Source: Halobellus inordinatus (GTDB lineage Archaea; Halobacteriota; Halobacteria; Halobacteriales; Haloferacaceae). Taken from it: a DNA stretch of 64,000 nt. The notes under the pieces were generated by a model that saw nothing but the letters and a program-made list of their open reading frames with translations, ran no database searches and had not been told where the DNA came from. The stretch covers positions 62,001 through 126,000 of the forward strand of contig NZ_JANHAV010000005.1 in assembly GCF_024464655.1 (NCBI RefSeq). Direction: 5' to 3'. Position 1 is the stretch's first letter; each line of letters starts with the position of its first letter. Positions 1 through 64,000 of the stretch are shown one piece after another. A program made the translations under genes and the position numbers.

Positions 1-1
1 G

Positions 2-1060
2 AACGAGATGGCGAACGTCACCGGGACGGCCCCGGCCGCTGGCGGGCCGAACCAGGAGGCGTTCAACACGCTGTTCCAGGACGAGTACGGCTCCTCGCCC
101 GGCGTGTTCACCTCGCAGACGTACGACTCCGTCGCGATTCAGCTCCTCGCGAACGCCGCGGCCGGCGCGAACGACGGAACCGCGATCCGCGATCAGATGC
201 GCCGGATCGCGAACCCGGACGGGATGACCGTCACGCCCGAGAACCTCGTCGAGGGCGTCGAGGCGGCCGCAAACGGCGAAGACGTGAACTATCAGGGCGC
301 GTCGTCGGCGACGAACTTCAACGAAGACGGCGACCCGGCGTCCGCAGCCTACTCCATCTGGGAGTTCGCCGACGGCGGGACGAGCCAGGTCGAAGTCCAG
401 AACTTCGAGGGCGAGAACCCAGACGGCGCCGGTCCTTCCGCCGACAGCGGACCGGGCGGCAGCGACCGCGAGATGTCGGTCGGAATCTTGCTCCCCGAGA
501 CCGGTGACCTCGCCTCCGTCGGACAGCCGATGATCCAGGCGGCACAGATCCCCGTGAAGCAGATCAACGAGGCCAACCCCGCTGGTCTGTCGGTCAACGC
601 GCAGATCGAGGACACCCAGACGTCGCCGAGCGCCGGTACCTCGGCCGCCGAGACGCTCGCGAGCGCCGGCGTGCCGAGCGTCTGCGGGTCGGCGTCCTCG
701 GGCGTCAACGTCCCCGTCTCACAGCAGGTGTTCATCCCGAACGAGATCGTCGGCTGTTCGCCGTCGTCCACCGCGCTGTCGGTGTCGAACCTCGACGACG
801 ACGACTACATCTTCCGGACGGCGCCCTCGGACTTCCTGCAGGGCCGCGTGATGGCGCAGGTGATGTCCGAACGGCTCGGCGTCAGTTCCGTCTCGACGCT
901 GTACGTCAACAACGACTACGGCCAGCAGCTCTCGGATCGCTTCAGCAGCGTCTTCTCCGAGCAGTTCGGCGGCGAGGTCTACCACAAGGTCGCCTTCAAC
1001 AAAGGCGAGTCCTCGTACTCCTCCGTCATCGAGACGGCGCTGTCGGGACCGGACAGCTAG
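2..1060 (+). CDS. Branched-chain amino-acid-type ABC transporter substrate-binding protein, 5'-partial, hybrid domain order
   Basis: Periplasmic-binding-fold (LivK/type I) solute receptor expected to act outside the membrane with the LivHMGF transporter encoded next to it on the opposite strand. The frame is open to the window edge, so the start lies upstream. Residues about 1-140 look like the C-terminal part of such a protein (TSQTYDSVAIQLLANA, then AAYSIWEF near the usual end). An Asp/Ser/Gly linker follows. From about residue 155 a fresh N-terminal lobe begins (SVGILLPETGDLASVGQPM) and runs through LYVNNDYGQQL before stopping abruptly after ETALSGPDS. The gene therefore holds the end of one copy plus roughly the first half of a second. 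Family assignment is secure; whether the product works is uncertain. Confidence 0.8.
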   Translation, partial: NEMANVTGTAPAAGGPNQEAFNTLFQDEYGSSPGVFTSQTYDSVAIQLLANAAAGANDGTAIRDQMRRIANPDGMTVTPENLVEGVEAAANGEDVNYQGASSATNFNEDGDPASAAYSIWEFADGGTSQVEVQNFEGENPDGAGPSADSGPGGSDREMSVGILLPETGDLASVGQPMIQAAQIPVKQINEANPAGLSVNAQIEDTQTSPSAGTSAAETLASAGVPSVCGSASSGVNVPVSQQVFIPNEIVGCSPSSTALSVSNLDDDDYIFRTAPSDFLQGRVMAQVMSERLGVSSVSTLYVNNDYGQQLSDRFSSVFSEQFGGEVYHKVAFNKGESSYSSVIETALSGPDS

Positions 1061-1084
1061 AGCGGCCCGTTCGATCGATTCCGA

Positions 1085-1090
1085 ATTTTT
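1085..1090 (+). terminator. Oligo-T terminator after the binding-protein gene
   Basis: A run of six T lies about 25 bp after the stop codon of the binding-protein gene and before the convergent livF. Archaeal RNA polymerase commonly terminates at such T tracts. No strong hairpin precedes it. Confidence 0.4.
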
Positions 1091-1216
1091 TCGACGGCGA
1101 CAACCGAGTAGCGCCGCGAGCGATCGCTACCCGGCACCGTCTGCTGTCGTCTGAGGTCGTCACCGGACACTGTCTACTGCAGTCCGTGGGATCGAAAAGA
1201 AGGTGCGACGGCCGTA

Positions 1217-1999
1217 TTATCCGCCGAGGAAGTCCTGACGGACCTGCTCGTCGTTCAGCAGCACGTCGCCGTCGTCCATATACCGATTCTGGCCGTTCGC
1301 GAGGACGTAGCCGCGGTCACAGCGCCGCAGCGCCTCCTTGGCGTTCTGCTCGACCATCAGGATCGCCGTCCCGTCGTCGTTGATCGCGTCGATGCGGTCG
1401 AACATATCGTCGACGAGGTCGGGCGCGAGGCCCGCAGAAGGTTCGTCGAGTAAGAGCAGCGAGGGATCGAGCATCAGCGCGCGGCCCATCGCGAGCATCT
1501 GCTGTTGGCCGCCGGACATCGTGCCCGCCTTCTGGGTCTGCCGCTCTTCGAGGATCGGGAACCGGTCGAAGACGGCGTCGAGGGCGTCCTGTGGCACCTC
1601 GTCGAGGATGTACGCGCCCATCTCCAGGTTCTCGCGAACCGTCAGCGACGCGAAGACGTTGTGGTTCTGCGGGACGTAACCGATACCCTCGTGGATGATC
1701 TCCTCCGGACGGAGGCCGGTGATGTCCTCGTCCTCGAAGGTCACGGTCCCGCCCATATGGGTCGTGAGCCCGAAGACGGACTTCATCACCGTCGACTTGC
1801 CGGCCCCGTTCGGACCGACGATGGTGACGTACTCGCCGTCGGCCACGTCCATATCGACGTCGGTCAGGATCTGGAGATCGCCGTAGCCGGCGTCGAGATC
1901 CCGAACTTCGAGTAAGGACTGGTCTCCGCGCTCCGGAATCGTCTCACGGGAGACCGCGGCGCCGTCGCCGTCGGCTCCCCCAGTAGTGTCTGCGCTCAT
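1217..1999 (-). CDS. livF: Branched-chain amino acid ABC transporter ATP-binding protein LivF
   Basis: One of the two ATPase subunits that drive import through LivH/LivM at the cytoplasmic face. 260 aa. Visible motifs: Walker A GPNGAGKST (about residues 62-70), the Q-loop region YVPQNHNVF, ABC signature SGGQQQMLAMGRAL, Walker B LLLLDEPSAGLAP, and the VEQN switch segment characteristic of LivF rather than LivG. The N-terminal 25 residues are an acidic extension of halophilic type. The start overlaps the livG stop by 4 bp (ATGA), so it is last in the livHMGF transcription unit. The actual solute cannot be told from sequence; urea or other amides are possible. Confidence 0.9.
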   Translation of the reverse strand: MSADTTGGADGDGAAVSRETIPERGDQSLLEVRDLDAGYGDLQILTDVDMDVADGEYVTIVGPNGAGKSTVMKSVFGLTTHMGGTVTFEDEDITGLRPEEIIHEGIGYVPQNHNVFASLTVRENLEMGAYILDEVPQDALDAVFDRFPILEERQTQKAGTMSGGQQQMLAMGRALMLDPSLLLLDEPSAGLAPDLVDDMFDRIDAINDDGTAILMVEQNAKEALRRCDRGYVLANGQNRYMDDGDVLLNDEQVRQDFLGG

Positions 2000-2895
2000 A
2001 CGTTCCCTCCGAGGTAGGCCTCGATGACCTCTTCGTTCGCCTGTATCTCTGCGGGCGTGCCCTCCGTCAGGACCCGGCCCTGGTGGAGGACGATGACGCG
2101 TTCGCAGTTCTCCATAATCAGGTCCATATCGTGTTCGACGAGCAGGAACGTGTACCCCTGCTCGCGGAGTTCGTGAATGTGATCGAGGAGCCGCCGCTCC
2201 AGCGACGGATTGACGCCGGCGAACGGCTCATCGAGCAGCAGCATATCCGGGTCAGTGAGCAGCGCCCGCGCCATCTCCAGGAGTTTCCGCTGGCCGCCCG
2301 AGAGGTTCCCGGCGTACTCCTCGGCGATGTGGTCGATCTCGAAGAACTCGAGTACGTTCCAGACGCGGTCGAGCAACTCGGACTCCTGCTCTATGACGTC
2401 GCCGCGGAACCCCGGCGTCACCGACCGCCACAGCGCCTCGCCGCGCTGGTACTTCGGTGCCAGCATCATATTCTCGAGCACCGTCATCTCCTGCAGTTCG
2501 CGGGCGATCTGGAACGTCCGGACGAGCCCCCTGTTCGCGATGGCGTGGGCCTTCTCCCCGGTGATGTCCTCGCCGTCGAACGTCACGGTTCCGGAGTCCG
2601 GCTGGAGCATCCCCGTGATGAGGTTGAACGTCGTCGACTTCCCGGCGCCGTTCGGGCCGATCAGTCCGGTGAGGCTCCCGCGTTCGACCTGGAAGGACGC
2701 GTCGTCGACGGCGGTGATCCCACCGAAGGACTTCCGCAGACTGTCCACCTGCAGCGGGTACTCCTCGCTGACGCTCGGGCCGCCGGAGCCGAGGTTCAGT
2801 TCCGTCGGCGCGTCGCCGACAGCGCCGGCGCCTGACGTGGCCCCGGATTCGACACCCGGTTCGTCGCCGTCGCCCGCGTCGGCCGCCTCACTCAT
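1996..2895 (-). CDS. livG: Branched-chain amino acid ABC transporter ATP-binding protein LivG
   Basis: Second ATPase of the Liv-type importer. An upstream in-frame start at 2952 exists. I chose the ATG at 2893-2895 (protein MSEAADAGDGDEP...) because a good ribosome-binding site, GGAGGTGG, sits just before it and it overlaps the livM stop by 8 bp, as expected for translational coupling. About 299 aa with an acidic N-terminus of some 50 residues. Motifs: GLIGPNGAGKSTTFNLITG (Walker A), NLSGGQRKLLEMARAL (signature), LLLLDEPFAGVNPSL (Walker B) and LLVEHDMDL (H-switch). The LivG-type insertion (MLAPKYQRGEALWRS) follows the Q-loop. Confidence 0.9.
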   Translation of the reverse strand: MSEAADAGDGDEPGVESGATSGAGAVGDAPTELNLGSGGPSVSEEYPLQVDSLRKSFGGITAVDDASFQVERGSLTGLIGPNGAGKSTTFNLITGMLQPDSGTVTFDGEDITGEKAHAIANRGLVRTFQIARELQEMTVLENMMLAPKYQRGEALWRSVTPGFRGDVIEQESELLDRVWNVLEFFEIDHIAEEYAGNLSGGQRKLLEMARALLTDPDMLLLDEPFAGVNPSLERRLLDHIHELREQGYTFLLVEHDMDLIMENCERVIVLHQGRVLTEGTPAEIQANEEVIEAYLGGNV

Positions 2896-4228
2896 CGGAA
2901 CCACCTCCGGAAGCGGATTCGCCGCCATCGGTCTCCGCTGTTCCGCGCGCACGCGCCGCGGTCAGCGGGATGCCGGCGGCCGTCTCCTTGCGGTAGCCGA
3001 GCATTCCTTCCGGTCGGTTGTGCATCAGCCAGATGAGCACGAGTCCCATGAACACGAGTTGGAGTTGTCGGATGCTGTCGATCGTGTAGAAGAACAGCGG
3101 TGCCGGGTCGAAATTCGAGATGAGCGGCGCGATTGCCGGACCGAATCCCGACGGCGCGTCCGCGTTCGGCAGGACGGTGTCGACGAGGTTCTTCAGGTAC
3201 CGCGGCCCCTGATAGAGCAGCGCGGCGAAGACCGCGCCGCCGAGAACACTTCCCGTGTTCGACCCCGCGCCGCCGATGATCAGCGCGATCCATACGAAGA
3301 ACGTGATCCGCGGCCGGAAGAAGTTCGGCGTGACGGCACCGCTCGTCATCAGCCAGAGGATGCCCGCCAGGCCCATCAGCGCACAGCCCAGCATAAACGC
3401 CTTAATTTTGAACCGGTTCGTGTTCTTCCCGAGCGAGTTCGCAACGTCCTCGTCTTCACGGATGGCCTTGAGGACGCGGCCGAACGGCGATTCGCCTGTG
3501 CGCTTGAGCAGCCAGTAGAACGCCGCGACGAAGAAGAGCAGCACCACGCCGTAGACGAGGCCGTCGACGACGGGTTTCGGGTTGTTGGGAACGAGCACCT
3601 CGAACGAGTCGACGAAGCCCAGATACGCGTCCCAGAGGCCGAAGAATCCGAAGAACGCCTCCAGCGGGTCGGTGAAATCGAGGATGAGCCCCGATCCGCC
3701 GCCGAAGCCGACGCGCTCGCCGAGCAGTTGGAACTGCTGGAGTTCGCCCGAGAGGAACGAGAAACGGACGATTTCGGACATCGCGATCGTCACGATAGCC
3801 AGGTAGTCCGCTCGCAACCGGAGTGCCGGGAGCGCGATCACCAGCCCGAGAAGCGCCGCCGCGACCATCCCGGCGATGATGCCGACGACGAGCGGCAGTC
3901 CGAGCCCACCGACCTGCGCCGCGCCGCCAGATTCATAGAGCGGTTTCGAGACCAGCGCCATCACGTAGATACCGACGGCCATGAAGCCGACGATACCGAT
4001 GTTGAACAGCCCGGTGTACCCCCAGTGGAGGTTGAGCGCGAGCGCGAGCATCGCGAAGACGCCGATGTAGAACGTGAGGACCGCGATGGTGTTGAGTTGG
4101 CCGCGCAGCGAGTAACCGAGGCCGACGCCGATCAGGACGTACGCGGCGTAGATAACCAGGAGAACAGCCACGATGAGCCCGGCGTCGCCACCCGGTAAGC
4201 GCGCGGAGACGTCGTCGCGGACGCTCAT
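2888..4228 (-). CDS. livM: Branched-chain amino acid ABC transporter permease LivM
   Basis: Inner-membrane permease subunit of the Liv importer; pairs with LivH to form the translocation pathway. 446 aa, longer than the usual 300-350, with multiple hydrophobic helices and the family block ALPALRLRADYLAIVTIAMSEIVRF, followed by the ATPase-contacting segment FGRVLKAIREDEDVANSLGKNTNRFKIKAFMLG. The extra length lies in a loop between these blocks and in a hydrophilic C-terminal tail (ETDGGESASGGGSDE). The start overlaps the livH stop by 4 bp. Function follows from family and context; substrate is not determined. Confidence 0.9.
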   Translation of the reverse strand: MSVRDDVSARLPGGDAGLIVAVLLVIYAAYVLIGVGLGYSLRGQLNTIAVLTFYIGVFAMLALALNLHWGYTGLFNIGIVGFMAVGIYVMALVSKPLYESGGAAQVGGLGLPLVVGIIAGMVAAALLGLVIALPALRLRADYLAIVTIAMSEIVRFSFLSGELQQFQLLGERVGFGGGSGLILDFTDPLEAFFGFFGLWDAYLGFVDSFEVLVPNNPKPVVDGLVYGVVLLFFVAAFYWLLKRTGESPFGRVLKAIREDEDVANSLGKNTNRFKIKAFMLGCALMGLAGILWLMTSGAVTPNFFRPRITFFVWIALIIGGAGSNTGSVLGGAVFAALLYQGPRYLKNLVDTVLPNADAPSGFGPAIAPLISNFDPAPLFFYTIDSIRQLQLVFMGLVLIWLMHNRPEGMLGYRKETAAGIPLTAARARGTAETDGGESASGGGSDE

Positions 4229-5331
4229 GCTGTCGACCTCCCGGAGAAGATGCCCTCAGGTTTCACGAGCAGCAGGACGATCATCACCGCGAAGGCCGCC
4301 GCGCGGGCGAACGCCGACGGGATCCAGATGACCGACACCGACGCTGTCAGCCCGATCGCGAGGCCGCCGACGATAGCGCCGTAGATCGAGCCGATGCCGC
4401 CGAGGATGACCGCGGCGAAGATGAGGAGCAAGAGGAGCCACCCGTCGTTGAAGCCGAGTGTGCCCTTCCAGAGGATGAACATATAGCCGGCGACGCCGGT
4501 GAGGCCGCCGCCGATGACCCACACCGAGCGCACGACGCGCTCGGTCGGGATCCCCGTGATCTGGGCGAGATCCTCGTTGTCCGCCATCGCCCGCATCGCC
4601 TTCCCGAGTTTCGTCATCTGCAAGAGCAGGTGCACGGCGAGCATCAGCCCCCCGGCGACGACGACGACTGCGATGTCGTGGGCGTTGATTCGGACGGCCC
4701 CGTCGACGAAGTACAGCGAGATCGACGGCGGCTGTGACGTCGTGCCGCGGACGCTCGATCCGAAGACGAACTGCATCAGATACCGCAGCGCGAACGCGAC
4801 GCCGACGCTCGTGATGAGAAGCGTGATGCCGTCCTCGTCGCGGATGGGCTTGAAGACGAGCCGATCGATGCCCAGCGCGAGGACGACGGTGGCGACACCG
4901 GCGACGAGCGCGCCGGCGGCGACGGCCAGCGGCGTCCCGGTGACGCCGATGCCGAGCGTCCCGCCGAAGACGGATCCGCCCGCGCCGACGAGCAACAGCG
5001 CCCCCACGTCGGCCCGACCGAGGCCGGCGACGAGGTACGTCGTCGCCCACCCGGAGAACGCGCCCGCGGTGATGAAATCACCGTGCGCGAAGTTCGCGAA
5101 GTTCAGAATACTGTACGTCATAGAGAGCCCGATGCCCGCGAGACCGATCACCAGCCCGCGCATCAGCCCGTCCCAGACGAGCGAGCCGACGCTGCTGAAC
5201 GACGTCTGTCCGGTCGCGAGACCGGAGAGCAGGTCGTACAACAGAATGATCCCGACGAGCGCCAAGAGAACGGAACCGGGCCGTGCCACCGCGAACTGAC
5301 GTCCGCGTGTGTATGTCTCGGCGATACCCAT
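4225..5331 (-). CDS. livH: Branched-chain amino acid ABC transporter permease LivH
   Basis: First gene of the livHMGF unit; membrane permease. 368 aa with about eight transmembrane segments. Family blocks include GLAGIGLSMTYSILNFANFAHGDFITAGAF near the N-terminus and TKLGKAMRAMADNEDLAQITGIPTERVVRSVWVIGGGLTGVAGYM, the EAA-like loop that docks on the ATPases. The start at 5331 is preceded by GAGGAT a few bases upstream and by a TATA-like AAGACTTATC about 45 nt upstream. With the acidic LivF/LivG and the facing binding protein this forms a complete importer, provided the binding protein is intact upstream of the window. Confidence 0.9.
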   Translation of the reverse strand: MGIAETYTRGRQFAVARPGSVLLALVGIILLYDLLSGLATGQTSFSSVGSLVWDGLMRGLVIGLAGIGLSMTYSILNFANFAHGDFITAGAFSGWATTYLVAGLGRADVGALLLVGAGGSVFGGTLGIGVTGTPLAVAAGALVAGVATVVLALGIDRLVFKPIRDEDGITLLITSVGVAFALRYLMQFVFGSSVRGTTSQPPSISLYFVDGAVRINAHDIAVVVVAGGLMLAVHLLLQMTKLGKAMRAMADNEDLAQITGIPTERVVRSVWVIGGGLTGVAGYMFILWKGTLGFNDGWLLLLLIFAAVILGGIGSIYGAIVGGLAIGLTASVSVIWIPSAFARAAAFAVMIVLLLVKPEGIFSGRSTA

Positions 5332-5370
5332 TGATAACTATCCTCACGATGTTTGCGGTCGGGAAACGAT

Positions 5371-5380
5371 GATAAGTCTT
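5371..5380 (-). promoter_or_regulatory. Candidate TATA box for livHMGF
   Basis: On the minus strand AAGACTTATC lies about 40-49 nt upstream of the livH ATG, leaving room for a short leader with a GAGGAT Shine-Dalgarno. Assignment is by position and composition only. Confidence 0.35.
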
Positions 5381-5523
5381 TCTTCCCGCGGTGACGCGCC
5401 GACGTGATTCGGTCCAGGGTCGGGAGCAATCCGAACTGTTTCGTCAGTTGTCAGGTACGTTCCCCTGTCATTAGATATCACTCACCGATTCGTTCAAGCG
5501 GCCGGGGTGTCTCAACAGGGACG

Positions 5524-5949
5524 ATGACGTCGCGCACGCGACCGTTGCTCGGACTCGCGACGCTCGTCGCGGGTATCGGCACCGCCGGGAGCCTGTATTT
5601 CAGCCTCGGGCTGGGGCTGGTCCCCTGCGAGCTCTGCTGGTACCAGCGCATCCTGTTGTATCCGCTCGTTGTCGTTCTGGGCGTCGCGACGCTCGAAGAC
5701 CGTCCGGGCGTCGCTCGCACCGTGCTGCCGCTCTCGCTGCTCGGCCTCGGCGTCGCGACGTACCACGTGGTCCTCCAGGTCCGACCCAGCGTCGGTGGGA
5801 CCTGTTCGGTCGGTGGCGGCTGTTCGTCGATCCTCTATCCGATGCTGGACGGCCTGTTGACGATCCCCCGGCTCTCGCTGATCGCGTTCGTCCTCGTGAC
5901 GGCCCTCGTGACCGCCTCCTGGCGGCTTCGCGGCCGAGCGTGGCCCTAA
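5524..5949 (+). CDS. DsbB/BdbC-like disulfide bond formation membrane protein
   Basis: Quinone-linked membrane oxidase that reoxidises extracytoplasmic thiol oxidases. 141 aa with four predicted transmembrane helices. Two cysteine pairs match the DsbB scheme: C35 and C38 in CELC just after the first helix (the quinone-proximal pair), and C94 and C100 in CSVGGGC in the second external loop. The ATG at 5524 is the first sensible start for a DsbB-length protein. It overlaps the stop of the convergent photolyase gene by 4 bp. No DsbA-like partner is seen in the window; the thioredoxin-like protein at 62.8 kb has no signal peptide. Confidence 0.8.
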   Translation: MTSRTRPLLGLATLVAGIGTAGSLYFSLGLGLVPCELCWYQRILLYPLVVVLGVATLEDRPGVARTVLPLSLLGLGVATYHVVLQVRPSVGGTCSVGGGCSSILYPMLDGLLTIPRLSLIAFVLVTALVTASWRLRGRAWP

Positions 5950-7463
5950 ACGGGATCATCGCCCGACGTCGTAGGATCGATCATCGGGCGCGGGTAGTCG
6001 ACGCCGAGTTCGACCCCGTATCTCGCCTGTTCTGATTCCGACAGCGTCCACGGTTCGTGAGCCTTCTGTGGGACTAGCCCGTCGAGTTCGGGAATCCAGC
6101 GCGTGACGTACTCGGCTTTGGGGTCGTACTGGTGGGCCTGCGCGAGAACGTCGAACGCCCGCTGTCGGGAGTCGTTGCCGACGCCCGCGATGTACGCCCA
6201 GTTGCCGTAGTTCGAGGCCGGATCGTAATCGAGGAGTTGGGTCTCGAAGTACGCCGCGCCGCGTCGCCAGTCGATCGTGAGGTCGTTCACGAGGAAGGAC
6301 GCGACGTTTTGTCGTCCGCGGTTCGAGAGATATCCGGTCGCGTTCAGTTCGCGCACGTTCGCGTCGACGAAGGGGATACCCGTCTGCCCGGTTCGCCACC
6401 GTTCGAACTCCTGTTCGTCCCATCGCCAGTTGACGTCGTGGCGGCGTCTGAGACCGCCGGGGGCGAAGAACTGCGCGCCGTGCTTCGCGAGTTGGAACTG
6501 AAAGAAGTCCCGCCAGCGGAGTTCGGAGACCAGCCAGTACGTCGAGTCGTTCGAGACTCGCTCGCGCTCGTAGCGCTTGACCTCCTCGAAGACGCGCCGC
6601 GGCGAGAGATTGCCCTCGTTGAGCCACGGAGAGAACTTCGAGGAGTAGTCGGGACCGACGAGACCGTTTCGCGCCTCGCGGTACTCGCGGAGGTGGCCCC
6701 CCTCCCAGATGTACGACGTCAGGCGGTCGAGTGCGGCGTCTTCGCCGCCCGGAAAGGGGTGGACCGCGCGCTCGTCGATCTCGTCGGCGTCCTCGCCGGC
6801 CCCGAGTTCCGCGTCCGGCGATCCAAGTGAATCGACCGCGACGTCGACGTCCGGGATCGAACCGGGGCGAATCGCGTCAGCGTCGACGCCGGTGTCGTCG
6901 CCGCCTGGAATCGGCGCCAGCGACGGGCGCGGATACGTCTCTCGGACAGCCGAGTCGGCCTCGATCGACTTCCGGAACTTCGTGTAGGTGTCGCTGATCG
7001 CGGTGTACGGCGTCGGGAGGTCGGCGATATGATGGAGCGTCCGCCCCCAGAACCGACGCGGCGTGACGCCGCGCTCGCGCAGTGCTGCCGTCACCGCTGC
7101 ACGAACCGCTCGCTCGTCCGGTCCTGGGAGGTCGTGGAACGTCACGACGTCGGCGCCCACGGCGTCAGCGAGGTTGGGCAGCACGACTTCGGGACGACCA
7201 CGACGCACGAGGAGGTCCGAGCCGAGCCCGCGCAGTCGGTCGCGCAGGCCGTCGAGAGATTCGCGCCGGAAGCGCACTCGCCGCGTCCCCAGTTTCTCGT
7301 AGCGGAAGGAGTCGGCGCCACCGTACGGCTGCATCCCGTGCGTCCGCGGGTCGACACAGTAGACTGGGAGGACTCGGTCTGCCGCGGCAGCGGCGGCGAG
7401 CGCTTCGTTGTCGTGCGTTCGCAGGTCCCGGCGGAACCACGCGATGGCCGTGTCGGGCATCAC
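5946..7463 (-). CDS. Cryptochrome/photolyase family protein, DASH type
   Basis: FAD-containing blue-light enzyme that repairs cyclobutane pyrimidine dimers or acts as a photoreceptor. 505 aa. The N-terminal alpha/beta photolyase domain begins AIAWFRRDLRTHDNEAL. The FAD-binding domain contains YSSKFSPWLNEGNLSPRRVFEEVKRYE, ELRWRDFFQF, WRTGQTGIPFVDANVRELNATGYLSNRGRQNVASFL and DYDPASNYGNWAY. The region GRTLHHIADLPTPYTAISDTYTKFRKSIE resembles the DASH subgroup, so I favour cryptochrome-DASH, but repair of double-stranded DNA cannot be excluded. Its stop overlaps the convergent DsbB-like gene by 4 bp. Confidence 0.85.
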   Translation of the reverse strand: MMPDTAIAWFRRDLRTHDNEALAAAAAADRVLPVYCVDPRTHGMQPYGGADSFRYEKLGTRRVRFRRESLDGLRDRLRGLGSDLLVRRGRPEVVLPNLADAVGADVVTFHDLPGPDERAVRAAVTAALRERGVTPRRFWGRTLHHIADLPTPYTAISDTYTKFRKSIEADSAVRETYPRPSLAPIPGGDDTGVDADAIRPGSIPDVDVAVDSLGSPDAELGAGEDADEIDERAVHPFPGGEDAALDRLTSYIWEGGHLREYREARNGLVGPDYSSKFSPWLNEGNLSPRRVFEEVKRYERERVSNDSTYWLVSELRWRDFFQFQLAKHGAQFFAPGGLRRRHDVNWRWDEQEFERWRTGQTGIPFVDANVRELNATGYLSNRGRQNVASFLVNDLTIDWRRGAAYFETQLLDYDPASNYGNWAYIAGVGNDSRQRAFDVLAQAHQYDPKAEYVTRWIPELDGLVPQKAHEPWTLSESEQARYGVELGVDYPRPMIDPTTSGDDPV

Positions 7464-7531
7464 TGTCGAGAGGGAGCGGCACGTACCTGAGCGTGACGGC
7501 CACAGCCACCCGCAGTGTACGCCGCGTCCGG

Positions 7532-8083
7532 TCAGTTACCGCTGAGCCGGTGCCACAGGGAACTGCGCTGCGTGAGGAGTTGATAGAGTGCGGAGAGGAC
7601 GACGACGCCGAAAAGCAACAACCCAATGAGCGCCGGGCTGAGCGCACGCACGACCGGGACGCCGATCATCGCCGCGACCTGTGAGAGCGCGCCGAGCAGC
7701 CCGAGTCCCAGGTAGTACTCCGCCCACGAGATGCCGTACTGTGGGACGACCTCCATATAGACGCCGACGTCTTCCGCGTTGTCTGCCAGCGAGACGGTCT
7801 TCGCGTCGGGGTCGTACTCGACGATCCCGAGTTTGTCGAGCTTCGGAAGGTGCGTTTGATGCAGCGAGACGTACACGCTCTGTCGGACGTTCCGCGGCGG
7901 TGGCGACTCGTCGGCCTCGATGCCACCGATGTGCTCGGAGAGATCGGAGACCGTCTCGGTACCATCACCCGCCCGTAACCGTTCGAGTACGAGCCGCCGC
8001 CGATCGTTTCGGAGCACGTCGTGAATCTCAGATGCGGCAAGCTCCGCGCTGTCGGCCTCCGGCTCACTCCCGCCCCCACTCAT
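7532..8083 (-). CDS. DUF7344-type membrane-anchored winged-helix protein
   Basis: 183 aa. Residues about 15-110 form a winged helix typical of the haloarchaeal DUF7344 group: EIHDVLRNDRRRLVLERLRAG, VSDLSEHIGGIEADE, then VYVSLHQTHLPKLDKLGIVEYDPDAKTVSLADNA. Two hydrophobic segments (about 125-145 and 148-168) would tether it to the membrane. Members are presumed transcription regulators, but targets are not known and none is obvious here; the neighbours are a photolyase and a Rieske protein transcribed in the same direction with gaps of 68 and 126 bp. Confidence 0.75.
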   Translation of the reverse strand: MSGGGSEPEADSAELAASEIHDVLRNDRRRLVLERLRAGDGTETVSDLSEHIGGIEADESPPPRNVRQSVYVSLHQTHLPKLDKLGIVEYDPDAKTVSLADNAEDVGVYMEVVPQYGISWAEYYLGLGLLGALSQVAAMIGVPVVRALSPALIGLLLFGVVVLSALYQLLTQRSSLWHRLSGN

Positions 8084-8209
8084 ACTACTCCACTCTGTGA
8101 GGGCTACCTACATGAATGTGTCCGAAAATGACGTGTCTGCGACTGCTATCGGTGTGAGAAAGTGGGTCGATATGTGGACCCAGGCCGGCCCGGCGCCGAG
8201 ACTGCGACG

Positions 8210-9055
8210 TTACTCGGTCGGGCGCGGACGGGCGGTAAAGAGCGTCTGTACCAGGCTGTACGGATCGTAGACCGACTGGTGGCACTGGCAGTAGACGTCG
8301 TTTTCCGCGTTGAACTTCGCCGAACCCTCGCTCTTGTACTTCGGGACGCAACAGAAGTGCGTGCACTTGTTGAGCCACGCGATGAAGCCCTCCTCCGTCG
8401 AGGCTTCGATCCAGGGGTCGTTCTGGGCCATCTGTTCGACCTGTTCGGACTTGATGACCTGGATCGGAATGACGTCCTCGGCGTCCTCCGAGCGCCACCG
8501 GCCGGTCGCCGGTTTCCCGAGGCCCGGATCACCGACGTCGTTGGACCATTCTCTGTAGTCGGAGAAGTCGTCGACGTGGAGTTTGTCGCCTTCGGAGTAC
8601 GTCTCGCTCTGCCAGTCGTAGCCGGGGTTCGAGCCGACGCGGAAGTAGTTGTCCGAGTCGTAACCGGGCTCGATCCCAGCGTAGGATTCGACGCCGCAGT
8701 ACTGGAACCACTCCGACGTGTAGGCCACGCCCGAGCCCTTGTAGTCCTCCGTCTCGGCGATCTGGACCGAGATCCCTCCTTGTTGTTCGGTCTTGACCTC
8801 GGGCCAGACGCCCTTGAGATACCCCTCGTCGTCGATCTCGACGGGAATCTGTGGCATTCCGCGCGGCGCCGGACCCGCGGTGTTCTCGATAGCGTACGCC
8901 TGCGTCGAACCGCCGCCCGCGCCGGGCGACTGCGTCGCAGAATTGATTGCGGCCGCACCCGTCGCGCCGACGCCGGCGAGTGCCGCGCCCCCCACGACAC
9001 CTTTGACGAATCGGCGGCGACCCGAGTCCGCCGGGTACTTGTCGCGCTCGCTCAT
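8210..9055 (-). CDS. Tat-exported Rieske iron-sulfur protein
   Basis: [2Fe-2S] electron carrier of the cytochrome bc type, exposed outside the membrane. 281 aa. The N-terminus GRRRFVKGVVGGAALAGVGATGAAA is a twin-arginine signal/anchor. The cluster motifs are near the C-terminus: C231-T-H233 with C236 (box I) and C256-Q-C258-H259 (box II), which supply two Cys and two His ligands and the usual disulfide. The roughly 160 residues between anchor and cluster are longer than in mitochondrial proteins. No cytochrome b gene adjoins it, so its partner complex is unknown from this window. Confidence 0.85.
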   Translation of the reverse strand: MSERDKYPADSGRRRFVKGVVGGAALAGVGATGAAAINSATQSPGAGGGSTQAYAIENTAGPAPRGMPQIPVEIDDEGYLKGVWPEVKTEQQGGISVQIAETEDYKGSGVAYTSEWFQYCGVESYAGIEPGYDSDNYFRVGSNPGYDWQSETYSEGDKLHVDDFSDYREWSNDVGDPGLGKPATGRWRSEDAEDVIPIQVIKSEQVEQMAQNDPWIEASTEEGFIAWLNKCTHFCCVPKYKSEGSAKFNAENDVYCQCHQSVYDPYSLVQTLFTARPRPTE

Positions 9056-9221
9056 ACCCGAGTGTTCGTCCCGCCGGTAAAAAGGATGACGAAACCCCCG
9101 GTCCGTCTCTCGTCGCTGGAACTCCCGACGGTCGCTTAGATAATATCACGGATTTCGATCCAGATCTGAAAGGGCGTTCGACCCGAAACACAGAATGGAA
9201 ATTTCTCGACAACTCGGTGGT

Positions 9222-9230
9222 TTTTTACTC
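9222..9230 (+). promoter_or_regulatory. TATA-like element of ppc
   Basis: TTTTTTACT lies 23-31 nt before the ppc ATG at 9253, the spacing seen for leaderless haloarchaeal transcripts. Confidence 0.45.
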
Positions 9231-9252
9231 GGACGACAGAATATCCCACGGT

Positions 9253-11946
9253 ATGGGATTACACAGTAGGGACGTAAATCAGGACGTCCGTGAGCTTGGA
9301 GCGCTCTTGGGCGACGTATTGGCCGAGCAGACGTCACGAGGATCGTTCGAGACCGTCGAAGACATTCGGACCGCCGCCATCTCGTACCGGAAGGGCGAAC
9401 GGGAGTCCCGGGCGGAACTCGATCGACTCCTCGACGGCCTCTCGCCGGAGGGCGAAAGCGTCGTCGCCCGCGCGTTTACGACGTACTTCGAACTCATCAA
9501 TCTCGCAGAGGAGCGCGAACGCGCACGCGTCGTCCGTGAGGCGTCCCAGGCGGACAACCTCGAAGACGGACTCGTCGCGACTGTCGAGACGCTCATCGAA
9601 GCCGATGCCGACGCCGAAACCGTCCAGCAGGTGCTCGACGACGTTCTCATCGAGCCGACGTTTACCGCACACCCGACCGAGGCCCGCCGAAAGACGGTGA
9701 AGGCGAAACTTCGATCGATCGCGAGCCGGCTAGAGGAACTCGACGAACGGCGCGTGACGGACCGCGAACACGATCAGTTGTGGCGGAAGATCGACGCCGA
9801 GGTCACGAGCCTCTGGCAGACGTCGCAGGTTCGCGAGCGCCGCCCCGAACCACAGGACGAAGCGCGGAACGTTCAGTGGTATCTGGAATCTATCCTCTTC
9901 GACGTCGTCGGCGAAGTCTACGCCGAGTTCGAGGATCTTCTCGCAGACGAGTATCCGGAGGTCGACGTTCCCAAACTCTTCGAGTTCCGGTCGTGGGCGG
10001 GTTCGGATCGCGACGGCAACCCATTCGTCACGCCCGAAGTGACGACCGATACGCTCGAACGGCAGCGATCGGTGGTGCTCGAAAAGTACAGCCAGTCTCT
10101 CAAGCGTCTCTCGGGCGTGCTGAGTCAAGACGGTCGCCGCATCGACATCGGCGCCGAACTGGAACGCTCGCTGAAGGCCGATCGCTCGCGGCTGCCGGGC
10201 GTCGCCGACGAGGCGAAAGAGCGCTACCCGGGCGAACCGTACCGTCAGAAACTGAAGCTGATGCGCGAGCGCCTCCGTCGCATCGAGGACGTCCGGCCGG
10301 ACGGCTACGGCGACGAGGCGGCGTTCCTCGACGACCTCGAAGTCATCGACCGTAGCCTCCGATCGACGGGCGCGGATGTCGTCGCCGACGAGTACGTCGA
10401 ACCGCTGATGCGGCAGGTCGATACCTTCGGATTCACGCTCGCGAGTCTGGACCTCCGCGATCATCAGGAGAACCACACCGAAGCAGTCCACGAGGCACTC
10501 GAACACGAGGGCATCGACTACTACGGCCGCGACGAAGACGGGCGGATCGAGGTACTGACCGAGGCGATTCTCCAGGACGAACCGATCCTCGATCTCGACG
10601 AACCCGGCGACGTCTCCGAGACGGCCGAACGCGTCCTGCGACGCTTCGAGATGCTCGGCGAGTGGCAACGCGAGTTCGGCGTCAGCGCCATCGACACGTA
10701 CTGCATCTCGATGACCGAGGAACCGAGTCACGTGCTGGAGGTGCTCTTCCTCGCCGACCAGGCAGGTGTCGTGTCACTCCCGGACCACTGCGGACTCGAC
10801 ATCGTGCCGCTCTTGGAGACGGAGTCGGCGCTCAACGGCGCGCGCCGGATTATGGGGACGCTCTTCGAGAACGCGGCTTACGCGAAGGCGCTCGACGCCC
10901 GCAACGACGTCCAGGAGATCATGCTCGGCTACTCCGACTCCAACAAGGAGAACGGGTTCCTGGCCGCGAACTGGGACCTCTACAAGAACCAGCGTCGCCT
11001 CGCGAACATCTGCGACGACTTCGACGTGAAGATGCGACTGTTCCACGGGCGCGGCGGGTCGATCTCGCGCGGCGGCGGGCCGATGAACGAGGCGATGCTG
11101 GCGCTCCCCAACGAGACAGTCACCGGACAGATTAAGTTTACCGAGCAAGGCGAGGCCATCGCCGAGAAGTACGCGAACCCACAGATCGCCGAGCGGAACC
11201 TCGAACAGATGCTGAACGCGCAGGTTCGCTCGCGGTACCAGGCGATCTGCGAGCCCGAAGAGGACGTCAGCGAGGAGTGGGTCGACGCGATGGACGAGAT
11301 GGCGACGACGGCCCGAAAGCAGTACCGCGACCTGCTCGAATCCGACGGCTTCGTCTCGTACTTCGGGCAGGCGACGCCGATCGGCGTCATCGAGGACCTG
11401 AATCTCGGCTCCCGACCCGCGTCGCGATCGGGCGAACGCACCGTCGAGGACCTGCGGGCGATCCCGTGGGTGTTCTCCTGGACGCAGTCGCGCTGCATCA
11501 TCACCGGCTGGTACGCACTCGGCGCGGGGATCCGAACGTATCTCGACGAGGGCGGCGACCTCGGCGTTCTCCGGGAGATGTACGAGGAGTGGCCGTTCTT
11601 CCGGACGACGCTCGACAACGCGTCGCTGGCGCTCGCACGGACCGACTTCGACATCGCAGAGCACTACGCCGAGCTCGCGGATCCGGACCTCCGCGAGGAG
11701 TTCTTCCCGCACCTTCAGGCGGAGTACGAGCGCGCGCGCACCGCCGTACTCGACGTCACCGACCGGGAGGCGCTACTCAAGCGTGAGTGGCTCGACGAGA
11801 GCCTTCGACGCCGGAACCCCTACGTCGACCCACTGAACCTCCTGCAGACGCATCTGCTCGCCCAGACGCACCGAACTGACCACGAGGAGCAGACGCTCCG
11901 ACTGACGGTGAAGGGCATCGCGGCAGGAATGAAGAACACGGGGTAG
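9253..11946 (+). CDS. ppc: Phosphoenolpyruvate carboxylase
   Basis: Carboxylates PEP with bicarbonate to oxaloacetate, replenishing the TCA cycle. 897 aa, the length of the bacterial-type enzyme rather than the shorter archaeal PpcA. The catalytic His is in EPTFTAHPTEA; other hallmarks are GYSDSNKENGFLAANW, the glycine-rich loop FHGRGGSISRGGGP, the SRPASR segment and the C-terminal KGIAAGMKNTG, with KNTG in place of the usual QNTG. The ATG at 9253 is preferred over an upstream in-frame start at 9217 because a T-rich TATA-like box sits 23-31 nt before it. The N-terminus (MGLHSRDVNQDVRELGALLGDV) matches family starts. Confidence 0.95.
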   Translation: MGLHSRDVNQDVRELGALLGDVLAEQTSRGSFETVEDIRTAAISYRKGERESRAELDRLLDGLSPEGESVVARAFTTYFELINLAEERERARVVREASQADNLEDGLVATVETLIEADADAETVQQVLDDVLIEPTFTAHPTEARRKTVKAKLRSIASRLEELDERRVTDREHDQLWRKIDAEVTSLWQTSQVRERRPEPQDEARNVQWYLESILFDVVGEVYAEFEDLLADEYPEVDVPKLFEFRSWAGSDRDGNPFVTPEVTTDTLERQRSVVLEKYSQSLKRLSGVLSQDGRRIDIGAELERSLKADRSRLPGVADEAKERYPGEPYRQKLKLMRERLRRIEDVRPDGYGDEAAFLDDLEVIDRSLRSTGADVVADEYVEPLMRQVDTFGFTLASLDLRDHQENHTEAVHEALEHEGIDYYGRDEDGRIEVLTEAILQDEPILDLDEPGDVSETAERVLRRFEMLGEWQREFGVSAIDTYCISMTEEPSHVLEVLFLADQAGVVSLPDHCGLDIVPLLETESALNGARRIMGTLFENAAYAKALDARNDVQEIMLGYSDSNKENGFLAANWDLYKNQRRLANICDDFDVKMRLFHGRGGSISRGGGPMNEAMLALPNETVTGQIKFTEQGEAIAEKYANPQIAERNLEQMLNAQVRSRYQAICEPEEDVSEEWVDAMDEMATTARKQYRDLLESDGFVSYFGQATPIGVIEDLNLGSRPASRSGERTVEDLRAIPWVFSWTQSRCIITGWYALGAGIRTYLDEGGDLGVLREMYEEWPFFRTTLDNASLALARTDFDIAEHYAELADPDLREEFFPHLQAEYERARTAVLDVTDREALLKREWLDESLRRRNPYVDPLNLLQTHLLAQTHRTDHEEQTLRLTVKGIAAGMKNTG

Positions 11947-11997
11947 ACTGCGGGTCAGATCCGCTGAGACACTCCGCCTCCGAAGGGGATCTGGGCG

Positions 11998-12093
11998 AAC
12001 AGTCGGCACAGCAACTCCCGATGACTCGGGCTGACTCCCGCGTCGACGTGCCGAACGACCGCTGCCCGACGCGGGGTGCGTCCTACGTCACGG
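11998..12093 (-). ncRNA. Candidate structured small RNA, copy 1 (novel family)
   Basis: The intergenic block between ppc and the aldo/keto reductase gene shares a 40-nt identical core (12036-12075) and conserved flanks (11998-12012 and 12081-12093) with 44523-44603. On the minus strand the core folds as a 9-bp stem CCCGCGTCG/CGACGCGGG (12067-12075 with 12037-12045) closing a 21-nt loop. TCGGCAC in the loop (minus strand of 12048-12054) can pair with GTGCCGA (minus strand of 12003-12009), making a pseudoknot. A variable linker here carries an extra hairpin CCCGAGTCATCGGG absent from copy 2. No reading frame is conserved. No match to RNase P, SRP or tRNA was recognised. Confidence 0.55.
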
Positions 12094-12113
12094 CAAGGAT
12101 GGCCCCGGCTTCG

Positions 12114-12121
12114 TATATAAA
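12114..12121 (-). promoter_or_regulatory. TATA box for small RNA copy 1
   Basis: Minus-strand TTTATATA, a near-consensus haloarchaeal TATA element, ends 21 bp upstream of the conserved block. Copy 2 has ATTTATAT at almost the same distance. This predicts a transcription start inside the conserved CCGTGACGTAGGA segment. Confidence 0.6.
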
Positions 12122-12170
12122 CGCTCGTTCGAGAGAGCCGTCGTCCCTGCCCGCCGGGATGATGAGACGG

Positions 12171-12971
12171 CTACGGCTGATTCCAGGGCGCATCGGGAGC
12201 GTCGACGACGCGGTGGCGGCGGTCGATACCGTCGATCGCGGCGACGTCTTCCGCCTCCAATTCGAGGTCGAGCGCCCCGTAGTTCTCGCGGATGTGCGCC
12301 CGCGTGGCCGACTTCGGGATCGGTGTGACGTTTTCCTTCGCCAGTAGCCACGCGAGCGACACCTGCGCCGGCGTCGCGTCGTGTTTCTCGGCGACGTCGA
12401 CGATCGTCGGCACGTCCGCGACCCGCCCGCGGACGATCGGCGAGTACGCGACGAGCCGGTGCTCGTGTTCGACCGCGTATTCGTGGAGTTCCCGCTGGGG
12501 GAGCAGCGGATGCATCTCGACTTGGTGCGCCGCGAGCGGGGCGTCGAGGCGCTCGATCGCCGTCTCCAGTTGGTCCGGGCCGAAGTTGCTCACTCCCACG
12601 CGGTCGACGACGCCCTCGTCGACGAGCGCGTCGAGCGCCGGCAGCGTCTCGTCGGGATCGTAGCCCGCCGCGGGCCAGTGGACGTACAGGAGATCGATCG
12701 TGTCCACGCCGAGGCGCGCGGCGCTCGCGCGTGCGGTCTCGGTTACGTCGCCGTACCCGAGGTTGTCCGTATCGAGCTTCGTCGCCACGAGCACCTCGTC
12801 GGCGCCGCGGTCAGCGCGCGCGAGACCCTCTCCGACGAGCGCCTCGTTGCCGTACCCCTGGGCGGTGTCGACGTGGTCGTACCCGAGATCGAGGGCTGTC
12901 GCGACGGCGGCCGGGCACGTCTCGGGGTCAGTCAGCTTGTACGTTCCGAGTCCGAGCGCCGGGAAGTCCAT
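12171..12971 (-). CDS. Aldo/keto reductase
   Basis: NADPH-dependent carbonyl reductase of the AKR superfamily, similar to 2,5-diketo-gluconate reductase types. 266 aa forming one TIM barrel. The catalytic tetrad is visible: D35 and Y40 in HVDTAQGYGNE, K65 in VATKLDTDN, and H98 in LLYVHWP. The cofactor loop IPKSATRAHIRENYGAL is near the C-terminus. The ATG at 12971 starts MDFPALGLGTYKL, the usual family N-terminus; a longer upstream frame has no family similarity. Natural substrate unknown. It is transcribed away from the saccharopine-dehydrogenase-like gene. Confidence 0.85.
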   Translation of the reverse strand: MDFPALGLGTYKLTDPETCPAAVATALDLGYDHVDTAQGYGNEALVGEGLARADRGADEVLVATKLDTDNLGYGDVTETARASAARLGVDTIDLLYVHWPAAGYDPDETLPALDALVDEGVVDRVGVSNFGPDQLETAIERLDAPLAAHQVEMHPLLPQRELHEYAVEHEHRLVAYSPIVRGRVADVPTIVDVAEKHDATPAQVSLAWLLAKENVTPIPKSATRAHIRENYGALDLELEAEDVAAIDGIDRRHRVVDAPDAPWNQP

Positions 12972-13075
12972 ACTCGACTTTCGAATACTAGGCTCTCGAC
13001 AGTTTCGGTGCCCGGAGCAGGTGTCGATCCACTGACGCCGGTGTTCCTTTGTCAGTTCCGCACCAACGTGGCCGT

Positions 13076-14170
13076 ATGTCCCGCTCCGACTCTCCCCGAC
13101 TCCTCGTCTACGGTGCCTACGGATACACCGGTCGTCTCGTCGTCGAACGAGCCGTAGAACACGGCTACGAACCGCTGGTCGCCGGCCGCGACCGCACGAA
13201 GACGCGCGGCGTCGCCACCGCCCACGGCCTCCAAGCACGACCGTTCGCAGTCGAAGACGCCGCCGACCACCTCGGTACCGTCGACGTCGTCCTCAACTGC
13301 GCGGGGCCGTTCGACCAGACGGCCGATCCGATGGTCGACGCCTGTATCGAGACCGAGACCGACTACCTCGACATCACCGGCGAACTGCAGGTCTTCGAGC
13401 GGATCCACCGCCGCGACGGCGACGCCGAGGCCGCCGGCGTGACGCTTCTGCCGGGAGTCGGCTTCGACGTCGTCCCGACGGACTGCCTCGCGACGCACCT
13501 CCACCGTCGCCTGCCCGACGCGACTCACCTCTCGCTCGCGCTCGAATCCGAGGGCGGCGTCTCGCCGGGGACGCTGAAGACGATGCTGTCGGACATCGGG
13601 TCCGGCGGAGCGGTCCGACGCGACGGCGACCTCCGCTTCGAACAGATCGGCGCGCGGACCCGCGTCGTCGACTTCGGCGAGGGGTTGCGCCGGGCGATCT
13701 CGATCCCGTGGGGCGATCTCTCGACGGCGTATCACTCGACTGGGATTCCGAACATCGACGTGTACCTCTCGCTTCCGAAGAACGCACGCCGGGCATTCTC
13801 GCTCTCCCGGTACGCCGGCGGCGTGCTCGACGCCGACCAGGTACAGCGCGCCCTCTCGTGGCTCGTCGACCGGTACGTCGAGGGCCCCGACGAAGCGGCC
13901 CGCTCCGCGGGCGAAGCGCACATCTGGGGCGAAGCCAGGTCCGACGACGACCGCGTCGTCTCGCGCCTCCGCACGCCCGACACGTACCGAATGACCGTCC
14001 GGACGGCACTGTTGGTCGCCGAAAAAGTGCTCGACGGCGAGGCACCGACGGGCTATCAGACGCCGGCCTCGGCGTTCGGGCCGGATCTCGTCCTCGAAGT
14101 GCCCGGCGTCGAGCGGGTCGATCTGAACGGTGACGAGGTCGTCGGAGAGGAGTCGACCGCGGCGGAGTAA
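13076..14170 (+). CDS. Saccharopine dehydrogenase-like NAD(P)-binding oxidoreductase
   Basis: Rossmann-fold protein related to trans-acting enoyl reductase and saccharopine dehydrogenase-like proteins. 364 aa. The dinucleotide motif YGAYGYTGRLV is at residues about 11-21; LNCAGPFDQTADPMVDACIETETDYLDITGE is the second conserved block, followed by LLPGVGFDVVPTDCLA. The ATG at 13076 directly precedes the fold. In mycobacteria relatives act in lipid synthesis; in haloarchaea, whose lipids are isoprenoid, a role in saturating an isoprenoid or quinone side chain is speculative. It stands alone upstream of pyrG. Confidence 0.75.
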   Translation: MSRSDSPRLLVYGAYGYTGRLVVERAVEHGYEPLVAGRDRTKTRGVATAHGLQARPFAVEDAADHLGTVDVVLNCAGPFDQTADPMVDACIETETDYLDITGELQVFERIHRRDGDAEAAGVTLLPGVGFDVVPTDCLATHLHRRLPDATHLSLALESEGGVSPGTLKTMLSDIGSGGAVRRDGDLRFEQIGARTRVVDFGEGLRRAISIPWGDLSTAYHSTGIPNIDVYLSLPKNARRAFSLSRYAGGVLDADQVQRALSWLVDRYVEGPDEAARSAGEAHIWGEARSDDDRVVSRLRTPDTYRMTVRTALLVAEKVLDGEAPTGYQTPASAFGPDLVLEVPGVERVDLNGDEVVGEESTAAE

Positions 14171-14252
14171 CGCGCTGCAGGAAGGGTGAGACGGGAAGAT
14201 TCGGACAACTATGCGTGTGGGTCGCTCGCAGGGGATCGGTCGCTCCGAAACG

Positions 14253-14258
14253 GTTTTG
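14253..14258 (+). promoter_or_regulatory. Candidate TATA-like box of pyrG
   Basis: GTTTTG lies 24-29 nt before the pyrG ATG at 14282, consistent with a leaderless transcript. Confidence 0.35.
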
Positions 14259-14281
14259 ATGCGGCCTCGCGCACACTCGGT

Positions 14282-15943
14282 ATGCCGAAGGAACCCGACA
14301 CCGGGTACGACCCCACGCTGGGTCGGAAGTTCATTTTCGTGACCGGCGGGGTGATGTCCGGACTGGGCAAAGGTATCACTGCGGCCAGCACCGGCCGTCT
14401 GCTCTCGAACGCCGGCTTCGACGTGACGGCGGTCAAGATCGACCCGTACCTCAACGTCGACGCGGGGACGATGAACCCCTACCAGCACGGCGAAGTGTAC
14501 GTTCTGAAAGACGGCGGCGAGGTCGACCTCGACTTGGGGAACTACGAGCGCTTCCTCGGGGTCGATATGACCTCGGATCACAACATCACGACGGGCAAGA
14601 CCTACCAGCACGTCATCGAGAAGGAGCGCGCGGGTGATTACCTGGGCAAGACCGTCCAGATCATCCCACATATCACCGACGACATCAAACGGCGCATCCG
14701 CGAGGCCGCCGAAGGCACCGACGTCTGCATCGTCGAGGTCGGCGGCACCGTCGGCGACATCGAGGGGATGCCGTATCTCGAAGCGCTGCGGCAGTTCGCC
14801 CACGAGGAAGACGACGAGGATATTCTCTTTACCCACGTCACGCTCGTCCCCTACTCGAAGAACGGCGAACAGAAGACAAAGCCCACCCAGCACTCCGTCA
14901 AGGAACTCCGCTCGATCGGGCTCCAGCCCGACATCCTCGTCGGTCGCTGTGAGAACGAACTCGACCCCGAGACGAAAGAGAAGATCGCGCTGTTCTGTGA
15001 CGTTCCGACGGAGGCCGTCTTCTCGAACTCCGACGTCGAGGACGTCTATCACGTCCCGCTGATGGTCGAAGAGGAGGGCCTCGATCAGTACGTGATGGAA
15101 CGGCTCGACCTCGACTCCGAGGCGCTTTCCCCGGCCGAGCGCGACAACCGCTGGCGCGAACTCGTCACCCGCGAACGGACCGACGAGGTCGACATCGCCC
15201 TGGTCGGCAAGTACGACCTCGAGGACGCCTATATGTCCGTCCACGAGGCGCTGAAGCACGCGGGCATCGAGCGCCGGACAGAAGTGAACGTCCTGTGGGT
15301 CGACTCCGACGAGATGCTCGATCATCACGAGGATCGGCTCAAAGGGGCCGACGGCGTCGTCGTCCCCGGTGGCTTCGGCTCCCGCGGGACCGAGGGAAAA
15401 CTGAAAGCAATCGAGTACTGCCGCGAGAACGACGTGCCCTTCCTGGGGCTCTGTCTCGGCTTCCAGATGGCGGTCGTCGAACACGCGCGGAACGTCCTGG
15501 GACTCCCAGACGCCCACTCCGCGGAGCTCGACCCCGACACCGAACACCCCGTCATCGACATCCTGCCCGAGCAGTACGAGGTCGACGAGATGGGCGGCAC
15601 GATGCGGCTCGGCGCACACGACACGCAGATCGAGGCCGGCTCGCTCGCCGCGGACGTCTACGGCGACACGGTCTGTACCGAGCGGCACCGGCACCGCTAC
15701 GAAGTCAATCCCGAGTACATCGAGCGGCTCGAAGAAGGCGCGCTCGATTTCTCCGGGCGGGCCAACAACCGGATGGAGATCCTCGAACGAACCGATCACC
15801 CGTTCTTCCTCGGGACGCAGTTCCACCCCGAGTTCCGGTCGCGACCGGACCGAGCCAGCCCGCCGTTCGTGGGCTTTCTCGACGCGGTCACCGGCGAACT
15901 GGACGCGCGCGAACTGACTGACGAAACAGAGGTACAAGCCTAA
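14282..15943 (+). CDS. pyrG: CTP synthase
   Basis: Converts UTP, ATP and glutamine to CTP. 553 aa, two domains. The N-terminal amidoligase domain starts [21 protein letters not shown] and contains [40 protein letters not shown]. The C-terminal class I amidotransferase has nucleophile C391 in [12 protein letters not shown] and the His-Glu pair in FHPEFRSRP. The ATG at 14282 matches the family start and follows a GTTTTG box by 24 nt. The stop TAATG overlaps the guaA start by one base, so the two nucleotide-synthesis genes are likely cotranscribed and coupled. Confidence 0.97.
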
Positions 15944-16860
15944 TGGTCGACGTTGATTCATTCATCGACGAAGCGGTCGAAGAGATTTCAGAACAGGTCG
16001 GCGACGAAAACGCCATCATCGCGCTTTCGGGGGGCGTCGACTCCTCGGTCGCCGCGGCGCTGACGTACCGTGCTATCGGCGATCAGCTCACGTCTGTCTA
16101 CGTGGACACCGGGCTGATGCGGAAAGAGGAGACCGAACAGATCCGCGAGACGTTCTCGTATATGGACTCGCTCCGCGTCGTCGAGGCGCAGGACCGATTC
16201 CTCGACGCGCTCGCGGGCATCACCGACCCCGAGGAGAAGCGCCACGCCATCGGCGAGCAGTTCATCCGGGAGTTCGAGCGCGAGGCGAAAGACGCCGACG
16301 CCGACTACCTCGTTCAGGGGACGATCTACCCCGACCGGATCGAGTCGGAAGGCAACATCAAATCCCACCACAACGTCGGCGGCCTCCCGGACGTCGTCGA
16401 CTTCGAGGGCATCGTCGAACCCGTCCGCGAACTGTACAAAGACGAGGTTCGCGAGGTCGCTCGCGCGCTCGACTTAGAGGAGATCATCTCCGAGCGGATG
16501 CCGTTCCCCGGTCCGGGGCTCGCGATCCGCGTCGTCGGCGAGGTCACCCGCGAGAAGGTGGAGGTCGCCCGCGAGGCGTGTCACATCGTCGAAGAAGAGA
16601 CCGAAGAGCACGATCCCTGGCAGGCCTTCGCGGCCGTCATCGGCAAGGGGACCGGCGTCAAGGGCGACAACCGCGTCCACGGCTGGATCGTCTCGGTGCG
16701 CTCGGTCGAGTCCCGTGACGGAATGACCGCGCGGGCACAGGAACTCCCCTGGGAGACGCTTCAGCGCATCCAATCGCGGATCACCGGCGAGAACGAGAAC
16801 GTCGCCCGCGTCGTCTACGACGTGACGCACAAACCGCCCGCGACCATCGAGTACGAGTGA
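15943..16860 (+). CDS. guaAb: GMP synthase ATP-pyrophosphatase subunit (GuaAb)
   Basis: Aminates XMP to GMP using ammonia from a separate glutamine amidotransferase subunit, as is usual in archaea, where the two halves are separate genes. 305 aa. The PP-loop LSGGVDSS lies at residues about 29-36; other signatures are [33 protein letters not shown] and the C-terminal [11 protein letters not shown]. No amidotransferase domain is present; the partial amidotransferase at the right window edge is a different, stand-alone type. It overlaps pyrG by one base and the following small gene by one base. Confidence 0.95.
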
Positions 16861-17201
16861 TGATCCTGGTCGCCGGCCCCGACGTCGACGGACTCGGAGA
16901 CGCGCTCGAAGCGCTCGGAGCGGAGGTCGTCCGCGTTGAGGGCATCGCGAACCGCGAGTCGCTCTCTGCGGCCGGTCTCGAAGACGCCGACACGCTCGTC
17001 CTGACGGATATGGACGACGCGTCGGCCATCCCGGTCGCGAAGGAGGCGAACCCGGACATCAAGGTCGTGACCTACGCCACCGACTCCCTGCCGGAGTTCG
17101 CGCGCGGCCAGACCGACCTCGCTATCGATCCCGCGCTCCTGTCGGCCGAGGTCGTCGCCGACGAACTAGTCGAGGGGCTCGTCGGCGAGCAGGCGGAGTA
17201 G
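16860..17201 (+). CDS. DUF7126-type small haloarchaeal protein
   Basis: 113 aa from the ATG at 16860, which overlaps the guaA stop (TGATG); a GTG one codon earlier is also possible. The sequence [28 protein letters not shown], then ADTLVLTDMDDASAIPVAKEANPDIKVVTYA, looks like a small alpha/beta fold resembling half of a Rossmann or receiver-like domain without an obvious active site. Homologues are sometimes mislabelled CTP synthetase because they sit beside pyrG. The tight coupling to pyrG-guaA suggests a role in nucleotide metabolism or its regulation; biochemical function is unknown. Confidence 0.7.
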   Translation: MILVAGPDVDGLGDALEALGAEVVRVEGIANRESLSAAGLEDADTLVLTDMDDASAIPVAKEANPDIKVVTYATDSLPEFARGQTDLAIDPALLSAEVVADELVEGLVGEQAE

Positions 17202-17214
17202 CGCGGCGTTCCTG

Positions 17215-17244
17215 CGTCCGCGTCCGACGCGTCGGACGCGGACG
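17215..17244. terminator. Perfect 30-bp palindrome between convergent genes
   Basis: The half-site CGTCCGCGTCCGACG is followed immediately by its exact reverse complement, giving a loopless 30-bp palindrome. It lies 13 bp after the DUF7126-type gene and 22 bp after the end of the convergent HD gene. A T tract (AGTTTTCCC) follows on the plus strand. It probably forms a bidirectional terminator hairpin; a protein-binding dyad is the alternative. Confidence 0.5.
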
Positions 17245-17266
17245 ATTCCTGAATCAGTTTTCCCTG

Positions 17267-18457
17267 TCACTCGGCGAGGCCGAGAACGGCCGTCGCTGCG
17301 GTCTCGACGTCGCCGACTGCGTCGCCGGGCGCGTAGACGCCGAGCCGCCACTGTGCGCGTTCGGCGGCCCGAAGCGCGCCGACGAGTTCGGAGGCCTCCG
17401 AGAGTCGTTGTACGGCCCCGCCGACGACGACGCGCGAGCGGGACTCCGTGAACCGTGGCCGCGGCGGCACGTCCAGCAGGACGTGGTCCCGGTCGACGCC
17501 GGCGCGGTCGGCTATCTTGGCGGCCGCCTCGCGGGACGCCTCGTGTCCCATCTCGACGACGTCCGCGGGAACGCGCCCGAGCGGCTCCCAAACGGCCCGC
17601 TTGTAGAGGTCGCGGTACTCGATCCGGCGGGCGAGGTCGGGCGTCGTCCCCCGGAGTGCGACCAGCAGGTCGTGGTCGGCCATCCGGCGGAAGGTCTCGA
17701 CGTCGACATCGCCCCGTGGCCCGGTCGAGTTTGACGCGTCGCCCTCGCTGTCGAGCAGTCGGATCGAGGCGCGTTCGAGCATCGCGCCCGCGATGCGGGA
17801 GACGTGGTGTCGGTACACCGTCCCGTTCATCAGCGCGCGGGCGAGCAGCAGCGACTCGGCCGTTTGGACGTTCCCCGCCGCGAGAACGAGCAGTCCGTCG
17901 CGGTAGCGAAGTTCTCGGACGAGTCGCCCCACGTCGATCGTGCCGTAGGGGACGCCGGTGTGGTGGGCGTCGCGGACGAGGTAGTCCATCCGGTCGACGT
18001 CCAACTCGCCCGACACGAGCTGTCCGAGTTCGCCCTCGCCGCGGACGAGCGCGGCGACACGCGCGGGATCGAGGCCGTGCCCGCAGAGGACCGCCGCCGC
18101 GTCAGTATCCTCCAGCAGCCACCCGATTTCGTCGTGATCCGCCCCGGTTCGTCGCCGGATGACGTCCTCCGTCTGGTGGCCGTACGGGCCGTGCCCGACG
18201 TCGTGTAGCAACGCGGCCGCGCGGACGTGTCGCGCCCGCGTACCGTCGATGCCGAGGTGGTCGAGCGCGCGGTCGGCGAGGTGATAGACGCCCAGCGAGT
18301 GTTCGAGGCGGGTGTGGTTCGCGGAGGGATAGACGAGTCGAACCGTCGAGAGCTGTTTGACGTGGCGGAGGCGCTGCAGCAGTGGCGTATCGAGGAGGTC
18401 GCGCGCGACGGGACCGAGCGAGATGTAGTCGTGGACGCTGTCCTTGATCGCGTTCAT
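17267..18457 (-). CDS. HD-domain phosphohydrolase (dNTPase-like)
   Basis: Metal-dependent HD-superfamily protein of the SAMHD1/dGTPase-like archaeal type. 396 aa. The HD ligands are visible: H in HTRLEHSLGVYHLA, HD in LLHDVGHGPYGHQTEDVIRR, and the final D in GELDVDRMDYLVRDAHHTGVPYG. RLRHVKQLSTVRLVYPSANHTRLEHS is the hallmark N-terminal block. Substrate is probably a (deoxy)nucleoside triphosphate, but this is family inference. It converges on the pyrG-guaA unit. Start at 18457 (MNAIKDSVHDYISL) is the usual family start. Confidence 0.85.
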   Translation of the reverse strand: MNAIKDSVHDYISLGPVARDLLDTPLLQRLRHVKQLSTVRLVYPSANHTRLEHSLGVYHLADRALDHLGIDGTRARHVRAAALLHDVGHGPYGHQTEDVIRRRTGADHDEIGWLLEDTDAAAVLCGHGLDPARVAALVRGEGELGQLVSGELDVDRMDYLVRDAHHTGVPYGTIDVGRLVRELRYRDGLLVLAAGNVQTAESLLLARALMNGTVYRHHVSRIAGAMLERASIRLLDSEGDASNSTGPRGDVDVETFRRMADHDLLVALRGTTPDLARRIEYRDLYKRAVWEPLGRVPADVVEMGHEASREAAAKIADRAGVDRDHVLLDVPPRPRFTESRSRVVVGGAVQRLSEASELVGALRAAERAQWRLGVYAPGDAVGDVETAATAVLGLAE

Positions 18458-18577
18458 ACCCGACCTGCGCGAGCCGGCTGCAAATAGCCCCCGCCCGGAC
18501 AGCCCTCGACTGGCCGGTCTCAGTCCGGCGGCGCTCCTCGAATGCCGGGCGCACAGAGACCGCTGCCGGTGAAGGAA

Positions 18578-18586
18578 CGTTCAAAC
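18578..18586 (+). promoter_or_regulatory. Candidate TATA-like box of cofD unit
   Basis: CGTTCAAAC lies 23-31 nt before the cofD ATG at 18609, the position expected for a leaderless promoter heading the cofD-dus-citG-DUF447 unit. Confidence 0.35.
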
Positions 18587-18608
18587 GGTCTGACCACCTT
18601 GGCCCGAT

Positions 18609-19601
18609 ATGGTCACGTTTCTCGCCGGCGGAACGGGCACACCGAAGCTTCTCGACGGCGCGGAGCCGGTGTTCGATCCTGCGGAGACGACTGTCGTCGC
18701 GAACACCGGCGACGACGTCGAGTTCGGGGGGCACCTCGTCTGCCCGGACGTCGACACCGTGCTCTTCCACGGTGGCGGCGTCCTCGACACCGAGACGTGG
18801 TGGGGGATCGCCGACGACACGACTGCGACGCACGAGGAACTCCGCCGGCTGGCCGACGCGGCCGGATTCGACGAGGGGCCGCGCTACCTGGACGGCGACG
18901 CGCAGACCGCCGGCCGCGACATCGCCCGCTGGCGGCGCTTCTCGGGCGTCGCCGAGTTTATGGAGATCGGCGACCGCGACCGCGCGGTCCATATCACCCG
19001 GACTTCGCTGCTCGACGAGGGGCACTCGCTCACCGAGGTCACGGGAACGCTCGCGGACGCCTTCGATCTCGACGTCGAACTGCTGCCGATGAGCGACGAC
19101 CCGGTCGCGACGATCGTCCACACCGAGGAGGGTCCGATGCACTTCCAGGAGTACTGGGTACACCGGCGCGCGGAGCCTGCGGTGACGGACGTCGAGTTCC
19201 GCGGCGCGTCGTCTGCGACGCCAACGCCCGACGTGCGCGAAGCGCTCTCGGAGCCGGTCGTCGTCGGGCCGTCGAACCCCGTGACGAGCCTCGGGCCGAT
19301 GCTGGCGATGGAGGAATTCGCCGACGCGCTCGATTCGACGCCCGTCGTCGCCGTCTCGCCGTTCGTCGAAGACGAAGTATTCTCGGGGCCCGCCGCGGAG
19401 TTGATGGCGGGGGTCGGCCGCGAGCCCTCGACGGCGGGCGTCGCCGCCGCGTATCCCTTCGCCGACGCGTTCGTCCTCGACGAGGCGGACGGAACCGACC
19501 TTGACCGGCCGGTCGTGCGGACGGACACGCGGATCGACGGCCCGGGCGACGCCGAGCGCGTCGCTCGCGCCGCAGCGACGGCGCTCGCGGAGGTCGCCTG
19601 A
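18609..19601 (+). CDS. cofD: 2-phospho-L-lactate transferase CofD
   Basis: Transfers the activated phospholactyl (or related phosphoenolpyruvyl) group onto 7,8-didemethyl-8-hydroxy-5-deazariboflavin (FO) to make coenzyme F420-0. 330 aa. The N-terminal [15 protein letters not shown] and [25 protein letters not shown] are diagnostic, as are [17 protein letters not shown] and [15 protein letters not shown]. It is first of a four-gene run whose ends overlap by 1-4 bp. A separate F420-associated metalloprotease gene sits at 53.9 kb, but cofC, cofE and cofG/H are not in the window. Confidence 0.95.
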
Positions 19602-20416
19602 TGTTCGAACCGCGCGTCGCGCTCGCGAGTCTCAGCGGGGAGGCCGACGCCGCCTGGGCTCGCGCGGGGAGCGACCACGCCGGCGCGGCGTTCCTCGGCG
19701 GCGTCGCACTCGACGAGGCGACCCGCGAGGCGGCCCGCAAACTGGTCGCACGCGACCGCGAGGAGTTTCTCCCCGACGACCCGCTCGTATTCGTCGAGGA
19801 CCAACTCGACACGCTCTCTGAGGTGCCGATCCGTCCGGGTGTAAACGTCAGGAGTGCGACGCTGGAGCCGATCGCAGACGCGGCGCGAATCTGCGCCGAA
19901 CACGATGCGATCCTCGAAATCAACGCCCACTGCCGACAGACCGAGATGTGCGAGGTCGGCTGCGGGGAGTCACTGCTCCGCGACACCGGTCGCCTGTGTG
20001 ACTACGTCGATGTCGCGAGCGACGCTGGTGCGGCGGTGAGCGTGAAGGTCCGCACAGAGGTTTCCGGCGTCGACCTCGTCGAGATTGCACAGGAAATCGA
20101 CGCCGCCGGTGCGAATGCGGTCCACGTCGACGCGATGGACACCGAATCCGTCGTCGCCGACGTCGTCGACGCGGCACCGGACCTGTTCGTCGTCGCCAAC
20201 AACGAGGTTCGGGACCGCGAGAGCGTCCGCGAGTATCTTCACTACGGCGCCGACGCGGTGAGCATCGGCCGGCCGAGCACCGACGCCCGAGTCCGTCGTC
20301 GCGTCCGTCGCGCGGTCGAGGGGTGGTTCGCAGAAACGGGTCGCGGCGAGCAGACGGACGCCGCCCAGAGCAGCGGGACGACCCCCGGATCGCACGAGGA
20401 GGTCGACACACAGTGA
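19601..20416 (+). CDS. tRNA-dihydrouridine synthase-like flavoprotein
   Basis: 271 aa, TIM-barrel FMN protein related to DUS enzymes that reduce uridine in tRNA. The catalytic region is INAHCRQTEMCEVGCGESLLRD, with Cys in the place of the Dus general acid, followed by VSVKVRTEVSGVDLVEIAQEID and AVHVDAMDTE, and the phosphate-binding end YGADAVSIGRPS. The start overlaps the last base of cofD, so coexpression is likely. Archaeal members of this branch sit beside cofD, raising the possibility that it acts on a flavin or deazaflavin-linked substrate rather than tRNA; this is conjecture. Confidence 0.75.
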   Translation: MFEPRVALASLSGEADAAWARAGSDHAGAAFLGGVALDEATREAARKLVARDREEFLPDDPLVFVEDQLDTLSEVPIRPGVNVRSATLEPIADAARICAEHDAILEINAHCRQTEMCEVGCGESLLRDTGRLCDYVDVASDAGAAVSVKVRTEVSGVDLVEIAQEIDAAGANAVHVDAMDTESVVADVVDAAPDLFVVANNEVRDRESVREYLHYGADAVSIGRPSTDARVRRRVRRAVEGWFAETGRGEQTDAAQSSGTTPGSHEEVDTQ

Positions 20417-21288
20417 ACGATCATCGCGTCACTGGGGCGGACGGCAGCCGGCGTGGTCCGGCCGAGAACGCCCAGCTCGCGCTGCTGCTCGACGTCGGGT
20501 CCGCACCCAAGCCGGGGAACGTCGACCGCGACCACGACCACGACCTCGCGGAGCTCCGGATCGAGCACTTCCTCGCGGGTGCGGTCGGGTCGGGTGCTGG
20601 CCTTCGGCGCGCGGCCGCCGGCGCGCCGGTCGGCGTCGCCTTCGAGCGCGCGGTCGCGGGGATGAGCGAGCAGTCCGGCGGCAACACGCAGTTCGGTTGT
20701 CTCCTCCTGCTCGCCCCGCTCGTCCGCGGGGCGGCCGAAGGGCAGTCGCTCTCGCCTGAGAAAGTCACGGACGTCGTCGAATCGACGACTGTCGCCGACG
20801 CGGCGGACTTCTACCGCGCGTTCGAGCACGTCGACGTCGCGGTCGGCGATCCGCCGGAGGACCTGGCCGATCTGGACGCGCGTCGCGGCGCGGACGCGAT
20901 CCCGGCGCTGCGCGATCGCGGGCTGACGCTCTACGACGTGATGGCGCAGAGCGAGGGCGACGGCAACGCGAGAGAGTGGACGACGGGATTCGAGCGGACG
21001 TTCGCGACCGCCGCGGCGATCCGCGACGACGACGGGCCGATCACCGACCGCATCTCGCGGGCGTTCGTCGACCGACTCGCCCGCGAGGAGGACACGCTCG
21101 TGCGGACGAAGCACGGCCCCGAGGTCGCCGCCGACGTGATGCGGCGCGCGGCGGACGCCCGCGGCGATCCCGACGCCGTCGCCGAACTCGACGAGGAATT
21201 CGTCGCGGGCGGGATCAATCCGGGCACCACCGCCGACCTGCTCACTGCGGCGACGTTCGTCGCGCTCGAATGGGGGGTCGAGGTGTGA
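20413..21288 (+). CDS. CitG-like triphosphoribosyl-dephospho-CoA synthase family protein
   Basis: 291 aa from a GTG that overlaps the preceding stop (GTGA). Family blocks: NAQLALLLDVGSAPKPGNVDRDHDHDLAELRIEHFLAGA, QSGGNTQFGCLLLLAPL, GLTLYDVMAQSEGDGNAREWTTGFERTF and INPGTTADLLTAATFVALEWG. In bacteria CitG makes the prosthetic group precursor of citrate lyase from ATP and dephospho-CoA. Citrate lyase is not expected in haloarchaea and none is present here, so the substrate is probably different. The neighbours are cofD, a Dus-like flavoprotein and DUF447. Confidence 0.8.
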   Translation: MNDHRVTGADGSRRGPAENAQLALLLDVGSAPKPGNVDRDHDHDLAELRIEHFLAGAVGSGAGLRRAAAGAPVGVAFERAVAGMSEQSGGNTQFGCLLLLAPLVRGAAEGQSLSPEKVTDVVESTTVADAADFYRAFEHVDVAVGDPPEDLADLDARRGADAIPALRDRGLTLYDVMAQSEGDGNAREWTTGFERTFATAAAIRDDDGPITDRISRAFVDRLAREEDTLVRTKHGPEVAADVMRRAADARGDPDAVAELDEEFVAGGINPGTTADLLTAATFVALEWGVEV

Positions 21289-21977
21289 GCGGCGGGAGCA
21301 GCGATCGGGACGGTACGGGCACCGCCGCCGACGGCGACGAGTGGCCGGTCGACCTCCGCGGCGTCACTGAATCGGTGGTGACGACGCTCGGTCCGAACGA
21401 CCGCTGGAACGTCGCCGCGCTCGGACTGCACGCGCCCGACGAGCGCGGCGGCGACGAGGCTCCGGCCCCGGTGACGGCGACGACGTGGGGAAACACCCGG
21501 ACGCGCCGGAACTTCCACCGGCAGGGCGGCGGCGTGGTGCAGTTCGTCTCTGACCCGCGGACGTTCGTCGAGGCGGCGGTGACGATTCGCGAGGAGGACG
21601 ACCCCGTGCTCCCGGACGCGCACGCCTGGGTCGACATCGAGGCCAGGCAGGTCGACGCCGGCGAGTCGGGCGCGACGCGCTGGGAGCGGTGGGAACTCAC
21701 ACCCATCGAGTCCGCGGTCGTCGAGACGACGGTCCCAACGATCAACCGCGGCTTCGGGGCCGTGATCGAGGCGACGGTCGCAACGTCCCGACTCGACGTC
21801 CCCGCCTACGACACCGACGAACTGCTCGCGCGGCTCCGCTACTTCGCCGAGACGGTCGAGCGCTGCGGGGGACGCCCCGAACGCGAGGCGTTCGCCGCGC
21901 TCGACGACGCGACGGGGTGGCGCGAGCGACTCCCCGCAGACGCGGACGTACCGCGATTCGACGGTGAGGGGGGCTGA
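21285..21977 (+). CDS. DUF447-family flavoprotein-like protein
   Basis: 230 aa from the GTG at 21285, overlapping the CitG-like stop by 4 bp. Conserved DUF447 features: RGVTESVVTTLGPNDRWNVAALGLH, TWGNTRTRRNFHRQGGGVVQFVSDPRTFVEAA, WVDIEARQVDAG and TINRGFGAVIEATVATSRL. The fold is thought to be an FMN-binding split barrel. In archaea DUF447 genes recur next to CitG-like genes, which suggests a shared pathway, possibly a pterin- or cofactor-related one. Biochemical role unknown. Last gene of the cofD unit; an 84-bp gap separates it from the isomerase homologue. Confidence 0.75.
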   Translation: MSGGSSDRDGTGTAADGDEWPVDLRGVTESVVTTLGPNDRWNVAALGLHAPDERGGDEAPAPVTATTWGNTRTRRNFHRQGGGVVQFVSDPRTFVEAAVTIREEDDPVLPDAHAWVDIEARQVDAGESGATRWERWELTPIESAVVETTVPTINRGFGAVIEATVATSRLDVPAYDTDELLARLRYFAETVERCGGRPEREAFAALDDATGWRERLPADADVPRFDGEGG

Positions 21978-22061
21978 GCCCTCCGGAGCGTCCTGTGCGC
22001 GTGGTGTCCGACGCCGGTTCGCATCGAAGACTCCTTGTTCCCCCTCGCCGACGAGACGAGT

Positions 22062-22667
22062 ATGAGTGCAGATCAGCTCGACGACGCCGCCGCGACCGCC
22101 GAGAGCGGCGAGAGCGGCGGGGCCGACCTCCACGAGAACGCTATGCAGGACGTAATCGCCGTCGACAGCGACGACAACCGGACGGGGCTCGTCAACCGAC
22201 TCGACGCCCACACCGGCGACGGCATCCGTCACCGGGCGTTCACCTGCCTCGTCTTCGACGGCGACGGCCGCATCCTGCTCGGCCAGCGCGCGCCCGGAAA
22301 GCGGCTCTGGGACACGCACTGGGACGGCACCGTGGCCTCGCACCCGGTCGAGGGACAGTCCCAGGTCGACGCGACCGCGCAGCGACTCGAAGAGGAACTC
22401 GGCATCACGCCGGATCAGTACAGCGACCTCCGCGTGACGGACAAATTCGAGTACAAGCGCTACTACGAGAACGCCGGCCTGGAGTGGGAGGTCTGTTCGG
22501 TCCTGAAGGTGACGCTCGACGACACCAGCCTGGACCCCGACGAGGACGAGATCGCGGGCCTGCTGTGGGCTGATTACGAACACCTCCACGACCACCCGCA
22601 GTGGTACCGGCAACTGCGCCTGTGTCCGTGGTTCGAGATCGCGATGCGTCGCGACTTCGAGGAGTAG
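22062..22667 (+). CDS. idi: Type-1 isopentenyl-diphosphate delta-isomerase homologue (Nudix), catalytic Cys replaced
   Basis: Expected to interconvert isopentenyl and dimethylallyl diphosphate for archaeal lipid synthesis. 201 aa. The Idi/Nudix layout is clear: metal-ligand histidines in LDAHTGDGIRHRAFTC, then ILLGQRAPGKRLWDTHWDG, the Nudix-like helix QRLEEELGI and the acidic pair in LEWEVCSVL. However, the position of the catalytic cysteine of E. coli Idi (C67 in VCGHP) is alanine here, A92 in VASHP. Either catalysis differs or the substrate does. The N-terminal 25 residues are an acidic tail. The ATG at 22062 is the best start. Confidence 0.75.
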   Translation: MSADQLDDAAATAESGESGGADLHENAMQDVIAVDSDDNRTGLVNRLDAHTGDGIRHRAFTCLVFDGDGRILLGQRAPGKRLWDTHWDGTVASHPVEGQSQVDATAQRLEEELGITPDQYSDLRVTDKFEYKRYYENAGLEWEVCSVLKVTLDDTSLDPDEDEIAGLLWADYEHLHDHPQWYRQLRLCPWFEIAMRRDFEE

Positions 22668-22698
22668 CCGGCACCTGCGGCGGCCGAGACGGAATCCC

Positions 22699-22706
22699 CT
22701 TTTACG
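22699..22706 (+). promoter_or_regulatory. TATA-like element of the SDR gene
   Basis: CTTTTACG lies 21-28 nt upstream of the SDR ATG at 22727, matching leaderless haloarchaeal promoters. Confidence 0.4.
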
Positions 22707-22726
22707 CCCGACGCGTTCCTCCGACG

Positions 22727-23440
22727 ATGACCGAGGACCCACCGGAGCCGGAACTGTACGACTCGCTCGACGGACAGGTCGCGCTCGTCACCGGGGCCAA
22801 CCGCGGCCTCGGCCGTCAGATCGCCGCGAACCTCCACGATCTCGGCGCGACGGTCTTCGCCGCGACGCGCTCTGTCACCCACGACGTCCCCGACGAGTGG
22901 GAGCACCTCCTCGTCGACGTCACCCAGGAGGGCGAAATCTCCGACGCGGCCGACGAGATCTTCCAGTCGGCGGGTCGGCTGGACATCGTCGTCAACAACG
23001 CCGGCGTCGCGGAGTTCGATTCCGACATCGTCTCCGAGTCGGTGAAGACGATCGATCGCACGCTGGCAACGAACCTCCGCGGCCCGATGCTCGTATGCAA
23101 GCATATGGTGCCGCTGCTGTTGCAGACCGACGGCGGTCGCGTCGTCAACCTCTCTTCGGGGATGGGCGCGCTCGGCGAGGGACAGTCCGGCGGCTCGCCC
23201 GCCTACCGCGTCTCGAAGACGGGGCTCAACGGCCTCACCGCCTACCTCCACGGCGAGTACGCCGACCAAGGACTGCTCGCGAACTCGGTCTGTCCGGGCT
23301 GGGTGCAGACCGAGATGGGCGGCGAGGACGCCGACCGCTCGATCGAGAAGGGCGCAGAGACCCCGACGTGGCTCTCTCGCTTCCGGCCGGAGTCGCCGGC
23401 CGGCCTGTTCTGGCGCGACCGCGAAGTCATCGACTGGTAG
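22727..23440 (+). CDS. Short-chain dehydrogenase/reductase (SDR)
   Basis: NAD(P)-dependent oxidoreductase, 237 aa, classical SDR fold. Motifs: TGANRGLGRQI (dinucleotide binding), NNAG, and the active-site Ser and YxxxK in VVNLSSGMG ... AYRVSKTGLNGLT. The C-terminal segment VCPGWVQTEMGG is typical. The C-terminus (RPESPAGLFWRDREVIDW) resembles carbonyl reductase-like SDRs. Substrate unknown; neighbours give no pathway hint. Confidence 0.85.
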   Translation: MTEDPPEPELYDSLDGQVALVTGANRGLGRQIAANLHDLGATVFAATRSVTHDVPDEWEHLLVDVTQEGEISDAADEIFQSAGRLDIVVNNAGVAEFDSDIVSESVKTIDRTLATNLRGPMLVCKHMVPLLLQTDGGRVVNLSSGMGALGEGQSGGSPAYRVSKTGLNGLTAYLHGEYADQGLLANSVCPGWVQTEMGGEDADRSIEKGAETPTWLSRFRPESPAGLFWRDREVIDW

Positions 23441-23514
23441 GGACCGGACGAGTTGGCGTCGCCCCGCGACGCGATGGGGACAGTTCTTTGATGCCGGCCC
23501 GCGTCGGATCGGAT

Positions 23515-23757
23515 ATGTCGAAGGAACCCGGCGCCCGGGAGATTCCGGGCGCGCTCGCGGACTACGCGGCGGGCGTCGCCGATGTGATCGCCCGCGGACT
23601 CGTCGTCGCCGCCGCGCCGATCCTCCTGCTCGCGCTGCTCGCGCTGGCGGTCGTCGGTGGCGGGGTCGCACTCGTCGTCCTCGCGGTTCTCGCCCCCGCC
23701 ATCGCCGCTGCGGTCGCACTCGAAGTTCCCTCACGAGTCCGCGAACGGTTCGCGTAA
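23515..23757 (+). CDS. Small two-helix membrane protein, unknown function
   Basis: 80 aa. After a polar N-terminus (MSKEPGAREIPGALADYAAG) come two long hydrophobic stretches, VIARGLVVAAAPILLLALLA and VVGGGVALVVLAVLAPAIAA, then a short basic tail ending VPSRVRERFA. No enzyme motif is seen. A T-rich element (TTCTTTG) about 30 nt before the ATG fits a leaderless promoter, which supports a real gene. It lies directly upstream of tRNA-Leu on the same strand. Confidence 0.6.
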   Translation: MSKEPGAREIPGALADYAAGVADVIARGLVVAAAPILLLALLALAVVGGGVALVVLAVLAPAIAAAVALEVPSRVRERFA

Positions 23758-23846
23758 CGCCGGCCGGGATACGCGCCGTTCGCCCGCGAGGTGAGTCGGC
23801 GAAAAATCGGAGGGTTAAACCTCCGGGAAACAATATCGGAGACTGC

Positions 23847-23930
23847 GCGAGGGTGGCCGAGTCTGGAAAAGGCGGCGGACTCAAGATCCGCTCTCGTAGG
23901 AGTCCGTGGGTTCAAATCCCTCCCCTCGCA
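23847..23930 (+). tRNA. tRNA-Leu (anticodon CAA)
   Basis: The acceptor stem GCGAGGG pairs with CCCTCGC and is followed by discriminator A; CCA is not encoded. The anticodon stem GCGGA/TCCGC closes the loop CTCAAGA, giving anticodon CAA for UUG codons. The long variable arm (CTCTCGTAGGAG) and the TTCAAAT T-loop mark a class II leucine tRNA. No intron. Part of its 3' end is repeated about 100 bp downstream. Confidence 0.93.
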
Positions 23931-24010
23931 CTCGAATCCGTGAGCCTCGGCGAACGGTTCGATCACCACGGAAGGGTTTGAATCAGGGAGCAGCTTCGTT
24001 GCGACCGTGG

Positions 24011-24025
24011 TTCAAATCCCTCCCC
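24011..24025 (+). repeat. Partial duplicate of the tRNA-Leu 3' end
   Basis: TTCAAATCCCTCCCC repeats exactly the T-loop and 3' stem of the upstream tRNA-Leu (23911-23925), and CCGTGG precedes it in both places. The rest of the tRNA is missing. Direct repeats of a tRNA 3' end are typical footprints of integrase attachment sites; no integrase gene lies between them (only 80 bp). Confidence 0.5.
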
Positions 24026-24070
24026 CCCGTATTTCGGCAGAAGTTCAGAGCGACAGCGTTTCTCGGGCGG

Positions 24071-24556
24071 TCACGACGCCGTCTCGTTCAGATAGTAGAA
24101 CTGCGGTCTCTCGGAGTTCCGAACAGTCGTGATCGTCTCGCCATCGAGTCGAACGGCGAGCGTCTCGTAGTCAGGCGGGAGCGCGACGGACGAACTCATC
24201 GTCGTCTGGGGGACGCAGTCGGGGTCGGTGGGCTTACTTGGTGTCTCCGGGCGCGCCGTGAACGCGAGCACCCAGCGGCCGTCTGCGGTCTCGCTCAGAT
24301 TCGCTCGGATTTCGAGGTCGGGGTCGTCGTGCGTGAAAGTGTAGTTCTGGAACACGACGCTCCGGTACTCGGATGTCGCTGTCTGACCGACCCACGCCCG
24401 CGGCGCGTCGGCGTCGGCACAGCCAGTCGCTGTCGTGGTCGTCATCGACGGAACGGCGACCGACGACTGCGGAAGTGCCGTGACGTACACGGCACTGCCC
24501 GCGATCAGCAGGCCCACGACGAGGCCAGCGAGAAAGACCGATACTCGTTTCGCCAT
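24071..24556 (-). CDS. Membrane-anchored or secreted hypothetical protein
   Basis: 161 aa. The N-terminus MAKRVSVFLAGLVVGLLIAG is a signal anchor or uncleaved signal peptide, so the remainder should face outside. The outer part contains one CADADAPRAWVG segment and a second cysteine in PTDPDCVPQ that could form a disulfide. No family recognised. It lies between the tRNA-Leu remnant and the M48 protease, transcribed in the same direction as the latter with a 69-bp gap, so it may be cotranscribed or may belong to a decayed island. Confidence 0.6.
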   Translation of the reverse strand: MAKRVSVFLAGLVVGLLIAGSAVYVTALPQSSVAVPSMTTTTATGCADADAPRAWVGQTATSEYRSVVFQNYTFTHDDPDLEIRANLSETADGRWVLAFTARPETPSKPTDPDCVPQTTMSSSVALPPDYETLAVRLDGETITTVRNSERPQFYYLNETAS

Positions 24557-24625
24557 ACAGTTAGTTGAATATCTGACACCGTAGTCTTTCCGAGCCGCCA
24601 GCAGTCTCGGCGTTCTGGCGGCGAG

Positions 24626-25486
24626 TCACTGCCCGAAACGGGCGATCCGATCGGCGTACGCGGGATGTGTCGAGAACAGTTGCAGGAGCCACGACCCCTC
24701 AGGCTGGTCGACATCGGTCGTCGCTCCGAGCGCCGTCAGGAGAGAGGCGACCGCGTGTGCCGACGTGTGCTGTACGGCGGCCGCGTCGGCGCGGTACTCC
24801 AGCCACCGCATCGCGCCGTAGGCGGCGACGCGCTCGACGGCGATCGTGACGAGGAGACTGAGCGTCGAGAGCGGAACGAGCGCGTCGAACAGCGTCGTCG
24901 TGACCGCTGCGCCGACGGCGAGGACCACGACGCTGACGCCGCCGCGGACGAGCACGTGACGCTCGCGGTGGTGGCACGCCTCGTGTGCGAGCAGTGCGGC
25001 CAACTGCGCGGGCGGAAGCGTCGCCAGCGCGAACTCGCTGACGCCGACGACGTCCCGAAACGGACCGCCGATCGCGTAGCCGTTCACGGGGCCGTTCCGA
25101 GTTCCCGTGACGGCAAGCACCTCACAGTCCAGGGCCGGAATGGCCGTCTGTACCGTCTCGGCCTCCGCCGGTGTGAGCGGACGGACGTCGTAGTGGAAGA
25201 CCGCGAGGACCGGCGAGAGCGCGACAGTCACCGCGAGCAAGCCCACGACGCCCCAGACCCACACCCGGAACGGAGCGGTGAAAACGAGCACGACGGCCGC
25301 CACCGACGTCGCCGCTGGAACGGCATTTGCGAGCGCCCGTCGGCTGATCGCGCGCGGCGACGGGAGGTGGCCGCGGGTCGGGTACCGGGGCATCGTGCCG
25401 AACTCCAGGTACGCCGAATCCAGAATCCGCTGATAGAGGACGACCACGACAATCGCGACAGCGAGGGGAGTGGCGAGGTGACGCAT
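24626..25486 (-). CDS. M48 family membrane zinc metalloprotease
   Basis: HtpX/Ste24-related integral-membrane protease. 286 aa. The zinc motif HEACH (HExxH) is in QLAALLAHEACHHRERHVLVRG, and the downstream glutamate ligand in WLEYRADAAAVQHT; the C-terminal FSTHPAYADRIARFGQ is the usual M48 ending. Two N-terminal hydrophobic helices and two after the zinc motif anchor it. Probably clips misfolded membrane proteins; substrates are unknown. Confidence 0.85.
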   Translation of the reverse strand: MRHLATPLAVAIVVVVLYQRILDSAYLEFGTMPRYPTRGHLPSPRAISRRALANAVPAATSVAAVVLVFTAPFRVWVWGVVGLLAVTVALSPVLAVFHYDVRPLTPAEAETVQTAIPALDCEVLAVTGTRNGPVNGYAIGGPFRDVVGVSEFALATLPPAQLAALLAHEACHHRERHVLVRGGVSVVVLAVGAAVTTTLFDALVPLSTLSLLVTIAVERVAAYGAMRWLEYRADAAAVQHTSAHAVASLLTALGATTDVDQPEGSWLLQLFSTHPAYADRIARFGQ

Positions 25487-25654
25487 CCAGGGACCTCAGT
25501 TCGAGGGCGGCGCTGTGACTGTTAGCCGCCGAATCCCTCGTGGGCGGTACGCAGAGTGCGACGAGATCCGTATTAGTTAGCCGCGACCTTTCGCGAGAAG
25601 CGCGCGATTATCGGATCGAAATCGAATCCTAGCGACCGAAGCGACGACGGCACT

Positions 25655-27169
25655 TCACTCCAGCAGCGACTCGCCAGTCATCGCCGCCGGTTTCTCGATG
25701 GCCATCAGTTCGAGCATCGTGGGTGCGATGTCGCAGAGCGACCCGCCGCTCCGGACCCGCCGCCCGCCGTCGTCGCCGTCGGGCGAGATGTAGATGAACG
25801 GCACCGGGTTCGTCGTGTGTGCGGTGTGGGGTTCCTCGGGCGTCCCCATATCGTCGGCGTTACCGTGGTCGGCGGTGATGAGCGCGTGCCCACCCGCTTC
25901 CTCGATTGCGGCGACGAGACGGCCGAGCTGTTCGTCGACGGCTTCGACGGCCTCGACGGCCGCCTCGAAGTCGCCCGTGTGGCCGACCATATCGGGGTTC
26001 GCGTAGTTGAGCACCATCGCGTCCGGGTCCGCCGAGTCGATGAGATCGATCGCCGTATCCGTCACCTCGGCGGCGCTCATCTCCGGCTGGAGGTCGTACG
26101 TGGGCACGTCGGGGCTCTCGACGATGCGGCGGATCTCGCCGTCGAACTCGACCTCGCGGCCGCCGTTCAGGAAGTACGTGACGTGGGCGTACTTCTCCGA
26201 TTCGGCGAGGCGGAGTTGCGTCTTCCCGGCCGCCGCGAGGGTCTGGCCGAGCGTGTCTGTCGGCTCCTCGGGTGGGAACGCGACCGGGAGGTCGAACGTC
26301 TCGTCGTACTCGGTCATCGTGACGACTCGCGTCTCCGGCGGGTGGGTCTCGAAGGGCCACTCGGGATCGATGTCGGCGAGGAGGCGAACGAGCTGGCGGG
26401 CGCGGTCCGGCCGGAAGTTGAAGAACAAGACGGCGTCGCCGTCTTCGAGCGCGGGGCCGCCCTCGACAAGCGTCGGTTCGACGAACTCGTCGGTGTCGCC
26501 GCGGTCGTAGGACCCGCGGACCGCCTCGACGCCCGTGGTCGCCTCGTGGTCAGCCTCGCGGTGGACGATGGCGTCGTAGGCGCGTTTGGTCCGCTCCCAG
26601 TTCTGGTCGCGATCCATCGCGTAGTACCGCCCAGAGACGGTGGCGACGTCGCCGGTGCCGTTGTCGTCGACGACCGCTTCGAGCGTCGCGAGGTAGTCCT
26701 CGCCGCCGTAGGGGTCGGTGTCGCGCCCGTCGGTGAACGCGTGGGTGACGGCGTCGACGCCGCGGTCGGCGGCGAGTTCGATCAGCGCGTGGAGGTGGCC
26801 CTGCTCGGAGTGGACGCCGCCGTCGCTGAGCAGTCCCATAAAGTGCACGCGGCCGCCCGTCTCTGCGACGTGGTCGAAAGCCGAGACGATTGCCCTGTTC
26901 GTCCGAAACGAGCCGTCGGCGATGGCGTCCTCGATGCGCGTGTACGCCTGCTTGACGACCCGGCCGGCGCCGATATTGAGGTGTCCGACCTCGCTGTTGC
27001 CCATCTGCCCTTCGGGGAGGCCGACGCGCCGCCCGGACACGTCGAGCGTTCCGTACGCGCCGGCGTCGGCGAACCGGTCGAAGTTCGGCGTCGATGCCGC
27101 TTTCACCGCGTCCCGCCGGTCGTGATCCCCGAGGCCCCAGCCGTCGAGGATGACGAGCGCTGCCTGCAT
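25655..27169 (-). CDS. gpmI: 2,3-bisphosphoglycerate-independent phosphoglycerate mutase
   Basis: Interconverts 3- and 2-phosphoglycerate; one step before the enolase encoded at 57 kb. 504 aa, alkaline-phosphatase superfamily with two metal ions. The phosphorylated serine is in GQMGNSEVGHLNIGAGRVVKQ; other metal-site motifs are VILDGWGLGDHD and LITADHGNADDM. The start at 27169 (MQAALVILDGWG) is chosen over an upstream in-frame start because the family begins just before the first Asp. Bacterial-type GpmI, distinct from the archaeal ApgM type. Confidence 0.95.
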   Translation of the reverse strand: MQAALVILDGWGLGDHDRRDAVKAASTPNFDRFADAGAYGTLDVSGRRVGLPEGQMGNSEVGHLNIGAGRVVKQAYTRIEDAIADGSFRTNRAIVSAFDHVAETGGRVHFMGLLSDGGVHSEQGHLHALIELAADRGVDAVTHAFTDGRDTDPYGGEDYLATLEAVVDDNGTGDVATVSGRYYAMDRDQNWERTKRAYDAIVHREADHEATTGVEAVRGSYDRGDTDEFVEPTLVEGGPALEDGDAVLFFNFRPDRARQLVRLLADIDPEWPFETHPPETRVVTMTEYDETFDLPVAFPPEEPTDTLGQTLAAAGKTQLRLAESEKYAHVTYFLNGGREVEFDGEIRRIVESPDVPTYDLQPEMSAAEVTDTAIDLIDSADPDAMVLNYANPDMVGHTGDFEAAVEAVEAVDEQLGRLVAAIEEAGGHALITADHGNADDMGTPEEPHTAHTTNPVPFIYISPDGDDGGRRVRSGGSLCDIAPTMLELMAIEKPAAMTGESLLE

Positions 27170-27294
27170 ACGCGGGGTGAGGCGAGGCCACGGTGAATAG
27201 GCTTCGTTTCGCCGCGCCGTTGAGATGACTGGGGCACCACAGCGTGCGCACGGACGCGACACCTTCTTTCGGTTCCCCCCCGTCGGTGGACTCG

Positions 27295-27990
27295 ATGGCT
27301 GGTCGGCACGAGGAATCCGGAGCGAAACGCGACTGGCGGGCGCGGCTTCGCCGCCCGTTCCCCGAGCGCTGGGTGGCGTACTATCTCGGCAACGGCGCGA
27401 GCCTCGGGTGGCTCCTCGTCGTCGACGGGGCCGCGTTCCTCCTGGGCGTCAGTTTCTACGTCCACTCGGACCCCTCGCTCGCAGACCTCAGTTCGCTCCT
27501 GTACCCGCTGTTCGGCGACTCACCGACGGCGCTCGCGCTCGCGACGCTCTCGGTCGCGACGCTGCTTCCCAACCTCGGACGCCGGCTCTCGGAGGCGCCG
27601 TCGAACCGACTGTTGACGGTCGTGCACACGCTCGCGTTCGTCTGGCTCGTGAAGTACGGGCTCTGGACGGCCGTCGCGCTCAACCTCCGGCCGGATCTCT
27701 ACTTCGGCTTCACCCCCGCCCTGCTGTGGGAGTACTGGGGCATCCTCATCACGCACCTGTTCTTCCTCTTGCAGGCGGCGGTGATCCCGTACTACGGTAA
27801 GACCTCTCGGGAGGCGCTGGCGGCGGCGCTCGTCTTGCTCCTCGTCAACGACGTCTTCGACTACGGGTTCGGCTTCTACCCGCCGCTGCGATACGATGCG
27901 GGCTCTCTCTTGGCGGGGATCACCGTCGCGCTCTCGTTTCTCGTCGTCGGGTACGCCGCCTGGACGTTCGACCGCAACGACTCGCGCTGA
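27295..27990 (+). CDS. DUF1405 family integral membrane protein
   Basis: 231 aa from the ATG at 27295; a GTG at 27244 is possible. About six transmembrane segments. The DUF1405 signature is seen in LGWLLVVDGAAFLLGVSFYV, the region VWLVKYGLWTAVALN and LWEYWGILITHLFFLLQAAVIPYY, plus LLVNDVFDYGFGFYP. Function unknown. It is divergent from gpmI across a 125-bp gap that should contain both promoters. Confidence 0.75.
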   Translation: MAGRHEESGAKRDWRARLRRPFPERWVAYYLGNGASLGWLLVVDGAAFLLGVSFYVHSDPSLADLSSLLYPLFGDSPTALALATLSVATLLPNLGRRLSEAPSNRLLTVVHTLAFVWLVKYGLWTAVALNLRPDLYFGFTPALLWEYWGILITHLFFLLQAAVIPYYGKTSREALAAALVLLLVNDVFDYGFGFYPPLRYDAGSLLAGITVALSFLVVGYAAWTFDRNDSR

Positions 27991-28067
27991 CCGGGAAAAA
28001 GCGGGCGAGCGTCCACCGTACCCGAAAATGCGTCAGCGTCTTACGTCTCCGAGATTTACCTTCGGTT

Positions 28068-28871
28068 ATGGACTCTGCGGTACTCCTAGATCTCCTCGGG
28101 AACGAGAACCGGCGGCGCATCCTCCGGCTCCTCTCGCATAAACCCTGTTACGTCACCGAGATCAGCGAGTACCTGGGGGTCAGCCCGAAGGCCGTCATCG
28201 ACCATCTGCGACGGCTCGAAGAGGCCGGCCTCGTCGAAAGCCGCACCGACGACCAGCGGCGGAAGTACTTCCACATCGCGCGGAACCTCCGATTGGAGGT
28301 GAGCGTCTCGCCGTATCGTTTCGGCGCGAAGAGCGCCTATCCGGCCAGCCGGAGTCTCGATATGCGTGGCCGCTGTCAACACATCTCACTCGACATCCCC
28401 GGCGAGCAGACGGGCTGTGAACCGAGCGAGGAACGCGAGCGCGACGGCGACGACGACCGGGAGCAGGCAGCCAATGGGCCGATCGAGAGCGGTGCAGACG
28501 CGCCGCGGGACCTCGACGAAATCCGGCGGCGCGGCAGCGACGCAGGCGGTGTCGACAGCGACGACGACGTCGCCTCGCTCGCACGCCAGTACGCGTATCT
28601 CGAAGACGTCGAGAGCGAACTCTCGCTGGCGCAGCGGTGGGTGCACGGGCGCGTGACCGACGTCCTCGATCAGTTGACAGAGCAGATCGGCGCGGAGGCC
28701 GACAGCCGATTCTACGCCGAAGTGCTTGCCGCCATCGCCCGCGAGACGCGGAGCGCCCGCGAGGTCGCCCGCGAACTCAACGCCAGCCCCGAGCGGGTCG
28801 AGACCGCACTCGATCGGCTCTCCGAGCGCGGACTCGTCTACCACGACGGGACGGGCTGGACCGTCAACTGA
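28068..28871 (+). CDS. ArsR-type winged-helix regulator with two wHTH regions
   Basis: 267 aa. Residues about 5-85 form an ArsR-like winged helix (NENRRRILRLLSHKPCYVTEISEYLGVSPKAVIDHLRRLEEAGLVESRTD). An acidic, low-complexity middle (about 115-165) is probably disordered. Residues about 205-267 look like a second winged helix (FYAEVLAAIARETRSAREVARELNASPERVETALDRLSERGLV). Two cysteines flank the first domain (CQHISLDIPGEQTGC) and might bind metal or sense redox. Likely a DNA-binding regulator; targets are unknown. It is followed by deoC on the same strand. Confidence 0.75.
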   Translation: MDSAVLLDLLGNENRRRILRLLSHKPCYVTEISEYLGVSPKAVIDHLRRLEEAGLVESRTDDQRRKYFHIARNLRLEVSVSPYRFGAKSAYPASRSLDMRGRCQHISLDIPGEQTGCEPSEERERDGDDDREQAANGPIESGADAPRDLDEIRRRGSDAGGVDSDDDVASLARQYAYLEDVESELSLAQRWVHGRVTDVLDQLTEQIGAEADSRFYAEVLAAIARETRSAREVARELNASPERVETALDRLSERGLVYHDGTGWTVN

Positions 28872-28923
28872 TACCGAGACCGCGTCGCACTCACTGCTTC
28901 GTGAACCCTGCCGACCCACTCGC

Positions 28924-28929
28924 TTTTTT
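28924..28929 (+). promoter_or_regulatory. T-rich TATA-like element of deoC
   Basis: Six T residues lie 24-29 nt before the deoC ATG, typical of leaderless haloarchaeal promoters. Confidence 0.4.
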
Positions 28930-28952
28930 CGCTCGGGGCCGAGAGCACGGAT

Positions 28953-29603
28953 ATGGACGAAGCAGAACTCGCCGCCCGCATCGATCACACGGTCCTGGGG
29001 CCGACGACGACGGTCGACGACGTCGAGCGCGTGCTCGACGAGGCCAGCGAACACGGAATGAACGCGTGCATCCCGCCGTGCTACGTCGCTGAAGCGGTCG
29101 CGTACGCGCCGGACGTCACGCTCGCGACCGTCGTCGGCTTCCCGCACGGACAGCACTCGACGGCCGCAAAACACGGCGAGGCCGTCGACGCCTGGCAGAC
29201 CGGCGCGGACGAACTGGATATGGTGCTCAACGTCGGACGGTTGAAAGCGGGCGACGACGAGCGCGTCGCGGCGGACATCGCCGAGGTCGTCGCCGCCGTT
29301 CCGATCCCGGTGAAGGTCATCCTGGAGACGGCGCTCTTGACCGACGACGAGAAACGCCGCGCCTGCGAGGCGGCAGTCGAGGCCGGTGCCGACTTCGTCA
29401 AGACCTCGACGGGGTTCGCCGACGGCGGGGCCACCGTCGCAGATGTCGGACTGATGGCGGAGTACCTGCCGGTCAAAGCAAGCGGCAGCATCGGCTCCTA
29501 CGAAGACGCGATGGCGATGCTCGACGCCGGTGCGGAACGGATCGGCGCGTCCTCGGGGGTCACGATCCTCGACGGCGCGCCCGAGGCGGTGGAGGAGTCC
29601 TAG
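28953..29603 (+). CDS. deoC: Deoxyribose-phosphate aldolase
   Basis: Class I aldolase cleaving 2-deoxyribose 5-phosphate to glyceraldehyde 3-phosphate and acetaldehyde. 216 aa, TIM barrel. The Schiff-base lysine is in [16 protein letters not shown]; the second lysine is in [19 protein letters not shown]; the N-terminal aspartate block [11 protein letters not shown] is also typical. Its stop is 12 bp before a palindromic repeat that separates it from the convergent DUF5786 gene. Confidence 0.93.
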
Positions 29604-29614
29604 AAACGCCTCTC

Positions 29615-29689
29615 ATAGTGGTCGGAACTGTGCAGAGTTTCTCGCCATACCGTTCGGCGAGGATCTCTCGGACTTCCGACAATCCGTAT
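29615..29689. repeat. Palindromic repeat family A, copy 1
   Basis: An imperfect inverted repeat centred near 29652, with arms TCGGAACTGTGCAGAG and CTCTCGGACTTCCGA around TTCTCGCC...GGCGAGG. It aligns with copies at 33.5, 39.1 and 44.4 kb but is the most diverged. The outer stem is TCGGA/TCCGA here and TCGTA/TACGA in the others, a compensatory change. It sits between the convergent deoC and DUF5786 genes and touches the latter's stop codon. Confidence 0.6.
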
Positions 29690-29862
29690 CAGTCGTCGCG
29701 CATCTCGCCGAGTCGGTCGACGAGCGCGTCCGTGTCGACGTCGGACTCGACGTTGACGTCGCCGTCGTGGTCGTGCTCGTGGACGTTGACCGCTTCGCTG
29801 TCGTCGTCCTCGTCGGTCGTCTGCTCCTGCTGCTCGGATTCGTCGTAGCTTCCGAAGCCCAT
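29689..29862 (-). CDS. DUF5786-type small acidic haloarchaeal protein
   Basis: 57 aa. The sequence MGFGSYDESEQQEQTTDEDD, then an HEHDHDGDVNVESDVDTDALVDRLGEM core, is characteristic of a short conserved haloarchaeal family. It is very acidic, His/Asp-rich in the middle and has no hydrophobic segment. The conserved MGFGSYDESEQ start makes the gene convincing despite its length. Function unknown. The stop lies at the edge of the palindromic repeat shared with deoC's 3' side, and it is divergent from the sensor kinase. Confidence 0.75.
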   Translation of the reverse strand: MGFGSYDESEQQEQTTDEDDDSEAVNVHEHDHDGDVNVESDVDTDALVDRLGEMRDD

Positions 29863-30008
29863 ACCCTAACATCCCGCCCGCCGGTGAAGAACCACACGAA
29901 GCAAAGAGCGCGCGTGAGACGCTCTCACTCAAGGTCCCACCGGATGCCGAACGTCGTCCAATCGCCGCACCAAAACGTTTTGACACCGCTTTGTGTTGGT
30001 CGACGTAG

Positions 30009-31901
30009 ATGATGATCGGTCGGTGGAAGCAGACAGCGAGTGGGGCGAGCATCGCGTTTCTCGGAATCCTCTTCGCGTCCGTGACGCTCTTCGACGTCTA
30101 CGAGGACTACGCGCTGCAGGCCGACCCGCTCTATCTCACCCTTCTGGAGAACGCCGCACCGATCGGACTGGACCTGATTCTCGTCGCCGCGGGGGTGACT
30201 CTTGCGAGACGGACAGACGTGCAGACGGCGTTCGTCGCGCGGACCACGACGTGGAGTTTCCTGGGCACGCTCGTGATGCTCGTGATCACGCTGTGGGTGT
30301 ATCTCTTCCAAGTCATCCAAGGCCAGATCAAACCGCAAATCATCTTCAGCCACGTCGTCGCGATGGGCGCAGTCGCTGGTCTCGGTGTCGGCGTCTACGA
30401 CGGCCAGCGCCGCCGACGCGAGGAAGAACTCGAAGTCGAACACGACAAGATCTCGGCGCTCTTCGACAATAGCTCGGAATGCATCGCCGAAGTCGAGTTC
30501 GTCGACGACACTCCCGTCGTCCGCGCGATCAATCCGGCGTTCCAAGAGGTGTTCGGGTACACGCCCGGATCGATCGAAGGGGAGTCGCTCGACGACGTCG
30601 TCGTCCCGCCGGGAGACGAGCAGCGAGCCAGCGCGATCAGCGCACGAGCGCAACGCGGCGAGCGGTTCGAGATCGAGGAGCTGTTCCGGCTGACGGCATC
30701 GGGTGAAGTCCGCGTCTTCCGCCTCCAGGCCATTCCGTTCGAGGCGGCCTCCGCGGACACTGACGGGTACGCCGTGTACACCGACATCACTTCCGAGCAC
30801 CGCCACGAACGGCGTACGACCGCGCTCCACGAGGCGACGCGTGAACTGGTGACAGCCGGCTCCGTCGAGGGGATCGCAGACGCTGCCGTCGACGCCGCGA
30901 CCGAGATTTTGGACCTCGATTTCACCGGGATCCACCTCTACGACGAGGACTACGGGGAACTGCGTCCGGTCGCATACTCTCAACAGGTGGCCGAGGTCCT
31001 CGGCACTCCCCCGACGTTCGGCCCGGGCGATGCGATCGCCTGGAACGTGTTCGAGAGCGGCACACCGCGATACGTCAGAGATCTCGCGGCGTCGGAGGAG
31101 GCGTACAACGAGGACTCGACGCTTCGGAGCGAACTCATCGTCCCGCTCGACGACCTGGGCGTGCTGTTGATCGCTGCGCGGCAGCCCGGTGCGTTCGAGG
31201 AGTCGGAGTACTCGCTGGCGAAGATCCTCGGGGCCAACGTCGCCGCCGCGATGGAGCGTGCAGAGCGGGAATGCCGGCTCGAAGAGCAGAACGAACGGCT
31301 GGAGACGTTCACGAGCATCGTCTCACACGACCTCCGTAATCCGCTGAACGTCGCCGACGGCTATCTCGAACTGGCGCGCGAGGGCGACGAGGCCGCGTTC
31401 GACCGCGTCGACGACGCGCTCCGGCGGATGGACGAACTGATCGAGGACCTGCTCACGCTCGCGCGGCAGGGCGAAGCCATCGACGAGGTGCGTGAAGTCG
31501 ACCTGACCCAGGTCGCGCGGCGGGCGTGGACCAACTCAGCCACGGCGGACGCGACGCTCCACGTCGACGGCGCAGACGCGATCGAAGCCGATCCCGGCCG
31601 ACTGCAGCAGCTGTTCGAGAACCTCTTCACGAACGCCGTCGATCACGGCGGCGACGACGTCGCCATCCGTGTTGCGTCGATAGACGGCGGCTTCACCGTC
31701 GAAGACGATGGACCAGGGATCCCCCAGGCAGAGCGTCACCGGGTACTCACCGAGGGGTACACTACCGAAGACGACGGCACAGGATTTGGGCTCGCAATCG
31801 TCGAGGAGATCGCCGACGCGCACGGATGGACGGTAACGATCGACGAAAGCGACTCCGGCGGCGCGAAATTCGAGTTTTCCACCGGCTGCTCATCCGCCTG
31901 A
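30009..31901 (+). CDS. Membrane PAS-GAF sensor histidine kinase
   Basis: 630 aa. Four hydrophobic helices (about residues 12-30, 48-66, 80-103 and 112-130) precede a PAS domain (about 150-265), a GAF domain (about 275-415), HisKA (phospho-accepting His in FTSIVSHDLRNPLNVADGYLELA) and HATPase_c (N box LFENLFTNAVDHG, G1 VEDDGPGIP, G2 GTGFGLAIVEEIADAHGW). Signal unknown; the PAS domain lacks an obvious haem- or flavin-binding signature. No receiver-domain gene adjoins it; the nearest is the response regulator at 42.1 kb. Alternative start at 30012. Confidence 0.88.
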   Translation: MMIGRWKQTASGASIAFLGILFASVTLFDVYEDYALQADPLYLTLLENAAPIGLDLILVAAGVTLARRTDVQTAFVARTTTWSFLGTLVMLVITLWVYLFQVIQGQIKPQIIFSHVVAMGAVAGLGVGVYDGQRRRREEELEVEHDKISALFDNSSECIAEVEFVDDTPVVRAINPAFQEVFGYTPGSIEGESLDDVVVPPGDEQRASAISARAQRGERFEIEELFRLTASGEVRVFRLQAIPFEAASADTDGYAVYTDITSEHRHERRTTALHEATRELVTAGSVEGIADAAVDAATEILDLDFTGIHLYDEDYGELRPVAYSQQVAEVLGTPPTFGPGDAIAWNVFESGTPRYVRDLAASEEAYNEDSTLRSELIVPLDDLGVLLIAARQPGAFEESEYSLAKILGANVAAAMERAERECRLEEQNERLETFTSIVSHDLRNPLNVADGYLELAREGDEAAFDRVDDALRRMDELIEDLLTLARQGEAIDEVREVDLTQVARRAWTNSATADATLHVDGADAIEADPGRLQQLFENLFTNAVDHGGDDVAIRVASIDGGFTVEDDGPGIPQAERHRVLTEGYTTEDDGTGFGLAIVEEIADAHGWTVTIDESDSGGAKFEFSTGCSSA

Positions 31902-32126
31902 GCCCGAGTCGATGGCCGCGTGCTGATGGGACCGACCTGTACGCACCGCGGATCCGTGGATTCGTTCCGTCGGAGGGTCTCCAGCGACCGGGACGACGAC
32001 TGCGCGCCGTCGACGCCCAATTCCGTCGAAATCGCCTTCGTCAATCGTCTAAAAGCCGATTCGAAAATATGGAGTTATCCCGCTGGAGTGCAGTCACCGA
32101 GGTAGACTCACCCACAGGACAGTACT

Positions 32127-33470
32127 ATGTCTGGAAAATACGATCTCGTAATCGTCGGCGGCGGCATCAGCGGGGCATCGCTTCTCTACACGACTGCAAA
32201 GTTCACCGACATCGACTCGATCGCGCTGATCGAGAAGGAACCGGAGATCGCGGCGATCAACTCCCATCACACGAACAACTCCCAGACGCTGCACTTCGGC
32301 GACATCGAGACGAACTACACCTTAGAGAAGGCCGAAGGCGTCAAGACGGGCGCAGAACTGCTCGCGGGCTACCTGGAGAATCACGATCCCGACCGCGAGA
32401 TGCACGCAAAGCGCAGCAAGATGGTCCTCGGGGTCGGCGACGAGGAAGTCGAAAAGCTCGAACAGCGCTACCACGAGGACGGCTTCGGCGACCTGTACCC
32501 GAAGCTGCAGCCGATCGGTCGCGACGAGATCGCAGAGATCGAACCGAAGGTCGTCGAAGGGCGCGACCCCGGCGTGGATATGCTCGCGCTGCAGACGCCC
32601 GACGGCTACGTCGTCGACTACGGCGAGACCGCGAAGTCCTTCGTCGAACTCGCCCGCGAGGAGTCGAACGTGGACGTGTTCACGGGCACGAAAGTCGAAG
32701 ACGTCACGAAGAACACCGAGGGCTACACGCTCACGACGCCGCAGGGACCGTTCGACTGCGACGTCGCGGTCGTCGCCGCCGGCTCGCACAGCCTCCAGAT
32801 CGCGAAGGAACTCGGCTACGGCGAGGATATGGCGCTCCTGCCGGTCGCCGGGAGCTTCTTCCTCGCAGACGACAGCCTCCTGAACGGCAAGGTCTACACG
32901 CTGCAGATGAAGAAACTGCCGTTCGCGGCGGTTCACGGCGACGCGGACGTACACGACGACAGCATCACGCGCTTCGGGCCGACTGCGAAGCTCGTGCCCG
33001 CGCTCGAACGCGGCCGGCTCTCGACCGTCAGTGACTTCCTCGACGTGTTCGGGCTGAACGCCGCGTCGTTCCTCAGCTACGCCAACATCCTCGCCGACCG
33101 GATCCTGCTCCCGTACGTCCTCACGAACCTGCTGTACGACGTGCCGGAGGTCGGCGCGCGGTCGTTCCTCCCCGAGGTCCAGAAGGTCGTCCCGAGCGTC
33201 GAACTCGACGACATCGAGCGCGCGAAGGGCTACGGCGGCGTCCGCCCGCAGATCGTCGACACGAGCGCGAAATCGCTGGACATGGGCGAGGCGAAGATCG
33301 TCGGCGACGACATCGTCTTCAACATCACACCCTCGCCTGGCGCGTCGACCAGTCTGAAGAACGCGATGCGCGACACGAAGACGATCCTCGACTTCTTCGA
33401 GGCGGACTACGAGTTCGACGAGGACGCCTTCCGCGCGGACACGATCGAGAACTTCCCGCGCGGGGAGTGA
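32127..33470 (+). CDS. Malate:quinone oxidoreductase-like FAD protein
   Basis: 447 aa. The FAD-binding motif DLVIVGGGISGASLLYTTAKF is N-terminal. The block NSHHTNNSQTLHFGDIETNYTLEKAEGVKTG resembles the Mqo N-x-x-T-x-H ... E-x-NYT signature, and TPSPGASTSLKNAMRDTKTI matches the C-terminal Mqo region. It would oxidise malate to oxaloacetate and pass electrons to menaquinone at the membrane. Alternatives are a related 2-hydroxyacid oxidase. It ends 34 bp before a family A palindrome shared with the convergent ATP-grasp gene. Confidence 0.7.
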   Translation: MSGKYDLVIVGGGISGASLLYTTAKFTDIDSIALIEKEPEIAAINSHHTNNSQTLHFGDIETNYTLEKAEGVKTGAELLAGYLENHDPDREMHAKRSKMVLGVGDEEVEKLEQRYHEDGFGDLYPKLQPIGRDEIAEIEPKVVEGRDPGVDMLALQTPDGYVVDYGETAKSFVELAREESNVDVFTGTKVEDVTKNTEGYTLTTPQGPFDCDVAVVAAGSHSLQIAKELGYGEDMALLPVAGSFFLADDSLLNGKVYTLQMKKLPFAAVHGDADVHDDSITRFGPTAKLVPALERGRLSTVSDFLDVFGLNAASFLSYANILADRILLPYVLTNLLYDVPEVGARSFLPEVQKVVPSVELDDIERAKGYGGVRPQIVDTSAKSLDMGEAKIVGDDIVFNITPSPGASTSLKNAMRDTKTILDFFEADYEFDEDAFRADTIENFPRGE

Positions 33471-33504
33471 GGCGCGCGTCGACGCCGATCTAAACTCCCG
33501 CGTT

Positions 33505-33590
33505 ATAGGGATTATCGTAACTGTTCGGAGATTCTCGCCGTCCCGTCCGGCGAGAAATCTATGGAGACGTACGATAACCCCTATAGTTCT
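33505..33590. repeat. Palindromic repeat family A, copy 2
   Basis: Inverted repeat with outer arms TATAGGGATTATCGTA and TACGATAACCCCTATA, inner arms GGAGATTCTCGCCG and CGGCGAGAAATCT, and a short loop. It lies between the convergent mqo-like and PurD-like genes and contains the last ten codons (including the stop) of the latter. The closest relatives are copies 3 and 4. Confidence 0.75.
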
Positions 33591-34899
33591 GCGGACCGAG
33601 ATAGCCCCACGCTTGGAGGCGGTCGCCGTCGCCGCCGATCCACCGCTCGCCGATGTCGTCGCGGTAGTAGCAGTTCGGGATCACGATGTCGTCGACGCGT
33701 CCGTAGCACTGCTCGCGGGCGGCCTGCATCGTTTCGCCTTTCCCAGTCACGACGAGTGGCATCCCGCTCTCGCCGGCGGCGCGCCACTGGTCGTCGACCC
33801 GCCTCGTGTCTTCGAGATGGATGCCGCATCGATCCGGGGTGTCGAAGACGATCGCGGCGTTGCGCGAACTCTCGTCGTAGGTTTTCGGGTCATCGAACGG
33901 GAACGGCGGCAACACGACGCGGACGCCGACCTGGAATCCCCGGTGCGTCGCGAGGTCGGGGTCGTTCCCGCGAGCGAGAGCCGCGAAGAACTGTCCGGTG
34001 GGTGACTCGAAAGACTCCTCTTGGAGCGCGATCGTCGGATAGCCGAACCGCGGCGTGAACTCGAGCGGGAAGATCCCGCTCTCGTTGACGATGCAGTTGA
34101 GGTCGATGCTCCCGACGTAACCCTCGCCTGCGAGCCAGCCTTCCAGCTTCCCGAGCGTCTCCTCGAACAGTTCGTTCCGTTCGCTCCAGAACATCGAGGT
34201 CCCCATCTCGCCGGTCGAGGGGCCGATGTTGCCCGGAAACAGCTTCTTGTGCTCGAAATTGAAGTTCACGCGGTCGACGAATCGCTCGCCGTCGAAGAAG
34301 CCGCAGACGGCGACCTCAACGCCCTCGACCTTCCGCTGGAGTTGGAAGCCCTTCATCCGGTGGCCCCACGCCTGCTTGTACGCCCGGAGGACGTCGACGA
34401 CGTCGCTGCCGTCGTCTTCACTGCCGACGTACAAGAGCCGCTTCACGTTCTGGACTTCGCCGAGCGGCTTGATGACGTATGCGGCCGGATTCTTTTGCAC
34501 GTGTTGAATGGCCGCGTCGAAATCGTAGAAGACGTGGTGTTCGACGGTGTTTACGCCGTGTTCTTCCAGGATGTCCATCGCGTACCCGCGGTCCGCTTCG
34601 AGGCGGTCCGTATTCGGCGTCCCGCCAATCACGGCGTGGCCGTCCGCGCGAAGCTCCTGCGCGAGCTCGCCGGTGCCGACGTCGGAGCCGACCCAGATGT
34701 CGTCGAAGACGATCACGTCGGCCCACTCGACTTCGGCGCGCCAGTCGTCGGTTTTGGGGACGAAGCCGTCGCCGATCTCGCGGTCCGCTTCGGTCTCGAT
34801 GTAGTACTTCACCTCGTGGCCCTCCCGGTGGATCTGCCACGCGAGGTCCGTGACCAGGGCAGCATCGGCCGAGACGAAGAGAAATCGCGCTGGGTCCAT
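33559..34899 (-). CDS. PurD-like ATP-grasp carboxylate-amine ligase
   Basis: 446 aa. Resembles phosphoribosylamine-glycine ligase in overall fold but is a distinct haloarchaeal branch. The N-terminal Rossmann-like part is FLFVSADAALVTDLAWQIHREGHEVKYYIE; ATP-grasp features are YVIKPLGEVQNVKRLLYVG, GFQLQRKVEGVEVAVCGFF and a metal-ligand stretch IFPLEFTPRFGYPTIALQEE. Substrate unknown. The ATG at 34899 was chosen because similarity begins there. The extreme C-terminus NYRGYRTSP is encoded inside the palindromic repeat, so the natural end was probably changed by repeat insertion. Confidence 0.7.
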   Translation of the reverse strand: MDPARFLFVSADAALVTDLAWQIHREGHEVKYYIETEADREIGDGFVPKTDDWRAEVEWADVIVFDDIWVGSDVGTGELAQELRADGHAVIGGTPNTDRLEADRGYAMDILEEHGVNTVEHHVFYDFDAAIQHVQKNPAAYVIKPLGEVQNVKRLLYVGSEDDGSDVVDVLRAYKQAWGHRMKGFQLQRKVEGVEVAVCGFFDGERFVDRVNFNFEHKKLFPGNIGPSTGEMGTSMFWSERNELFEETLGKLEGWLAGEGYVGSIDLNCIVNESGIFPLEFTPRFGYPTIALQEESFESPTGQFFAALARGNDPDLATHRGFQVGVRVVLPPFPFDDPKTYDESSRNAAIVFDTPDRCGIHLEDTRRVDDQWRAAGESGMPLVVTGKGETMQAAREQCYGRVDDIVIPNCYYRDDIGERWIGGDGDRLQAWGYLGPQNYRGYRTSP

Positions 34900-34993
34900 A
34901 GGGGAAATTTCGGTCGGGACCAACTTGAGTGTGTGCAGTGGTGTCACGGGTCGTCCGGCGGTATTAAGAAAGTCGCTTCCGAGATGTAGCCTG

Positions 34994-35284
34994 ATGGTAG
35001 ATCTTCGACGCGTCGCCCTCGACATTCTGAAACCACACGACCCGTCGATGCTGGAGTTCACGGAACGAATCGCGGCCGTCGAGAGCGTCGACGGCGTGTC
35101 CACGTCGCTCATCGAACTCGATCAGGAGGTGCAGAACGTCAAAATAACCGCGGAGGGGACGAGCCTCGAGTACGACGCGATCGAGGACGTGATCGAGAGT
35201 CTCGGCGGCACCGTCCACTCGATCGACCAGGCCGCCTACGGCGAGTACGTCGTCGAAGAGCGGCGGACGTTACAGGACGACTGA
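34994..35284 (+). CDS. DUF211 family protein
   Basis: 96 aa ferredoxin-like fold: LRRVALDILKPHDPSMLEFTERIAAVESVDGVSTSLIELDQEVQNVKITAEGTSL ... IEDVIESLGGTVHSIDQAAYG. Family members are small archaeal proteins with an ACT/ferredoxin-like topology thought to bind metal or a ligand. It precedes a VIT1/CCC1-like membrane protein gene by 6 bp, a pairing that recurs in archaea, so it may regulate that transporter. This is inference from context. Confidence 0.8.
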   Translation: MVDLRRVALDILKPHDPSMLEFTERIAAVESVDGVSTSLIELDQEVQNVKITAEGTSLEYDAIEDVIESLGGTVHSIDQAAYGEYVVEERRTLQDD

Positions 35285-35290
35285 CTCGAC

Positions 35291-35872
35291 GTGTCATCGA
35301 CACGCCGCCTCCTTCGGGAACTGATCGGGCGAGAGGACGTCCTCTCGATCGCGCGACGGTACTTCGTCTCGAACGGCTTCGACGGGACCCTGACGAGCAT
35401 CGGCGTCATCGTCGGCGCGGTCCTCTCTGGGATTCCCGACGGCCTCACCGTCATCAAGATCGGCCTCGGCGCTGCGGTGGGGTTGGGAACCTCGGCGATC
35501 TGGAGCGTCTGGGAGATCGAGCGCGCCGAGACGACCGCCAAGATCAAACGCATCGAGCGGGCGATGCTGACCGACCTCGACGACACGCGCGTCCAGCGCG
35601 AACAGCGGGGTGCACGCGTCTTTCACGCCGCAGCCAGCGGTCTCGGTCCGCTCATCGGGATCTTGATCCCGCTCGTCCCGTTCACCGTCGAGGGGACGAT
35701 GCTCTCGATGGCGGAAGCCGGCGTGGCCGGGGTCGCGCTCGGGATCGGGATCCTGGGCGTCTTCGGGGCGTATATGAGTTCGATCTCGGGGCAGCGCTGG
35801 TACGTTTCGGCGATCCGAATGGCGCTCGCGGGCCTCGTGGTCGCAGTGATCAATCTGTTTCTGCCCGGCTGA
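35291..35872 (+). CDS. TIGR00267 / VIT1-CCC1-like membrane protein
   Basis: 193 aa from a GTG at 35291. Four to five hydrophobic helices; the N-terminal RRYFVSNGFDGTLTSIGVIVGAVLSGIPDG matches the first helix of VIT1/CCC1 iron-manganese transporters, and the cytoplasmic helix EIERAETTAKIKRIERAMLTDLDDT could be the metal-binding hook. Likely moves divalent metal across the membrane, but direction and metal are unknown. Cotranscribed with DUF211. Confidence 0.7.
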   Translation: MSSTRRLLRELIGREDVLSIARRYFVSNGFDGTLTSIGVIVGAVLSGIPDGLTVIKIGLGAAVGLGTSAIWSVWEIERAETTAKIKRIERAMLTDLDDTRVQREQRGARVFHAAASGLGPLIGILIPLVPFTVEGTMLSMAEAGVAGVALGIGILGVFGAYMSSISGQRWYVSAIRMALAGLVVAVINLFLPG

Positions 35873-35887
35873 GTGAGGCCGGGTGCC

Positions 35888-38554
35888 TCACGCAGACTCT
35901 GTCAAGTCCGGCTCCGTATCCTCCGCCCCCGACTCCGGCGCTGAGTCCGAATCCGACGCCATATGGTGCTCTATGTCGTGACGTCGCGTCAGCCACCCGA
36001 CCAGGACGAGAAGCGGCGCGCCGAGGACGAATACGACCCCCAGCAGCCCCCAGTCCGCGAGGCTGAGCGGGACGGTCCCGAAGTAGTCGTTCAGCGGCGT
36101 GTACAGCACCGCCAACTGGAGCGCGAGCGACGTGGCGACCGCACCGGCGAGCCAGCGGTTCGTGAGGACGGGCGTCCCGCGCGCCCACCGGACCACGTAC
36201 AACTTCACGAACTCGAAGCCGACAAAGCCGGTGAAGACCATCGTCATCGCATAGGGCGTGACCGACGGCGCGCCGTCGAGCGTGTAGAACAACAGCCCGA
36301 GTAGCAGGACTGTCGCCGTCAGCCCGGCCCCGGCGATGAAGCCTCGCATATCGGCGTCGATGATCCCGACCACTCGCTCTCGGGGCTGGCGCTCCATCAC
36401 GTCGCCAGCGGGGTCGGTGCCGAGTGCGAGCGCCGGCAGCCCATCGGTGAGGAGATTGATCCAGAGCAGTTGGACCGCCGGGAGGACGAGATAGCCAAAC
36501 AGTGAGCCGATGAAGACGACCGCGACCTCGGCGGCGTTCGCACTCAGCAGATACGCGACAAACTTCCAGATGTTGTCGAAGATCATCCGCCCGCGCCGGA
36601 TCGCGTTACGGATCGTCGCGTAGTTGTCGTCCAGGAGGATGATGTCGCTGGCCTGTTTGGCGACGTCGGTGCCGCGGACCCCCATCGCGATGCCGACGTC
36701 GGCGTTCTTGAGCGCGGGGGCGTCGTTGACGCCGTCGCCCGTCATCGCGACCGCGTGGCCGTTCGACTGCAACGCGTCGAGTATGCGGACCTTGTGCGTC
36801 GGTTCGGCCCGGGCGAACACGTCCACCTCCTCGACGCGCTCGCGCAGGGTGTCGTCGTCGAGGGCCTCGACCTCCTGACCAGTCAGGACGTCCGACTCGA
36901 TACCGACCTGTGAAGCGATAGCGCGCGCGGTCAACGCGTTGTCGCCGGTGATCATCTTCACGTCGATTCCGGCGCGGTGAGTGTCGGCGATCGCTGATTT
37001 GACTTCCTCGCGCGGCGGGTCGATCAGCCCCTGCAGGCCGACGAACACGAGGTTCGATTCGGGTCCGCCGTCGTCGTCGCGGTCTTTGTACGCGAAACCG
37101 AGGACGCGGAGCGCCTGCTCGGCGAACGCGTCGATCTGCGCTTCGACCCGCGCTTTCGTCTCCTCGTCCATCTCGACGGGGCCGTCCGGGCCGAGGACGC
37201 GCGTCGACCGCCCGAGGATCTCCGTGGGCGCGCCTTTGACGTAGACGACATCGTCGTGGATGGTCGCCATCCGCCTGCGCTCGGAGGTGAACGGCACTTC
37301 GTCGCGGCGGGGACGTTCGCTGCGTCGGCTGTCGACGTCCAACCCCTGGGCGGTCGCGGCGGCGACGAGGGCGCGCTCTGTCGGGTCGCCGTCGTCGATC
37401 GTCGCGTCGTTGCAGAGTGCGCCGATCTCCAGCAGTCGTTCGAGACGCTCCTCGTGCACCGTGGCGTCGGAGTTGGCCGCGTCCGCGGCGTCGTCAGCAG
37501 TTGGTGCGCCGACCTCGAACTCCTCGTCGAGGACCCACGCGGCCCGGACGCGCATCTCGCCCTCGGTCAGCGTCCCGGTCTTGTCCGTGCAGACGACGTC
37601 GACGGCCCCGAGCGCCTCGACGGCCGGTAGCGTGCGGACGAGCGCGTTCTCGCCGGCCATCTGCCGCACCCCGAGCGCGAGCGTCAGGGTCACGACGGCC
37701 GGCAGTCCCTCGGGGATGGCCGCCACCGCCAGCGAGACGGCAGTTAGCCCCGCCTGGACGAGCCCACGCCCCTGGAAGACGAGCAACGGAACAATCAGCG
37801 CCGACAACCCCACGACGCCGATTCCCAACCGCTTGGCGAGGCGGTCGAGATCGCGCTGCAGGGGGGTCTGGGGGTCTTCGGCTCCGATTAGCGCCGTCGC
37901 AATCTCGCCCATCTCCGTCTCCATCCCCGTCTCGACGACGACGGCGACGGCACGGCCGCGGGTGACGTTCGTCCCCTTGTAGAGGATACTTTCGCGCTCG
38001 GCGAGCGGCGTCTCGGCGTCGACCGGATCGGCGTCTTTGCCGACGGGAACGCTCTCGCCCGTCAGCGCCGCCTCGTCGACTTCGAGGTTGTGGGCTTCCA
38101 GTAATCGGGCGTCGGCGGGGACGACGTCACCCTGGGAGACGAGCACGACGTCGCCCGGAACGAGGTCCGTCGCTTCGATCCGCTCCTCGCGTCCGCCACG
38201 TCGGACGCGGACGTCCGGGGCCGCCATCTCCCGGAGGGCTTCCAGACTCTGCTCGGCGCGGTACTCCTGGACGAAGCCGAAGACCCCGTTCAAGAGGAGA
38301 ATGATCCCGATGAGAACGGCGTCGACGACGTGGCCGATCGCGAACGAGAGGATCGCCGCGACGAGCAACACCCAGATGAGCGCGCTCGAAAACTGTGCGA
38401 GGAAGATTCGGAGCGCGCCCCGCTCGTGACCGCCGGTGATCTCGTTCGGTCCGACGTCGGCGAGGCGCCCGGCGGCCTCCTCGGGTGCCAGTCCGGCAGA
38501 CGTCGTCTCTAACTCCTCACACACCTCGTCGCCGGAGCGGCTGTGCCAATCCAT
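35888..38554 (-). CDS. Calcium/cation-translocating P-type ATPase (type IIA)
   Basis: 888 aa. It has the N-terminal cation-ATPase domain ([37 protein letters not shown]), actuator motif [15 protein letters not shown] in the fourth helix, the phosphorylation site [13 protein letters not shown], the nucleotide-binding segment KGAPTEIL, and [21 protein letters not shown]. About ten transmembrane segments with the C-terminal transporter domain. The PEGLP motif and overall architecture place it with SERCA/PMR1-type Ca2+ or Na+ pumps. The ATG at 38554 is 27 nt from the TATA-like box at 38581-38590. Confidence 0.9.
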
Positions 38555-38580
38555 CGCTCGTCCGTAACGTCGCAGCACCG

Positions 38581-38590
38581 ACATATATAC
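38581..38590 (-). promoter_or_regulatory. TATA box of the P-type ATPase gene
   Basis: Minus-strand GTATATATGT lies 27-36 nt before the ATPase ATG, a good haloarchaeal TATA match. Confidence 0.5.
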
Positions 38591-38698
38591 TGTATGCCGT
38601 GTGACTTCACATCACAATGCAGCGACGGCGACGCGCCCCTGCCGCGCTGGCGCGTCCGACTGCTCCGGTGGGTGGAAATTCTCGCGATCGGAGGTGGC

Positions 38699-38703
38699 TT
38701 TTT
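38699..38703 (+). promoter_or_regulatory. T-rich TATA-like element of uspA
   Basis: TTTTT lies 26-30 nt before the ATG at 38729, matching leaderless haloarchaeal spacing. Confidence 0.35.
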
Positions 38704-38728
38704 GGTCTCTGCCCGCACCTCTGGAAGT

Positions 38729-39133
38729 ATGACGACGTACGTACTCGCAACCAACCACGTCGACACGAGCGCGAAACTCTGCGATTACCTTCTCGATCGG
38801 GTGTCGGGGAGCGACGAGGTACACGCGGTTAACTCCCTGCCCGGTGGCAGCGCGACCGACACCGACGACGTCCGCGACGGCGAGGAGGCGCTGAACGTCG
38901 TCTCCTCGCGACTCGACACGATCACGACCGTCGAGTCCCACCAGTTCGTCCGCGGCAACGAACCCCACGAGGACGTCATCGAACACGCCGAGGAGATCGA
39001 CGCCGACGAGATCGTCATTGGCATCCGGAGGCGCAACCCGACCGCGAAAGTGGTCTTCGGCAGCACTGCACAGCAGATTATGCTGCACTCGAACCGACCG
39101 ATGGCGGTCGTCCCGCTCGTCGACGTCGAGTAA
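38729..39133 (+). CDS. Universal stress protein (UspA) family
   Basis: 134 aa alpha/beta protein. MTTYVLATNHVDTSAKLCDYLL starts the fold; IVIGIRRRNPTAKVVFGSTAQQIMLHSNRPMAVVPL resembles the ATP-binding glycine motif, though the first glycines are replaced (GIRRRNP), so ATP binding is not certain. Divergent from the P-type ATPase; their TATA-like boxes lie at 38581-38590 and 38699-38703. Its stop codon is followed within 2 bp by a family A palindrome, which also separates it from the convergent TIGR00300 gene. Confidence 0.8.
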   Translation: MTTYVLATNHVDTSAKLCDYLLDRVSGSDEVHAVNSLPGGSATDTDDVRDGEEALNVVSSRLDTITTVESHQFVRGNEPHEDVIEHAEEIDADEIVIGIRRRNPTAKVVFGSTAQQIMLHSNRPMAVVPLVDVE

Positions 39134-39134
39134 G

Positions 39135-39211
39135 AGGGCTTATCGTAACTGTTCGGAGATTCTCGCCGTATGGTCCGGCGAGGAATCTATGGAGACGTAC
39201 GATAATCCGTA
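39135..39211. repeat. Palindromic repeat family A, copy 3
   Basis: Contains TATCGTAACTGTTCGGAG, TTCTCGCCGTATGGTCCGGC and ATCTATGGAGACGTACGATA, nearly identical to copy 2. It begins 2 bp after the uspA stop and lies 47 bp before the end of the convergent TIGR00300 gene. Confidence 0.75.
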
Positions 39212-39257
39212 CAAGCACAGTCGACGCCAGCGGAGAAGTTCCCGTCTCGCTCTCGAT

Positions 39258-40544
39258 TCAGTTTTCGGCGTTGCTTTCGCTCTCCGAATCCTCAATCTCG
39301 CCGTCTCGCTCCGCGTCGAGAACTGCCTCGGCGAGCATCGGGATGAACGTCCCGATGTCTGTCACCATCCCGATGGCCTGTGAACTCCCGCGGTCGAGCA
39401 ACTGCGTCACCGTCGCCGGATTGATGTCGACGCAGACGACGCGGGTCGTCGAGGGGAGGCAGTTACCGACGGCGACCGAGTGCAGAAGCGTCGAGAGCAA
39501 CAGCACCAGATCGGCCTCTCTGGCCTGCTCGCGGATCGCGTTCTGCGCCTCGATGGCATCCGTGATCGTATCCGGGAGGGGTCCGTCGTCGCGAATCGAC
39601 CCAGCGAGCACGTACGGTACGTCGTTTTCGACGCACTCGTACATCACACCCTCCTCGATGAGCCCCTCCTCGACGGCGGGTCCGATTCCGCCGGCGCGGA
39701 TGACCTCGCTGATCGTGTAGATGTGGTGTTTGTGGCCCTTCCGGGGGTGCTCCATCGTCTCCATATCCATCCCAAGCGACGTTCCGTAGAGGCCGCGCTC
39801 GATGTCGTGCGTCGCGAAGCCGTTGCCCGCCGAGAGCATATCGACGTATCCCTCCCGCACGAGGCGCGCGAGTTCGTCGCCGCCGCCGGCGTGGATCACT
39901 GCCGGTCCGGCCACGACGAGCACGGATTCGCCCCGCTCTTTCGTCGCGACGAGCGCCTCGGCGACGTCGTCGATCAACGACTCAGAGGGACGCTCCGCGG
40001 AGACGCCGCCCTGCATAAACCCGAACGGGCCGGAGCTGTCGCGCGGTCGGTCCGGGGGCTTCACGCGAATCCCCGCCTCGTCGGTGACGACGAGGTCGCC
40101 CTCGCGGATCGCGTTCAGTACCTTCGTCTCGGCTCTGACGGGGTCGCCCTCGTCGCCCTCCTCGACGACGATGGCGCAATCCATCTCGATGTTCTCGACT
40201 GGCACCCACTCTCCGTCGTAGCGGATCTCAGTCGGGTGGTTGGTCGTCGAATAAAAGCCCTTGGGGACGACCTGGTCTTTCGGTGCGGGCGTGACGTGCG
40301 CGTCGACCGGGTCGGTGAGGTTCGCGCCGTTCTGGTGGAGTTCGTGGAGGATCTCTTGGAGCGTGTCGGCGTCGTCGGCACTGACGCGCATCCGACAGTA
40401 GGAAGTCTCGTCTTTGTGTCGTCCGACGTCGAACGTCTCGATCTCGAAGGAGCCGCCGAGATCCATCACGATGCCGAACGTGCGCTGTAGCGTCCCCGAG
40501 TCAATAATGTGGCCGTCGAGTTCGACCGTTCGCGTGGCGCTCAT
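39258..40544 (-). CDS. TIGR00300 protein, archaeal ornithine cyclodeaminase type
   Basis: 428 aa. The N-terminal LOR/SDH-type region (VELDGHIIDSGTLQRTFGIVMDLGGSFEIETFDVGRHKDETSYCRM) is followed by a Rossmann-like C-terminal part (ESVLVVAGPAVIHAGGGDELARLVREGYVDMLSAGNGFATHDIE ... VVCVDINPATVTQLLDRGSSQAIGMVTDIGTFIPML). Homologues in methanogens convert ornithine to proline, and the fold is shared with the cyclodeaminase domain of cyanobacterial ArgZ-type proteins. Acts in the cytoplasm on amino acids. Start at 40544 matches the family. Confidence 0.8.
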   Translation of the reverse strand: MSATRTVELDGHIIDSGTLQRTFGIVMDLGGSFEIETFDVGRHKDETSYCRMRVSADDADTLQEILHELHQNGANLTDPVDAHVTPAPKDQVVPKGFYSTTNHPTEIRYDGEWVPVENIEMDCAIVVEEGDEGDPVRAETKVLNAIREGDLVVTDEAGIRVKPPDRPRDSSGPFGFMQGGVSAERPSESLIDDVAEALVATKERGESVLVVAGPAVIHAGGGDELARLVREGYVDMLSAGNGFATHDIERGLYGTSLGMDMETMEHPRKGHKHHIYTISEVIRAGGIGPAVEEGLIEEGVMYECVENDVPYVLAGSIRDDGPLPDTITDAIEAQNAIREQAREADLVLLLSTLLHSVAVGNCLPSTTRVVCVDINPATVTQLLDRGSSQAIGMVTDIGTFIPMLAEAVLDAERDGEIEDSESESNAEN

Positions 40545-40622
40545 TCGGGCAACTGCGTTCGGGAGCTAAAAGACGGTTGCGGCGAGGCCAGTGACGCGGC
40601 GTGCTGCAAACGACCCGGCGGA

Positions 40623-41597
40623 TCAGTCATCCACCACGGCATCGAGGAACGCCAGGCCGTGGCCGACAGCCTGCTCGAAGCCGTCCCCGTCGTAGAGACC
40701 GAAGTGCCCGACCGGGAGTCGCAGGAGGGTCGCGTCCGCCACGTCCTCGGCGGCCGCTTCGATCTCCTCGACCGGGACGACGTCGTCGCGCTCGCCGCCG
40801 AGGAAGAGCACCGGGCAGGCGAGTCTATCGCGGTCTTCGCCGCCGGTGTGCCGCGCGAGCGAGAGGACCGAGCGTGCAGGCGTCTCGTTCTCCCACTCGC
40901 CGTCGCCGACGAGGTCGCAGTAGCCGCGATAGGCGCTCGGCGTGGCGACGAGTGCGAGGTTCCCATCGTCGCTGCTGCCGTCGTCGACGACCGGAACGGT
41001 GTGGGGACCGACGAGGAGTGATTGGACTCGGTCCCGGACGCCCGCGAGCGTCCCTCTGGCGAGGAATCCGATCCCACGGGCACGGAGGAACGCCCGACCG
41101 GAGAGGATCGGCGTCTGGGAGACGACGGCTTCGATCCGCGGGTCGTCGGCCGCGACGTCGAGCACTGCGCCGCCGGAGAGATCCGTCCCCCAGAGGACGA
41201 TTCGATCGGTGGCGACGTCGCCGCGGCCGCGCAGTCCGGCGAGCGCTGCTTCCCAGTCGGCGCGCTGACGCGCGGGTGAGAGGAGATTCCGCGGCTCGCC
41301 GTCGCTGTCGCCGGCATATCGAACGTCGAAGTGGAAGACGGCGTAGCCGGCCGCGGCGAGCCGTTCGGCGTAGCGGTCGAGCCCGAACGCGCTCGCGCCG
41401 ACGAGGCCGCCGGTCATCACGACGAGCGCCGGATCTGCGGGTCGGTCGGGGCGGTACAGCCGCCCGACGCAGCGCTCGTCACCGCTGTGGAACGTCATCC
41501 TGACCGTCGAGAACTCGTATCTCGACGGTCGGTTTCGACGCGCGCGCTGGTCGGGCTCTGCGTCGTTCCACTCGCTGTTCGCGCCGGGACGGGTCAC
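40623..41597 (-). CDS. Alpha/beta hydrolase with Asp at the nucleophile position
   Basis: 324 aa from a GTG that overlaps the DUF5813 stop by 4 bp. Fold blocks: ALVVMTGGLVGASAFGLDRYAERLAAAGYAVFHFDVRYAGDSDG, the elbow IVLWGTDLSGGAVLDVAA, then VLFLGGERDDVVPVEEI and PVGHFGLYDGDGFEQAV, carrying the acid and His. In relatives the elbow reads WGTS-x-SGG; here D139 replaces the serine. It could use Asp as nucleophile like dehalogenases, or be inactive. Coupled to DUF5813; role unknown. Confidence 0.7.
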   Translation of the reverse strand: MTRPGANSEWNDAEPDQRARRNRPSRYEFSTVRMTFHSGDERCVGRLYRPDRPADPALVVMTGGLVGASAFGLDRYAERLAAAGYAVFHFDVRYAGDSDGEPRNLLSPARQRADWEAALAGLRGRGDVATDRIVLWGTDLSGGAVLDVAADDPRIEAVVSQTPILSGRAFLRARGIGFLARGTLAGVRDRVQSLLVGPHTVPVVDDGSSDDGNLALVATPSAYRGYCDLVGDGEWENETPARSVLSLARHTGGEDRDRLACPVLFLGGERDDVVPVEEIEAAAEDVADATLLRLPVGHFGLYDGDGFEQAVGHGLAFLDAVVDD

Positions 41598-41944
41598 TGT
41601 TCGCCCTCCGCGAGGGTTTCGATGACGCGTTCGGAGAACGCCTCGCCGCTGATGTCGTAGTCTATGTACTGCCGAAACCACTCGGCCTCGGCGTACCAGG
41701 TCCCCTGGACGTCGTCGTCGTGTCGGAGGACCGTCGCCTCGACGCGCGTGGGCTCCCAGTCGTCGTGTTCGGCGGCCTCGATGAACGTCCGAAGCGCACG
41801 GCCCATCTCCTGGTGGTTCACCGACACGTCGGGAAACGCCGTGAGATAGACCAATTCGACCGTCTCGCCGGTCGGGTCGACCGACTCGACGCTGATTCCG
41901 TTGGACCGAAGTTCGCCTTCGAGTCCGGAGATGACGTCGTTCAT
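41594..41944 (-). CDS. DUF5813 family haloarchaeal protein
   Basis: 116 aa from the ATG at 41944 (MNDVISGLEGELRSNGISVE). The sequence ETVELVYLTAFPDVSVNHQEMGRALRTFIEAAEHDDWEPTRVEATVLRHDDDVQGTWYAEAEWFRQYIDYDISGEAFSERVIETL is conserved among halophiles. No catalytic motif is evident. Its stop overlaps the start of the following hydrolase gene (GTGA), so the two form an operon. Confidence 0.7.
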   Translation of the reverse strand: MNDVISGLEGELRSNGISVESVDPTGETVELVYLTAFPDVSVNHQEMGRALRTFIEAAEHDDWEPTRVEATVLRHDDDVQGTWYAEAEWFRQYIDYDISGEAFSERVIETLAEGEQ

Positions 41945-42057
41945 ACGTTCCCCTTCCGCGTGGAGCGAGTAAACTGTTGTCGCGCGGACGAAACGTCGGA
42001 CCCCACCGGCGACCCGTTCGGCCGAAATCCATTTTTTCTCTGACCCCTCTAACGTAC

Positions 42058-42813
42058 GTGACTTCCAGCCGTGCTCCTCTCTCGATTCTCTACGTCGACG
42101 ACGACCCAGATCTGGTCGCGCTGGTGAAGACCTATCTCGAAGGCGACTCGACTGACGTCGACTGCACTGTCTCGACGGAGACGTCGCCGACGGCCGCACT
42201 CGATCGGATTCGGTCGGCCGATTCGGACGTCGACTGCGTGATCAGCGACTACAATATGCCCGAGATGAACGGGATCACGTTCCTCGAATCCGTTCGCGAG
42301 AGTCGTCCCGAACTCCCGCTACTCCTGTTCTCCGGCGAGGAGACGAACGACGTCGCCGCAGAGGTCGTGCGAGCGGGCCTCACGGACTACCTTCAGAAAG
42401 GGATGGGCACCGACCAGTACACGATGTTGATCCGGCGCGTCGAACACGCCGTCGAGGGCGGGGGACAGTTCGACCCGGAGGCCCAGACCGAACTCGACGG
42501 CGTCGGGGTCGTCGGGACGGACGCACACTTCGAGGAGGCCGACGACACCTACGCGTCGTTCTACGGCTACGATTCCGACGACGTCGAGGGCAAGCACTGG
42601 ACGGAACTGCACCCCGACGAGGAGGTCGAACACATCCGCACCCACGTCCTGCCGGTGGTCCGCCGTGGCGGCGAGTGGAGCGGCCGCAGTCGCGGTCTTC
42701 GCTCGGACGGGAGCACGTTCACCGAGTCGAAGATGGTGACTGCACTCGACGACGGACGACTTCTGATCGCCGTCTCGGAACTCGACGACTCCCAACTCAA
42801 CACAGGCGGCTGA
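42058..42813 (+). CDS. Response regulator, receiver plus PAS-like domain
   Basis: 251 aa from the GTG at 42058, which is preceded by ATTTTTTC 20-27 nt upstream. The receiver domain (residues 1-125) has the acidic pair in LSILYVDDDPDLVALV, phospho-acceptor Asp in CVISDYNMPEMNG, Ser in LLLFSGEET and Lys in YLQKGMG. Residues 150-245 look PAS-like (YASFYGYDSDDVEGKHWTELHPDEEVEHIRTHVLPVVRRGGEWSG). No output DNA-binding domain; probably part of a phosphorelay, perhaps with the kinase at 30 kb or another histidine kinase. Confidence 0.85.
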   Translation: MTSSRAPLSILYVDDDPDLVALVKTYLEGDSTDVDCTVSTETSPTAALDRIRSADSDVDCVISDYNMPEMNGITFLESVRESRPELPLLLFSGEETNDVAAEVVRAGLTDYLQKGMGTDQYTMLIRRVEHAVEGGGQFDPEAQTELDGVGVVGTDAHFEEADDTYASFYGYDSDDVEGKHWTELHPDEEVEHIRTHVLPVVRRGGEWSGRSRGLRSDGSTFTESKMVTALDDGRLLIAVSELDDSQLNTGG

Positions 42814-42822
42814 GGGACCGCA

Positions 42823-43443
42823 CTACGCCTCTTGGACGCGGAGTTCTAGCCCCCACGTCGCCTGGACGGTCGGCTCCGCGTCCATCTCGGACTCCGGAGG
42901 CGCTGTCGACACCGAGTGCGTCCAGCGGTACGTTCCTGGCTCGTAGTAGCCCTCGGTTACGGGGTCGTCCCAGACCGAGTAGACGTACGTCTGCGACTCG
43001 CCGGCCGCCCAGACGCGCCGCGCACAGCCGTAGGCGGGGTAGCCGATCGGACCGTCGGGATCGTACTCCCAGCGACCATCGACGCGCGGTTCCGGTTCGT
43101 CGCGAGCGCCGTAGAGCCACAGCCCGCCGTTCTCGCTTCGGCCACGAGATCGGTTGAACGGACGACAACCGTCGACGCCGACGCTGAGTGCGCGTTTCGC
43201 GCCGAGATTTCGGGCGGTGAGAACGAGCGTCGCCGGATGTCGATCGGTGACGGTCGGCGTCGGCAGTTCGGCGTCGATCGCGAAGGCGACGTCGTCCGGG
43301 AGTGTCCCGAGATGGACGATAGAGACGCGACGCGGGTGAGGATTCCCTTCGGAACCGAACGGGAACGACGAACGATCGAGACAGCCGGCGATCGAACCGA
43401 CAGAGAGCGTCCCGAGCGCAGCGAGGGCCTGGCGGCGTCGCAT
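42823..43443 (-). CDS. Tat/lipobox secreted lipoprotein, unknown function
   Basis: 206 aa. MRRRQALAALGTLSVGSIAGC has twin arginines and an IAGC lipobox, so the mature protein would be a membrane-anchored lipoprotein exposed outside, as is common in haloarchaea. The mature part is Asp/Gly/Tyr-rich with cysteines at DGCRPF and YGCARRVW that may form a disulfide; YPAYGCARRVWAAGESQTYVYSVWDD looks like a beta-sandwich. No family recognised. It is preceded by a large palindrome (43501-43581). Confidence 0.65.
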   Translation of the reverse strand: MRRRQALAALGTLSVGSIAGCLDRSSFPFGSEGNPHPRRVSIVHLGTLPDDVAFAIDAELPTPTVTDRHPATLVLTARNLGAKRALSVGVDGCRPFNRSRGRSENGGLWLYGARDEPEPRVDGRWEYDPDGPIGYPAYGCARRVWAAGESQTYVYSVWDDPVTEGYYEPGTYRWTHSVSTAPPESEMDAEPTVQATWGLELRVQEA

Positions 43444-43500
43444 ACGAGTCCGTCGCCGGAGCCACGCAAAAGGTCTTCTGCGTGGTGCCGGCCGGTGCTC

Positions 43501-43581
43501 ATACTGTCGGACAGAACGATGTGAAGCGTATCGGCACCCCGTGGGTGCCAACATCATTCACGAACTGCTGTCCGACAGTAT
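43501..43581. repeat. 81-bp palindromic element, family B
   Basis: Perfect 14-bp terminal arms ATACTGTCGGACAG and CTGTCCGACAGTAT flank an inner hairpin GGCACCCCGTGGGTGCC. The right end falls exactly at the stop codon of the MBL hydrolase gene. Unrelated to family A. It resembles a miniature inverted-repeat element or REP-type hairpin; no transposase is present. Confidence 0.65.
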
Positions 43582-44351
43582 CACACCTCGACGCGTAGCC
43601 CGTCGCGAGCGAAGCACACGTCGCCGTCGTACTGTGACTCGATCGAGGCCAGCATCTCCTCGTGGCGACCTTCGGTGTGTGGATAGAGGTGGGTCAGGTA
43701 CACGCGGCCGATGTCGTGGCCCGCCAGCACCTCGCCGAGTTGCGACGGCGTCGGGTGATTCGAGACGTCCACGTCGTCCGGGAACGAACAGTCGTGAGCG
43801 AGAACGGCCGCGCCGTCGGCGAAGTTCGCGAGGCTAGACGCCGCCTCGCCGTCGCCGGAGAAGACGACGTCTCTCGATACGCCGGACGATCCGTCGCTCT
43901 CGCCGTCGCTCGCCGAGAACCGATACGCGAGGCAGTCCAGCGAGTGCACCATCTCCGTCGCCGAGACGTCGAAGCCGGCGACCGAGAACTCGGTCGGCCC
44001 GACCTCGCGGACGCTCAGATCGACCCGATCCTGGAGGTAGTCGTGAACGTCGAGGAGGCCGTCGAGAAGCGACTTCGTCCCCGCGGGACCGACGACTTCG
44101 AGGTACTCCTCTCCCGCCAGCCAGCGCGCCTTCAACAGCGGGAGGAGGTCCGCGACGTGATCGAGGTGGTGGTGGGTGAGAAGCACCGACGAGACGCCTT
44201 CGTACCCTACGTCCGTGCTCGCGAGTCGGTGGAGGACGCCGCTCCCGCAGTCGACGAGCAGCGAGCGGTCGCCTGATTCGAGGAGGAGCCCCGTCTGCAC
44301 CCGGTCGGGGACGGGCATCGCGCTTCCGGTTCCGAGGAAGGTGAGACGCAT
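43581..44351 (-). CDS. Metallo-beta-lactamase-fold hydrolase (RNase Z-like)
   Basis: 256 aa. The metal motif is THHHLDH in SVLLTHHHLDHVADLLPLLK; LTFLGTGSAMPVPDRVQTGLLLE is the family start, and further metal ligands are probably in LAHDCSFPDDV and YLTHLYPH. Similar to RNase Z and related phosphodiesterases but it lacks a clear exosite arm, so the substrate is unclear. Upstream lie the palindromic repeat copy 4 and the second small RNA locus. Confidence 0.8.
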   Translation of the reverse strand: MRLTFLGTGSAMPVPDRVQTGLLLESGDRSLLVDCGSGVLHRLASTDVGYEGVSSVLLTHHHLDHVADLLPLLKARWLAGEEYLEVVGPAGTKSLLDGLLDVHDYLQDRVDLSVREVGPTEFSVAGFDVSATEMVHSLDCLAYRFSASDGESDGSSGVSRDVVFSGDGEAASSLANFADGAAVLAHDCSFPDDVDVSNHPTPSQLGEVLAGHDIGRVYLTHLYPHTEGRHEEMLASIESQYDGDVCFARDGLRVEV

Positions 44352-44427
44352 CGCCGGGGCTACGACGGGCGACCGGATAGTCGTTCGGGACGGGTCCGTC
44401 TCGAACTGAGCGATAGCCGGAGGCTCG

Positions 44428-44510
44428 TATAGGGATTATCGTAAGTCTCCATAGATTTCTCGCCGGACGATACGGCGAGAATCTCCGAACAGTTACGATA
44501 ATCCCTAGTA
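44428..44510. repeat. Palindromic repeat family A, copy 4
   Basis: TATAGGGATTATCGTAAGTC ... GACGATACGGCGAGAATC ... GAACAGTTACGATAATCCC: the same element as copies 2 and 3 but reversed in orientation. It lies between the 3' side of the second small RNA (minus strand) and the MBL gene start. Together with the RNA locus it fills the 359-bp gap between the MBL and lhr genes. Confidence 0.75.
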
Positions 44511-44522
44511 GTTCCGGTGGCA

Positions 44523-44603
44523 AACAGTCGGCACAGCGGGTGAGCTCCCGCGTCGACGTGCCGAACGACCGCTGCCCGACGCGGGACAGTTCCTACGTCA
44601 CGG
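44523..44603 (-). ncRNA. Candidate structured small RNA, copy 2 (novel family)
   Basis: Matches copy 1 (11998-12093) over AACAGTCGGCACAGC, the 40-nt identical core (44546-44585) and TCCTACGTCACGG; the linkers between these blocks differ in length and sequence. On the minus strand the 9-bp stem CCCGCGTCG/CGACGCGGG and the pseudoknot pairing TCGGCAC/GTGCCGA (44558-44564 with 44528-44534) are preserved. CAGCGG in the loop could alternatively pair with CCGCTG here. The minus-strand TATA box is at 44625-44632. Intergenic on both sides, with no conserved reading frame. Confidence 0.55.
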
Positions 44604-44624
44604 GGTCGCTGGGCCCGTGATCGG

Positions 44625-44632
44625 ATATAAAT
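44625..44632 (-). promoter_or_regulatory. TATA box for small RNA copy 2
   Basis: Minus-strand ATTTATAT ends 22 bp upstream of the conserved block, essentially the same spacing (21 bp) as the TTTATATA box of copy 1. Confidence 0.6.
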
Positions 44633-44710
44633 CCACGCCGATAGCCGGTCGGGGTTCTACCACCCGGTTCGGGCAGAACCCACTTACTCCTGGGCCCCAA
44701 CCTACGGACG

Positions 44711-47569
44711 ATGGTACAGAGCGGGCGTGAACTGCTCCGATCGGCGGCTGCAGACGCGGCGAGCGGCGGCGCAGGGAACGCCGACAGCGGGGCGGGCAAC
44801 GGCGCCGCAGACGACGGAGATCTGGGGAGCGCCGACCCCTACGATTTCGATCCCGATTCCGTCGACATCGCCGACAGCGACGTCCTCGATCGGCTGGAAC
44901 CTGCAGTACGGGAGTGGTGGATCGATCAGTTCGGCCGCTACGTCCAACAGAACGGCGGGTTCTTCACGCCCCCACAGCGCGAGGCGATCCCGCTGGTCGA
45001 CGCGGGGACGAACGCGCTCGTCTGTGCGCCGACCGGATCGGGCAAGACGCTCGCGTCGTTCACGGCGATCCTGAACGATCTGTTCCGACGGGGACGCGAG
45101 CACGAGGACGGCCTCGACAACGCCGTCTACTGCCTCTATATCTCCCCGCTGAAGTCGCTCGCGAACGACATCCACCGCAATCTGACCGTTCCGCTGGAGG
45201 GAATCCGCGATCGGATGGACGAGCGCGGCACCGACGTCGAAGTGCGGCACGCGATCCGTCACGGCGATACCGACTCCGCGGCACGGCAGCGGATGCTGGA
45301 TGAGACCCCACACATCCTCAACACGACGCCGGAGACGCTCGCGATCCTGCTCAACGCGCCGAAGTTCCGCGAGAAGCTCCGATCCGTCGAGTACGTCGTC
45401 GTCGACGAGATTCACAGCCTCGCGGAGAACAAGCGCGGGACGCATCTTTCGGTCTCCTTAGAGCGCCTCGAAAATCTGGTCGATACGTCGCCGACTCGCA
45501 TCGGCTGTTCGGCGACGGTCGAACCGTTGTCGACGATGGCGGAGTTCCTCGTCGGCCGCGACGCCGACGGCGACCCCCGCGAACACGAGATCGTCGACAC
45601 GCGGTTCGTCCGCGACTTCGACCTCCAGTTGGAGTGTCCGACCGACGACCTGATCCACACGCCGCGTTCGGACGTTCAATCGGGGTTCTACGACCGCCTC
45701 GACGAACTGATCCGCTCGCATCGGAACACCCTCGTGTTCACGAACACCCGTTCGGGCGCAGAGCGCGTCCTCGAAAACCTCCGGGAGCGTTACGAGGACT
45801 ACGACGACGCCAACTCGGGCTGTCACCACGGCAGTCTCTCGAAAGAGCGTCGCCAGGCGGTCGAGGAAGGGCTGAAAGACGGCTCACTCGACGTCGTGAC
45901 CACCTCGACGAGCCTCGAACTCGGGATCGATATGCCACACCTCGATTTGGTCGTACAGGTCGGCTCGCCGAAGTCCGTCGCCTCGCTGCTCCAGCGGGTC
46001 GGCCGCGCGGGCCACAGCCTCGGCGAGACTGTCGAGGGGCGCGTGATCGCACTCGACCGCGACGAACTCGTCGAGTGCGCGGTGATGCTGCAGAAGGCCG
46101 AAGACGGATTCGTCGATCGGGTGTTCGTCCCCGAGAACGCCCAAGACGTCGCCGCTCAGCACGTCTACGGGATGGCGATCAACGCCGTCCGGCCCGAGCG
46201 GGAAGTCGTAGACACCCTCCGCAGAGCGTATCCCTATCGAAACTACGCCGAGGCGGACTGGGAGCAGTTGCTTCGCTATCTGACCGCGGGCTACGAGGGA
46301 CTCGAAGACAAGAACGTCTACGCGAAAGTCTGGCGCGACACCAACGACCCGCCGTCGGGTGAACACCACTACGAGGAGTTCGACGTGGGCGAGCGCCTCC
46401 TCGGCAAGCGCGGGCGGATGGCGCGCGTCATCTATATGACCAACATCGGAACGATCCCGGACTCGTTCACCTGCGAAGTCTTGACCAGACAGAGCGAGGA
46501 GTGGGTCGGCACGCTCGACGAGAACTACCTCGATACGTTGGAGAAAGGCGACGTGTTCGTCCTCGGCGGCGATCGGTTCGCCTATCGCTACCGCCACGGC
46601 TCGAAGGTGTACGTCGATCGGACGAACGCACGCGCGACGGTCCCTTCGTGGTTCTCCGAACGCCTCCCGCTCTCGTACGATCTCGGTCGGGAGATCGCCG
46701 CCTTCCAGCGGGACCTGCTCGATCGCCTCTCCGCCGGCGGACGGCCCGCCGCCCGGGAGTGGCTCCGGGACTTCCCGGTCGACGAGAACGCCGTCCGCGC
46801 CATCGCGCGCCTCTTCGACGAGCAGCGCCGCTACGCCGGGGCAGAGAGCGTCGCCACCGACGAGCGTCTCGTCGTCGAGGAGGAACTCGACCGCGAGACC
46901 TACCGGCGGCACTTCTACGTCCACTCGACGTACGGCCGGCGGTTCAACGACGGCCTCTCGCGACTCGTCGCCGCCCAGTGTGCCCGCCGCTCGAACGCGA
47001 ACGTCCAGATCGCCGTCGCCGACAACGGCTTCTCGCTGTCGATGCCGCTGAATCGGAAGGTGGACGTCGGCGCGATCCTGCGCGACCTCGACCCCGAGGC
47101 GGTCCGTTCGGAACTCCGCGCGTCGCTCGACGGCACGGACTTACTGAAGCGCTACTTCCGCATCGACGCCACCCGCGCGCTGATGATTCTGAAGCGCTAC
47201 AAGGGCTACGAGAAGTCCGCGGCCGAACAGCAGGTCTCCGCTGAGATGCTGCTCTCTTTCGCCGACGACCTCGACGACTTCGCGGTGATAGACGAGACGT
47301 ATCGGGAGCTAATCGAGGACAAACTGAACGTCGCCGCGATAGAAGACGTGCTGAAAGCGGTCCGTGCGGGCGACGTCGACGTGGTCACGACGCAGGTCGA
47401 CTCGCCGACTCCTCGCGCGTTCGGTCTCGCGACGCTGCTGGCGAGCGACGTCGTCCTCGCCGAAGACGAGAGTGCGGCGTTACAGGAGTTCCACGCGCGG
47501 GTCCTCGAAGAAATCGACGGGAACGTGGCGCGCGCATCGGACGGTGGAGAGCCCTCCAGCCCCGACTGA
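44711..47569 (+). CDS. lhr: Lhr-type SF2 DNA helicase
   Basis: Large helicase-related protein unwinding DNA 3' to 5', linked to replication-associated repair in archaea. 952 aa. The acidic N-terminal tail (about 45 residues) precedes the helicase core: ALVCAPTGSGKTLASF (Walker A), VVDEIHSLAENKRG (DEIH), GCSATVEPL, TNTRSGAERVLENL, HHGSLSKERRQAVEEGLKDG, TSTSLELGIDMPHLDLVVQVGSPKSVASLLQRVGRAGHSLGE. The C-terminal Lhr-specific region follows. Start ATG at 44711. Confidence 0.92.
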   Translation: MVQSGRELLRSAAADAASGGAGNADSGAGNGAADDGDLGSADPYDFDPDSVDIADSDVLDRLEPAVREWWIDQFGRYVQQNGGFFTPPQREAIPLVDAGTNALVCAPTGSGKTLASFTAILNDLFRRGREHEDGLDNAVYCLYISPLKSLANDIHRNLTVPLEGIRDRMDERGTDVEVRHAIRHGDTDSAARQRMLDETPHILNTTPETLAILLNAPKFREKLRSVEYVVVDEIHSLAENKRGTHLSVSLERLENLVDTSPTRIGCSATVEPLSTMAEFLVGRDADGDPREHEIVDTRFVRDFDLQLECPTDDLIHTPRSDVQSGFYDRLDELIRSHRNTLVFTNTRSGAERVLENLRERYEDYDDANSGCHHGSLSKERRQAVEEGLKDGSLDVVTTSTSLELGIDMPHLDLVVQVGSPKSVASLLQRVGRAGHSLGETVEGRVIALDRDELVECAVMLQKAEDGFVDRVFVPENAQDVAAQHVYGMAINAVRPEREVVDTLRRAYPYRNYAEADWEQLLRYLTAGYEGLEDKNVYAKVWRDTNDPPSGEHHYEEFDVGERLLGKRGRMARVIYMTNIGTIPDSFTCEVLTRQSEEWVGTLDENYLDTLEKGDVFVLGGDRFAYRYRHGSKVYVDRTNARATVPSWFSERLPLSYDLGREIAAFQRDLLDRLSAGGRPAAREWLRDFPVDENAVRAIARLFDEQRRYAGAESVATDERLVVEEELDRETYRRHFYVHSTYGRRFNDGLSRLVAAQCARRSNANVQIAVADNGFSLSMPLNRKVDVGAILRDLDPEAVRSELRASLDGTDLLKRYFRIDATRALMILKRYKGYEKSAAEQQVSAEMLLSFADDLDDFAVIDETYRELIEDKLNVAAIEDVLKAVRAGDVDVVTTQVDSPTPRAFGLATLLASDVVLAEDESAALQEFHARVLEEIDGNVARASDGGEPSSPD

Positions 47570-47647
47570 ACTGGCAGACCCGCTGTGAACGGGAGTCGTT
47601 GCAGTCGTTCGTGACTGTTTAGGCGGTTCGACCGACAACTATCGACG

Positions 47648-47893
47648 ATGGCCACTACGCCGTCCGTCGACGTAGCCGACCTCTCGCCGCAGGCCTGGCG
47701 ACTCCTCCGCGTCGCCGCAGGCTACGAACAGCGGACGGTGGAACAGGAAGTCGACGACATCCTCCAGGCGCACGTCTCGATGCTCGAATCAGGAACGCGA
47801 GCGCTCTCTCAACCTCGTAAGCAGGAGCTTTTCGACCTCTATGCGGCCGAACTCGACGACGACCAGATCGAGGCGCTCGCGACGCACTTCTGA
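47648..47893 (+). CDS. Small conserved hypothetical protein
   Basis: 81 aa: helical, VADLSPQAWRLLRVAAGYEQRTVEQEVDDILQAHVSMLESGTRALSQPRKQELFDLYAAELDDDQIEALATHF. No membrane segment, no cysteines and no recognised motif. The acidic composition and the regular helical pattern look coding. It stands alone 78 bp after lhr on the same strand, so cotranscription with lhr is possible. Confidence 0.55.
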   Translation: MATTPSVDVADLSPQAWRLLRVAAGYEQRTVEQEVDDILQAHVSMLESGTRALSQPRKQELFDLYAAELDDDQIEALATHF

Positions 47894-47992
47894 TCGTACA
47901 CGAGGCCCAGCATACGAGACCGAGACGGGCCGAATGCTCTCTCGTCGCTTTCGAAAATATTAATGATTCAGTTTCGCTAGAGCCGCGTATCA

Positions 47993-49618
47993 ATGATACA
48001 GCTGGGTAACTCGCAAACACAGAAGCGACTGATACTGTTCGCGGTCGCGATCCTCGGCACGGCCGTGATTGCGGCCGCGCCCTCGCCGGAGGGCCTCTCG
48101 ATCAGAGGCCAGTACGCGGTGGCGACGATGTTCTTCGCCGGTTTCCTGTGGGTGACCGGAACGCTCCCGCTGGCGGTGACGGCGGTGTCGATTCCGTTCG
48201 TCCTGACGGCGCTAGGCGTGTACGACGACCTCGACACCGCACTCGTCGGGTTCGCCGATCACCTCATCTTCCTGTTCATCGCGGGATTCATGCTGGCGAA
48301 CGCGCTGCAGAAGTACGACATCGACCGGCGCATCGCGCTGTGGATGATGTCGAAGATGGGCTCGTCGCCGCGGCGCCTCGTCGCGGCCGTGATGCTCGCG
48401 ACTGCCTTCCTCTCGATGTGGGTCTCGAACACGGCGACGACGGCGATGATGACGCCGATCGCGCTCGGGGTCCTCACGCAGGTCCTCGGCCGCGAGGACG
48501 TTGCTGCCGCGGCTGCCGACCCCAGCGCCGACATCGACGCCGACGTCGCCACCGACGGCAGCACCGGGACTGTCGGAGTGGCAGATTCGTTCACCAACCT
48601 CCAGATCTCGATGCTGCTCGGCACCGCTTACGCCGCCAGCGTCGGCGGGGTCGGAACGCTCATCGGGACGCCTCCGAACGCTATTTTGACCGCCCAGCTC
48701 AACGAGATTCTGGGATACGAGATCGGGTTCGCACAGTGGCTGCTGATCGGCCTGCCGATCGTCTTCGTCACGCTCCCGCTCGTGTGGTACCTTCTGACGT
48801 ACCAGATCTACCCGCCGGAAGTCTCGAACGTCGAGTCCGCGCGCGAGGAGGCGGCGAAATACCTCGAAGAAGAGGGCGAACTGAGCACGCGCGGCAAGCG
48901 CGTCGCGTACATCTTCACCGCGACGGCGGGGCTGTGGGTGCTCGGCGGCCTGGGCGATCTCGTCGGCCCGTTCCTGCCCTCGGTCTGGGCGACGACGATC
49001 TTCGGCGGCGGCGGGATGACCGTCTTCGGCGTCGAAGGCCACCAGGGCATCCTCTACTACGTGATGGTCGGGCTGGCGGCGATTCCGGCGCTCGTGCTTG
49101 CAGACACGATGGAGTGGGACGAACTGGTCGACATCGACTGGGGGACGATCCTCCTGTTCGGTGGCGGGATCGCACTCGCCGACGCGCTGGCCGCGACGGG
49201 CGCGACTAACTGGATCGCAGACACCGTCTTCAGTTCGCTGACGGGCGCGCCGATCGTCGTCGTGGTCGGCGTGGTCGTCCTGCTCGTCATCTTCCTCACG
49301 GAGATGACCTCGAACACGGCGACGGCGACGATCATCATCCCGATCCTCATCAGTATCGGGAGCGTCTTCGCCGCCACGCTCGGTCTCGCCGAGGTGTCGG
49401 CCGCGGTGTTCCTCGCCGTGTCGGGCGCGGTCGCCGCGAGTTTCGCGTTCGCGCTCCCGGTCGCGACGCCGCCGAACGCCATCGTCTTCGGTTCAGGCTA
49501 CATCGAACAGCGACATATGATGAAGGCGGGCGTCATCCTGAACCTCGTGATGACGGCCGTCCTCACCGGGCTGATCTGGCTTCTGTTCCGGTTCGTCTGG
49601 CCAGTCGTGCTCTGGTGA
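47993..49618 (+). CDS. SLC13/DASS-family permease
   Basis: 541 aa with about 11-12 transmembrane helices. Two inverted-repeat signature motifs with the SNTAT core are present: WVSNTATTAMMTPIALG near residue 140 and MTSNTATATIIIPILIS near residue 440, as expected for sodium-coupled dicarboxylate/sulfate-type transporters. GTPPNAIL and ATPPNAIVFGSGYIEQRHM complete the substrate sites. Probably imports a dicarboxylate or another anion; the exact substrate is not decidable. Confidence 0.85.
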   Translation: MIQLGNSQTQKRLILFAVAILGTAVIAAAPSPEGLSIRGQYAVATMFFAGFLWVTGTLPLAVTAVSIPFVLTALGVYDDLDTALVGFADHLIFLFIAGFMLANALQKYDIDRRIALWMMSKMGSSPRRLVAAVMLATAFLSMWVSNTATTAMMTPIALGVLTQVLGREDVAAAAADPSADIDADVATDGSTGTVGVADSFTNLQISMLLGTAYAASVGGVGTLIGTPPNAILTAQLNEILGYEIGFAQWLLIGLPIVFVTLPLVWYLLTYQIYPPEVSNVESAREEAAKYLEEEGELSTRGKRVAYIFTATAGLWVLGGLGDLVGPFLPSVWATTIFGGGGMTVFGVEGHQGILYYVMVGLAAIPALVLADTMEWDELVDIDWGTILLFGGGIALADALAATGATNWIADTVFSSLTGAPIVVVVGVVVLLVIFLTEMTSNTATATIIIPILISIGSVFAATLGLAEVSAAVFLAVSGAVAASFAFALPVATPPNAIVFGSGYIEQRHMMKAGVILNLVMTAVLTGLIWLLFRFVWPVVLW

Positions 49619-49652
49619 GCGCGAAAAGCAGCGTCGAATCCGCGTCCGCGTC

Positions 49653-50045
49653 CTACGCCTGATTCGATTCTTCGTCGGCCGACCACTCGCCGCCGACGCG
49701 GTCGACGCCCATCAGATCCTCGCCTTCGTGCTCGGTGAAGGATACCTTCAGATTCTCCTCGGGGACGGCCCACGTGTCCGCTATCAGACCCATCACCGCG
49801 AGCGCGAACGAACGACGGCGTTCGAAGGATCGACCCTCGCGGATGTCAGCACTCAAGAAGCAACACGGCCCATCGACCGCGCGGCCGAGCGAGAGGTTCG
49901 CATCAGGATGCTCGCGGATCACCACGGCGACGTGACCCGTCGTCGTCGCCATCTCGTCGGCGTAGAGTTCCGTCACCGCGTCGGTGAACGCTTCTTTCTC
50001 CGCGTCGGTCGCGGACACCGTCGTATCGAACTGTAGCAGTGGCAC
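49653..50045 (-). CDS. Tautomerase/MIF superfamily protein
   Basis: 130 aa from a GTG at 50045. After removal of the initiator, Pro is N-terminal (PLLQFDTTVSATDAEKEAFTDAVTELYADEM), as required for 4-oxalocrotonate tautomerase-type catalysis. The block HVAVVIREHPDANLSLGRAVDGPCCFLSADIREGRSFERRRSFALAVMGLIADTW resembles MIF/MSAD proteins. Longer than the 62-residue 4-OT subunits, comparable to MIF trimers. Substrate unknown. Convergent with the SLC13 permease gene. Confidence 0.75.
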   Translation of the reverse strand: MPLLQFDTTVSATDAEKEAFTDAVTELYADEMATTTGHVAVVIREHPDANLSLGRAVDGPCCFLSADIREGRSFERRRSFALAVMGLIADTWAVPEENLKVSFTEHEGEDLMGVDRVGGEWSADEESNQA

Positions 50046-50179
50046 GCCCACGCCTACGCGAGGAGTCGGATTATACCATTGGACAGTGCGACGACCTCGT
50101 GGACTGGCGACCCCAGCGCACGGAAGCACGCAGTGCAGCAACGTGAGTCGCGAACGTCTGGCTCTGCTTCCCGTCGTGC

Positions 50180-52876
50180 TCAGCGCCGGGACCACTGGAG
50201 GAGCCGCTCGTAGAACGCGTTCGAGGAGAGGGCCTCGGCGTCGCCGACGAGCGCGAGCGCCTTTTTCGCCCGCGTGAGCGCGACGTTGGTGCGGCGGAAG
50301 TCCTCGAAGATGGGCCCATCGAGCGCGCCGGTGGCGACGAACGACACCACGATGACTTCCTTCGAGGAGCCCTGAAAGCGGTCGACCGTGTCGACAGTCA
50401 CGTCGGTGCGGCGGGCGACCTCGGCGACCTGCGCGCGGAACGGGGCGATGACGCCGATGTCGTCGGGATCGACGCCGGCGGCGACGTACGCGTCGACGAT
50501 CTCGGCCACCCGGTCCGCCTCCACGGGGTTCGTGTTGCCGACGCGCTCGCCGTCGGGATCGACGAAGGCGACGGGATCGCGGAGTGCCGCTGGCAGCGAC
50601 GCCTCGTCGACGCCGAGATCCGAGAGGCGCTGGGCCGCGACGGCACCGTTCGCCGGGCGGAGCGCGCCGTCGTAGAACTCCGTCGAGGAGAACGCCTGGA
50701 TGCGCTGGGACATCCGATACTGGCGATCGAGCAAGACGGACGAATCGGGGTGGGACTCGATCAGCCGCTCGAACAGCGACGTCTGGAGGTCGTTTTCGGC
50801 CTGGACGACCGGTGGGAGCTGCTCGTGGTCGCCGACGAGGACGAACCGGTCGGCCAGCGAGACCGCCGCGAGCGTTCCGGGCTCGGTCAACTGTGAGGCC
50901 TCGTCGACGAGCGCGACGTCGAAGGACTGCTCGCGCATCACGCGCGAACCGCAGGTGGCCGTCGTGGCGGCGACGACCGGCGCCTCGCGGAGCGCCGCGG
51001 CACGGTCGTTGGGCTCTCCGCCGCGTTCGAGCCGCACGTCCATCATATCCTCGCGGACGCCGTTCTCGGTCCCGACGCGGACGACGTCCGCGACGCCCTG
51101 GTCGCGCACCGCTTCGAGCGCGTTGTCGACCGCGCGGTTCGTGAACGCAGACAACAACACCCTGTCGCCGCGGTCGACCAGCGCGCGGACGATCTGTGCG
51201 ATCGTGTAGGTCTTGCCCGTCCCCGGCGGGCCGTGGACGAGCGCGAAGTCTTCAGCGTTGACCGCCAGCCGCACCGCGCGGTTCTGTGCGTCGTTGTTGT
51301 CGACGTACGTCTCGGCCGCTCGGTCGGCGAACGCCGGGTCGCGACGGCCGAACACGGCGTCTTTTCGGTCAGGGTCGCCCTTCAGAATGAAATCGTGGAG
51401 CGCGGTGAGCATCCGGTCGACGCCGATCTCGGAGGGATAGACGTCGAGTCGACGGACGTCGAGCGGTTCGTCTGCGGTGATCACGACCTCCTCGCCCAAC
51501 TCGCGGATCCGACAGAGCTCGGCGTGTCCGTCGACGGGGTCGCCGTCGCTCGCGAGCGCGACATCGCCAGCGCGGAGTTTCGAGACGGCGTCGCCGGGCT
51601 TTCTCGCGCGGAGTTCCCACCGGCCGTCGTCGAGTTCCGTTCGCCCCGCGGGTTCGAGGTCGATCAGCGCTCGGTCGTCGTCGGCTCGCTCGTCGGCGGA
51701 CTGCTCCCAGAGCTTCCGGTATTCGGCGTGGACCTCCCGGCGCTCGGCCTCGATGGCCTCGTAGAACCGATCGAAGTACTCCCGTTCCTCCGGGGGGACC
51801 GCGTTGCCGACCTGGCCGGCCTTCGACTCCTGGTCGAGGCGTCCCGCGACGACCATACAGGTGTCGCGCTCGAAGCAGTACTCGCACTTCGCGTCGGCCT
51901 CGTAGCCGGTCGGGACGTCGGCGTCGTACTCCATCGCGGCGATCTCGTTTCGCGTCCGGACGACGAACTGCAGGAGGCCGGTGCCGATCGAGAAGTCCTT
52001 GGCCGGCGAGAGGTCACCCGTCTCCTCGTTGCGCTCTAAGGCGGTGTTTTTGGTGTAGAGCAGTGTCCCCGTATCGGCGGGCACGCCGCGCTCGGAGAGG
52101 ACGAGCGCGTAGGCGGCCGCCTGAATCTTGTCGTGGAAGCGCGGCTCTCGCTTCGTGTTCTTGCCGGTCTTGAGTTCGACGGGCATCCCGCGGCGGAGCG
52201 CGTCGGCGCGGCCCTTGATCCCGAACGTCGGCGAGATGAGAGTGTACTCAGAGCGCCACTTGTCCTCCTCGGTGAGCGTGCCCTGGGCGAGCCACCCCTC
52301 GATCGCGGCCGCGTTGCGACGCACCTCGTCGCGGACCTCCTCGGCGTCGTGGCCGAGCAGTCCCAGTTCCAGGCCGGCTTCGTGGACTCGGTCCTCGATC
52401 GCCGTGTCGAGGTCGCGGTCCCGGAGCAGGTCGCCGAACACCTCGTGAACGATCGTCCCCTTGACCACCGGGTAGTTGAGCGGGATTCCCGAGAGCTTGT
52501 TCAGATAGTACATCCGCGGGCACTGCACCCACGAGCGCACGTCGGTCACGTCGACGAGAAAGCCCGGTTCGAGGACGACGTAGGACTCCCCGGTGGTCGA
52601 GTAGGTCGTCTCGCCCTGATACTCCGACTCCTCTACCCCCGTCGCGAGAAGTTCCATCCCGGCCTCGGCGTGCTCGACGGTGTGCGTCCACTTGCCCCAG
52701 AGGGTGAGTTGGACTGTCGCCGCGTCGGCGTCCACGTCGGTCTCATCCAGCACCGGCGCAGCGCCGAGCGCGTCGCCGTCGGGACGGACCGTCACCTCCG
52801 CGAGCGAGCGCGTTCCGTAGGTCGTATCTACCTCGCGTTCGTCGCCAACGTCGACGATGCGGCCGCGCAGCTTCAC
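50180..52876 (-). CDS. dna2: Dna2-like nuclease-helicase
   Basis: 898 aa. The N-terminal OB-fold-like part (MKLRGRIVDVGDEREVDTTYGTRSLAEV) is followed by a PD-(D/E)xK nuclease whose metal-binding cysteines are in WVQCPRMYYLN and KCEYCFERDTCMV (four Cys, probably an iron-sulfur cluster). The SF1B helicase follows: HGPPGTGKTYTIAQIV, SAFTNRAVDNAL, LVDEASQLTEPGTL, VGDHEQLPPVV, LDRQYRMSQRI, VDTVDRFQGSSKEVIVVSF and FRRTNVALTRAKKALALVG. It would cleave and unwind DNA flaps in replication and repair. Confidence 0.9.
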   Translation of the reverse strand: MKLRGRIVDVGDEREVDTTYGTRSLAEVTVRPDGDALGAAPVLDETDVDADAATVQLTLWGKWTHTVEHAEAGMELLATGVEESEYQGETTYSTTGESYVVLEPGFLVDVTDVRSWVQCPRMYYLNKLSGIPLNYPVVKGTIVHEVFGDLLRDRDLDTAIEDRVHEAGLELGLLGHDAEEVRDEVRRNAAAIEGWLAQGTLTEEDKWRSEYTLISPTFGIKGRADALRRGMPVELKTGKNTKREPRFHDKIQAAAYALVLSERGVPADTGTLLYTKNTALERNEETGDLSPAKDFSIGTGLLQFVVRTRNEIAAMEYDADVPTGYEADAKCEYCFERDTCMVVAGRLDQESKAGQVGNAVPPEEREYFDRFYEAIEAERREVHAEYRKLWEQSADERADDDRALIDLEPAGRTELDDGRWELRARKPGDAVSKLRAGDVALASDGDPVDGHAELCRIRELGEEVVITADEPLDVRRLDVYPSEIGVDRMLTALHDFILKGDPDRKDAVFGRRDPAFADRAAETYVDNNDAQNRAVRLAVNAEDFALVHGPPGTGKTYTIAQIVRALVDRGDRVLLSAFTNRAVDNALEAVRDQGVADVVRVGTENGVREDMMDVRLERGGEPNDRAAALREAPVVAATTATCGSRVMREQSFDVALVDEASQLTEPGTLAAVSLADRFVLVGDHEQLPPVVQAENDLQTSLFERLIESHPDSSVLLDRQYRMSQRIQAFSSTEFYDGALRPANGAVAAQRLSDLGVDEASLPAALRDPVAFVDPDGERVGNTNPVEADRVAEIVDAYVAAGVDPDDIGVIAPFRAQVAEVARRTDVTVDTVDRFQGSSKEVIVVSFVATGALDGPIFEDFRRTNVALTRAKKALALVGDAEALSSNAFYERLLQWSRR

Positions 52877-52974
52877 GTAGCCTACCTGCGGGTCGGGCGG
52901 TAAGACGCTATCGGTCGGTCGGATTCCATCGTCGGCCCGGTCTCACTATCCCCGCTCTCGCTGTCGACTGGACC

Positions 52975-53196
52975 TCACCGCCGACCGCGGTCCGGCGCCG
53001 GGAGGAACTCCGCCCACCAGCGGATCAGGAACCACAGGAGGACGGCTCCGAGCACGAGACCGGAAACGAAGCCTGCGGCGACGAATGTGAGCGATCCGCC
53101 GGCCTGGATGGCGATGAGTGCCCCCGAGAACGCGACGAGCGCGATAAAGCCGATCTTGAGTCGCTGGCTCGCGAGGTCGCGCTCCTCGTCTGTCAT
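52975..53196 (-). CDS. Small two-helix membrane protein
   Basis: 73 aa from the ATG at 53196: MTDEERDLASQRLKIGFIALVAFSGALIAIQAGGSLTFVAAGFVSGLVLGAVLLWFLIRWW then PAPDRGRR. Two transmembrane helices separated by a Gly-rich turn; both termini polar. Conserved-looking in halophiles but of unknown function. The upstream in-frame start is less likely, since it adds only MVGPS. Confidence 0.6.
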   Translation of the reverse strand: MTDEERDLASQRLKIGFIALVAFSGALIAIQAGGSLTFVAAGFVSGLVLGAVLLWFLIRWWAEFLPAPDRGRR

Positions 53197-53294
53197 ACTT
53201 GGCCCGACCACTCAGGATCCCTCCATCTGAGTTCCCATCGGCTGGCGTCTACCGGAAGATGCACAGACTGCGCGTGGTTCCGCGGGAAGACGGC

Positions 53295-53852
53295 TCACTG
53301 GAACCCGCGGCCGACGCCGTCCTCCTCGACGAGGTCGTCGAGATCGTTCGAGAGCAACTCGTCGGCGTCGGCGAACTCGTCTGTGAGGTCGTCGAGGCGG
53401 TCCGGTCGGCCGTCGAACTCGTAGTCCATCGGGCCGAACGCCGGGCTGTCGAGTGCGTCCATCATATCCGTGAAGAAGTCCTCCGGCGTCGTCGGCGCCT
53501 CTGCGTGGACTTTGACCGTCTCTTCGAGGTGCTTCGCCATCGACTTGGCGTGGTCTTCGTCCTCGGGCGGCGACTGGACGGCGAAGCGACCACCCTCGTC
53601 GCGTTTTCGATTCGGAAGGAGGGGTTCGAGGTCGTCGTCGATCCGCCGGGCGACGCGGCTCCCGACCCCCCGGAGTTCGGTCGGATTCTTCGTGTACGTC
53701 TTCAGCGCGTACACGCCGGCGTCCGGGTGGCCGAGAAAGAGATCCTCTCCGAGTCCGCCGCGCCGATCGCCGGCGACGGCCCGCCACCCGTCGGGGTCGA
53801 CGTCAGCGTCGGTCACGTCCGCGAGGATATCCTGCCAGTCTCTGACGCGCAT
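53295..53852 (-). CDS. Acidic hypothetical haloarchaeal protein
   Basis: 185 aa from the ATG at 53852 (MRVRDWQDILADVTDADVDPDGWRAVAGDRRGGLGEDLFLGHPDAGVYALKTYTKNP). The central MAKHLEETVKVHAEAPTTPEDFFTDMMDALDSPAFGPMDYEF is followed by a strongly acidic tail (DDLTDEFADADELLSNDLDDLVEEDGVG). No catalytic motif is recognised. The gene order with the metalloprotease (62-bp gap, same strand) suggests possible cotranscription. Confidence 0.6.
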   Translation of the reverse strand: MRVRDWQDILADVTDADVDPDGWRAVAGDRRGGLGEDLFLGHPDAGVYALKTYTKNPTELRGVGSRVARRIDDDLEPLLPNRKRDEGGRFAVQSPPEDEDHAKSMAKHLEETVKVHAEAPTTPEDFFTDMMDALDSPAFGPMDYEFDGRPDRLDDLTDEFADADELLSNDLDDLVEEDGVGRGFQ

Positions 53853-53914
53853 ACGCGACCGTACAGCCCCCGACAGAAAGAGTATGACGGTTGCTCCCGG
53901 GTGGTCTCGCCGTG

Positions 53915-54907
53915 CTACGGCTCGACGCGAGCCAGCCACTCGGCCGGGTTGTCGAGTTCTGCGTTAGTCGGGAGGTTCTGCGGACGCTCCCAGACGGCCG
54001 CGGCGGCCGCGACGCTCCGACGATCGGCGATCGTCTCGAAGAAGCGCGCGCCGCGCTCGTACTGTCGGCGCTTCAGCCCGAGACCGAGTAGCCGACGGGC
54101 CAGCCGTGCCAGCGGACCGCCACCGCGACGCCGCGCGTCGAGTTTCGCGCGCAAGTCCTCGTACTCGGCGTCGAACGCGCGGTCCATCAGCATCTCCGCG
54201 TAGCCCTCGACGGCGGTCATCGCGACGTTGAGGTCGTGGAACGCTTCGCTGTCGAGACCGCCGCTGGCGAGCGTCTCTAAGCCGTCTTCCATCCGAGATT
54301 CGAGATACTCCGACAGCCACGGGGCGGCACCGAACTCCGCGGCGTGAGCGACTTCGTGGAAGGCGATCCAGCGGCGGAAACGGGGGTAGTCGACGTCGAG
54401 TTCCGCGGCGGCCGCGACGATGTTCGGGTGGACGAAGTAGAGGCCGTGGTCGCCGTTTCCGGCGTCGTCACGCCCGTGTCCATCGCGGTCGGCCAAGAGG
54501 AGCGGATCGTACTGTCCGAGGACGTGGGAGGCGAGGAACGCGAGCACGAACGACATCGACCCGGTGTTTATCACGCGCGTCGCGTTCGGGAAGGCGACGC
54601 GAACGTCCGATTCGAGGGGGTGCATCACTCGGCTGAACGTCGAGACGTTCGCGTCGATCCAGTGGTGGCGGTTCTGGACTTCGATCGAGTCGGGCACGTC
54701 GAAGGTGAGGCCACCGACCGCTCGCAGTCGCTCGCGGGCGTCGCGGACGTCGGCCGCGTAGCCTTCGCGGTCCGCGGGCGTCAAGTCGAGATCACCCGCG
54801 TCGGCAGCCCCCTTCGCAGCCGTCGCGACCGCCGCCCAGTCGATCGTTCGATCGCTACCGCCGCCGGACGCGCCCGCGATCGCCCGAACGCTCCGATAGA
54901 GGTCCAT
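53915..54907 (-). CDS. F420-biosynthesis-associated zinc metalloprotease (TIGR03883/DUF2342 type)
   Basis: 330 aa from the ATG at 54907. The zinc motif HEVAH is in RRWIAFHEVAHAAEFGAAPWLSEYL; the third ligand is likely in MTAVEGYAEMLMDRAFD. Family members occur with F420 genes in phylogenetic profiles, hence the name; the biochemical role is unknown. In this window cofD is 35 kb away, so the association is not local. Two acidic-rich loops of halophilic type. Confidence 0.75.
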   Translation of the reverse strand: MDLYRSVRAIAGASGGGSDRTIDWAAVATAAKGAADAGDLDLTPADREGYAADVRDARERLRAVGGLTFDVPDSIEVQNRHHWIDANVSTFSRVMHPLESDVRVAFPNATRVINTGSMSFVLAFLASHVLGQYDPLLLADRDGHGRDDAGNGDHGLYFVHPNIVAAAAELDVDYPRFRRWIAFHEVAHAAEFGAAPWLSEYLESRMEDGLETLASGGLDSEAFHDLNVAMTAVEGYAEMLMDRAFDAEYEDLRAKLDARRRGGGPLARLARRLLGLGLKRRQYERGARFFETIADRRSVAAAAAVWERPQNLPTNAELDNPAEWLARVEP

Positions 54908-54977
54908 ACACACTCGTGGGGGCCAGCCCGCAAAACCCTTGTTCACGGACGGGCGGGTCTCCGGGTCGTGGGAGCCA

Positions 54978-56132
54978 CTACACGGCGCAGTTGTTGGGGC
55001 CGAGTTCGACCCCGGTCGCTTCGTCTTCGTCGAGGTCGCGCCGCCCGCGATTCACGTCGATGACGGTCTCGTAGTTCGGCGGCTTCTCGGTCGTTCGGTC
55101 GGTGACGCGATCGACGAACGCCGACTTCTCGAGTCGGAAGAGTTCCAGTCCCTCGCGGAGTTCGCCGAGTGTCGCCGCGACGAGTTCGCCCGGCCGGCCG
55201 ACCCCGAAGCGCCCCTCGGCGTCGACGGAGACGTGGCCGGGGAGGACGACGACATCGTCCGAAAGTGGTGCGTACGTCTCGTGTAACGTCTCGTAGAGGA
55301 GTTCCGCGCCGTGCGCCGCGCCGCCCTCGCCGAACTCCAACTCCGTCCGCCCCACGGATTCGACGAACAGCGCGTCAGCCGAGAGGAGATACTGCTCGTC
55401 GACGACGAGGTTCATCTGTTCGGTGGTGTGGCCCGGTGCGGCGATGATATCCGCGTCGACGTCGCCGACGGCGAGCGTGTCGCCGTCCGCGATCGGCTCG
55501 TACTCGTAGTCCACGTCGCGCTCGGTCGCCGCCGCGCTCAGGTAATAGGGGACCGAGAGCCGCTCGGCGAGCGCGCGCCCTCCGGAGATGTGATCCGCGT
55601 GGACGTGCGTGTCCACGACGCCCGTGATCGTCAGCCCCGCGTCGGCCGCGACGAGTTCGAACTCGTGATCCTGGCGGGTGGCGTCGACGACGATCGCCTC
55701 ACCCGCGTCGTGGTCGCCGACGACGTAGCCGAGACAGCCCTTCGCACGCCGTTGTACCTGCGCGAGGAACAGGTCACTGTCCGTGTCGACGTCGACGACG
55801 TCGTAGAGTTTGCTCCAGTCCTCCATCCCACCCTTGACGACGGAGACGTCGTCGTGACCGCGGTCCGACAGTTCGAACCCGAACGACGTCGAGGTGAGCC
55901 CCCTCGCGCAGATCACGGCGACCGGACCGCTGCCGGCGATCGCGTCGACGTCGTCCCAGTCGAGATTGTCGCCGAGCCCATCGATCGGATGATACGGGAC
56001 GTTCACCGCGTCCGGGACGTGCCACACCTCGAAACTCTCGGGTTGGCGCGTGTCGACGATGGTGAGATCGTCACCGGCGTCGGTCGCCGCCGCGAGGTCT
56101 TCGACGGTGAGCTGGTGAAGTAGCGTCGGCAT
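54978..56132 (-). CDS. Rhodanese-metallo-beta-lactamase fusion (persulfide-processing type)
   Basis: 384 aa. The N-terminal rhodanese domain (DLTIVDTRQPESFEVWHVPDAVNVPYHPIDGLGDN) has the active Cys in VICARGLTSTSFGFEL. The C-terminal MBL domain has the metal motif THVHADHISGG and further ligands in AAPGHTTEQMN, LLSADALFVESVG and VLPGHVSVDAEG. Order is rhodanese first, opposite to many ETHE1-rhodanese fusions. Likely a glutathione-independent persulfide dioxygenase or thiol-sulfur handler. Start at 56132 (MPTLLHQLTVEDLAAA). Confidence 0.8.
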   Translation of the reverse strand: MPTLLHQLTVEDLAAATDAGDDLTIVDTRQPESFEVWHVPDAVNVPYHPIDGLGDNLDWDDVDAIAGSGPVAVICARGLTSTSFGFELSDRGHDDVSVVKGGMEDWSKLYDVVDVDTDSDLFLAQVQRRAKGCLGYVVGDHDAGEAIVVDATRQDHEFELVAADAGLTITGVVDTHVHADHISGGRALAERLSVPYYLSAAATERDVDYEYEPIADGDTLAVGDVDADIIAAPGHTTEQMNLVVDEQYLLSADALFVESVGRTELEFGEGGAAHGAELLYETLHETYAPLSDDVVVLPGHVSVDAEGRFGVGRPGELVAATLGELREGLELFRLEKSAFVDRVTDRTTEKPPNYETVIDVNRGRRDLDEDEATGVELGPNNCAV

Positions 56133-56250
56133 ACGTGTGTGTATGCGTGTCACACGAATAACTATTGCCACGGTGCGAGCACGACCGCGCGGCCGCTATC
56201 TGTCGTCAGCCGTGCGACGAGAAAAGGCGATCGAGCGTCGGAAAGCCGCG

Positions 56251-57066
56251 TTAGATCTCGGCCTCGAAGTCTTCGAGGGCGTAGACGGTGTCGCTTCCAC
56301 GGCGGTCGAGCGTCTCGTTGGCGAGCAGCCAGTAGACGACCGACAGCGCGCGTCGACCTTTGTTGTTCGTCGGCACGACGAGGTCGACGTTGCTCGTCTG
56401 GTTGTTCGAGTCACACATTGCGATGACCGGGATGCCGACCGTGATGGCCTCCTTGACGGCCTGGGCGTCGCCGATCGGGTCGGTGACGACGAGGACGTCC
56501 GGTTCGATGTAGCCGTCGTAGTCGGGGTTCGTCAGCGTCCCCGGGATGAATCGGCCGGTCCGGGCGCGCGCGCCGACCGCGTCGGCGAACTTCGTCGCCG
56601 GGAAGCGGCCGTACTGGCGCGAACTCGTGACCAGGATCTGCTCGGGGTCGTAGTTCGCGAGGAAGTCTGCGGCCGTCCGGATCCGCGAGTCGGTCCGGCT
56701 GACGTCTAAGACGTACAGCCCGTCGTCGCGGACGCGGTGGATGAACCGCTCCATATCCTCGGTCTTCTGTTGGGTCCCGATGTGGACCCCCGCGGAGAGG
56801 TAGTCCTCGACGGGGATGAGGAGGTCGGCCTCCTCGTCGGGCATCACGTCCTCGTCGAACGTGGGTGCCGCGTCCTCTTCTTCGGGTGCTTCGGCCTCGG
56901 CAGCCTCGTCGGCCGCGCTCTCGTCGGCGACCTCGTCTTCGGCAGCCTCGGCGACCGTTTCGGCCGTCTCGGCGTCGGCCTCGGTCGTCTCGACGTCGTC
57001 TGCGGCTTCGTCCGCGTCCGTCTCGTCGTCGACGACTTCGACCGCGTCGTTGTCGTTCTCTGTCAT
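56251..57066 (-). CDS. rpsB: Ribosomal protein uS2
   Basis: Small ribosomal subunit protein. 271 aa; the first 75 residues are an acidic, Ala/Glu/Asp-rich extension ([20 protein letters not shown]...) of halophilic type, then [58 protein letters not shown] matches the archaeal S2 core. The start overlaps the eno stop by 4 bp. Last gene of the ribosomal cluster; downstream on the minus strand the next gene is the rhodanese-MBL protein. Confidence 0.95.
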
Positions 57067-58268
57067 ACTGCGTCGTCCGCGATGCGGATGAGTTCGTTGA
57101 GTTTGGCGGTTCGCTCGCCCTGCACCGTGCCGGTCTTGATGAAGCCGGCGTCGGTGGCGACGGCGAGGTGTGCGATCGTCGTGTCCTCGGTCTCGCCCGA
57201 GCGGTGGGAGACGACCGTCTCGTACCCGTTCTCGGTCGCCAGCTCGATCGCGTCGAAGGCGTCCGACAGCGATCCGATCTGGTTCGGCTTGATGAGGATC
57301 GAGTTGGCGGCGCCGGCGTCGATACCCGCCTGCAGGCGCTCGACGTTCGTCACGAAGAGGTCGTCGCCGCAGATGAGCGTCTGGTCGCCGACGCGTTCGG
57401 TGAGGTCTGCGAAGCCCTCGTAGTCGTCCTCGTCGAGGGGGTCCTCGACGTAGACGAGGTCGTACTCCTCGACCATCTCGGCGACGTAGTCGACCTGTTC
57501 GGCGGTCGATTTGACGTCGTCACCGTAGACGTAGCCGTCCTCGTCGGCGTCGTAGAGTTCAGCCGCGGCCATATCCAGGCCGAACTTGATCTCGAATCCG
57601 AGTTCGTCGGCCGTCTCGGAGACGGCCTGATCGACGACTTCGAACGCCTCGGCGTCCGAGATCGCCGGTGCCCACGCGCCCTCGTCGCCCTTCGCCGCGG
57701 GAACCCCGCGTTCGTCGAGGATCTCGGAGATGCGCGCGTGCACGGCGGCGTTCGCGAAGACGGCCTCGGAGATGCTCGGCGCGCCGACCGGCGCGGCGAG
57801 GAACTCCTGGATGTACGTCGCTTCCTTGGCGTGCTCGCCGCCGCCGACGACGTTGCCGAGCGGCGTCGGGAACGACGCACCGCGGAACGTCCCACCCAGA
57901 TGCTGGTACAGCGGAGCACCGAGCACGTCGGCGCCAGCCTTCGCGGCCGCCATCGAGATGGCGACGGCGCTGTTGGCACCGATCTGCGAGAAGTTCTCCG
58001 TGCCGTCTGCGGCGTGGAGTGCGGCGTCGACGTCGCGCTGGTTGCCAGCGTGGACCGTCCCGACGAGACGCGGGATCGCGTGTTCTCGCGCCGCCGCGAT
58101 GGCCTCTGCAGGCTCCAGTTCGATCGCCTCGTACTCGCCCGTGCTCGCCCCGCTTGGGGCCGCTGCACGGCCGAACCCGCCGGATTCGGTCAGCACGTCC
58201 GCCTCGACCGTCGGGTTGCCGCGGGAGTCGAGAACGCGCCGGAGCGCAATGCTCGTGATGAGCGTCAT
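57063..58268 (-). CDS. eno: Enolase
   Basis: Converts 2-phosphoglycerate to PEP. 401 aa. Family blocks: [72 protein letters not shown], the catalytic Lys in [19 protein letters not shown] and the loop [19 protein letters not shown]. Placed, as in many archaea, between rpoK and rpsB. Confidence 0.96.
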
Positions 58269-58269
58269 T

Positions 58270-58452
58270 TCAGTTCCCCTCGCGGTTTACCGTGAACGGC
58301 AGCACGCCGGCGTCGTACTCTTCGGCGGCGACCAGGATCGGTTCGGACTGGTCGGTGTCTACGAGTACCGGTGCGCCGTAGGACACCTGCAGCGCTCGCG
58401 CGCCGAGGATGCGGGCCTTCTCGTATCGGTTGTACTGGGTGCGTCCGCTCAT
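58270..58452 (-). CDS. rpoK: RNA polymerase subunit RpoK (Rpb6/omega)
   Basis: 60 aa; stabilises the polymerase assembly. The core [51 protein letters not shown] matches archaeal RpoK/Rpb6. The ATG at 58452 overlaps the rpoN stop by 4 bp; a longer upstream open frame is not similar to RpoK. One base separates it from eno. Confidence 0.9.
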
Positions 58453-58643
58453 TGGTAAGGTGCGACGACGTCGACGAGGTCTTTGTGCGAGACCATCATC
58501 CGCCGACAGCAGTGTCGTTCTACCCCGAGGTCGTCGAGGACCTTCGCCGGATCCTCGTCGCCCTCGCGGGCACGCTCCTTGAACTCGTCCCAGTGTTCGC
58601 CGACGACGTTGCCGCAGGTGAAACACCGGACGGGTATCATCAT
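58449..58643 (-). CDS. rpoN: RNA polymerase subunit RpoN (Rpb10)
   Basis: 64 aa zinc-binding subunit. Zinc ligands: CFTCGNVVG near the N-terminus and [10 protein letters not shown] downstream, the exact Rpb10 pattern. ATG at 58643 or the next codon 58640. Coupled to rpoK by a 4-bp overlap; 12 bp after uS9. Confidence 0.93.
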
Positions 58644-58655
58644 AGTTGGATCACC

Positions 58656-59054
58656 TCAGCGGTAGGACTTCTGATAGCGCGCTCGTGCACCCGGTCCGCC
58701 CCACTTCTTGGGCTCGGACTGGCGCACGTCGTTGACGAGGAGCGAGCGGTCGAAGTCCATGTACGCGTCGCGAAGCTCCGCGTCGTTGAGATGCTGCACT
58801 AGCCCGCGGGCGATGGCCGTCCGCGCGGCGTCAGCCTGCCCGGCGAAGCCGCCGCCGGAGACGCTGACGTCGATGTCGACCTGCGATCGGAGATCCTCGC
58901 CGGCGATGCGGAACGGCTCCAGCATCTTCAGGCGGGCCATCTCCGGCTCGACGAGCTCGACCGGCTGGGAGTCGATTCGGACGCGACCCTCGCCGTCGCG
59001 CACGGTTGCGCGGGCGATGGCCGTCTTCTTCTTGCCAGAGGTATTCGTTACCAT
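58656..59054 (-). CDS. rps9: Ribosomal protein uS9
   Basis: 132 aa. [28 protein letters not shown] at the start, [21 protein letters not shown] in the middle and the hallmark basic C-terminus [18 protein letters not shown], which reaches the P-site tRNA. Overlaps the uL13 stop by 7 bp. Confidence 0.96.
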
Positions 59055-59485
59055 GTGACTTTCGCACCCAGGTTCTCGGAAATCTCTCCGAGCGAGAGGA
59101 ACTTGATGTTCGAGAGTCGATCCAGCGTGGTTCCGTCGAGCGCCTCGCCGTCCTCGTCGAACGGGTTGCCCACGTAGACGCGGACGTTCGAGAGCGCTTC
59201 TCGGCCTCGCTGTTCTTTGTACGGGAGCATTCCGCGAACCGAGCGCTTGAACATACCGTCCGGGCGCGTCGGGTAGTGCGGGCCGCGGTCGGAACCGACG
59301 TTGGCGCGCTTGCGGTAGGTGCTCATCACGTCGTCCTCGGACCCCGTGATGACGGCGTCCTCAGCGTTGACGATGGCGACCGACTCGCCGGCGAGGGCCT
59401 TCTGGGCGACCTCGCTGGCGACACGGCCGACGATGCAGTTTCGCGCGTCGACGACGACGTCGGCGTCGAATTCGGCGAGGCTCAT
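59048..59485 (-). CDS. rpl13: Ribosomal protein uL13
   Basis: 145 aa. [41 protein letters not shown] is the archaeal L13 start, followed by [42 protein letters not shown]. Overlaps eL18 by 4 bp at its start. Confidence 0.95.
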
Positions 59486-59832
59486 CGAATCACCCGTACG
59501 TTGCTGCCGTCGGGGTTCTCTTCGATGATGCGTTCGAGCGCCACCGTGTCCCCGACCTGTTCGATCTTCTTTCGAGCGGACGACGAGAAGTCGACCGCCG
59601 CAACTGTAACGTTCTTCTGCAGCGCACCACTCCCCAGCACTTTGCCGGGGACGACGACGGTCTCGTCTTCTCGTGCGTATCGTTCGATACGCCCGAGGTT
59701 GACCTCCGCGTGGGTGCGCCGCGGCTTCTCCAGACGGTCCGCGACGTCCTGCCAGACATTGGCACCGGACTCGCGAGAGACCGCCTTCAGCTCGGCGATG
59801 AGACTGTTGAGTCTCGGATTCGTCTTACTCAT
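59482..59832 (-). CDS. rpl18e: Ribosomal protein eL18
   Basis: 116 aa. [68 protein letters not shown] is diagnostic of eL18 (L18e), an archaeal/eukaryotic protein. First coding gene after tRNA-Leu(CAG), with a 32-bp gap, and probably transcribed together with it. Confidence 0.95.
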
Positions 59833-59864
59833 TGTCTACCTCCTGAGAGTGAGAGAAAACGGAG

Positions 59865-59949
59865 TGCAGGGAGCAGGATTTGAACCTGCGGACCCCTATG
59901 GGACAGCGCCCTGAACGCTGCGCCGTTGGCCAGACTTGGCTATCCCTGC
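59865..59949 (-). tRNA. tRNA-Leu (anticodon CAG)
   Basis: On the minus strand GCAGGGA pairs with TCCCTGC, followed by discriminator A. The anticodon stem CAGCG/CGCTG closes loop TTCAGGG, anticodon CAG, reading CUG. The long variable arm (TCCCATAGGGGTC) marks a class II tRNA. Standard archaeal position between rpoD and eL18. No intron, CCA not encoded. Confidence 0.93.
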
Positions 59950-60113
59950 TCGCACTCCGTTCTACTGCATGCCCCTTCAAACTCCTTTCGATCTGGCGAC
60001 GCCGTCCGCGACCGCGTGCGACCGCGCCGTTCGCGGCGCTCAGGGTACGCGTCGCCGGATTCGGCGACGCGGCGGGCGAGCGTCGGGTGATGAGTGAAGG
60101 GACAGACATCGTA

Positions 60114-60896
60114 CTATATCGCTACCTTCTCTTCGAGTTCGGCTGCGCGGTCGCCGAGCGATTCGGCGGCCCGCAGGACCAGTTCCTCGACGGTGAACGA
60201 CCCGTCCGTCTCCACGTGGAAGACGAACGCCTCGGGCACGTCGTGGACCTCGACTTCCTTCCCCGGATACCGGTTCGTGAGGTCGTTGTCGAACGTGTCG
60301 GTGGCGACGAGGTCGCCGTCTTCGGCGCTCTCGTCTGCGGCGTGTTCCGCGGCCGCCTCCTCGATCACGCCCCGCAGGATGTTGGGCTCCTGCGACTCGA
60401 ACTCGCCGGCGTCGCCGACGGCCTCCACGCGCTGGAGGTGTCGGTAGCCGACGGAGACGCCGCCCTGGTGTTTGGCGTGCGCCTTCCCGCTGTCGAGGAC
60501 CGCGTCGGCCTCGAATTCGAGGTGCTGATCCTCTTTCAGCTCGACGATGGGGACGTTCTGATCGGCCGGCTGCACGAGGTCGTCGGCCGACACGAGGTCG
60601 CCCGAGTACGCTGTCGCCGGTCCCTGAACGTCCAGTGAGAGGGTGACGACGTCACCCTCCTCGAAGTCGTCGAGGGGCGTCGTCAGCGGCACGAGCCCCA
60701 GTCGGAGGCCGATCATCTCGTCGAACATCACCGACGAGTTCTCGACGAACCGGACGGTGTCGATGCTGAACGTCGGCACGTCGGCGACCATCGCTCGGCG
60801 GATGCCGTTAGCGACGGCTGGCGACACGCCGCGGACGAGGAACCGGGCCTTCCGGTCGCCGCGTTCGATGAACTCGACCTCGAAATCGTTCGTCAT
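60114..60896 (-). CDS. rpoD: RNA polymerase subunit RpoD (Rpb3/alpha-like)
   Basis: 260 aa platform subunit of the polymerase. N-terminal [67 protein letters not shown] is the Rpb3/alpha core; the C-terminus [31 protein letters not shown] completes the dimerisation domain. The middle insert, which in some archaea is ferredoxin-like with cysteines binding a cluster, has no cysteine here and no iron-sulfur cluster is expected. 10 bp after uS11. Confidence 0.95.
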
Positions 60897-60906
60897 CTGT
60901 TAATCC

Positions 60907-61302
60907 TTAGAGACGGCTGTTTTTCGGCGCTCGAGTCCCGTCGTGCGGGATCGGTGTGACGTCCTCGATGCGGCCGATTTCGAGACCAGCACGGGCCAGC
61001 GCGCGGATCGTCGCCTGCGCGCCGGGGCCGGGGCTCTTGTTGCCGTTCCCGCCCGGGCCACGGACGCGAACGTGCAGGCCCTCGATGCCGGCTGCTTTGA
61101 TCTCTTCTGCGACGGACTCCGCCATCTGCATCGCGGCGTACGGCGATGCCTCGTCGCGGTTCTGCTTCACCACGGCACCGCCGGACGACTTCACGATCGT
61201 CTCGGCGCCGGTCAGATCCGTCACCGTGATGAGCGTGTTGTTGAACGACGCGTGGACGTGGGCGATACCCCACTTGTCTCGGGTTGTCTCGGATTCGCTC
61301 AT
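60907..61302 (-). CDS. rps11: Ribosomal protein uS11
   Basis: 131 aa. [122 protein letters not shown] contains the classic S11 blocks including [16 protein letters not shown]. 3 bp after uS4, in the standard archaeal order. Confidence 0.96.
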
Positions 61303-61305
61303 GGA

Positions 61306-61833
61306 TTACTCCTGCCCCTCTGCGCGCTCGGGGTGTAGCTCGTCCGCGAGCGGACTCGTCTCGTCGAACTCGATGCCGTCCTCTTCCGCGACCTCGACCT
61401 TCTTCGAGGGACGGGAGACGCGGGCGTCGCCGACGACGACGTGGCCATGGACGATGAACTGACGCGCCTGCTTGGGCGTGCTCGCGAGGCCCTTGCGGTA
61501 CGCGACAGTCTGGAGTCGGCGTTCGAGAATGTCGGTGACGTCGAGTCCGAGGACGCGACTGATGTCGTCGTCCTCCGAGAGGATGCCGTAGCGGCGGAGC
61601 CGAGTGAGGAACTCCGCGCCGGCCGCCTCGGCTTCCTCCAGGTCGCCCTGGGCCTCGCCGATGAGGCGTCGTGCCTCTCGTCGGTAGTTACGGAGCTCCG
61701 ATTGGGCTCGCCAGAGCTCCTCTTTGTTCTTCAGGCCGTAGCGTCCGAGAAGATCGCCCTCCTGAGCGATGCGCTCGCCCTGGTAGGGGTGATTCGGCGT
61801 CTCGTAACGCTTGGTGTTGTTTCCGGTCGCCAT
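61306..61833 (-). CDS. rps4: Ribosomal protein uS4
   Basis: 175 aa. TKRYETPNHPYQGERIAQEGDLLGRYGLKNKEELWRAQSELRNYRREARRLI at the start and the S4 RNA-binding domain LERRLQTVAYRKGLASTPKQARQFIVHGHVVVGDARVSRPSKKV in the second half. Acidic tail of halophilic type. Confidence 0.96.
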   Translation of the reverse strand: MATGNNTKRYETPNHPYQGERIAQEGDLLGRYGLKNKEELWRAQSELRNYRREARRLIGEAQGDLEEAEAAGAEFLTRLRRYGILSEDDDISRVLGLDVTDILERRLQTVAYRKGLASTPKQARQFIVHGHVVVGDARVSRPSKKVEVAEEDGIEFDETSPLADELHPERAEGQE

Positions 61834-61836
61834 CGT

Positions 61837-62364
61837 TTACTCTTCCTCGCCGCCTTCGGCGGCCTCCTCGGCCGCCTCCTCTTTGATCGCCTCGACGTTG
61901 ACGCCGATCGTCCCCTCGGTACGTCCGGTGGACTTCGTCCGCTGTCCGCGGACCTTCTGTCCGCGCTGGTGTCGGACGCCCTTGTAGGAGTCGATCATCT
62001 TCATCCGGTTGATGTCGTGGCGGCGCTTTTCTTCGAGGTCCGAGCCGGTGACGTGGGTGGTCTCCCCGCTGAAGAAGTCGCTTCGGCGGTTGGCCATCCA
62101 CTCGGGGATGTGCTCGTCGAAGTTCTCGACGGCGTCGACGACTGCGTCGATCTCGTCGTCCTCGAGCAGACCGAACGTCGCGTGTCGGTCTACGTCTGCG
62201 GCCTCGGCAACGATGCGCGCCGTGCGCTTGCCGATACCTTTCATGTCGGTGAGACTCCGCTCTACCGTCTTCGTCCCGTCGAGATCGGTTTGTCCGATCC
62301 GGACGAAGTATCGGAGGTCTTCCTCCTCCTCGGGAGCGTCGTCCTGTGGTTCTTCTGCACTCAT
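61837..62364 (-). CDS. rps13: Ribosomal protein uS13
   Basis: 175 aa. The start is acidic (MSAEEPQDDAPEEEEDLRYFVRIGQTDLDGTKTVERSLTDMKGIGKRTARIVAEAADVD); the C-terminal DSYKGVRHQRGQKVRGQRTKSTGRTEGTIGVNVEAIKEEA is typical of archaeal S13. The first coding gene of the unit, 24 bp after tRNA-Ser. Confidence 0.96.
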   Translation of the reverse strand: MSAEEPQDDAPEEEEDLRYFVRIGQTDLDGTKTVERSLTDMKGIGKRTARIVAEAADVDRHATFGLLEDDEIDAVVDAVENFDEHIPEWMANRRSDFFSGETTHVTGSDLEEKRRHDINRMKMIDSYKGVRHQRGQKVRGQRTKSTGRTEGTIGVNVEAIKEEAAEEAAEGGEEE

Positions 62365-62387
62365 GACTTTTTGGAAAGTCTGGTGAG

Positions 62388-62472
62388 CGTTGCGGCGGGG
62401 ATTCGAACCCCGGAGGCATTACGCCACAGAGTTAGCAACCCTGCGCCTTGGGCCAGGCTTGGCTACCGCAAC
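62388..62472 (-). tRNA. tRNA-Ser (anticodon GCT)
   Basis: Minus strand: acceptor GTTGCGG pairs with CCGCAAC, discriminator G (typical for serine tRNAs). Anticodon stem CAGGG/CTCTG with loop TTGCTAA gives anticodon GCT for AGC/AGU. Long variable arm (TGGCGTAATGCCTC) confirms class II serine. Lies at the head of the ribosomal protein run. No intron. Confidence 0.92.
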
Positions 62473-62816
62473 ACACTCGGTCTGGTACTGTCGCCCTCTC
62501 GGACTCGGGAGCGGACCTCCCTACAGCGTATCGCAGTCTGAACAAGTCGTGGTCACTACTTAAACATCACGATAGGGCACTGGAGTGAGACCGATCCACA
62601 CGGCCTCGTCGCAGCCGAAAAGTGGCCGACTGCGACCACCCGACGGCCACGGATCGCAGTCCGCTTCGAGCGGCGCGTCGGGACTGATTCCACCGGCGAC
62701 GGACCCACACACCGAGGTCGTTCTCAAGTGCGGCTCCCGCTCTGTCACGCCGGTGTGGTACGAGATGACGTAACGGGTGTGCGCGGGATCGGTCAGGCTG
62801 CCGGCAATATATACCT
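62473..62816. other. 344-bp intergenic region upstream of tRNA-Ser and the thioredoxin gene
   Basis: Holds divergent promoter material. A minus-strand TTTAAGT element near 62557-62563, about 85-90 nt before tRNA-Ser, is a candidate promoter of the ribosomal cluster. On the plus strand AATATATAC at 62806-62814 is the TATA box for the thioredoxin-like gene. A 62-codon plus-strand frame at 62585-62773 (MRPIHTASSQPKSGRLRPPD...) has GC-rich third positions but no recognised family and no clear promoter, so I treat it only as a possible small gene. Confidence 0.4.
62806..62814 (+). promoter_or_regulatory. TATA box of the thioredoxin-like gene
   Basis: AATATATAC lies 24-32 nt before the GTG at 62838, which argues for a leaderless transcript starting there rather than at the GTG 21 nt upstream. 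Confidence 0.55.
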
Positions 62817-62837
62817 GTGGACGACAATTTCACACCT

Positions 62838-63200
62838 GTGAGCACCGACGCCCCCGCAGCCGATTCGACACCTGGACGACCCGTACGCCTCGACAGCGAA
62901 GCCGACCTCGACGCCCTCGTCGCCGAGCACGACCGTGTGCTCGTCGAGTTCTACACCGAGGGCTGTGCGCTGTGTGCGAGCATCGAGCCCGTGATCGGCA
63001 ACGTCGCCCGCGCGCACGACGACCTCGCCGTCGGCGTGGTGAACCCGCGTGACGATCCAGTGCTCATCGAGCGCTTCCAGATCCAGAGCGCGCCGACGCT
63101 CGTCCTCTTCGAGGACGGCGAAATCGTCGGGAGGCTGGCCAGCGGCTTCCAGGGCGGCGACGCTATCGACGCGTTCCTCGAGGACCCAGAATCGGTGTAA
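62838..63200 (+). CDS. Thioredoxin-like protein with CALC active site
   Basis: 120 aa from a GTG at 62838; an in-frame GTG at 62817 lies too close to the TATA box to be transcribed. Thioredoxin fold: DRVLVEFYTEGCALCASIEPVIGNVARAHDDLAVGVVNPRDDPVLIERFQIQSAPTLVLFEDGEIVGRLASGFQ. The redox motif is CALC instead of CGPC, and the cis-Pro is in SAPTLVLF. Cytoplasmic (no signal). Likely a general thiol-disulfide exchanger with altered redox potential. Confidence 0.8.
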   Translation: MSTDAPAADSTPGRPVRLDSEADLDALVAEHDRVLVEFYTEGCALCASIEPVIGNVARAHDDLAVGVVNPRDDPVLIERFQIQSAPTLVLFEDGEIVGRLASGFQGGDAIDAFLEDPESV

Positions 63201-63233
63201 TCGACCGCTGAGCGAATCACCCGCTGCTCGATT

Positions 63234-63297
63234 GCTGACGCTATCTGTTCTCTGACCCGTTCGTCGCTGACGCTGTCTGCTCTTTGACCCGTCGTAT
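63234..63297 (+). repeat. Two-unit tandem repeat, 32-bp period
   Basis: GCTGACGCTATCTGTTCTCT then GACCCGT is followed 32 bp later by GCTGACGCTGTCTGCTCTTT then GACCCGT. The units differ at a few positions, mostly C/T changes. Located between the convergent thioredoxin-like and amidotransferase genes; no coding role seen. Confidence 0.5.
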
Positions 63298-63361
63298 CTC
63301 CAACTGACGGTCGCCGCTTCCTATTCGGAGAGAAATGCGGCATCCCGAGTCGGTCGACGAC

Positions 63362-64000
63362 CTAATCGTCGACGGCAGGGATTTGCTGTCCGGTCACCCG
63401 TTCGACCACGGCCAGGAAGTTGTCGAAGAGCTGTGTCACGGCTTCCGTCTCGGCGTGTCGATCGGGCGTGATATCCGCGAGGACCGCCTCGACCGTCGCG
63501 TCGGGGACGTCACCGCGCTTGTCTTCTGCGACCTCACGCGCCGTTTCGAGGTCGTACTCGGGGTGGAACTGAACGCCGAACGTCGGTCCCAGCGAGAACG
63601 CCTGGCAGGACTGCTCGTTGCCGGCGAGTTCGATCGCGCCGGGGGGGAGCTGCAGCACCTCGTCGGAGTGCGACTCGAAGGCGAGAAACTCGCCGGGCAG
63701 CCCCGTGAAAAGCGGCGAGTCGTCGTAGCGCTCGATGCGGCGATAGCCGAGTTCGTACTCGTCCATCTCGGCGACGCACCCGCCGAGCGCGTCGGCGAGC
63801 AACTGGTGGCCCCAACAGACGCCGAGCATCGGGACGCCGAGTTCGTGCAGGTCTCGGACGAGTTCGACGAGGGTGTCCATCCACGATTCGCGTTCGTAGA
63901 CGGCCGTCTGCGACCCCGACACGACGACGGCGTCGTAGGGCCACGAGCCGTCGGCACCGGGCCACTCGGGGAACTCGCTCTCGCTCACTGTGAAGACCGT
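63362..64000 (-). CDS. Class I glutamine amidotransferase-like protein, 5'-partial
   Basis: At least 212 aa; the frame is open to the window edge (TVFTVSESEFPEWPGADGSWPYDAVVVSG...), so the true start lies outside. The nucleophile Cys is in MLGVCWGHQLLADALGG and the His in FGVQFHPEYDLETAREVA, giving a Cys-His catalytic pair typical of GATase1 proteins resembling GMP-synthase-like amidotransferases of unknown acceptor. It is not the partner subunit GuaAa by position. A GTG at 63988 could be a start only if the gene is unusually short. Confidence 0.75.
   Translation of the reverse strand, partial: TVFTVSESEFPEWPGADGSWPYDAVVVSGSQTAVYERESWMDTLVELVRDLHELGVPMLGVCWGHQLLADALGGCVAEMDEYELGYRRIERYDDSPLFTGLPGEFLAFESHSDEVLQLPPGAIELAGNEQSCQAFSLGPTFGVQFHPEYDLETAREVAEDKRGDVPDATVEAVLADITPDRHAETEAVTQLFDNFLAVVERVTGQQIPAVDD

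What the first reader, a model, noticed from the sequence alone, without database searches (positions are those of the whole stretch)
11998..12121. Candidate new structured small RNA family, copy 1
The ppc-AKR gap carries a block with a 40-nt core identical to one 32 kb away, flanked by conserved ends and separated from them by non-conserved linkers. Read on the minus strand it gives a 9-bp stem with a 21-nt loop, seven loop bases complementary to a conserved 3' segment (pseudoknot), and a near-consensus TATA box 21 bp upstream. Block-wise conservation with a variable linker that can hold an extra hairpin is what a structured RNA looks like. The locus is convergent to ppc and is therefore not a leader of a neighbouring gene.
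Basis: partly seen in the sequence, partly recalled or inferred. Interest (0 to 1): 0.8.

Follow-up and report, generated by a model that had tools for sequence, protein, structure and literature searches.

The report
Haloarchaeal pseudoknot RNA with two-codon minigene
The block is one of about twenty copies, in this salt-loving archaeon, of an undescribed small RNA found across haloarchaea: it folds into a knot and appears to start with the shortest possible reading frame (start, one codon, stop) exactly one ribosome-length before the knot, which suggests that it works on the ribosome.

Summary
The minus-strand block (11994-12091) belongs to a family with at least 19-21 copies in this genome, 28 and 37 in two congeners, and members in 109 of 194 Halobacteria genomes (36 of 65 genera). 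There were none in 85 other Halobacteriota genomes and there is no Rfam match. The 9-bp stem and 7-bp pseudoknot hold in 99.7% of pair cells of 20 class-wide copies, with 57 double-change cells.

New here: the RNA has a leaderless promoter (TATA -30, +1 at 12091). It appears to begin with a two-codon minigene, GTG/ATG-NNN-stop, in 152 of 161 copies, including 40 of 40 in a largely independent set. The triplet is TGA, TAG or TAA but almost never TGG (1 seen, 17.6 expected). The leader is 16 nt (sd 0.9), about the footprint of an initiating ribosome; the linker varies from 5 to 93 nt. Variable segments show no ortholog-specific conservation, so copies do not carry private guides. Some loci are conserved across families, which argues against a mobile element.

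Shown: an ancient, structured, multicopy RNA gene family. Inferred: transcription, translation of the minigene, ribosome engagement. No expression data were available.

The parts
12114..12121 (-). TATA box TTTATATA (-30 to -23) of copy 1
   Evidence: Conserved upstream of nearly all copies read at fixed spacing.
12100..12107 (-). Promoter-proximal element CGGGGCCA (-16 to -9), consensus CGGGRCCA
   Evidence: Conserved in most copies. Module TTTATATNCGANNNCGGGRCCA: 28 genome sites at up to 3 mismatches versus 1 for the reversed-pattern control. Where it precedes protein genes, +1 falls on their ATG in several cases.
11994..12091 (-). Small RNA copy 1 (98 nt as modelled; true 3' end not known)
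   Evidence: Covariance-model match C19:73994-74091, E 1.2e-17.
12083..12091 (-). Proposed two-codon minigene GTG-ACG-TAG (start, Thr, stop) at +1 to +9
   Evidence: 152 of 161 copies have [G/A]TG-NNN-stop; stop triplets TGA 117, TAG 22, TAA 14, TGG 1; 40 of 40 in the additional set.
12076..12091 (-). 16-nt leader between +1 and the stem; +10 to +14 variable in sequence
   Evidence: Leader length 16, sd 0.9, versus linker sd 9.7.
12067..12075 (-). Stem S1, 5' strand CCCGCGTCG
   Evidence: 9 bp; 6 of 9 pairs covary class-wide.
12048..12054 (-). Pseudoknot S2, 5' strand TCGGCAC (in the S1 loop)
   Evidence: 7 bp; 100% of cells paired, 4 pairs covary class-wide.
12037..12045 (-). Stem S1, 3' strand CGACGCGGG
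   Evidence: As above.
12010..12036 (-). Variable linker with an optional hairpin (CCCGAGTCATCGGG)
   Evidence: 5-93 nt by the automatic measure; no ortholog-specific conservation; in copy L042 it holds a palindromic insertion element.
12003..12009 (-). Pseudoknot S2, 3' strand GTGCCGA
   Evidence: Pairs with 12048-12054.
11994..12002 (-). Conserved 3' tail CTGTTCGCC
   Evidence: Conserved class-wide with variation such as CTGTCAGCC and CTGTACGCC.
44519..44601 (-). Small RNA copy 2; promoter TTTATATCCGATCACGGGCCCA at 44610-44631
   Evidence: C19:106519-106601, E 1.2e-18; promoter C19:106610-106631.

Best explanation
A class-wide haloarchaeal family of stand-alone small RNAs (about 70-130 nt) made from their own leaderless-type promoters. 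Each RNA begins at +1 with a start codon, one sense codon and a stop codon. About 16 nt from the 5' end it folds into an H-type pseudoknot (9-bp S1, 7-bp S2) followed by a conserved 9-nt tail. The core is shared by all copies and no copy-specific guide is conserved, so the copies probably do one common job, with copy number setting dosage. Proposed mechanism (inferred): a 70S ribosome initiates on the 5'-terminal GUG without a leader; its leading edge meets the base of the pseudoknot; it adds at most one residue and terminates or drops off. The RNA would so engage and briefly occupy ribosomes, acting as a translation throttle or as a sensor of free ribosomes. Shown: structure, copy number, conservation, promoter, start-X-stop pattern, fixed spacing. 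Inferred: transcription, translation, ribosome binding, physiological role.
For: Covariation of S1 and S2: 99.7% of cells paired, 57 double-change cells, score 0.514 versus 0.164 shuffled and at most 0.139 slid; also within one genome. Start-X-stop in 152 of 161 copies; TGG seen once versus 17.6 expected, Fisher p 3e-16, not corrected for relatedness; 40 of 40 in the additional set. The same promoter module precedes protein genes whose ATG lies at the same distance, which places +1 on the start codon. Hfx. volcanii is 72% leaderless (PMC4983044). The second codon varies (T, R, I, S, V and others), so the peptide is unlikely to be the product. Leader 16 nt, sd 0.9, against an initiation toeprint at +15/16 (PMC6104027). 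Variable segments are no more alike in orthologs than in random pairs. All but one of 77 genus copies were called as intergenic with their own promoter. Locus positions are conserved across families. Ribosome-occupied, apparently non-coding sRNAs exist in Hfx. volcanii (PMC12482152).
Against: No transcript, ribosome profile or phenotype was available. GUG starts are only 6% of leaderless Hfx. volcanii transcripts and are linked to low expression (PMC4983044), whereas 151 of 161 copies here start with GUG: odd for an efficient ribosome trap. Four copies (L046, L137, L109, L110) keep the roughly 16-nt leader but begin with ATC and have no canonical start. Several genera lack the family, so it is not essential to haloarchaeal life. 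R2 and R3 were trained on copies that have the minigene, which could bias recovery towards it, although the three bases carry little weight.
Confidence: 0.55

Rival explanations
1. Translation guard: the RNA's real job lies elsewhere (its pseudoknot and conserved GCGG loop bind a protein or ligand). Because haloarchaeal ribosomes start on any 5'-terminal GUG or AUG, an immediate stop codon protects the fold from being unwound.
For: Explains the stop codon without needing ribosome action; TGA is also frequent in the second frame at +2 (116 of 161); the ATC-type copies avoid a start altogether; GCGG in the loop and the tail are conserved.
Against: A guard need not keep the start codon: 159 of 161 aligned copies keep NTG, and 8 have ATG, which strengthens the start. 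The fixed leader length is not explained.
Confidence: 0.27
2. Cis-acting element: the antisense placement between a gene end and a gene start makes it a terminator, insulator or antisense regulator of its neighbours.
For: Strong placement bias: the downstream gene is convergent in 55 of 76 cases; in tandem gaps antisense 39 versus sense 9 (p 1.5e-5). Some loci are conserved across families.
Against: Neighbours are varied housekeeping genes without an evident theme; 9 sense and 12 divergent placements exist; the pseudoknot and minigene are the same everywhere. The bias also fits simple avoidance of read-through into a sense gene.
Confidence: 0.1
3. Classical trans-acting antisense sRNA, each copy with its own seed in the leader or linker.
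For: The leader (+10 to +14) and linker differ between copies.
Against: In 18 orthologous pairs linker identity is 0.37 versus 0.44 for random copies, and leader identity 0.52 versus 0.52; linkers tolerate hairpins and a transposon-like insertion.
Confidence: 0.05
4. Mobile or selfish repeat (MITE, REP-like, IS end).
For: Many dispersed near-identical copies in one genome.
Against: Vertical synteny across species, genera and families; no match in phage records or in viral contigs for the genus core; compensatory structure, promoter and minigene under constraint.
Confidence: 0.03

Closest known systems
Two-codon minigenes (lambda bar, from own knowledge; axe-txe mg2, PMC8708949)
   Same: Start-X-stop reading frame whose peptide does not matter; engages and releases ribosomes.
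   Different: Those lie within or upstream of other genes in bacteria or phage, with Shine-Dalgarno leaders. Here the minigene is leaderless, stands alone, precedes a pseudoknot and is multicopy in archaea.
Ribosome-associated ncRNA s194 of Haloferax volcanii (PMC6104027)
   Same: Haloarchaeal intergenic RNA of about 100 nt linked to ribosomes.
   Different: s194 is one gene described with C-rich 3' ends and 50S binding; no pseudoknot or minigene is reported. Its sequence was not seen here, so identity was not tested.
Non-coding sRNAs with ribosome occupancy in Hfx. volcanii, e.g. sRNA_61, 111 nt (PMC12482152)
   Same: Short, abundant, ribosome-occupied, no detectable protein product.
   Different: Not described as a family; sequences and loci not available here. 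Might include members.
Stop codon plus spacer plus H-type pseudoknot (retroviral readthrough signal, from own knowledge)
   Same: A stop codon about 7 nt before an H-type pseudoknot, pressing on a ribosome.
   Different: No downstream coding frame is conserved here (variable linker length), so no readthrough product is expected.
Multicopy sibling sRNAs of bacteria (e.g. Qrr, OmrA/B, from own knowledge)
   Same: Several copies with a common core.
   Different: Those act by Hfq and base-pairing seeds; no conserved copy-specific seed is evident here and the structure is unrelated.

Membership tests
Any Rfam 15 family | Covariance-model score at or above the gathering threshold | tested here: not met
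   Only two tRNAs in the window; a permissive scan of four copies gave only sub-threshold matches.
Structured RNA family (new) | Compensatory changes in proposed helices | tested here: met
   0 of 500 shuffles reach the covariation score.
Structured RNA family (new) | Own promoter at fixed distance | tested here: met
   TATA-like box 30-31 nt upstream in nearly all copies.
Structured RNA family (new) | Transcript exists | not testable with these tools
   No RNA-seq available.
Two-codon minigene | Start-X-stop under selection as codons | tested here: met
   152 of 161; stop synonyms exchange, TGG avoided.
Two-codon minigene | Translated; peptidyl-tRNA drop-off or ribosome release | not testable with these tools
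   Needs Ribo-seq or toeprinting.
Mobile element (MITE or IS end) | Terminal inverted repeats or variable insertion sites | tested here: not met
   No inverted repeats reported at the locus; syntenic across species, genera and families.
Cis leader or riboswitch of a neighbour | Upstream of and co-directional with a gene | tested here: not met
   Downstream gene convergent in 55 of 76.
Guide or antisense sRNA with copy-specific seed | Ortholog-specific conservation of variable segments | tested here: not met
rRNA-pairing RNA | Significant complementarity of conserved segments to 16S | tested here: not met
   No better than shuffles; 23S not tested.
Hfx. volcanii s194 or sRNA_61 | Sequence identity to those RNAs | not testable with these tools
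   Sequences not in the text available.

The most novel reading that the evidence does not exclude
An ancient family of stand-alone, leaderless two-codon minigene RNAs whose pseudoknot is set one ribosome length from the start codon, so that they capture and release ribosomes without making a protein: an RNA-based translation throttle or free-ribosome gauge, of a kind not described in archaea as far as the held literature shows.
Probability: 0.45. Interest if true: 0.92.

Novelty: categorically new. Interest (0 to 1): 0.82.

Why it matters
A structured RNA with up to 37 copies per genome, spread over an entire archaeal class and absent from Rfam, would be a sizeable gap in the known non-coding RNAs of archaea. 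Its start-X-stop opening at the 5' end, with a fixed ribosome-length spacer before a pseudoknot, offers a direct, testable link to leaderless translation, the dominant initiation route in Haloferax volcanii, and may explain some of the reported sRNAs with ribosome occupancy but no protein.

Tried and rejected
Rfam scan at gathering and permissive thresholds: nothing. Plasmid and phage records: one Halobellus limi plasmid with two partial matches, no phage. Genus-core pattern in viral contigs: none. Exact 22-base core in genome contigs: two Halobellus genomes and one unrelated Solirubrobacteraceae MAG, presumably chance. 16S complementarity of tail, leader and loop: not above shuffles. A 5'-leader to 3'-tail helix (GUGA/UCGC) was considered by eye and does not covary. 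A tRNA-like CCA end is not consistent. Neighbour-gene theme: read by eye, none seen; MutS, NuoCD, UvrC, ppc, TFB, aroA, hisF and others. Copy L023 lies in a coding gene and was dropped; weak hits at L080:2001 and L246 look spurious. Literature: no paper in the held library was found that describes such a family; subscription journals and supplements were not readable, and the Halobellus limi intergenic sRNA STRG.136887.1 of PMC7002113 could not be compared.

Full report
WHAT IS THERE. The minus strand of 11994-12091 carries, 5' to 3': GTG-ACG-TAG, 7 more leader bases, stem S1 (CCCGCGTCG), a 21-nt loop holding S2 5' (TCGGCAC), S1 3' (CGACGCGGG), a 27-nt linker, S2 3' (GTGCCGA) and the tail CTGTTCGCC. 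A TATA box TTTATATA lies at 12114-12121 and CGGGGCCA at 12100-12107. The second copy is 44519-44601. The two cores share 41 identical bases.

IT IS A FAMILY. blastn of the block against its own genome gave 16 places including itself, one of them spurious. A covariance model (R1) built from 14 copies with only S1 as structure found 19 copies at E<=1.3e-6 in the same genome, 28 in G033 and 37 in G068, and members in 46 of 79 genomes drawn from the family. A model widened with class members (R2) found it in 109 of 194 class genomes and 36 of 65 genera, often in 5-23 copies (the number scored per genome was capped), and in none of the 85 phylum genomes outside the class (stricter filters were in force, and many of those genomes yield few first-look candidates). 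A third model (R3) with laxer filters still found none in nearly all of the Halobacteria genomes that had been negative before, including several genera (one weak, probably spurious hit), so the distribution is patchy rather than universal.

STRUCTURE. On 14 own-genome copies 99.1% of pair cells are standard pairs with 16 double-change cells. On 20 class-wide copies 99.7% are, with 57 double-change cells, a covariation score of 0.514 against 0.164 in shuffles and at most 0.139 when the helices are slid; 6 of 9 S1 pairs and 4 of 7 S2 pairs change on both sides. The alignments were fitted to S1 but not to S2, so the pseudoknot evidence does not come from the model's structure. An automatic pairing test found a pseudoknot of 6 bp or more in 117 of 121 copies with the own tail versus a mean of 84 with swapped tails, and in 29 of 40 versus 13 in the additional set; some failures there have longer loops outside the scanned stretch. 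This is an H-type pseudoknot.

PROMOTER AND START. Nearly all copies have a TATA-like box at a fixed distance and CGGGRCCA at about -16 to -9. The module TTTATATNCGANNNCGGGRCCA occurs 28 times in the genome at up to 3 mismatches against once for its reversed control; some sites precede protein genes and there the ATG sits at the same place (L193, L195, two in L198, L201, L202). In Hfx. volcanii 72% of protein-coding transcripts are leaderless (PMC4983044). I therefore place +1 on the first base of the conserved GTG.

MINIGENE. Of 161 copies read, 151 begin GTG and 8 ATG in the model alignment; codon 3 is TGA in 117, TAG in 22, TAA in 14 and TGG in one, where independent columns would give 17.6 TGG (Fisher p 3e-16; copies are related, so the p-value is nominal). 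All three features together hold in 152. The 40 additional copies come from six genomes of other genera or families (39 from five of them; one genome, G038, had contributed one other copy to the model) and hold it 40 of 40. The second codon encodes 16 different residues (Thr in half), so the dipeptide is not what is conserved. Stop triplets are rare at all other positions except TGA at +2, which follows from GTGA.

SPACING. S1 starts after 15-16 nt in most copies (sd 0.9), while the linker has sd 9.7 and ranges from 5 to 93 nt by the automatic measure. Four exceptional copies that appear to begin with ATC instead of a start codon (L046, L137, L109, L110) keep about the same leader by inspection. 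An initiating ribosome gives a toeprint at +15/16 (PMC6104027). The match of the two lengths is suggestive, not proof.

COPIES ARE EQUIVALENT AND OLD. Many copies are syntenic between congeners. In 18 orthologous pairs the linker (0.37) and variable leader (0.52) are no more alike than in random pairs (0.44, 0.52). Across genera and families several loci are shared: next to a TFB gene in families f1, f7 and f8, beside aroA, at hisF, at a HAD phosphatase, at a YcaO gene (gene names read by eye from the translations). One linker (copy L042) carries a palindromic insertion element that has at least 40 copies in the genome. So neither a guide nor a mobile element is likely.

CONTEXT. All but one of 77 copies from three congeners were called as intergenic by a home-made gene finder; the downstream neighbour is convergent in 55 of 76, and in tandem gaps the RNA is antisense in 39 and sense in 9 (p 1.5e-5). 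This can be cis function or avoidance of read-through; neighbours show no theme. At the window locus they are phosphoenolpyruvate carboxylase and an aldo-keto reductase.

MECHANISM. The pieces that are shown (fold, start, stop, spacer, multicopy, shared core) point to ribosome engagement: leaderless 70S initiation on GUG, one elongation step, termination against the knot. Two-codon minigenes are known to occupy ribosomes and cause peptidyl-tRNA release in bacteria (PMC8708949). Whether the purpose is to throttle translation, to gauge free ribosomes, or merely to keep ribosomes off a structure with another job (the guard rival) cannot be settled from sequence; retention of the start codon favours the former. 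Haloarchaeal sRNAs with ribosome occupancy and no product have been seen (PMC12482152), and a ribosome-bound s194 is known (PMC6104027), but their identity with this family was not tested.

LIMITS. No expression data; 3' end unknown; genomes unnamed except where noted; gene calls by a home-made finder; models R2 and R3 trained on minigene-bearing copies; literature search limited to open papers. 'Categorically new' refers to the RNA family's architecture; no function has been demonstrated.

Noticed in passing
window 44428-44510; also inside copy L042 and beside copy L038: Palindromic MITE-like element (TAGGGATTATCGTAA...TTACGATAATCCCTA) with at least 40 copies in the genome; three sit in or next to this RNA's copies.
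   Followed up: partly
L193, L195, L198, L201, L202 (own genome): The same TATA + CGGGRCCA promoter module precedes apparently leaderless protein genes with the start codon at +1; the CGGGRCCA element is not among the haloarchaeal promoter motifs quoted in PMC4983044.
   Followed up: partly
L046/L137 (orthologs), L109, L110: Sub-type of the RNA that seems to begin with ATC instead of GTG/ATG but keeps the roughly 16-nt leader; orthologs in another genus (L078, L247) have the minigene, so the start looks lost in this lineage.
   Followed up: partly
G005, G008, G013 and other Halobacteria genomes: Several genera, and one congener with few first-look candidates (probably low G+C), lack the RNA altogether: loss or replacement unexplained.
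   Followed up: partly
TFB-adjacent locus: L035, L062, L096, L109, L110: The RNA sits between the same two genes in three families of the class while its stem sequence has been exchanged: a natural case for testing cis versus trans function.
   Followed up: partly
e.g. L211, L215, L219, L234, L239 and L213, L214, L225: Loop L1 carries a conserved GCGG (GAGGCGG-like in some lineages), and some copies have a much longer structured loop insertion (L213, L214, L225): a possible binding pocket.
   Followed up: no

Follow-up and report, generated by a model that had tools for sequence, protein, structure and literature searches.

Within the window, that is, the whole stretch of 64,000 nucleotides of the Halobellus inordinatus contig that was analysed, the gap between a metallo-β-lactamase-fold (MBL) gene (43581-44351, minus strand) and an Lhr-type helicase (lhr) gene (44711-47569, plus strand) contains a compact element, the parts of which are listed in Table 1. 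Read on the minus strand from 44632 to 44519, its 5' part is ATTTATATCCGATCACGGGCCCAGCGACCCC GTGACGTAG GAACTGT CCCGCGTCG GGCAGCGGTCGT and its 3' part TCGGCAC GT CGACGCGGG (loop 3) GTGCCGA CTGTTTGCC. A sequence-only reading had described this place as a second copy of an RNA gene that keeps the core, both flanks, and the TATA box, and the covariance-model match on the minus strand confirmed all of these. Copy 1 is flanked by an aldo/keto reductase-like gene and by a PEP carboxylase-like gene, the latter facing it with its 3' end. What the reading had overlooked was the copy number, the spread through the class, and the invariant start, single codon, and stop with which the predicted transcript begins.

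Table 1. Coordinates in the window of the two RNA elements, their parts, and repeat A
Feature	Coordinates	Strand	Basis or remark
Whole element, copy 2	44519-44632	-	cmsearch 101.4 bits, E 1.6e-21; model positions 1-113
TATA box TTTATAT, positions 2-8	44625-44631	-	family-wide conservation; about -30 to -24 relative to GTG
-10 region motif CGGGCCCA, consensus CGGGRCCA, positions 16-23	44610-44617	-	82 diverse copies
Two-codon ORF GTG-ACG-TAG, predicted transcript 5' end	44593-44601	-	family comparison, 203 assessable copies
Spacer of 7 nt, stop codon to pseudoknot	44586-44592	-	7 nt in 175/203, 5-8 nt in 203/203
P1 5' strand CCCGCGTCG	44577-44585	-	9-bp helix, double changes at 9/9 pairs, 98.9% paired
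Loop 1 with conserved GCGGTYGY	44565-44576	-	G61 98%, C62 100%, G63 96%, G67 100%
P2 5' strand TCGGCAC (pseudoknot)	44558-44564	-	7-bp helix, double changes at 6/7 pairs, 98.2% paired
P1 3' strand CGACGCGGG	44547-44555	-	covariation
Loop 3, variable	44535-44546	-	family lengths 7 to over 60 nt
P2 3' strand GTGCCGA (pseudoknot)	44528-44534	-	covariation
3' tail CTGTTTGCC, family form CTGTTCGCC	44519-44527	-	conserved
Whole element, copy 1	11994-12122	-	cmsearch 99.8 bits, E 3.8e-21
Two-codon ORF GTG-ACG-TAG, copy 1	12083-12091	-	sequence
Repeat A, palindromic, MITE-like, outside the RNA	44428-44507		at least 40 genome copies, 93-100% identity

As had been noted, repeat A (80 nt, with the ends TAGGGATTATCGTAA/TTACGATAATCCCTA) follows copy 2, starting about 11 nt past the tail. 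Further window copies were found at 33506-33585 and 39135-39211, and another lies directly after the RNA copy L020. The possible terminator role suggested for it fails, because it is a dispersed repeat of the mobile type with at least 40 copies, one of which is inserted within loop 3 of another RNA copy (L012, G000:C2:12813-12927). At a gene end (43501-43581) lies another long palindrome, whose 39-nt arms enclose a loop of 3 nt (ACTGTCGGACAG...TTGGCACCC). Because nearly the same sequence is located just downstream of the RNA copy L011, this palindrome is probably another dispersed MITE-like repeat.

Copies in the host genome and across Halobacteria

Used as a blastn query against its own genome, copy 2 returned the self-match and 14 others. 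These matches comprised 14 genuine copies and one false match, the 15th (L023), which was rejected as it is located inside a coding gene. A covariance model built from 13 host-genome copies detected 21 copies at E<1e-9 in the Halobellus host, the E-values of such home-made models being rough. Thus, the locus described as the second is real, but it belongs to a much larger set than two. Most of the related Halobellus genomes carry 18 to 59 copies, and no copy was detected in five genomes that belong to the same GTDB genus and whose intergenic DNA is visibly AT-richer.

With a second covariance model, based on 82 diverse copies, we found at least one copy in 178 of the 292 sampled Halobacteria genomes and in 48 of 76 genera. 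Carriers include, among others, Halobellus, Halomarina, Halorussus, Natronomonas, Salinigranum, Halobaculum, Haloprofundus, Haloglomus, and Halobacterium. They hold 1 to 59 copies per genome, where the per-genome counts of the class-wide survey were taken among the best 12 candidates of each genome and are hence to be read as "at least". Two copies were present in every positive genome of genus g29, which from our inference is probably Haloferax, and about five per genome in genus g41, presumably Haloarcula. Many members of a third genus (g25) gave no detected copy. Because many haloarchaea lack a detected copy, the function should be dispensable in those. A phylum-wide sample gave 18 positives out of 196, all of them haloarchaea and none from outside Halobacteria.

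The family has no counterpart among the collections searched. At gathering score, Rfam 15 matched only tRNAs in the window, and at permissive thresholds it matched nothing inside this element or inside the elements of 20 copy loci, so that identity with an Rfam family was rejected for want of a covariance-model match. A tRNA-Leu (CAG) that ARAGORN places at 59864-59949 was not reported by the Rfam tRNA model at gathering score. We found no description of the family in the open-access literature, to which the search was confined, subscription papers being outside its scope. A viral or phage origin was rejected as well, as there was no match in phage records and the 15 pattern matches in IMG/VR reached at most 24 bits, which is chance level.

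Pseudoknot, promoter, and two-codon frame

The pairing of a loop with a 3' segment, proposed earlier for copies 1 and 2, gained support from covariation across many genera. P1 and P2 were 99.5% paired among the 13 host copies, with 5 doubly changed pairs, while in the 82 diverse copies, 98.6% of cells were paired and double changes occurred at 15 of the 16 pairs. The covariation score of the latter set was 0.634, as compared to 0.176 after shuffling and no more than 0.111 when partners were slid, and a further 81 copies gave 0.564 versus 0.145 when shuffled. Furthermore, 11 P1/P2 pairs ranked at the top of an unsupervised mutual-information scan in which no structure was assumed. Because P2 was absent from the covariance model used for the alignment, its covariation is not a fitting artefact. 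The predicted structure is an H-type pseudoknot, in which two crossing helices (P1 of 9 bp and P2 of 7 bp) both covary. Nested minimum free energy folding alone gave a weak signal (z -1.6), since the program cannot form a pseudoknot. An extension of P2 by positions 61-64/109-112 was rejected; it is compatible with the sequence, yet shows no covariation.

The strand of the RNA is also fixed by these data, because G-U cells are frequent on the minus-strand reading and would become A-C mismatches on the reverse complement. Past the helices, the tail is strongly conserved over the 82 diverse copies (C105 100%, T106 96%, G107 100%, G111 96%, and C112 94%) and is summarised for the family as CUGUUCGCC. 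In contrast to the pseudoknot, the switch suggested for copy 2 did not hold: CAGCGG can indeed pair with CCGCTG there, but this occurs in only 2 of 93 copies, with 1.3 expected by shuffling. Because the competing pair is private to copy 2, the switch is unsupported. In one species (G010), loop 3 is long in most copies, a hint of concerted evolution or of amplification specific to the clade.

The promoter lies at a fixed distance from the start codon. Counted from its first T, the TTTATA box lies upstream of the start-codon position by 30 nt in 182 and by 31 nt in 21 of the 203 assessable copies. The TTTA boxes of 458 protein genes in the DNA analysed peak at -30 from the ATG, and the box-to-GTG distance is that of a leaderless arrangement, as at protein genes. 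The conserved promoter spacing claimed for copies 1 and 2 stands, as the distance to the GTG is 30 nt in both; the difference between 21 and 22 bp arose from the choice of the block start. The DNA between box and block, however, is not unrelated as had been stated, since it contains a motif (GGRCCA, about -15 to -9) conserved over the 82 diverse copies at C16 (89%), G17 (98%), G19 (90%), C21 (96%), C22 (99%), and A23 (100%). With about 200 copies, comparison supports the view that the block forms a unit of transcription, preceded by its promoter at a fixed distance.

At the predicted 5' end, a start, any one codon, and a stop are complete in 196 of the 203 assessable copies. The start position is occupied by GTG in 193 copies and ATG in 5, and the stop position by TGA in 151, TAG in 34, and TAA in 14 (199/203). 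When the second and third bases of the stop were shuffled against each other among the Halobellus copies, 75.6 stops were expected as compared to 90 seen (0/20000 shuffles), a figure that overstates significance and is not a strict probability because the copies are related. The main safeguards against relatedness are the stop exchanges among orthologues and an out-of-sample set. Among 81 previously unused copies, 80 fit the start-stop pattern with 17 forms of the middle codon and no TGG. TAG, TAA, and TGA interchange among orthologous loci, which implies that the position changed independently several times while being constrained to remain a stop.

The minimal frame is also kept where its length differs: L204 reads GTG-GTC-AAC-TGA, with exactly one codon inserted, and L258 reads ATG-TAG. 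By chance, a start-N3-stop arises in the window at 2.5e-4 per position. Based on the shuffles, the unused copies, the orthologue exchanges, the two length variants, and the low random rate, we regard the two-codon frame as being under selection. The models R1 and R2 include the start-stop columns, so their matches are mildly selected for start-stop, although not against TGG in particular. The only TGG among the 203 copies is found in L236 (G015:C1:101764-101903), a natural variant reading GTG-CCC-TGG. Judged from the aligned sequences, the family is a start-stop element in which a start, at most one codon, and a stop are conserved as codons.

Proposed engagement of ribosomes and competing explanations

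We propose that the element encodes an independently transcribed, leaderless, multicopy RNA that would act by engaging ribosomes at the two-codon ORF, and we give this an even chance of being correct. The promoter would start transcription at or beside the GTG, which is why the RNA is predicted to be leaderless. The product would be a non-coding RNA of about 80 nt or longer with its own promoter, in the order 5'-GUG-NNN-stop, 7-nt spacer, H-type pseudoknot, and tail CUGUUCGCC. Because the ribosomes of the host use leaderless ends, a GUG-N3-stop transcript should meet a ribosome; in Haloferax volcanii, 118 natural leaderless transcripts initiate with GUG (PMC4983044). A ribosome recognising this 5' end would put the GUG in the P site. 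From toeprints, the edge of the mRNA entry channel lies at +17, and this is where the base of P1 would sit. The ribosome would form at most one peptide bond, reach the stop, and then terminate or pause against the pseudoknot. We infer that the RNA would thereby serve as a ribosome-bound regulator or sink, the amount of which would be set by gene dose (1 to about 59 copies).

The identity of the start codon does not sit easily with this proposal. For leaderless initiation, GUG is a weak codon (PMC4983044). Its use in 193 of 198 starts is odd for an RNA that captures ribosomes. The near-exclusive GUG points to slow or limited loading, and neither the ribosome-engaging model nor its main rival, described below, explains it well. 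The codon motif could also serve as a recognition sequence, in RNA or DNA, from which TGG is excluded by coincidence, and this would count against reading by ribosomes.

The main rival explanation sees in the element an ordinary pseudoknot RNA that acts in trans or binds a protein, with loop 1 (GCGGUYG) and the tail as its functional parts. The mini-ORF would then be a gatekeeper that only ejects ribosomes before they unwind the pseudoknot, and it would be needed since leaderless 5' ends are loaded by the ribosomes of haloarchaea. This would account for the stop just upstream of P1, for conservation of loop 1 and the tail equal to that of the start-stop, and for the middle codon, which is free (17 forms) and thus makes the peptide unimportant. 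However, losing the start codon would be the simplest way to keep ribosomes off, yet 198 of 203 copies retain it. We consider this explanation unlikely, while taking it seriously.

The genomic setting bears on two further explanations. Copies are intergenic, often at orthologous loci, and their neighbours are unrelated housekeeping genes, including those for NADH dehydrogenase, phosphoglucose isomerase, RNA polymerase Rpb2, glutamate synthase, EPSP synthase, TFB, Elp3, and an Obg-like GTPase. The high and variable copy number would suit a selfish dispersed repeat, that is, a short non-autonomous SINE- or MITE-like element whose promoter and fold serve its own amplification. The state of the MBL-lhr gap points the same way, as in relatives, including sister species, it holds a copy in the same orientation, holds one in the opposite orientation, or is empty; in six Halobellus-group genomes the copy is reversed and carries a long insert in loop 3 (L175, L176, L179, L180, L181, and L184). 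Against this, in at least 17 groups, copies from different species have the same flanking genes, which argues that the RNA loci are stable. In addition, sampled copies within one genome have diverged to a mean identity of 0.71, no terminal repeats were seen in the family alignments, and selection maintains stop codons and structure. The 22 scanned proteins flanking host-genome copies belong to housekeeping or uncharacterised families, with no TnpB or transposase among them. We consider amplification for its own sake improbable.

We consider it very improbable that the element acts in cis, as an antisense promoter and RNA or an insulator affecting a converging gene or a divergent neighbour. Orientations assigned with a simple home-made gene caller for 156 copies were, relative to the RNA, opposite/opposite in 65, same/opposite in 43, same/same in 31, and opposite/same in 17. 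The downstream neighbour is thus convergent in 108 of the 156, often ending 0-60 nt from the element, as a cis-acting element might require, and divergent genes, with a single exception, start no closer than 48 nt. However, the neighbours are unrelated, the opposite/opposite bias is confined to Halobellus (49 versus 13) and absent from other genera (16 versus 18), and the conservation of start and stop would be left unexplained. Last, recognition as DNA or as folded single-stranded DNA, with no purposeful transcription, is hardly credible in view of the promoter at the exact leaderless distance, the strand-specific G-U pairs, and the codon-wise exclusion of TGG at the stop position.

Several known RNA classes were rejected on the same neighbourhoods. 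A riboswitch or cis-regulatory leader does not fit downstream genes that are mostly convergent and neighbours that are unrelated. An IS200/IS605 ωRNA was rejected because the 22 scanned neighbours include neither tnpB nor a transposase. A type III toxin-antitoxin RNA (ToxI-like) was rejected as there are no tandem repeats and no toxin gene among the scanned neighbours, the copies being single and dispersed.

Relation to known systems and significance

The proposed ribosome-engaging RNA has partial parallels elsewhere. A start codon with a stop immediately or one codon later is known from the bar minigenes of phage lambda and from plant AUG-stop uORFs, where, as proposed for this family, the start-stop engages ribosomes without making a real protein. 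Those minigenes and uORFs sit in mRNAs or phage genes, whereas the start-stop of the family would open a structured, multicopy RNA that stands alone and has no reading frame further downstream. Readthrough signals of the MuLV gag-pol type likewise consist of a stop codon, a spacer of about 7-8 nt, and an H-type pseudoknot. In contrast to these, the family has a single sense codon before the stop and no frame conserved past it, as follows from the freely varying length of loop 3. To our knowledge, a fixed leaderless start-X-stop before a pseudoknot has not been described for any stand-alone RNA.

Among haloarchaeal RNAs, the text of a report on H. volcanii (PMC12482152) describes sRNAs that are occupied by ribosomes yet lack coding potential, to which the family may be linked by analogy; it mentions neither a pseudoknot nor a start-stop. 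Archaeal IS200/IS605 ωRNAs (PMC12558985) are similarly pseudoknotted, multicopy, and haloarchaeal, but the family differs in having its own promoter, another anatomy, and no tnpB or transposase among the scanned neighbours. On comparative grounds, the RNA class and its anatomy appear to be new, and its biochemical function is put forward as a proposal. Tentatively, and with rather less than even confidence, we suggest that the class may consist of dead-end leaderless messages that capture or park ribosomes or initiation/termination factors, with gene dose tuning translation.

Most of the sampled haloarchaeal genera thus carry a family of structured RNA genes that appears to have been missed by Rfam and the open-access literature searched. 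With it, archaeal leaderless initiation, termination, and ribosome regulation would become testable with single-gene reagents, and the genera with only 2-5 copies, probably Haloferax and Haloarcula, would suit such tests.
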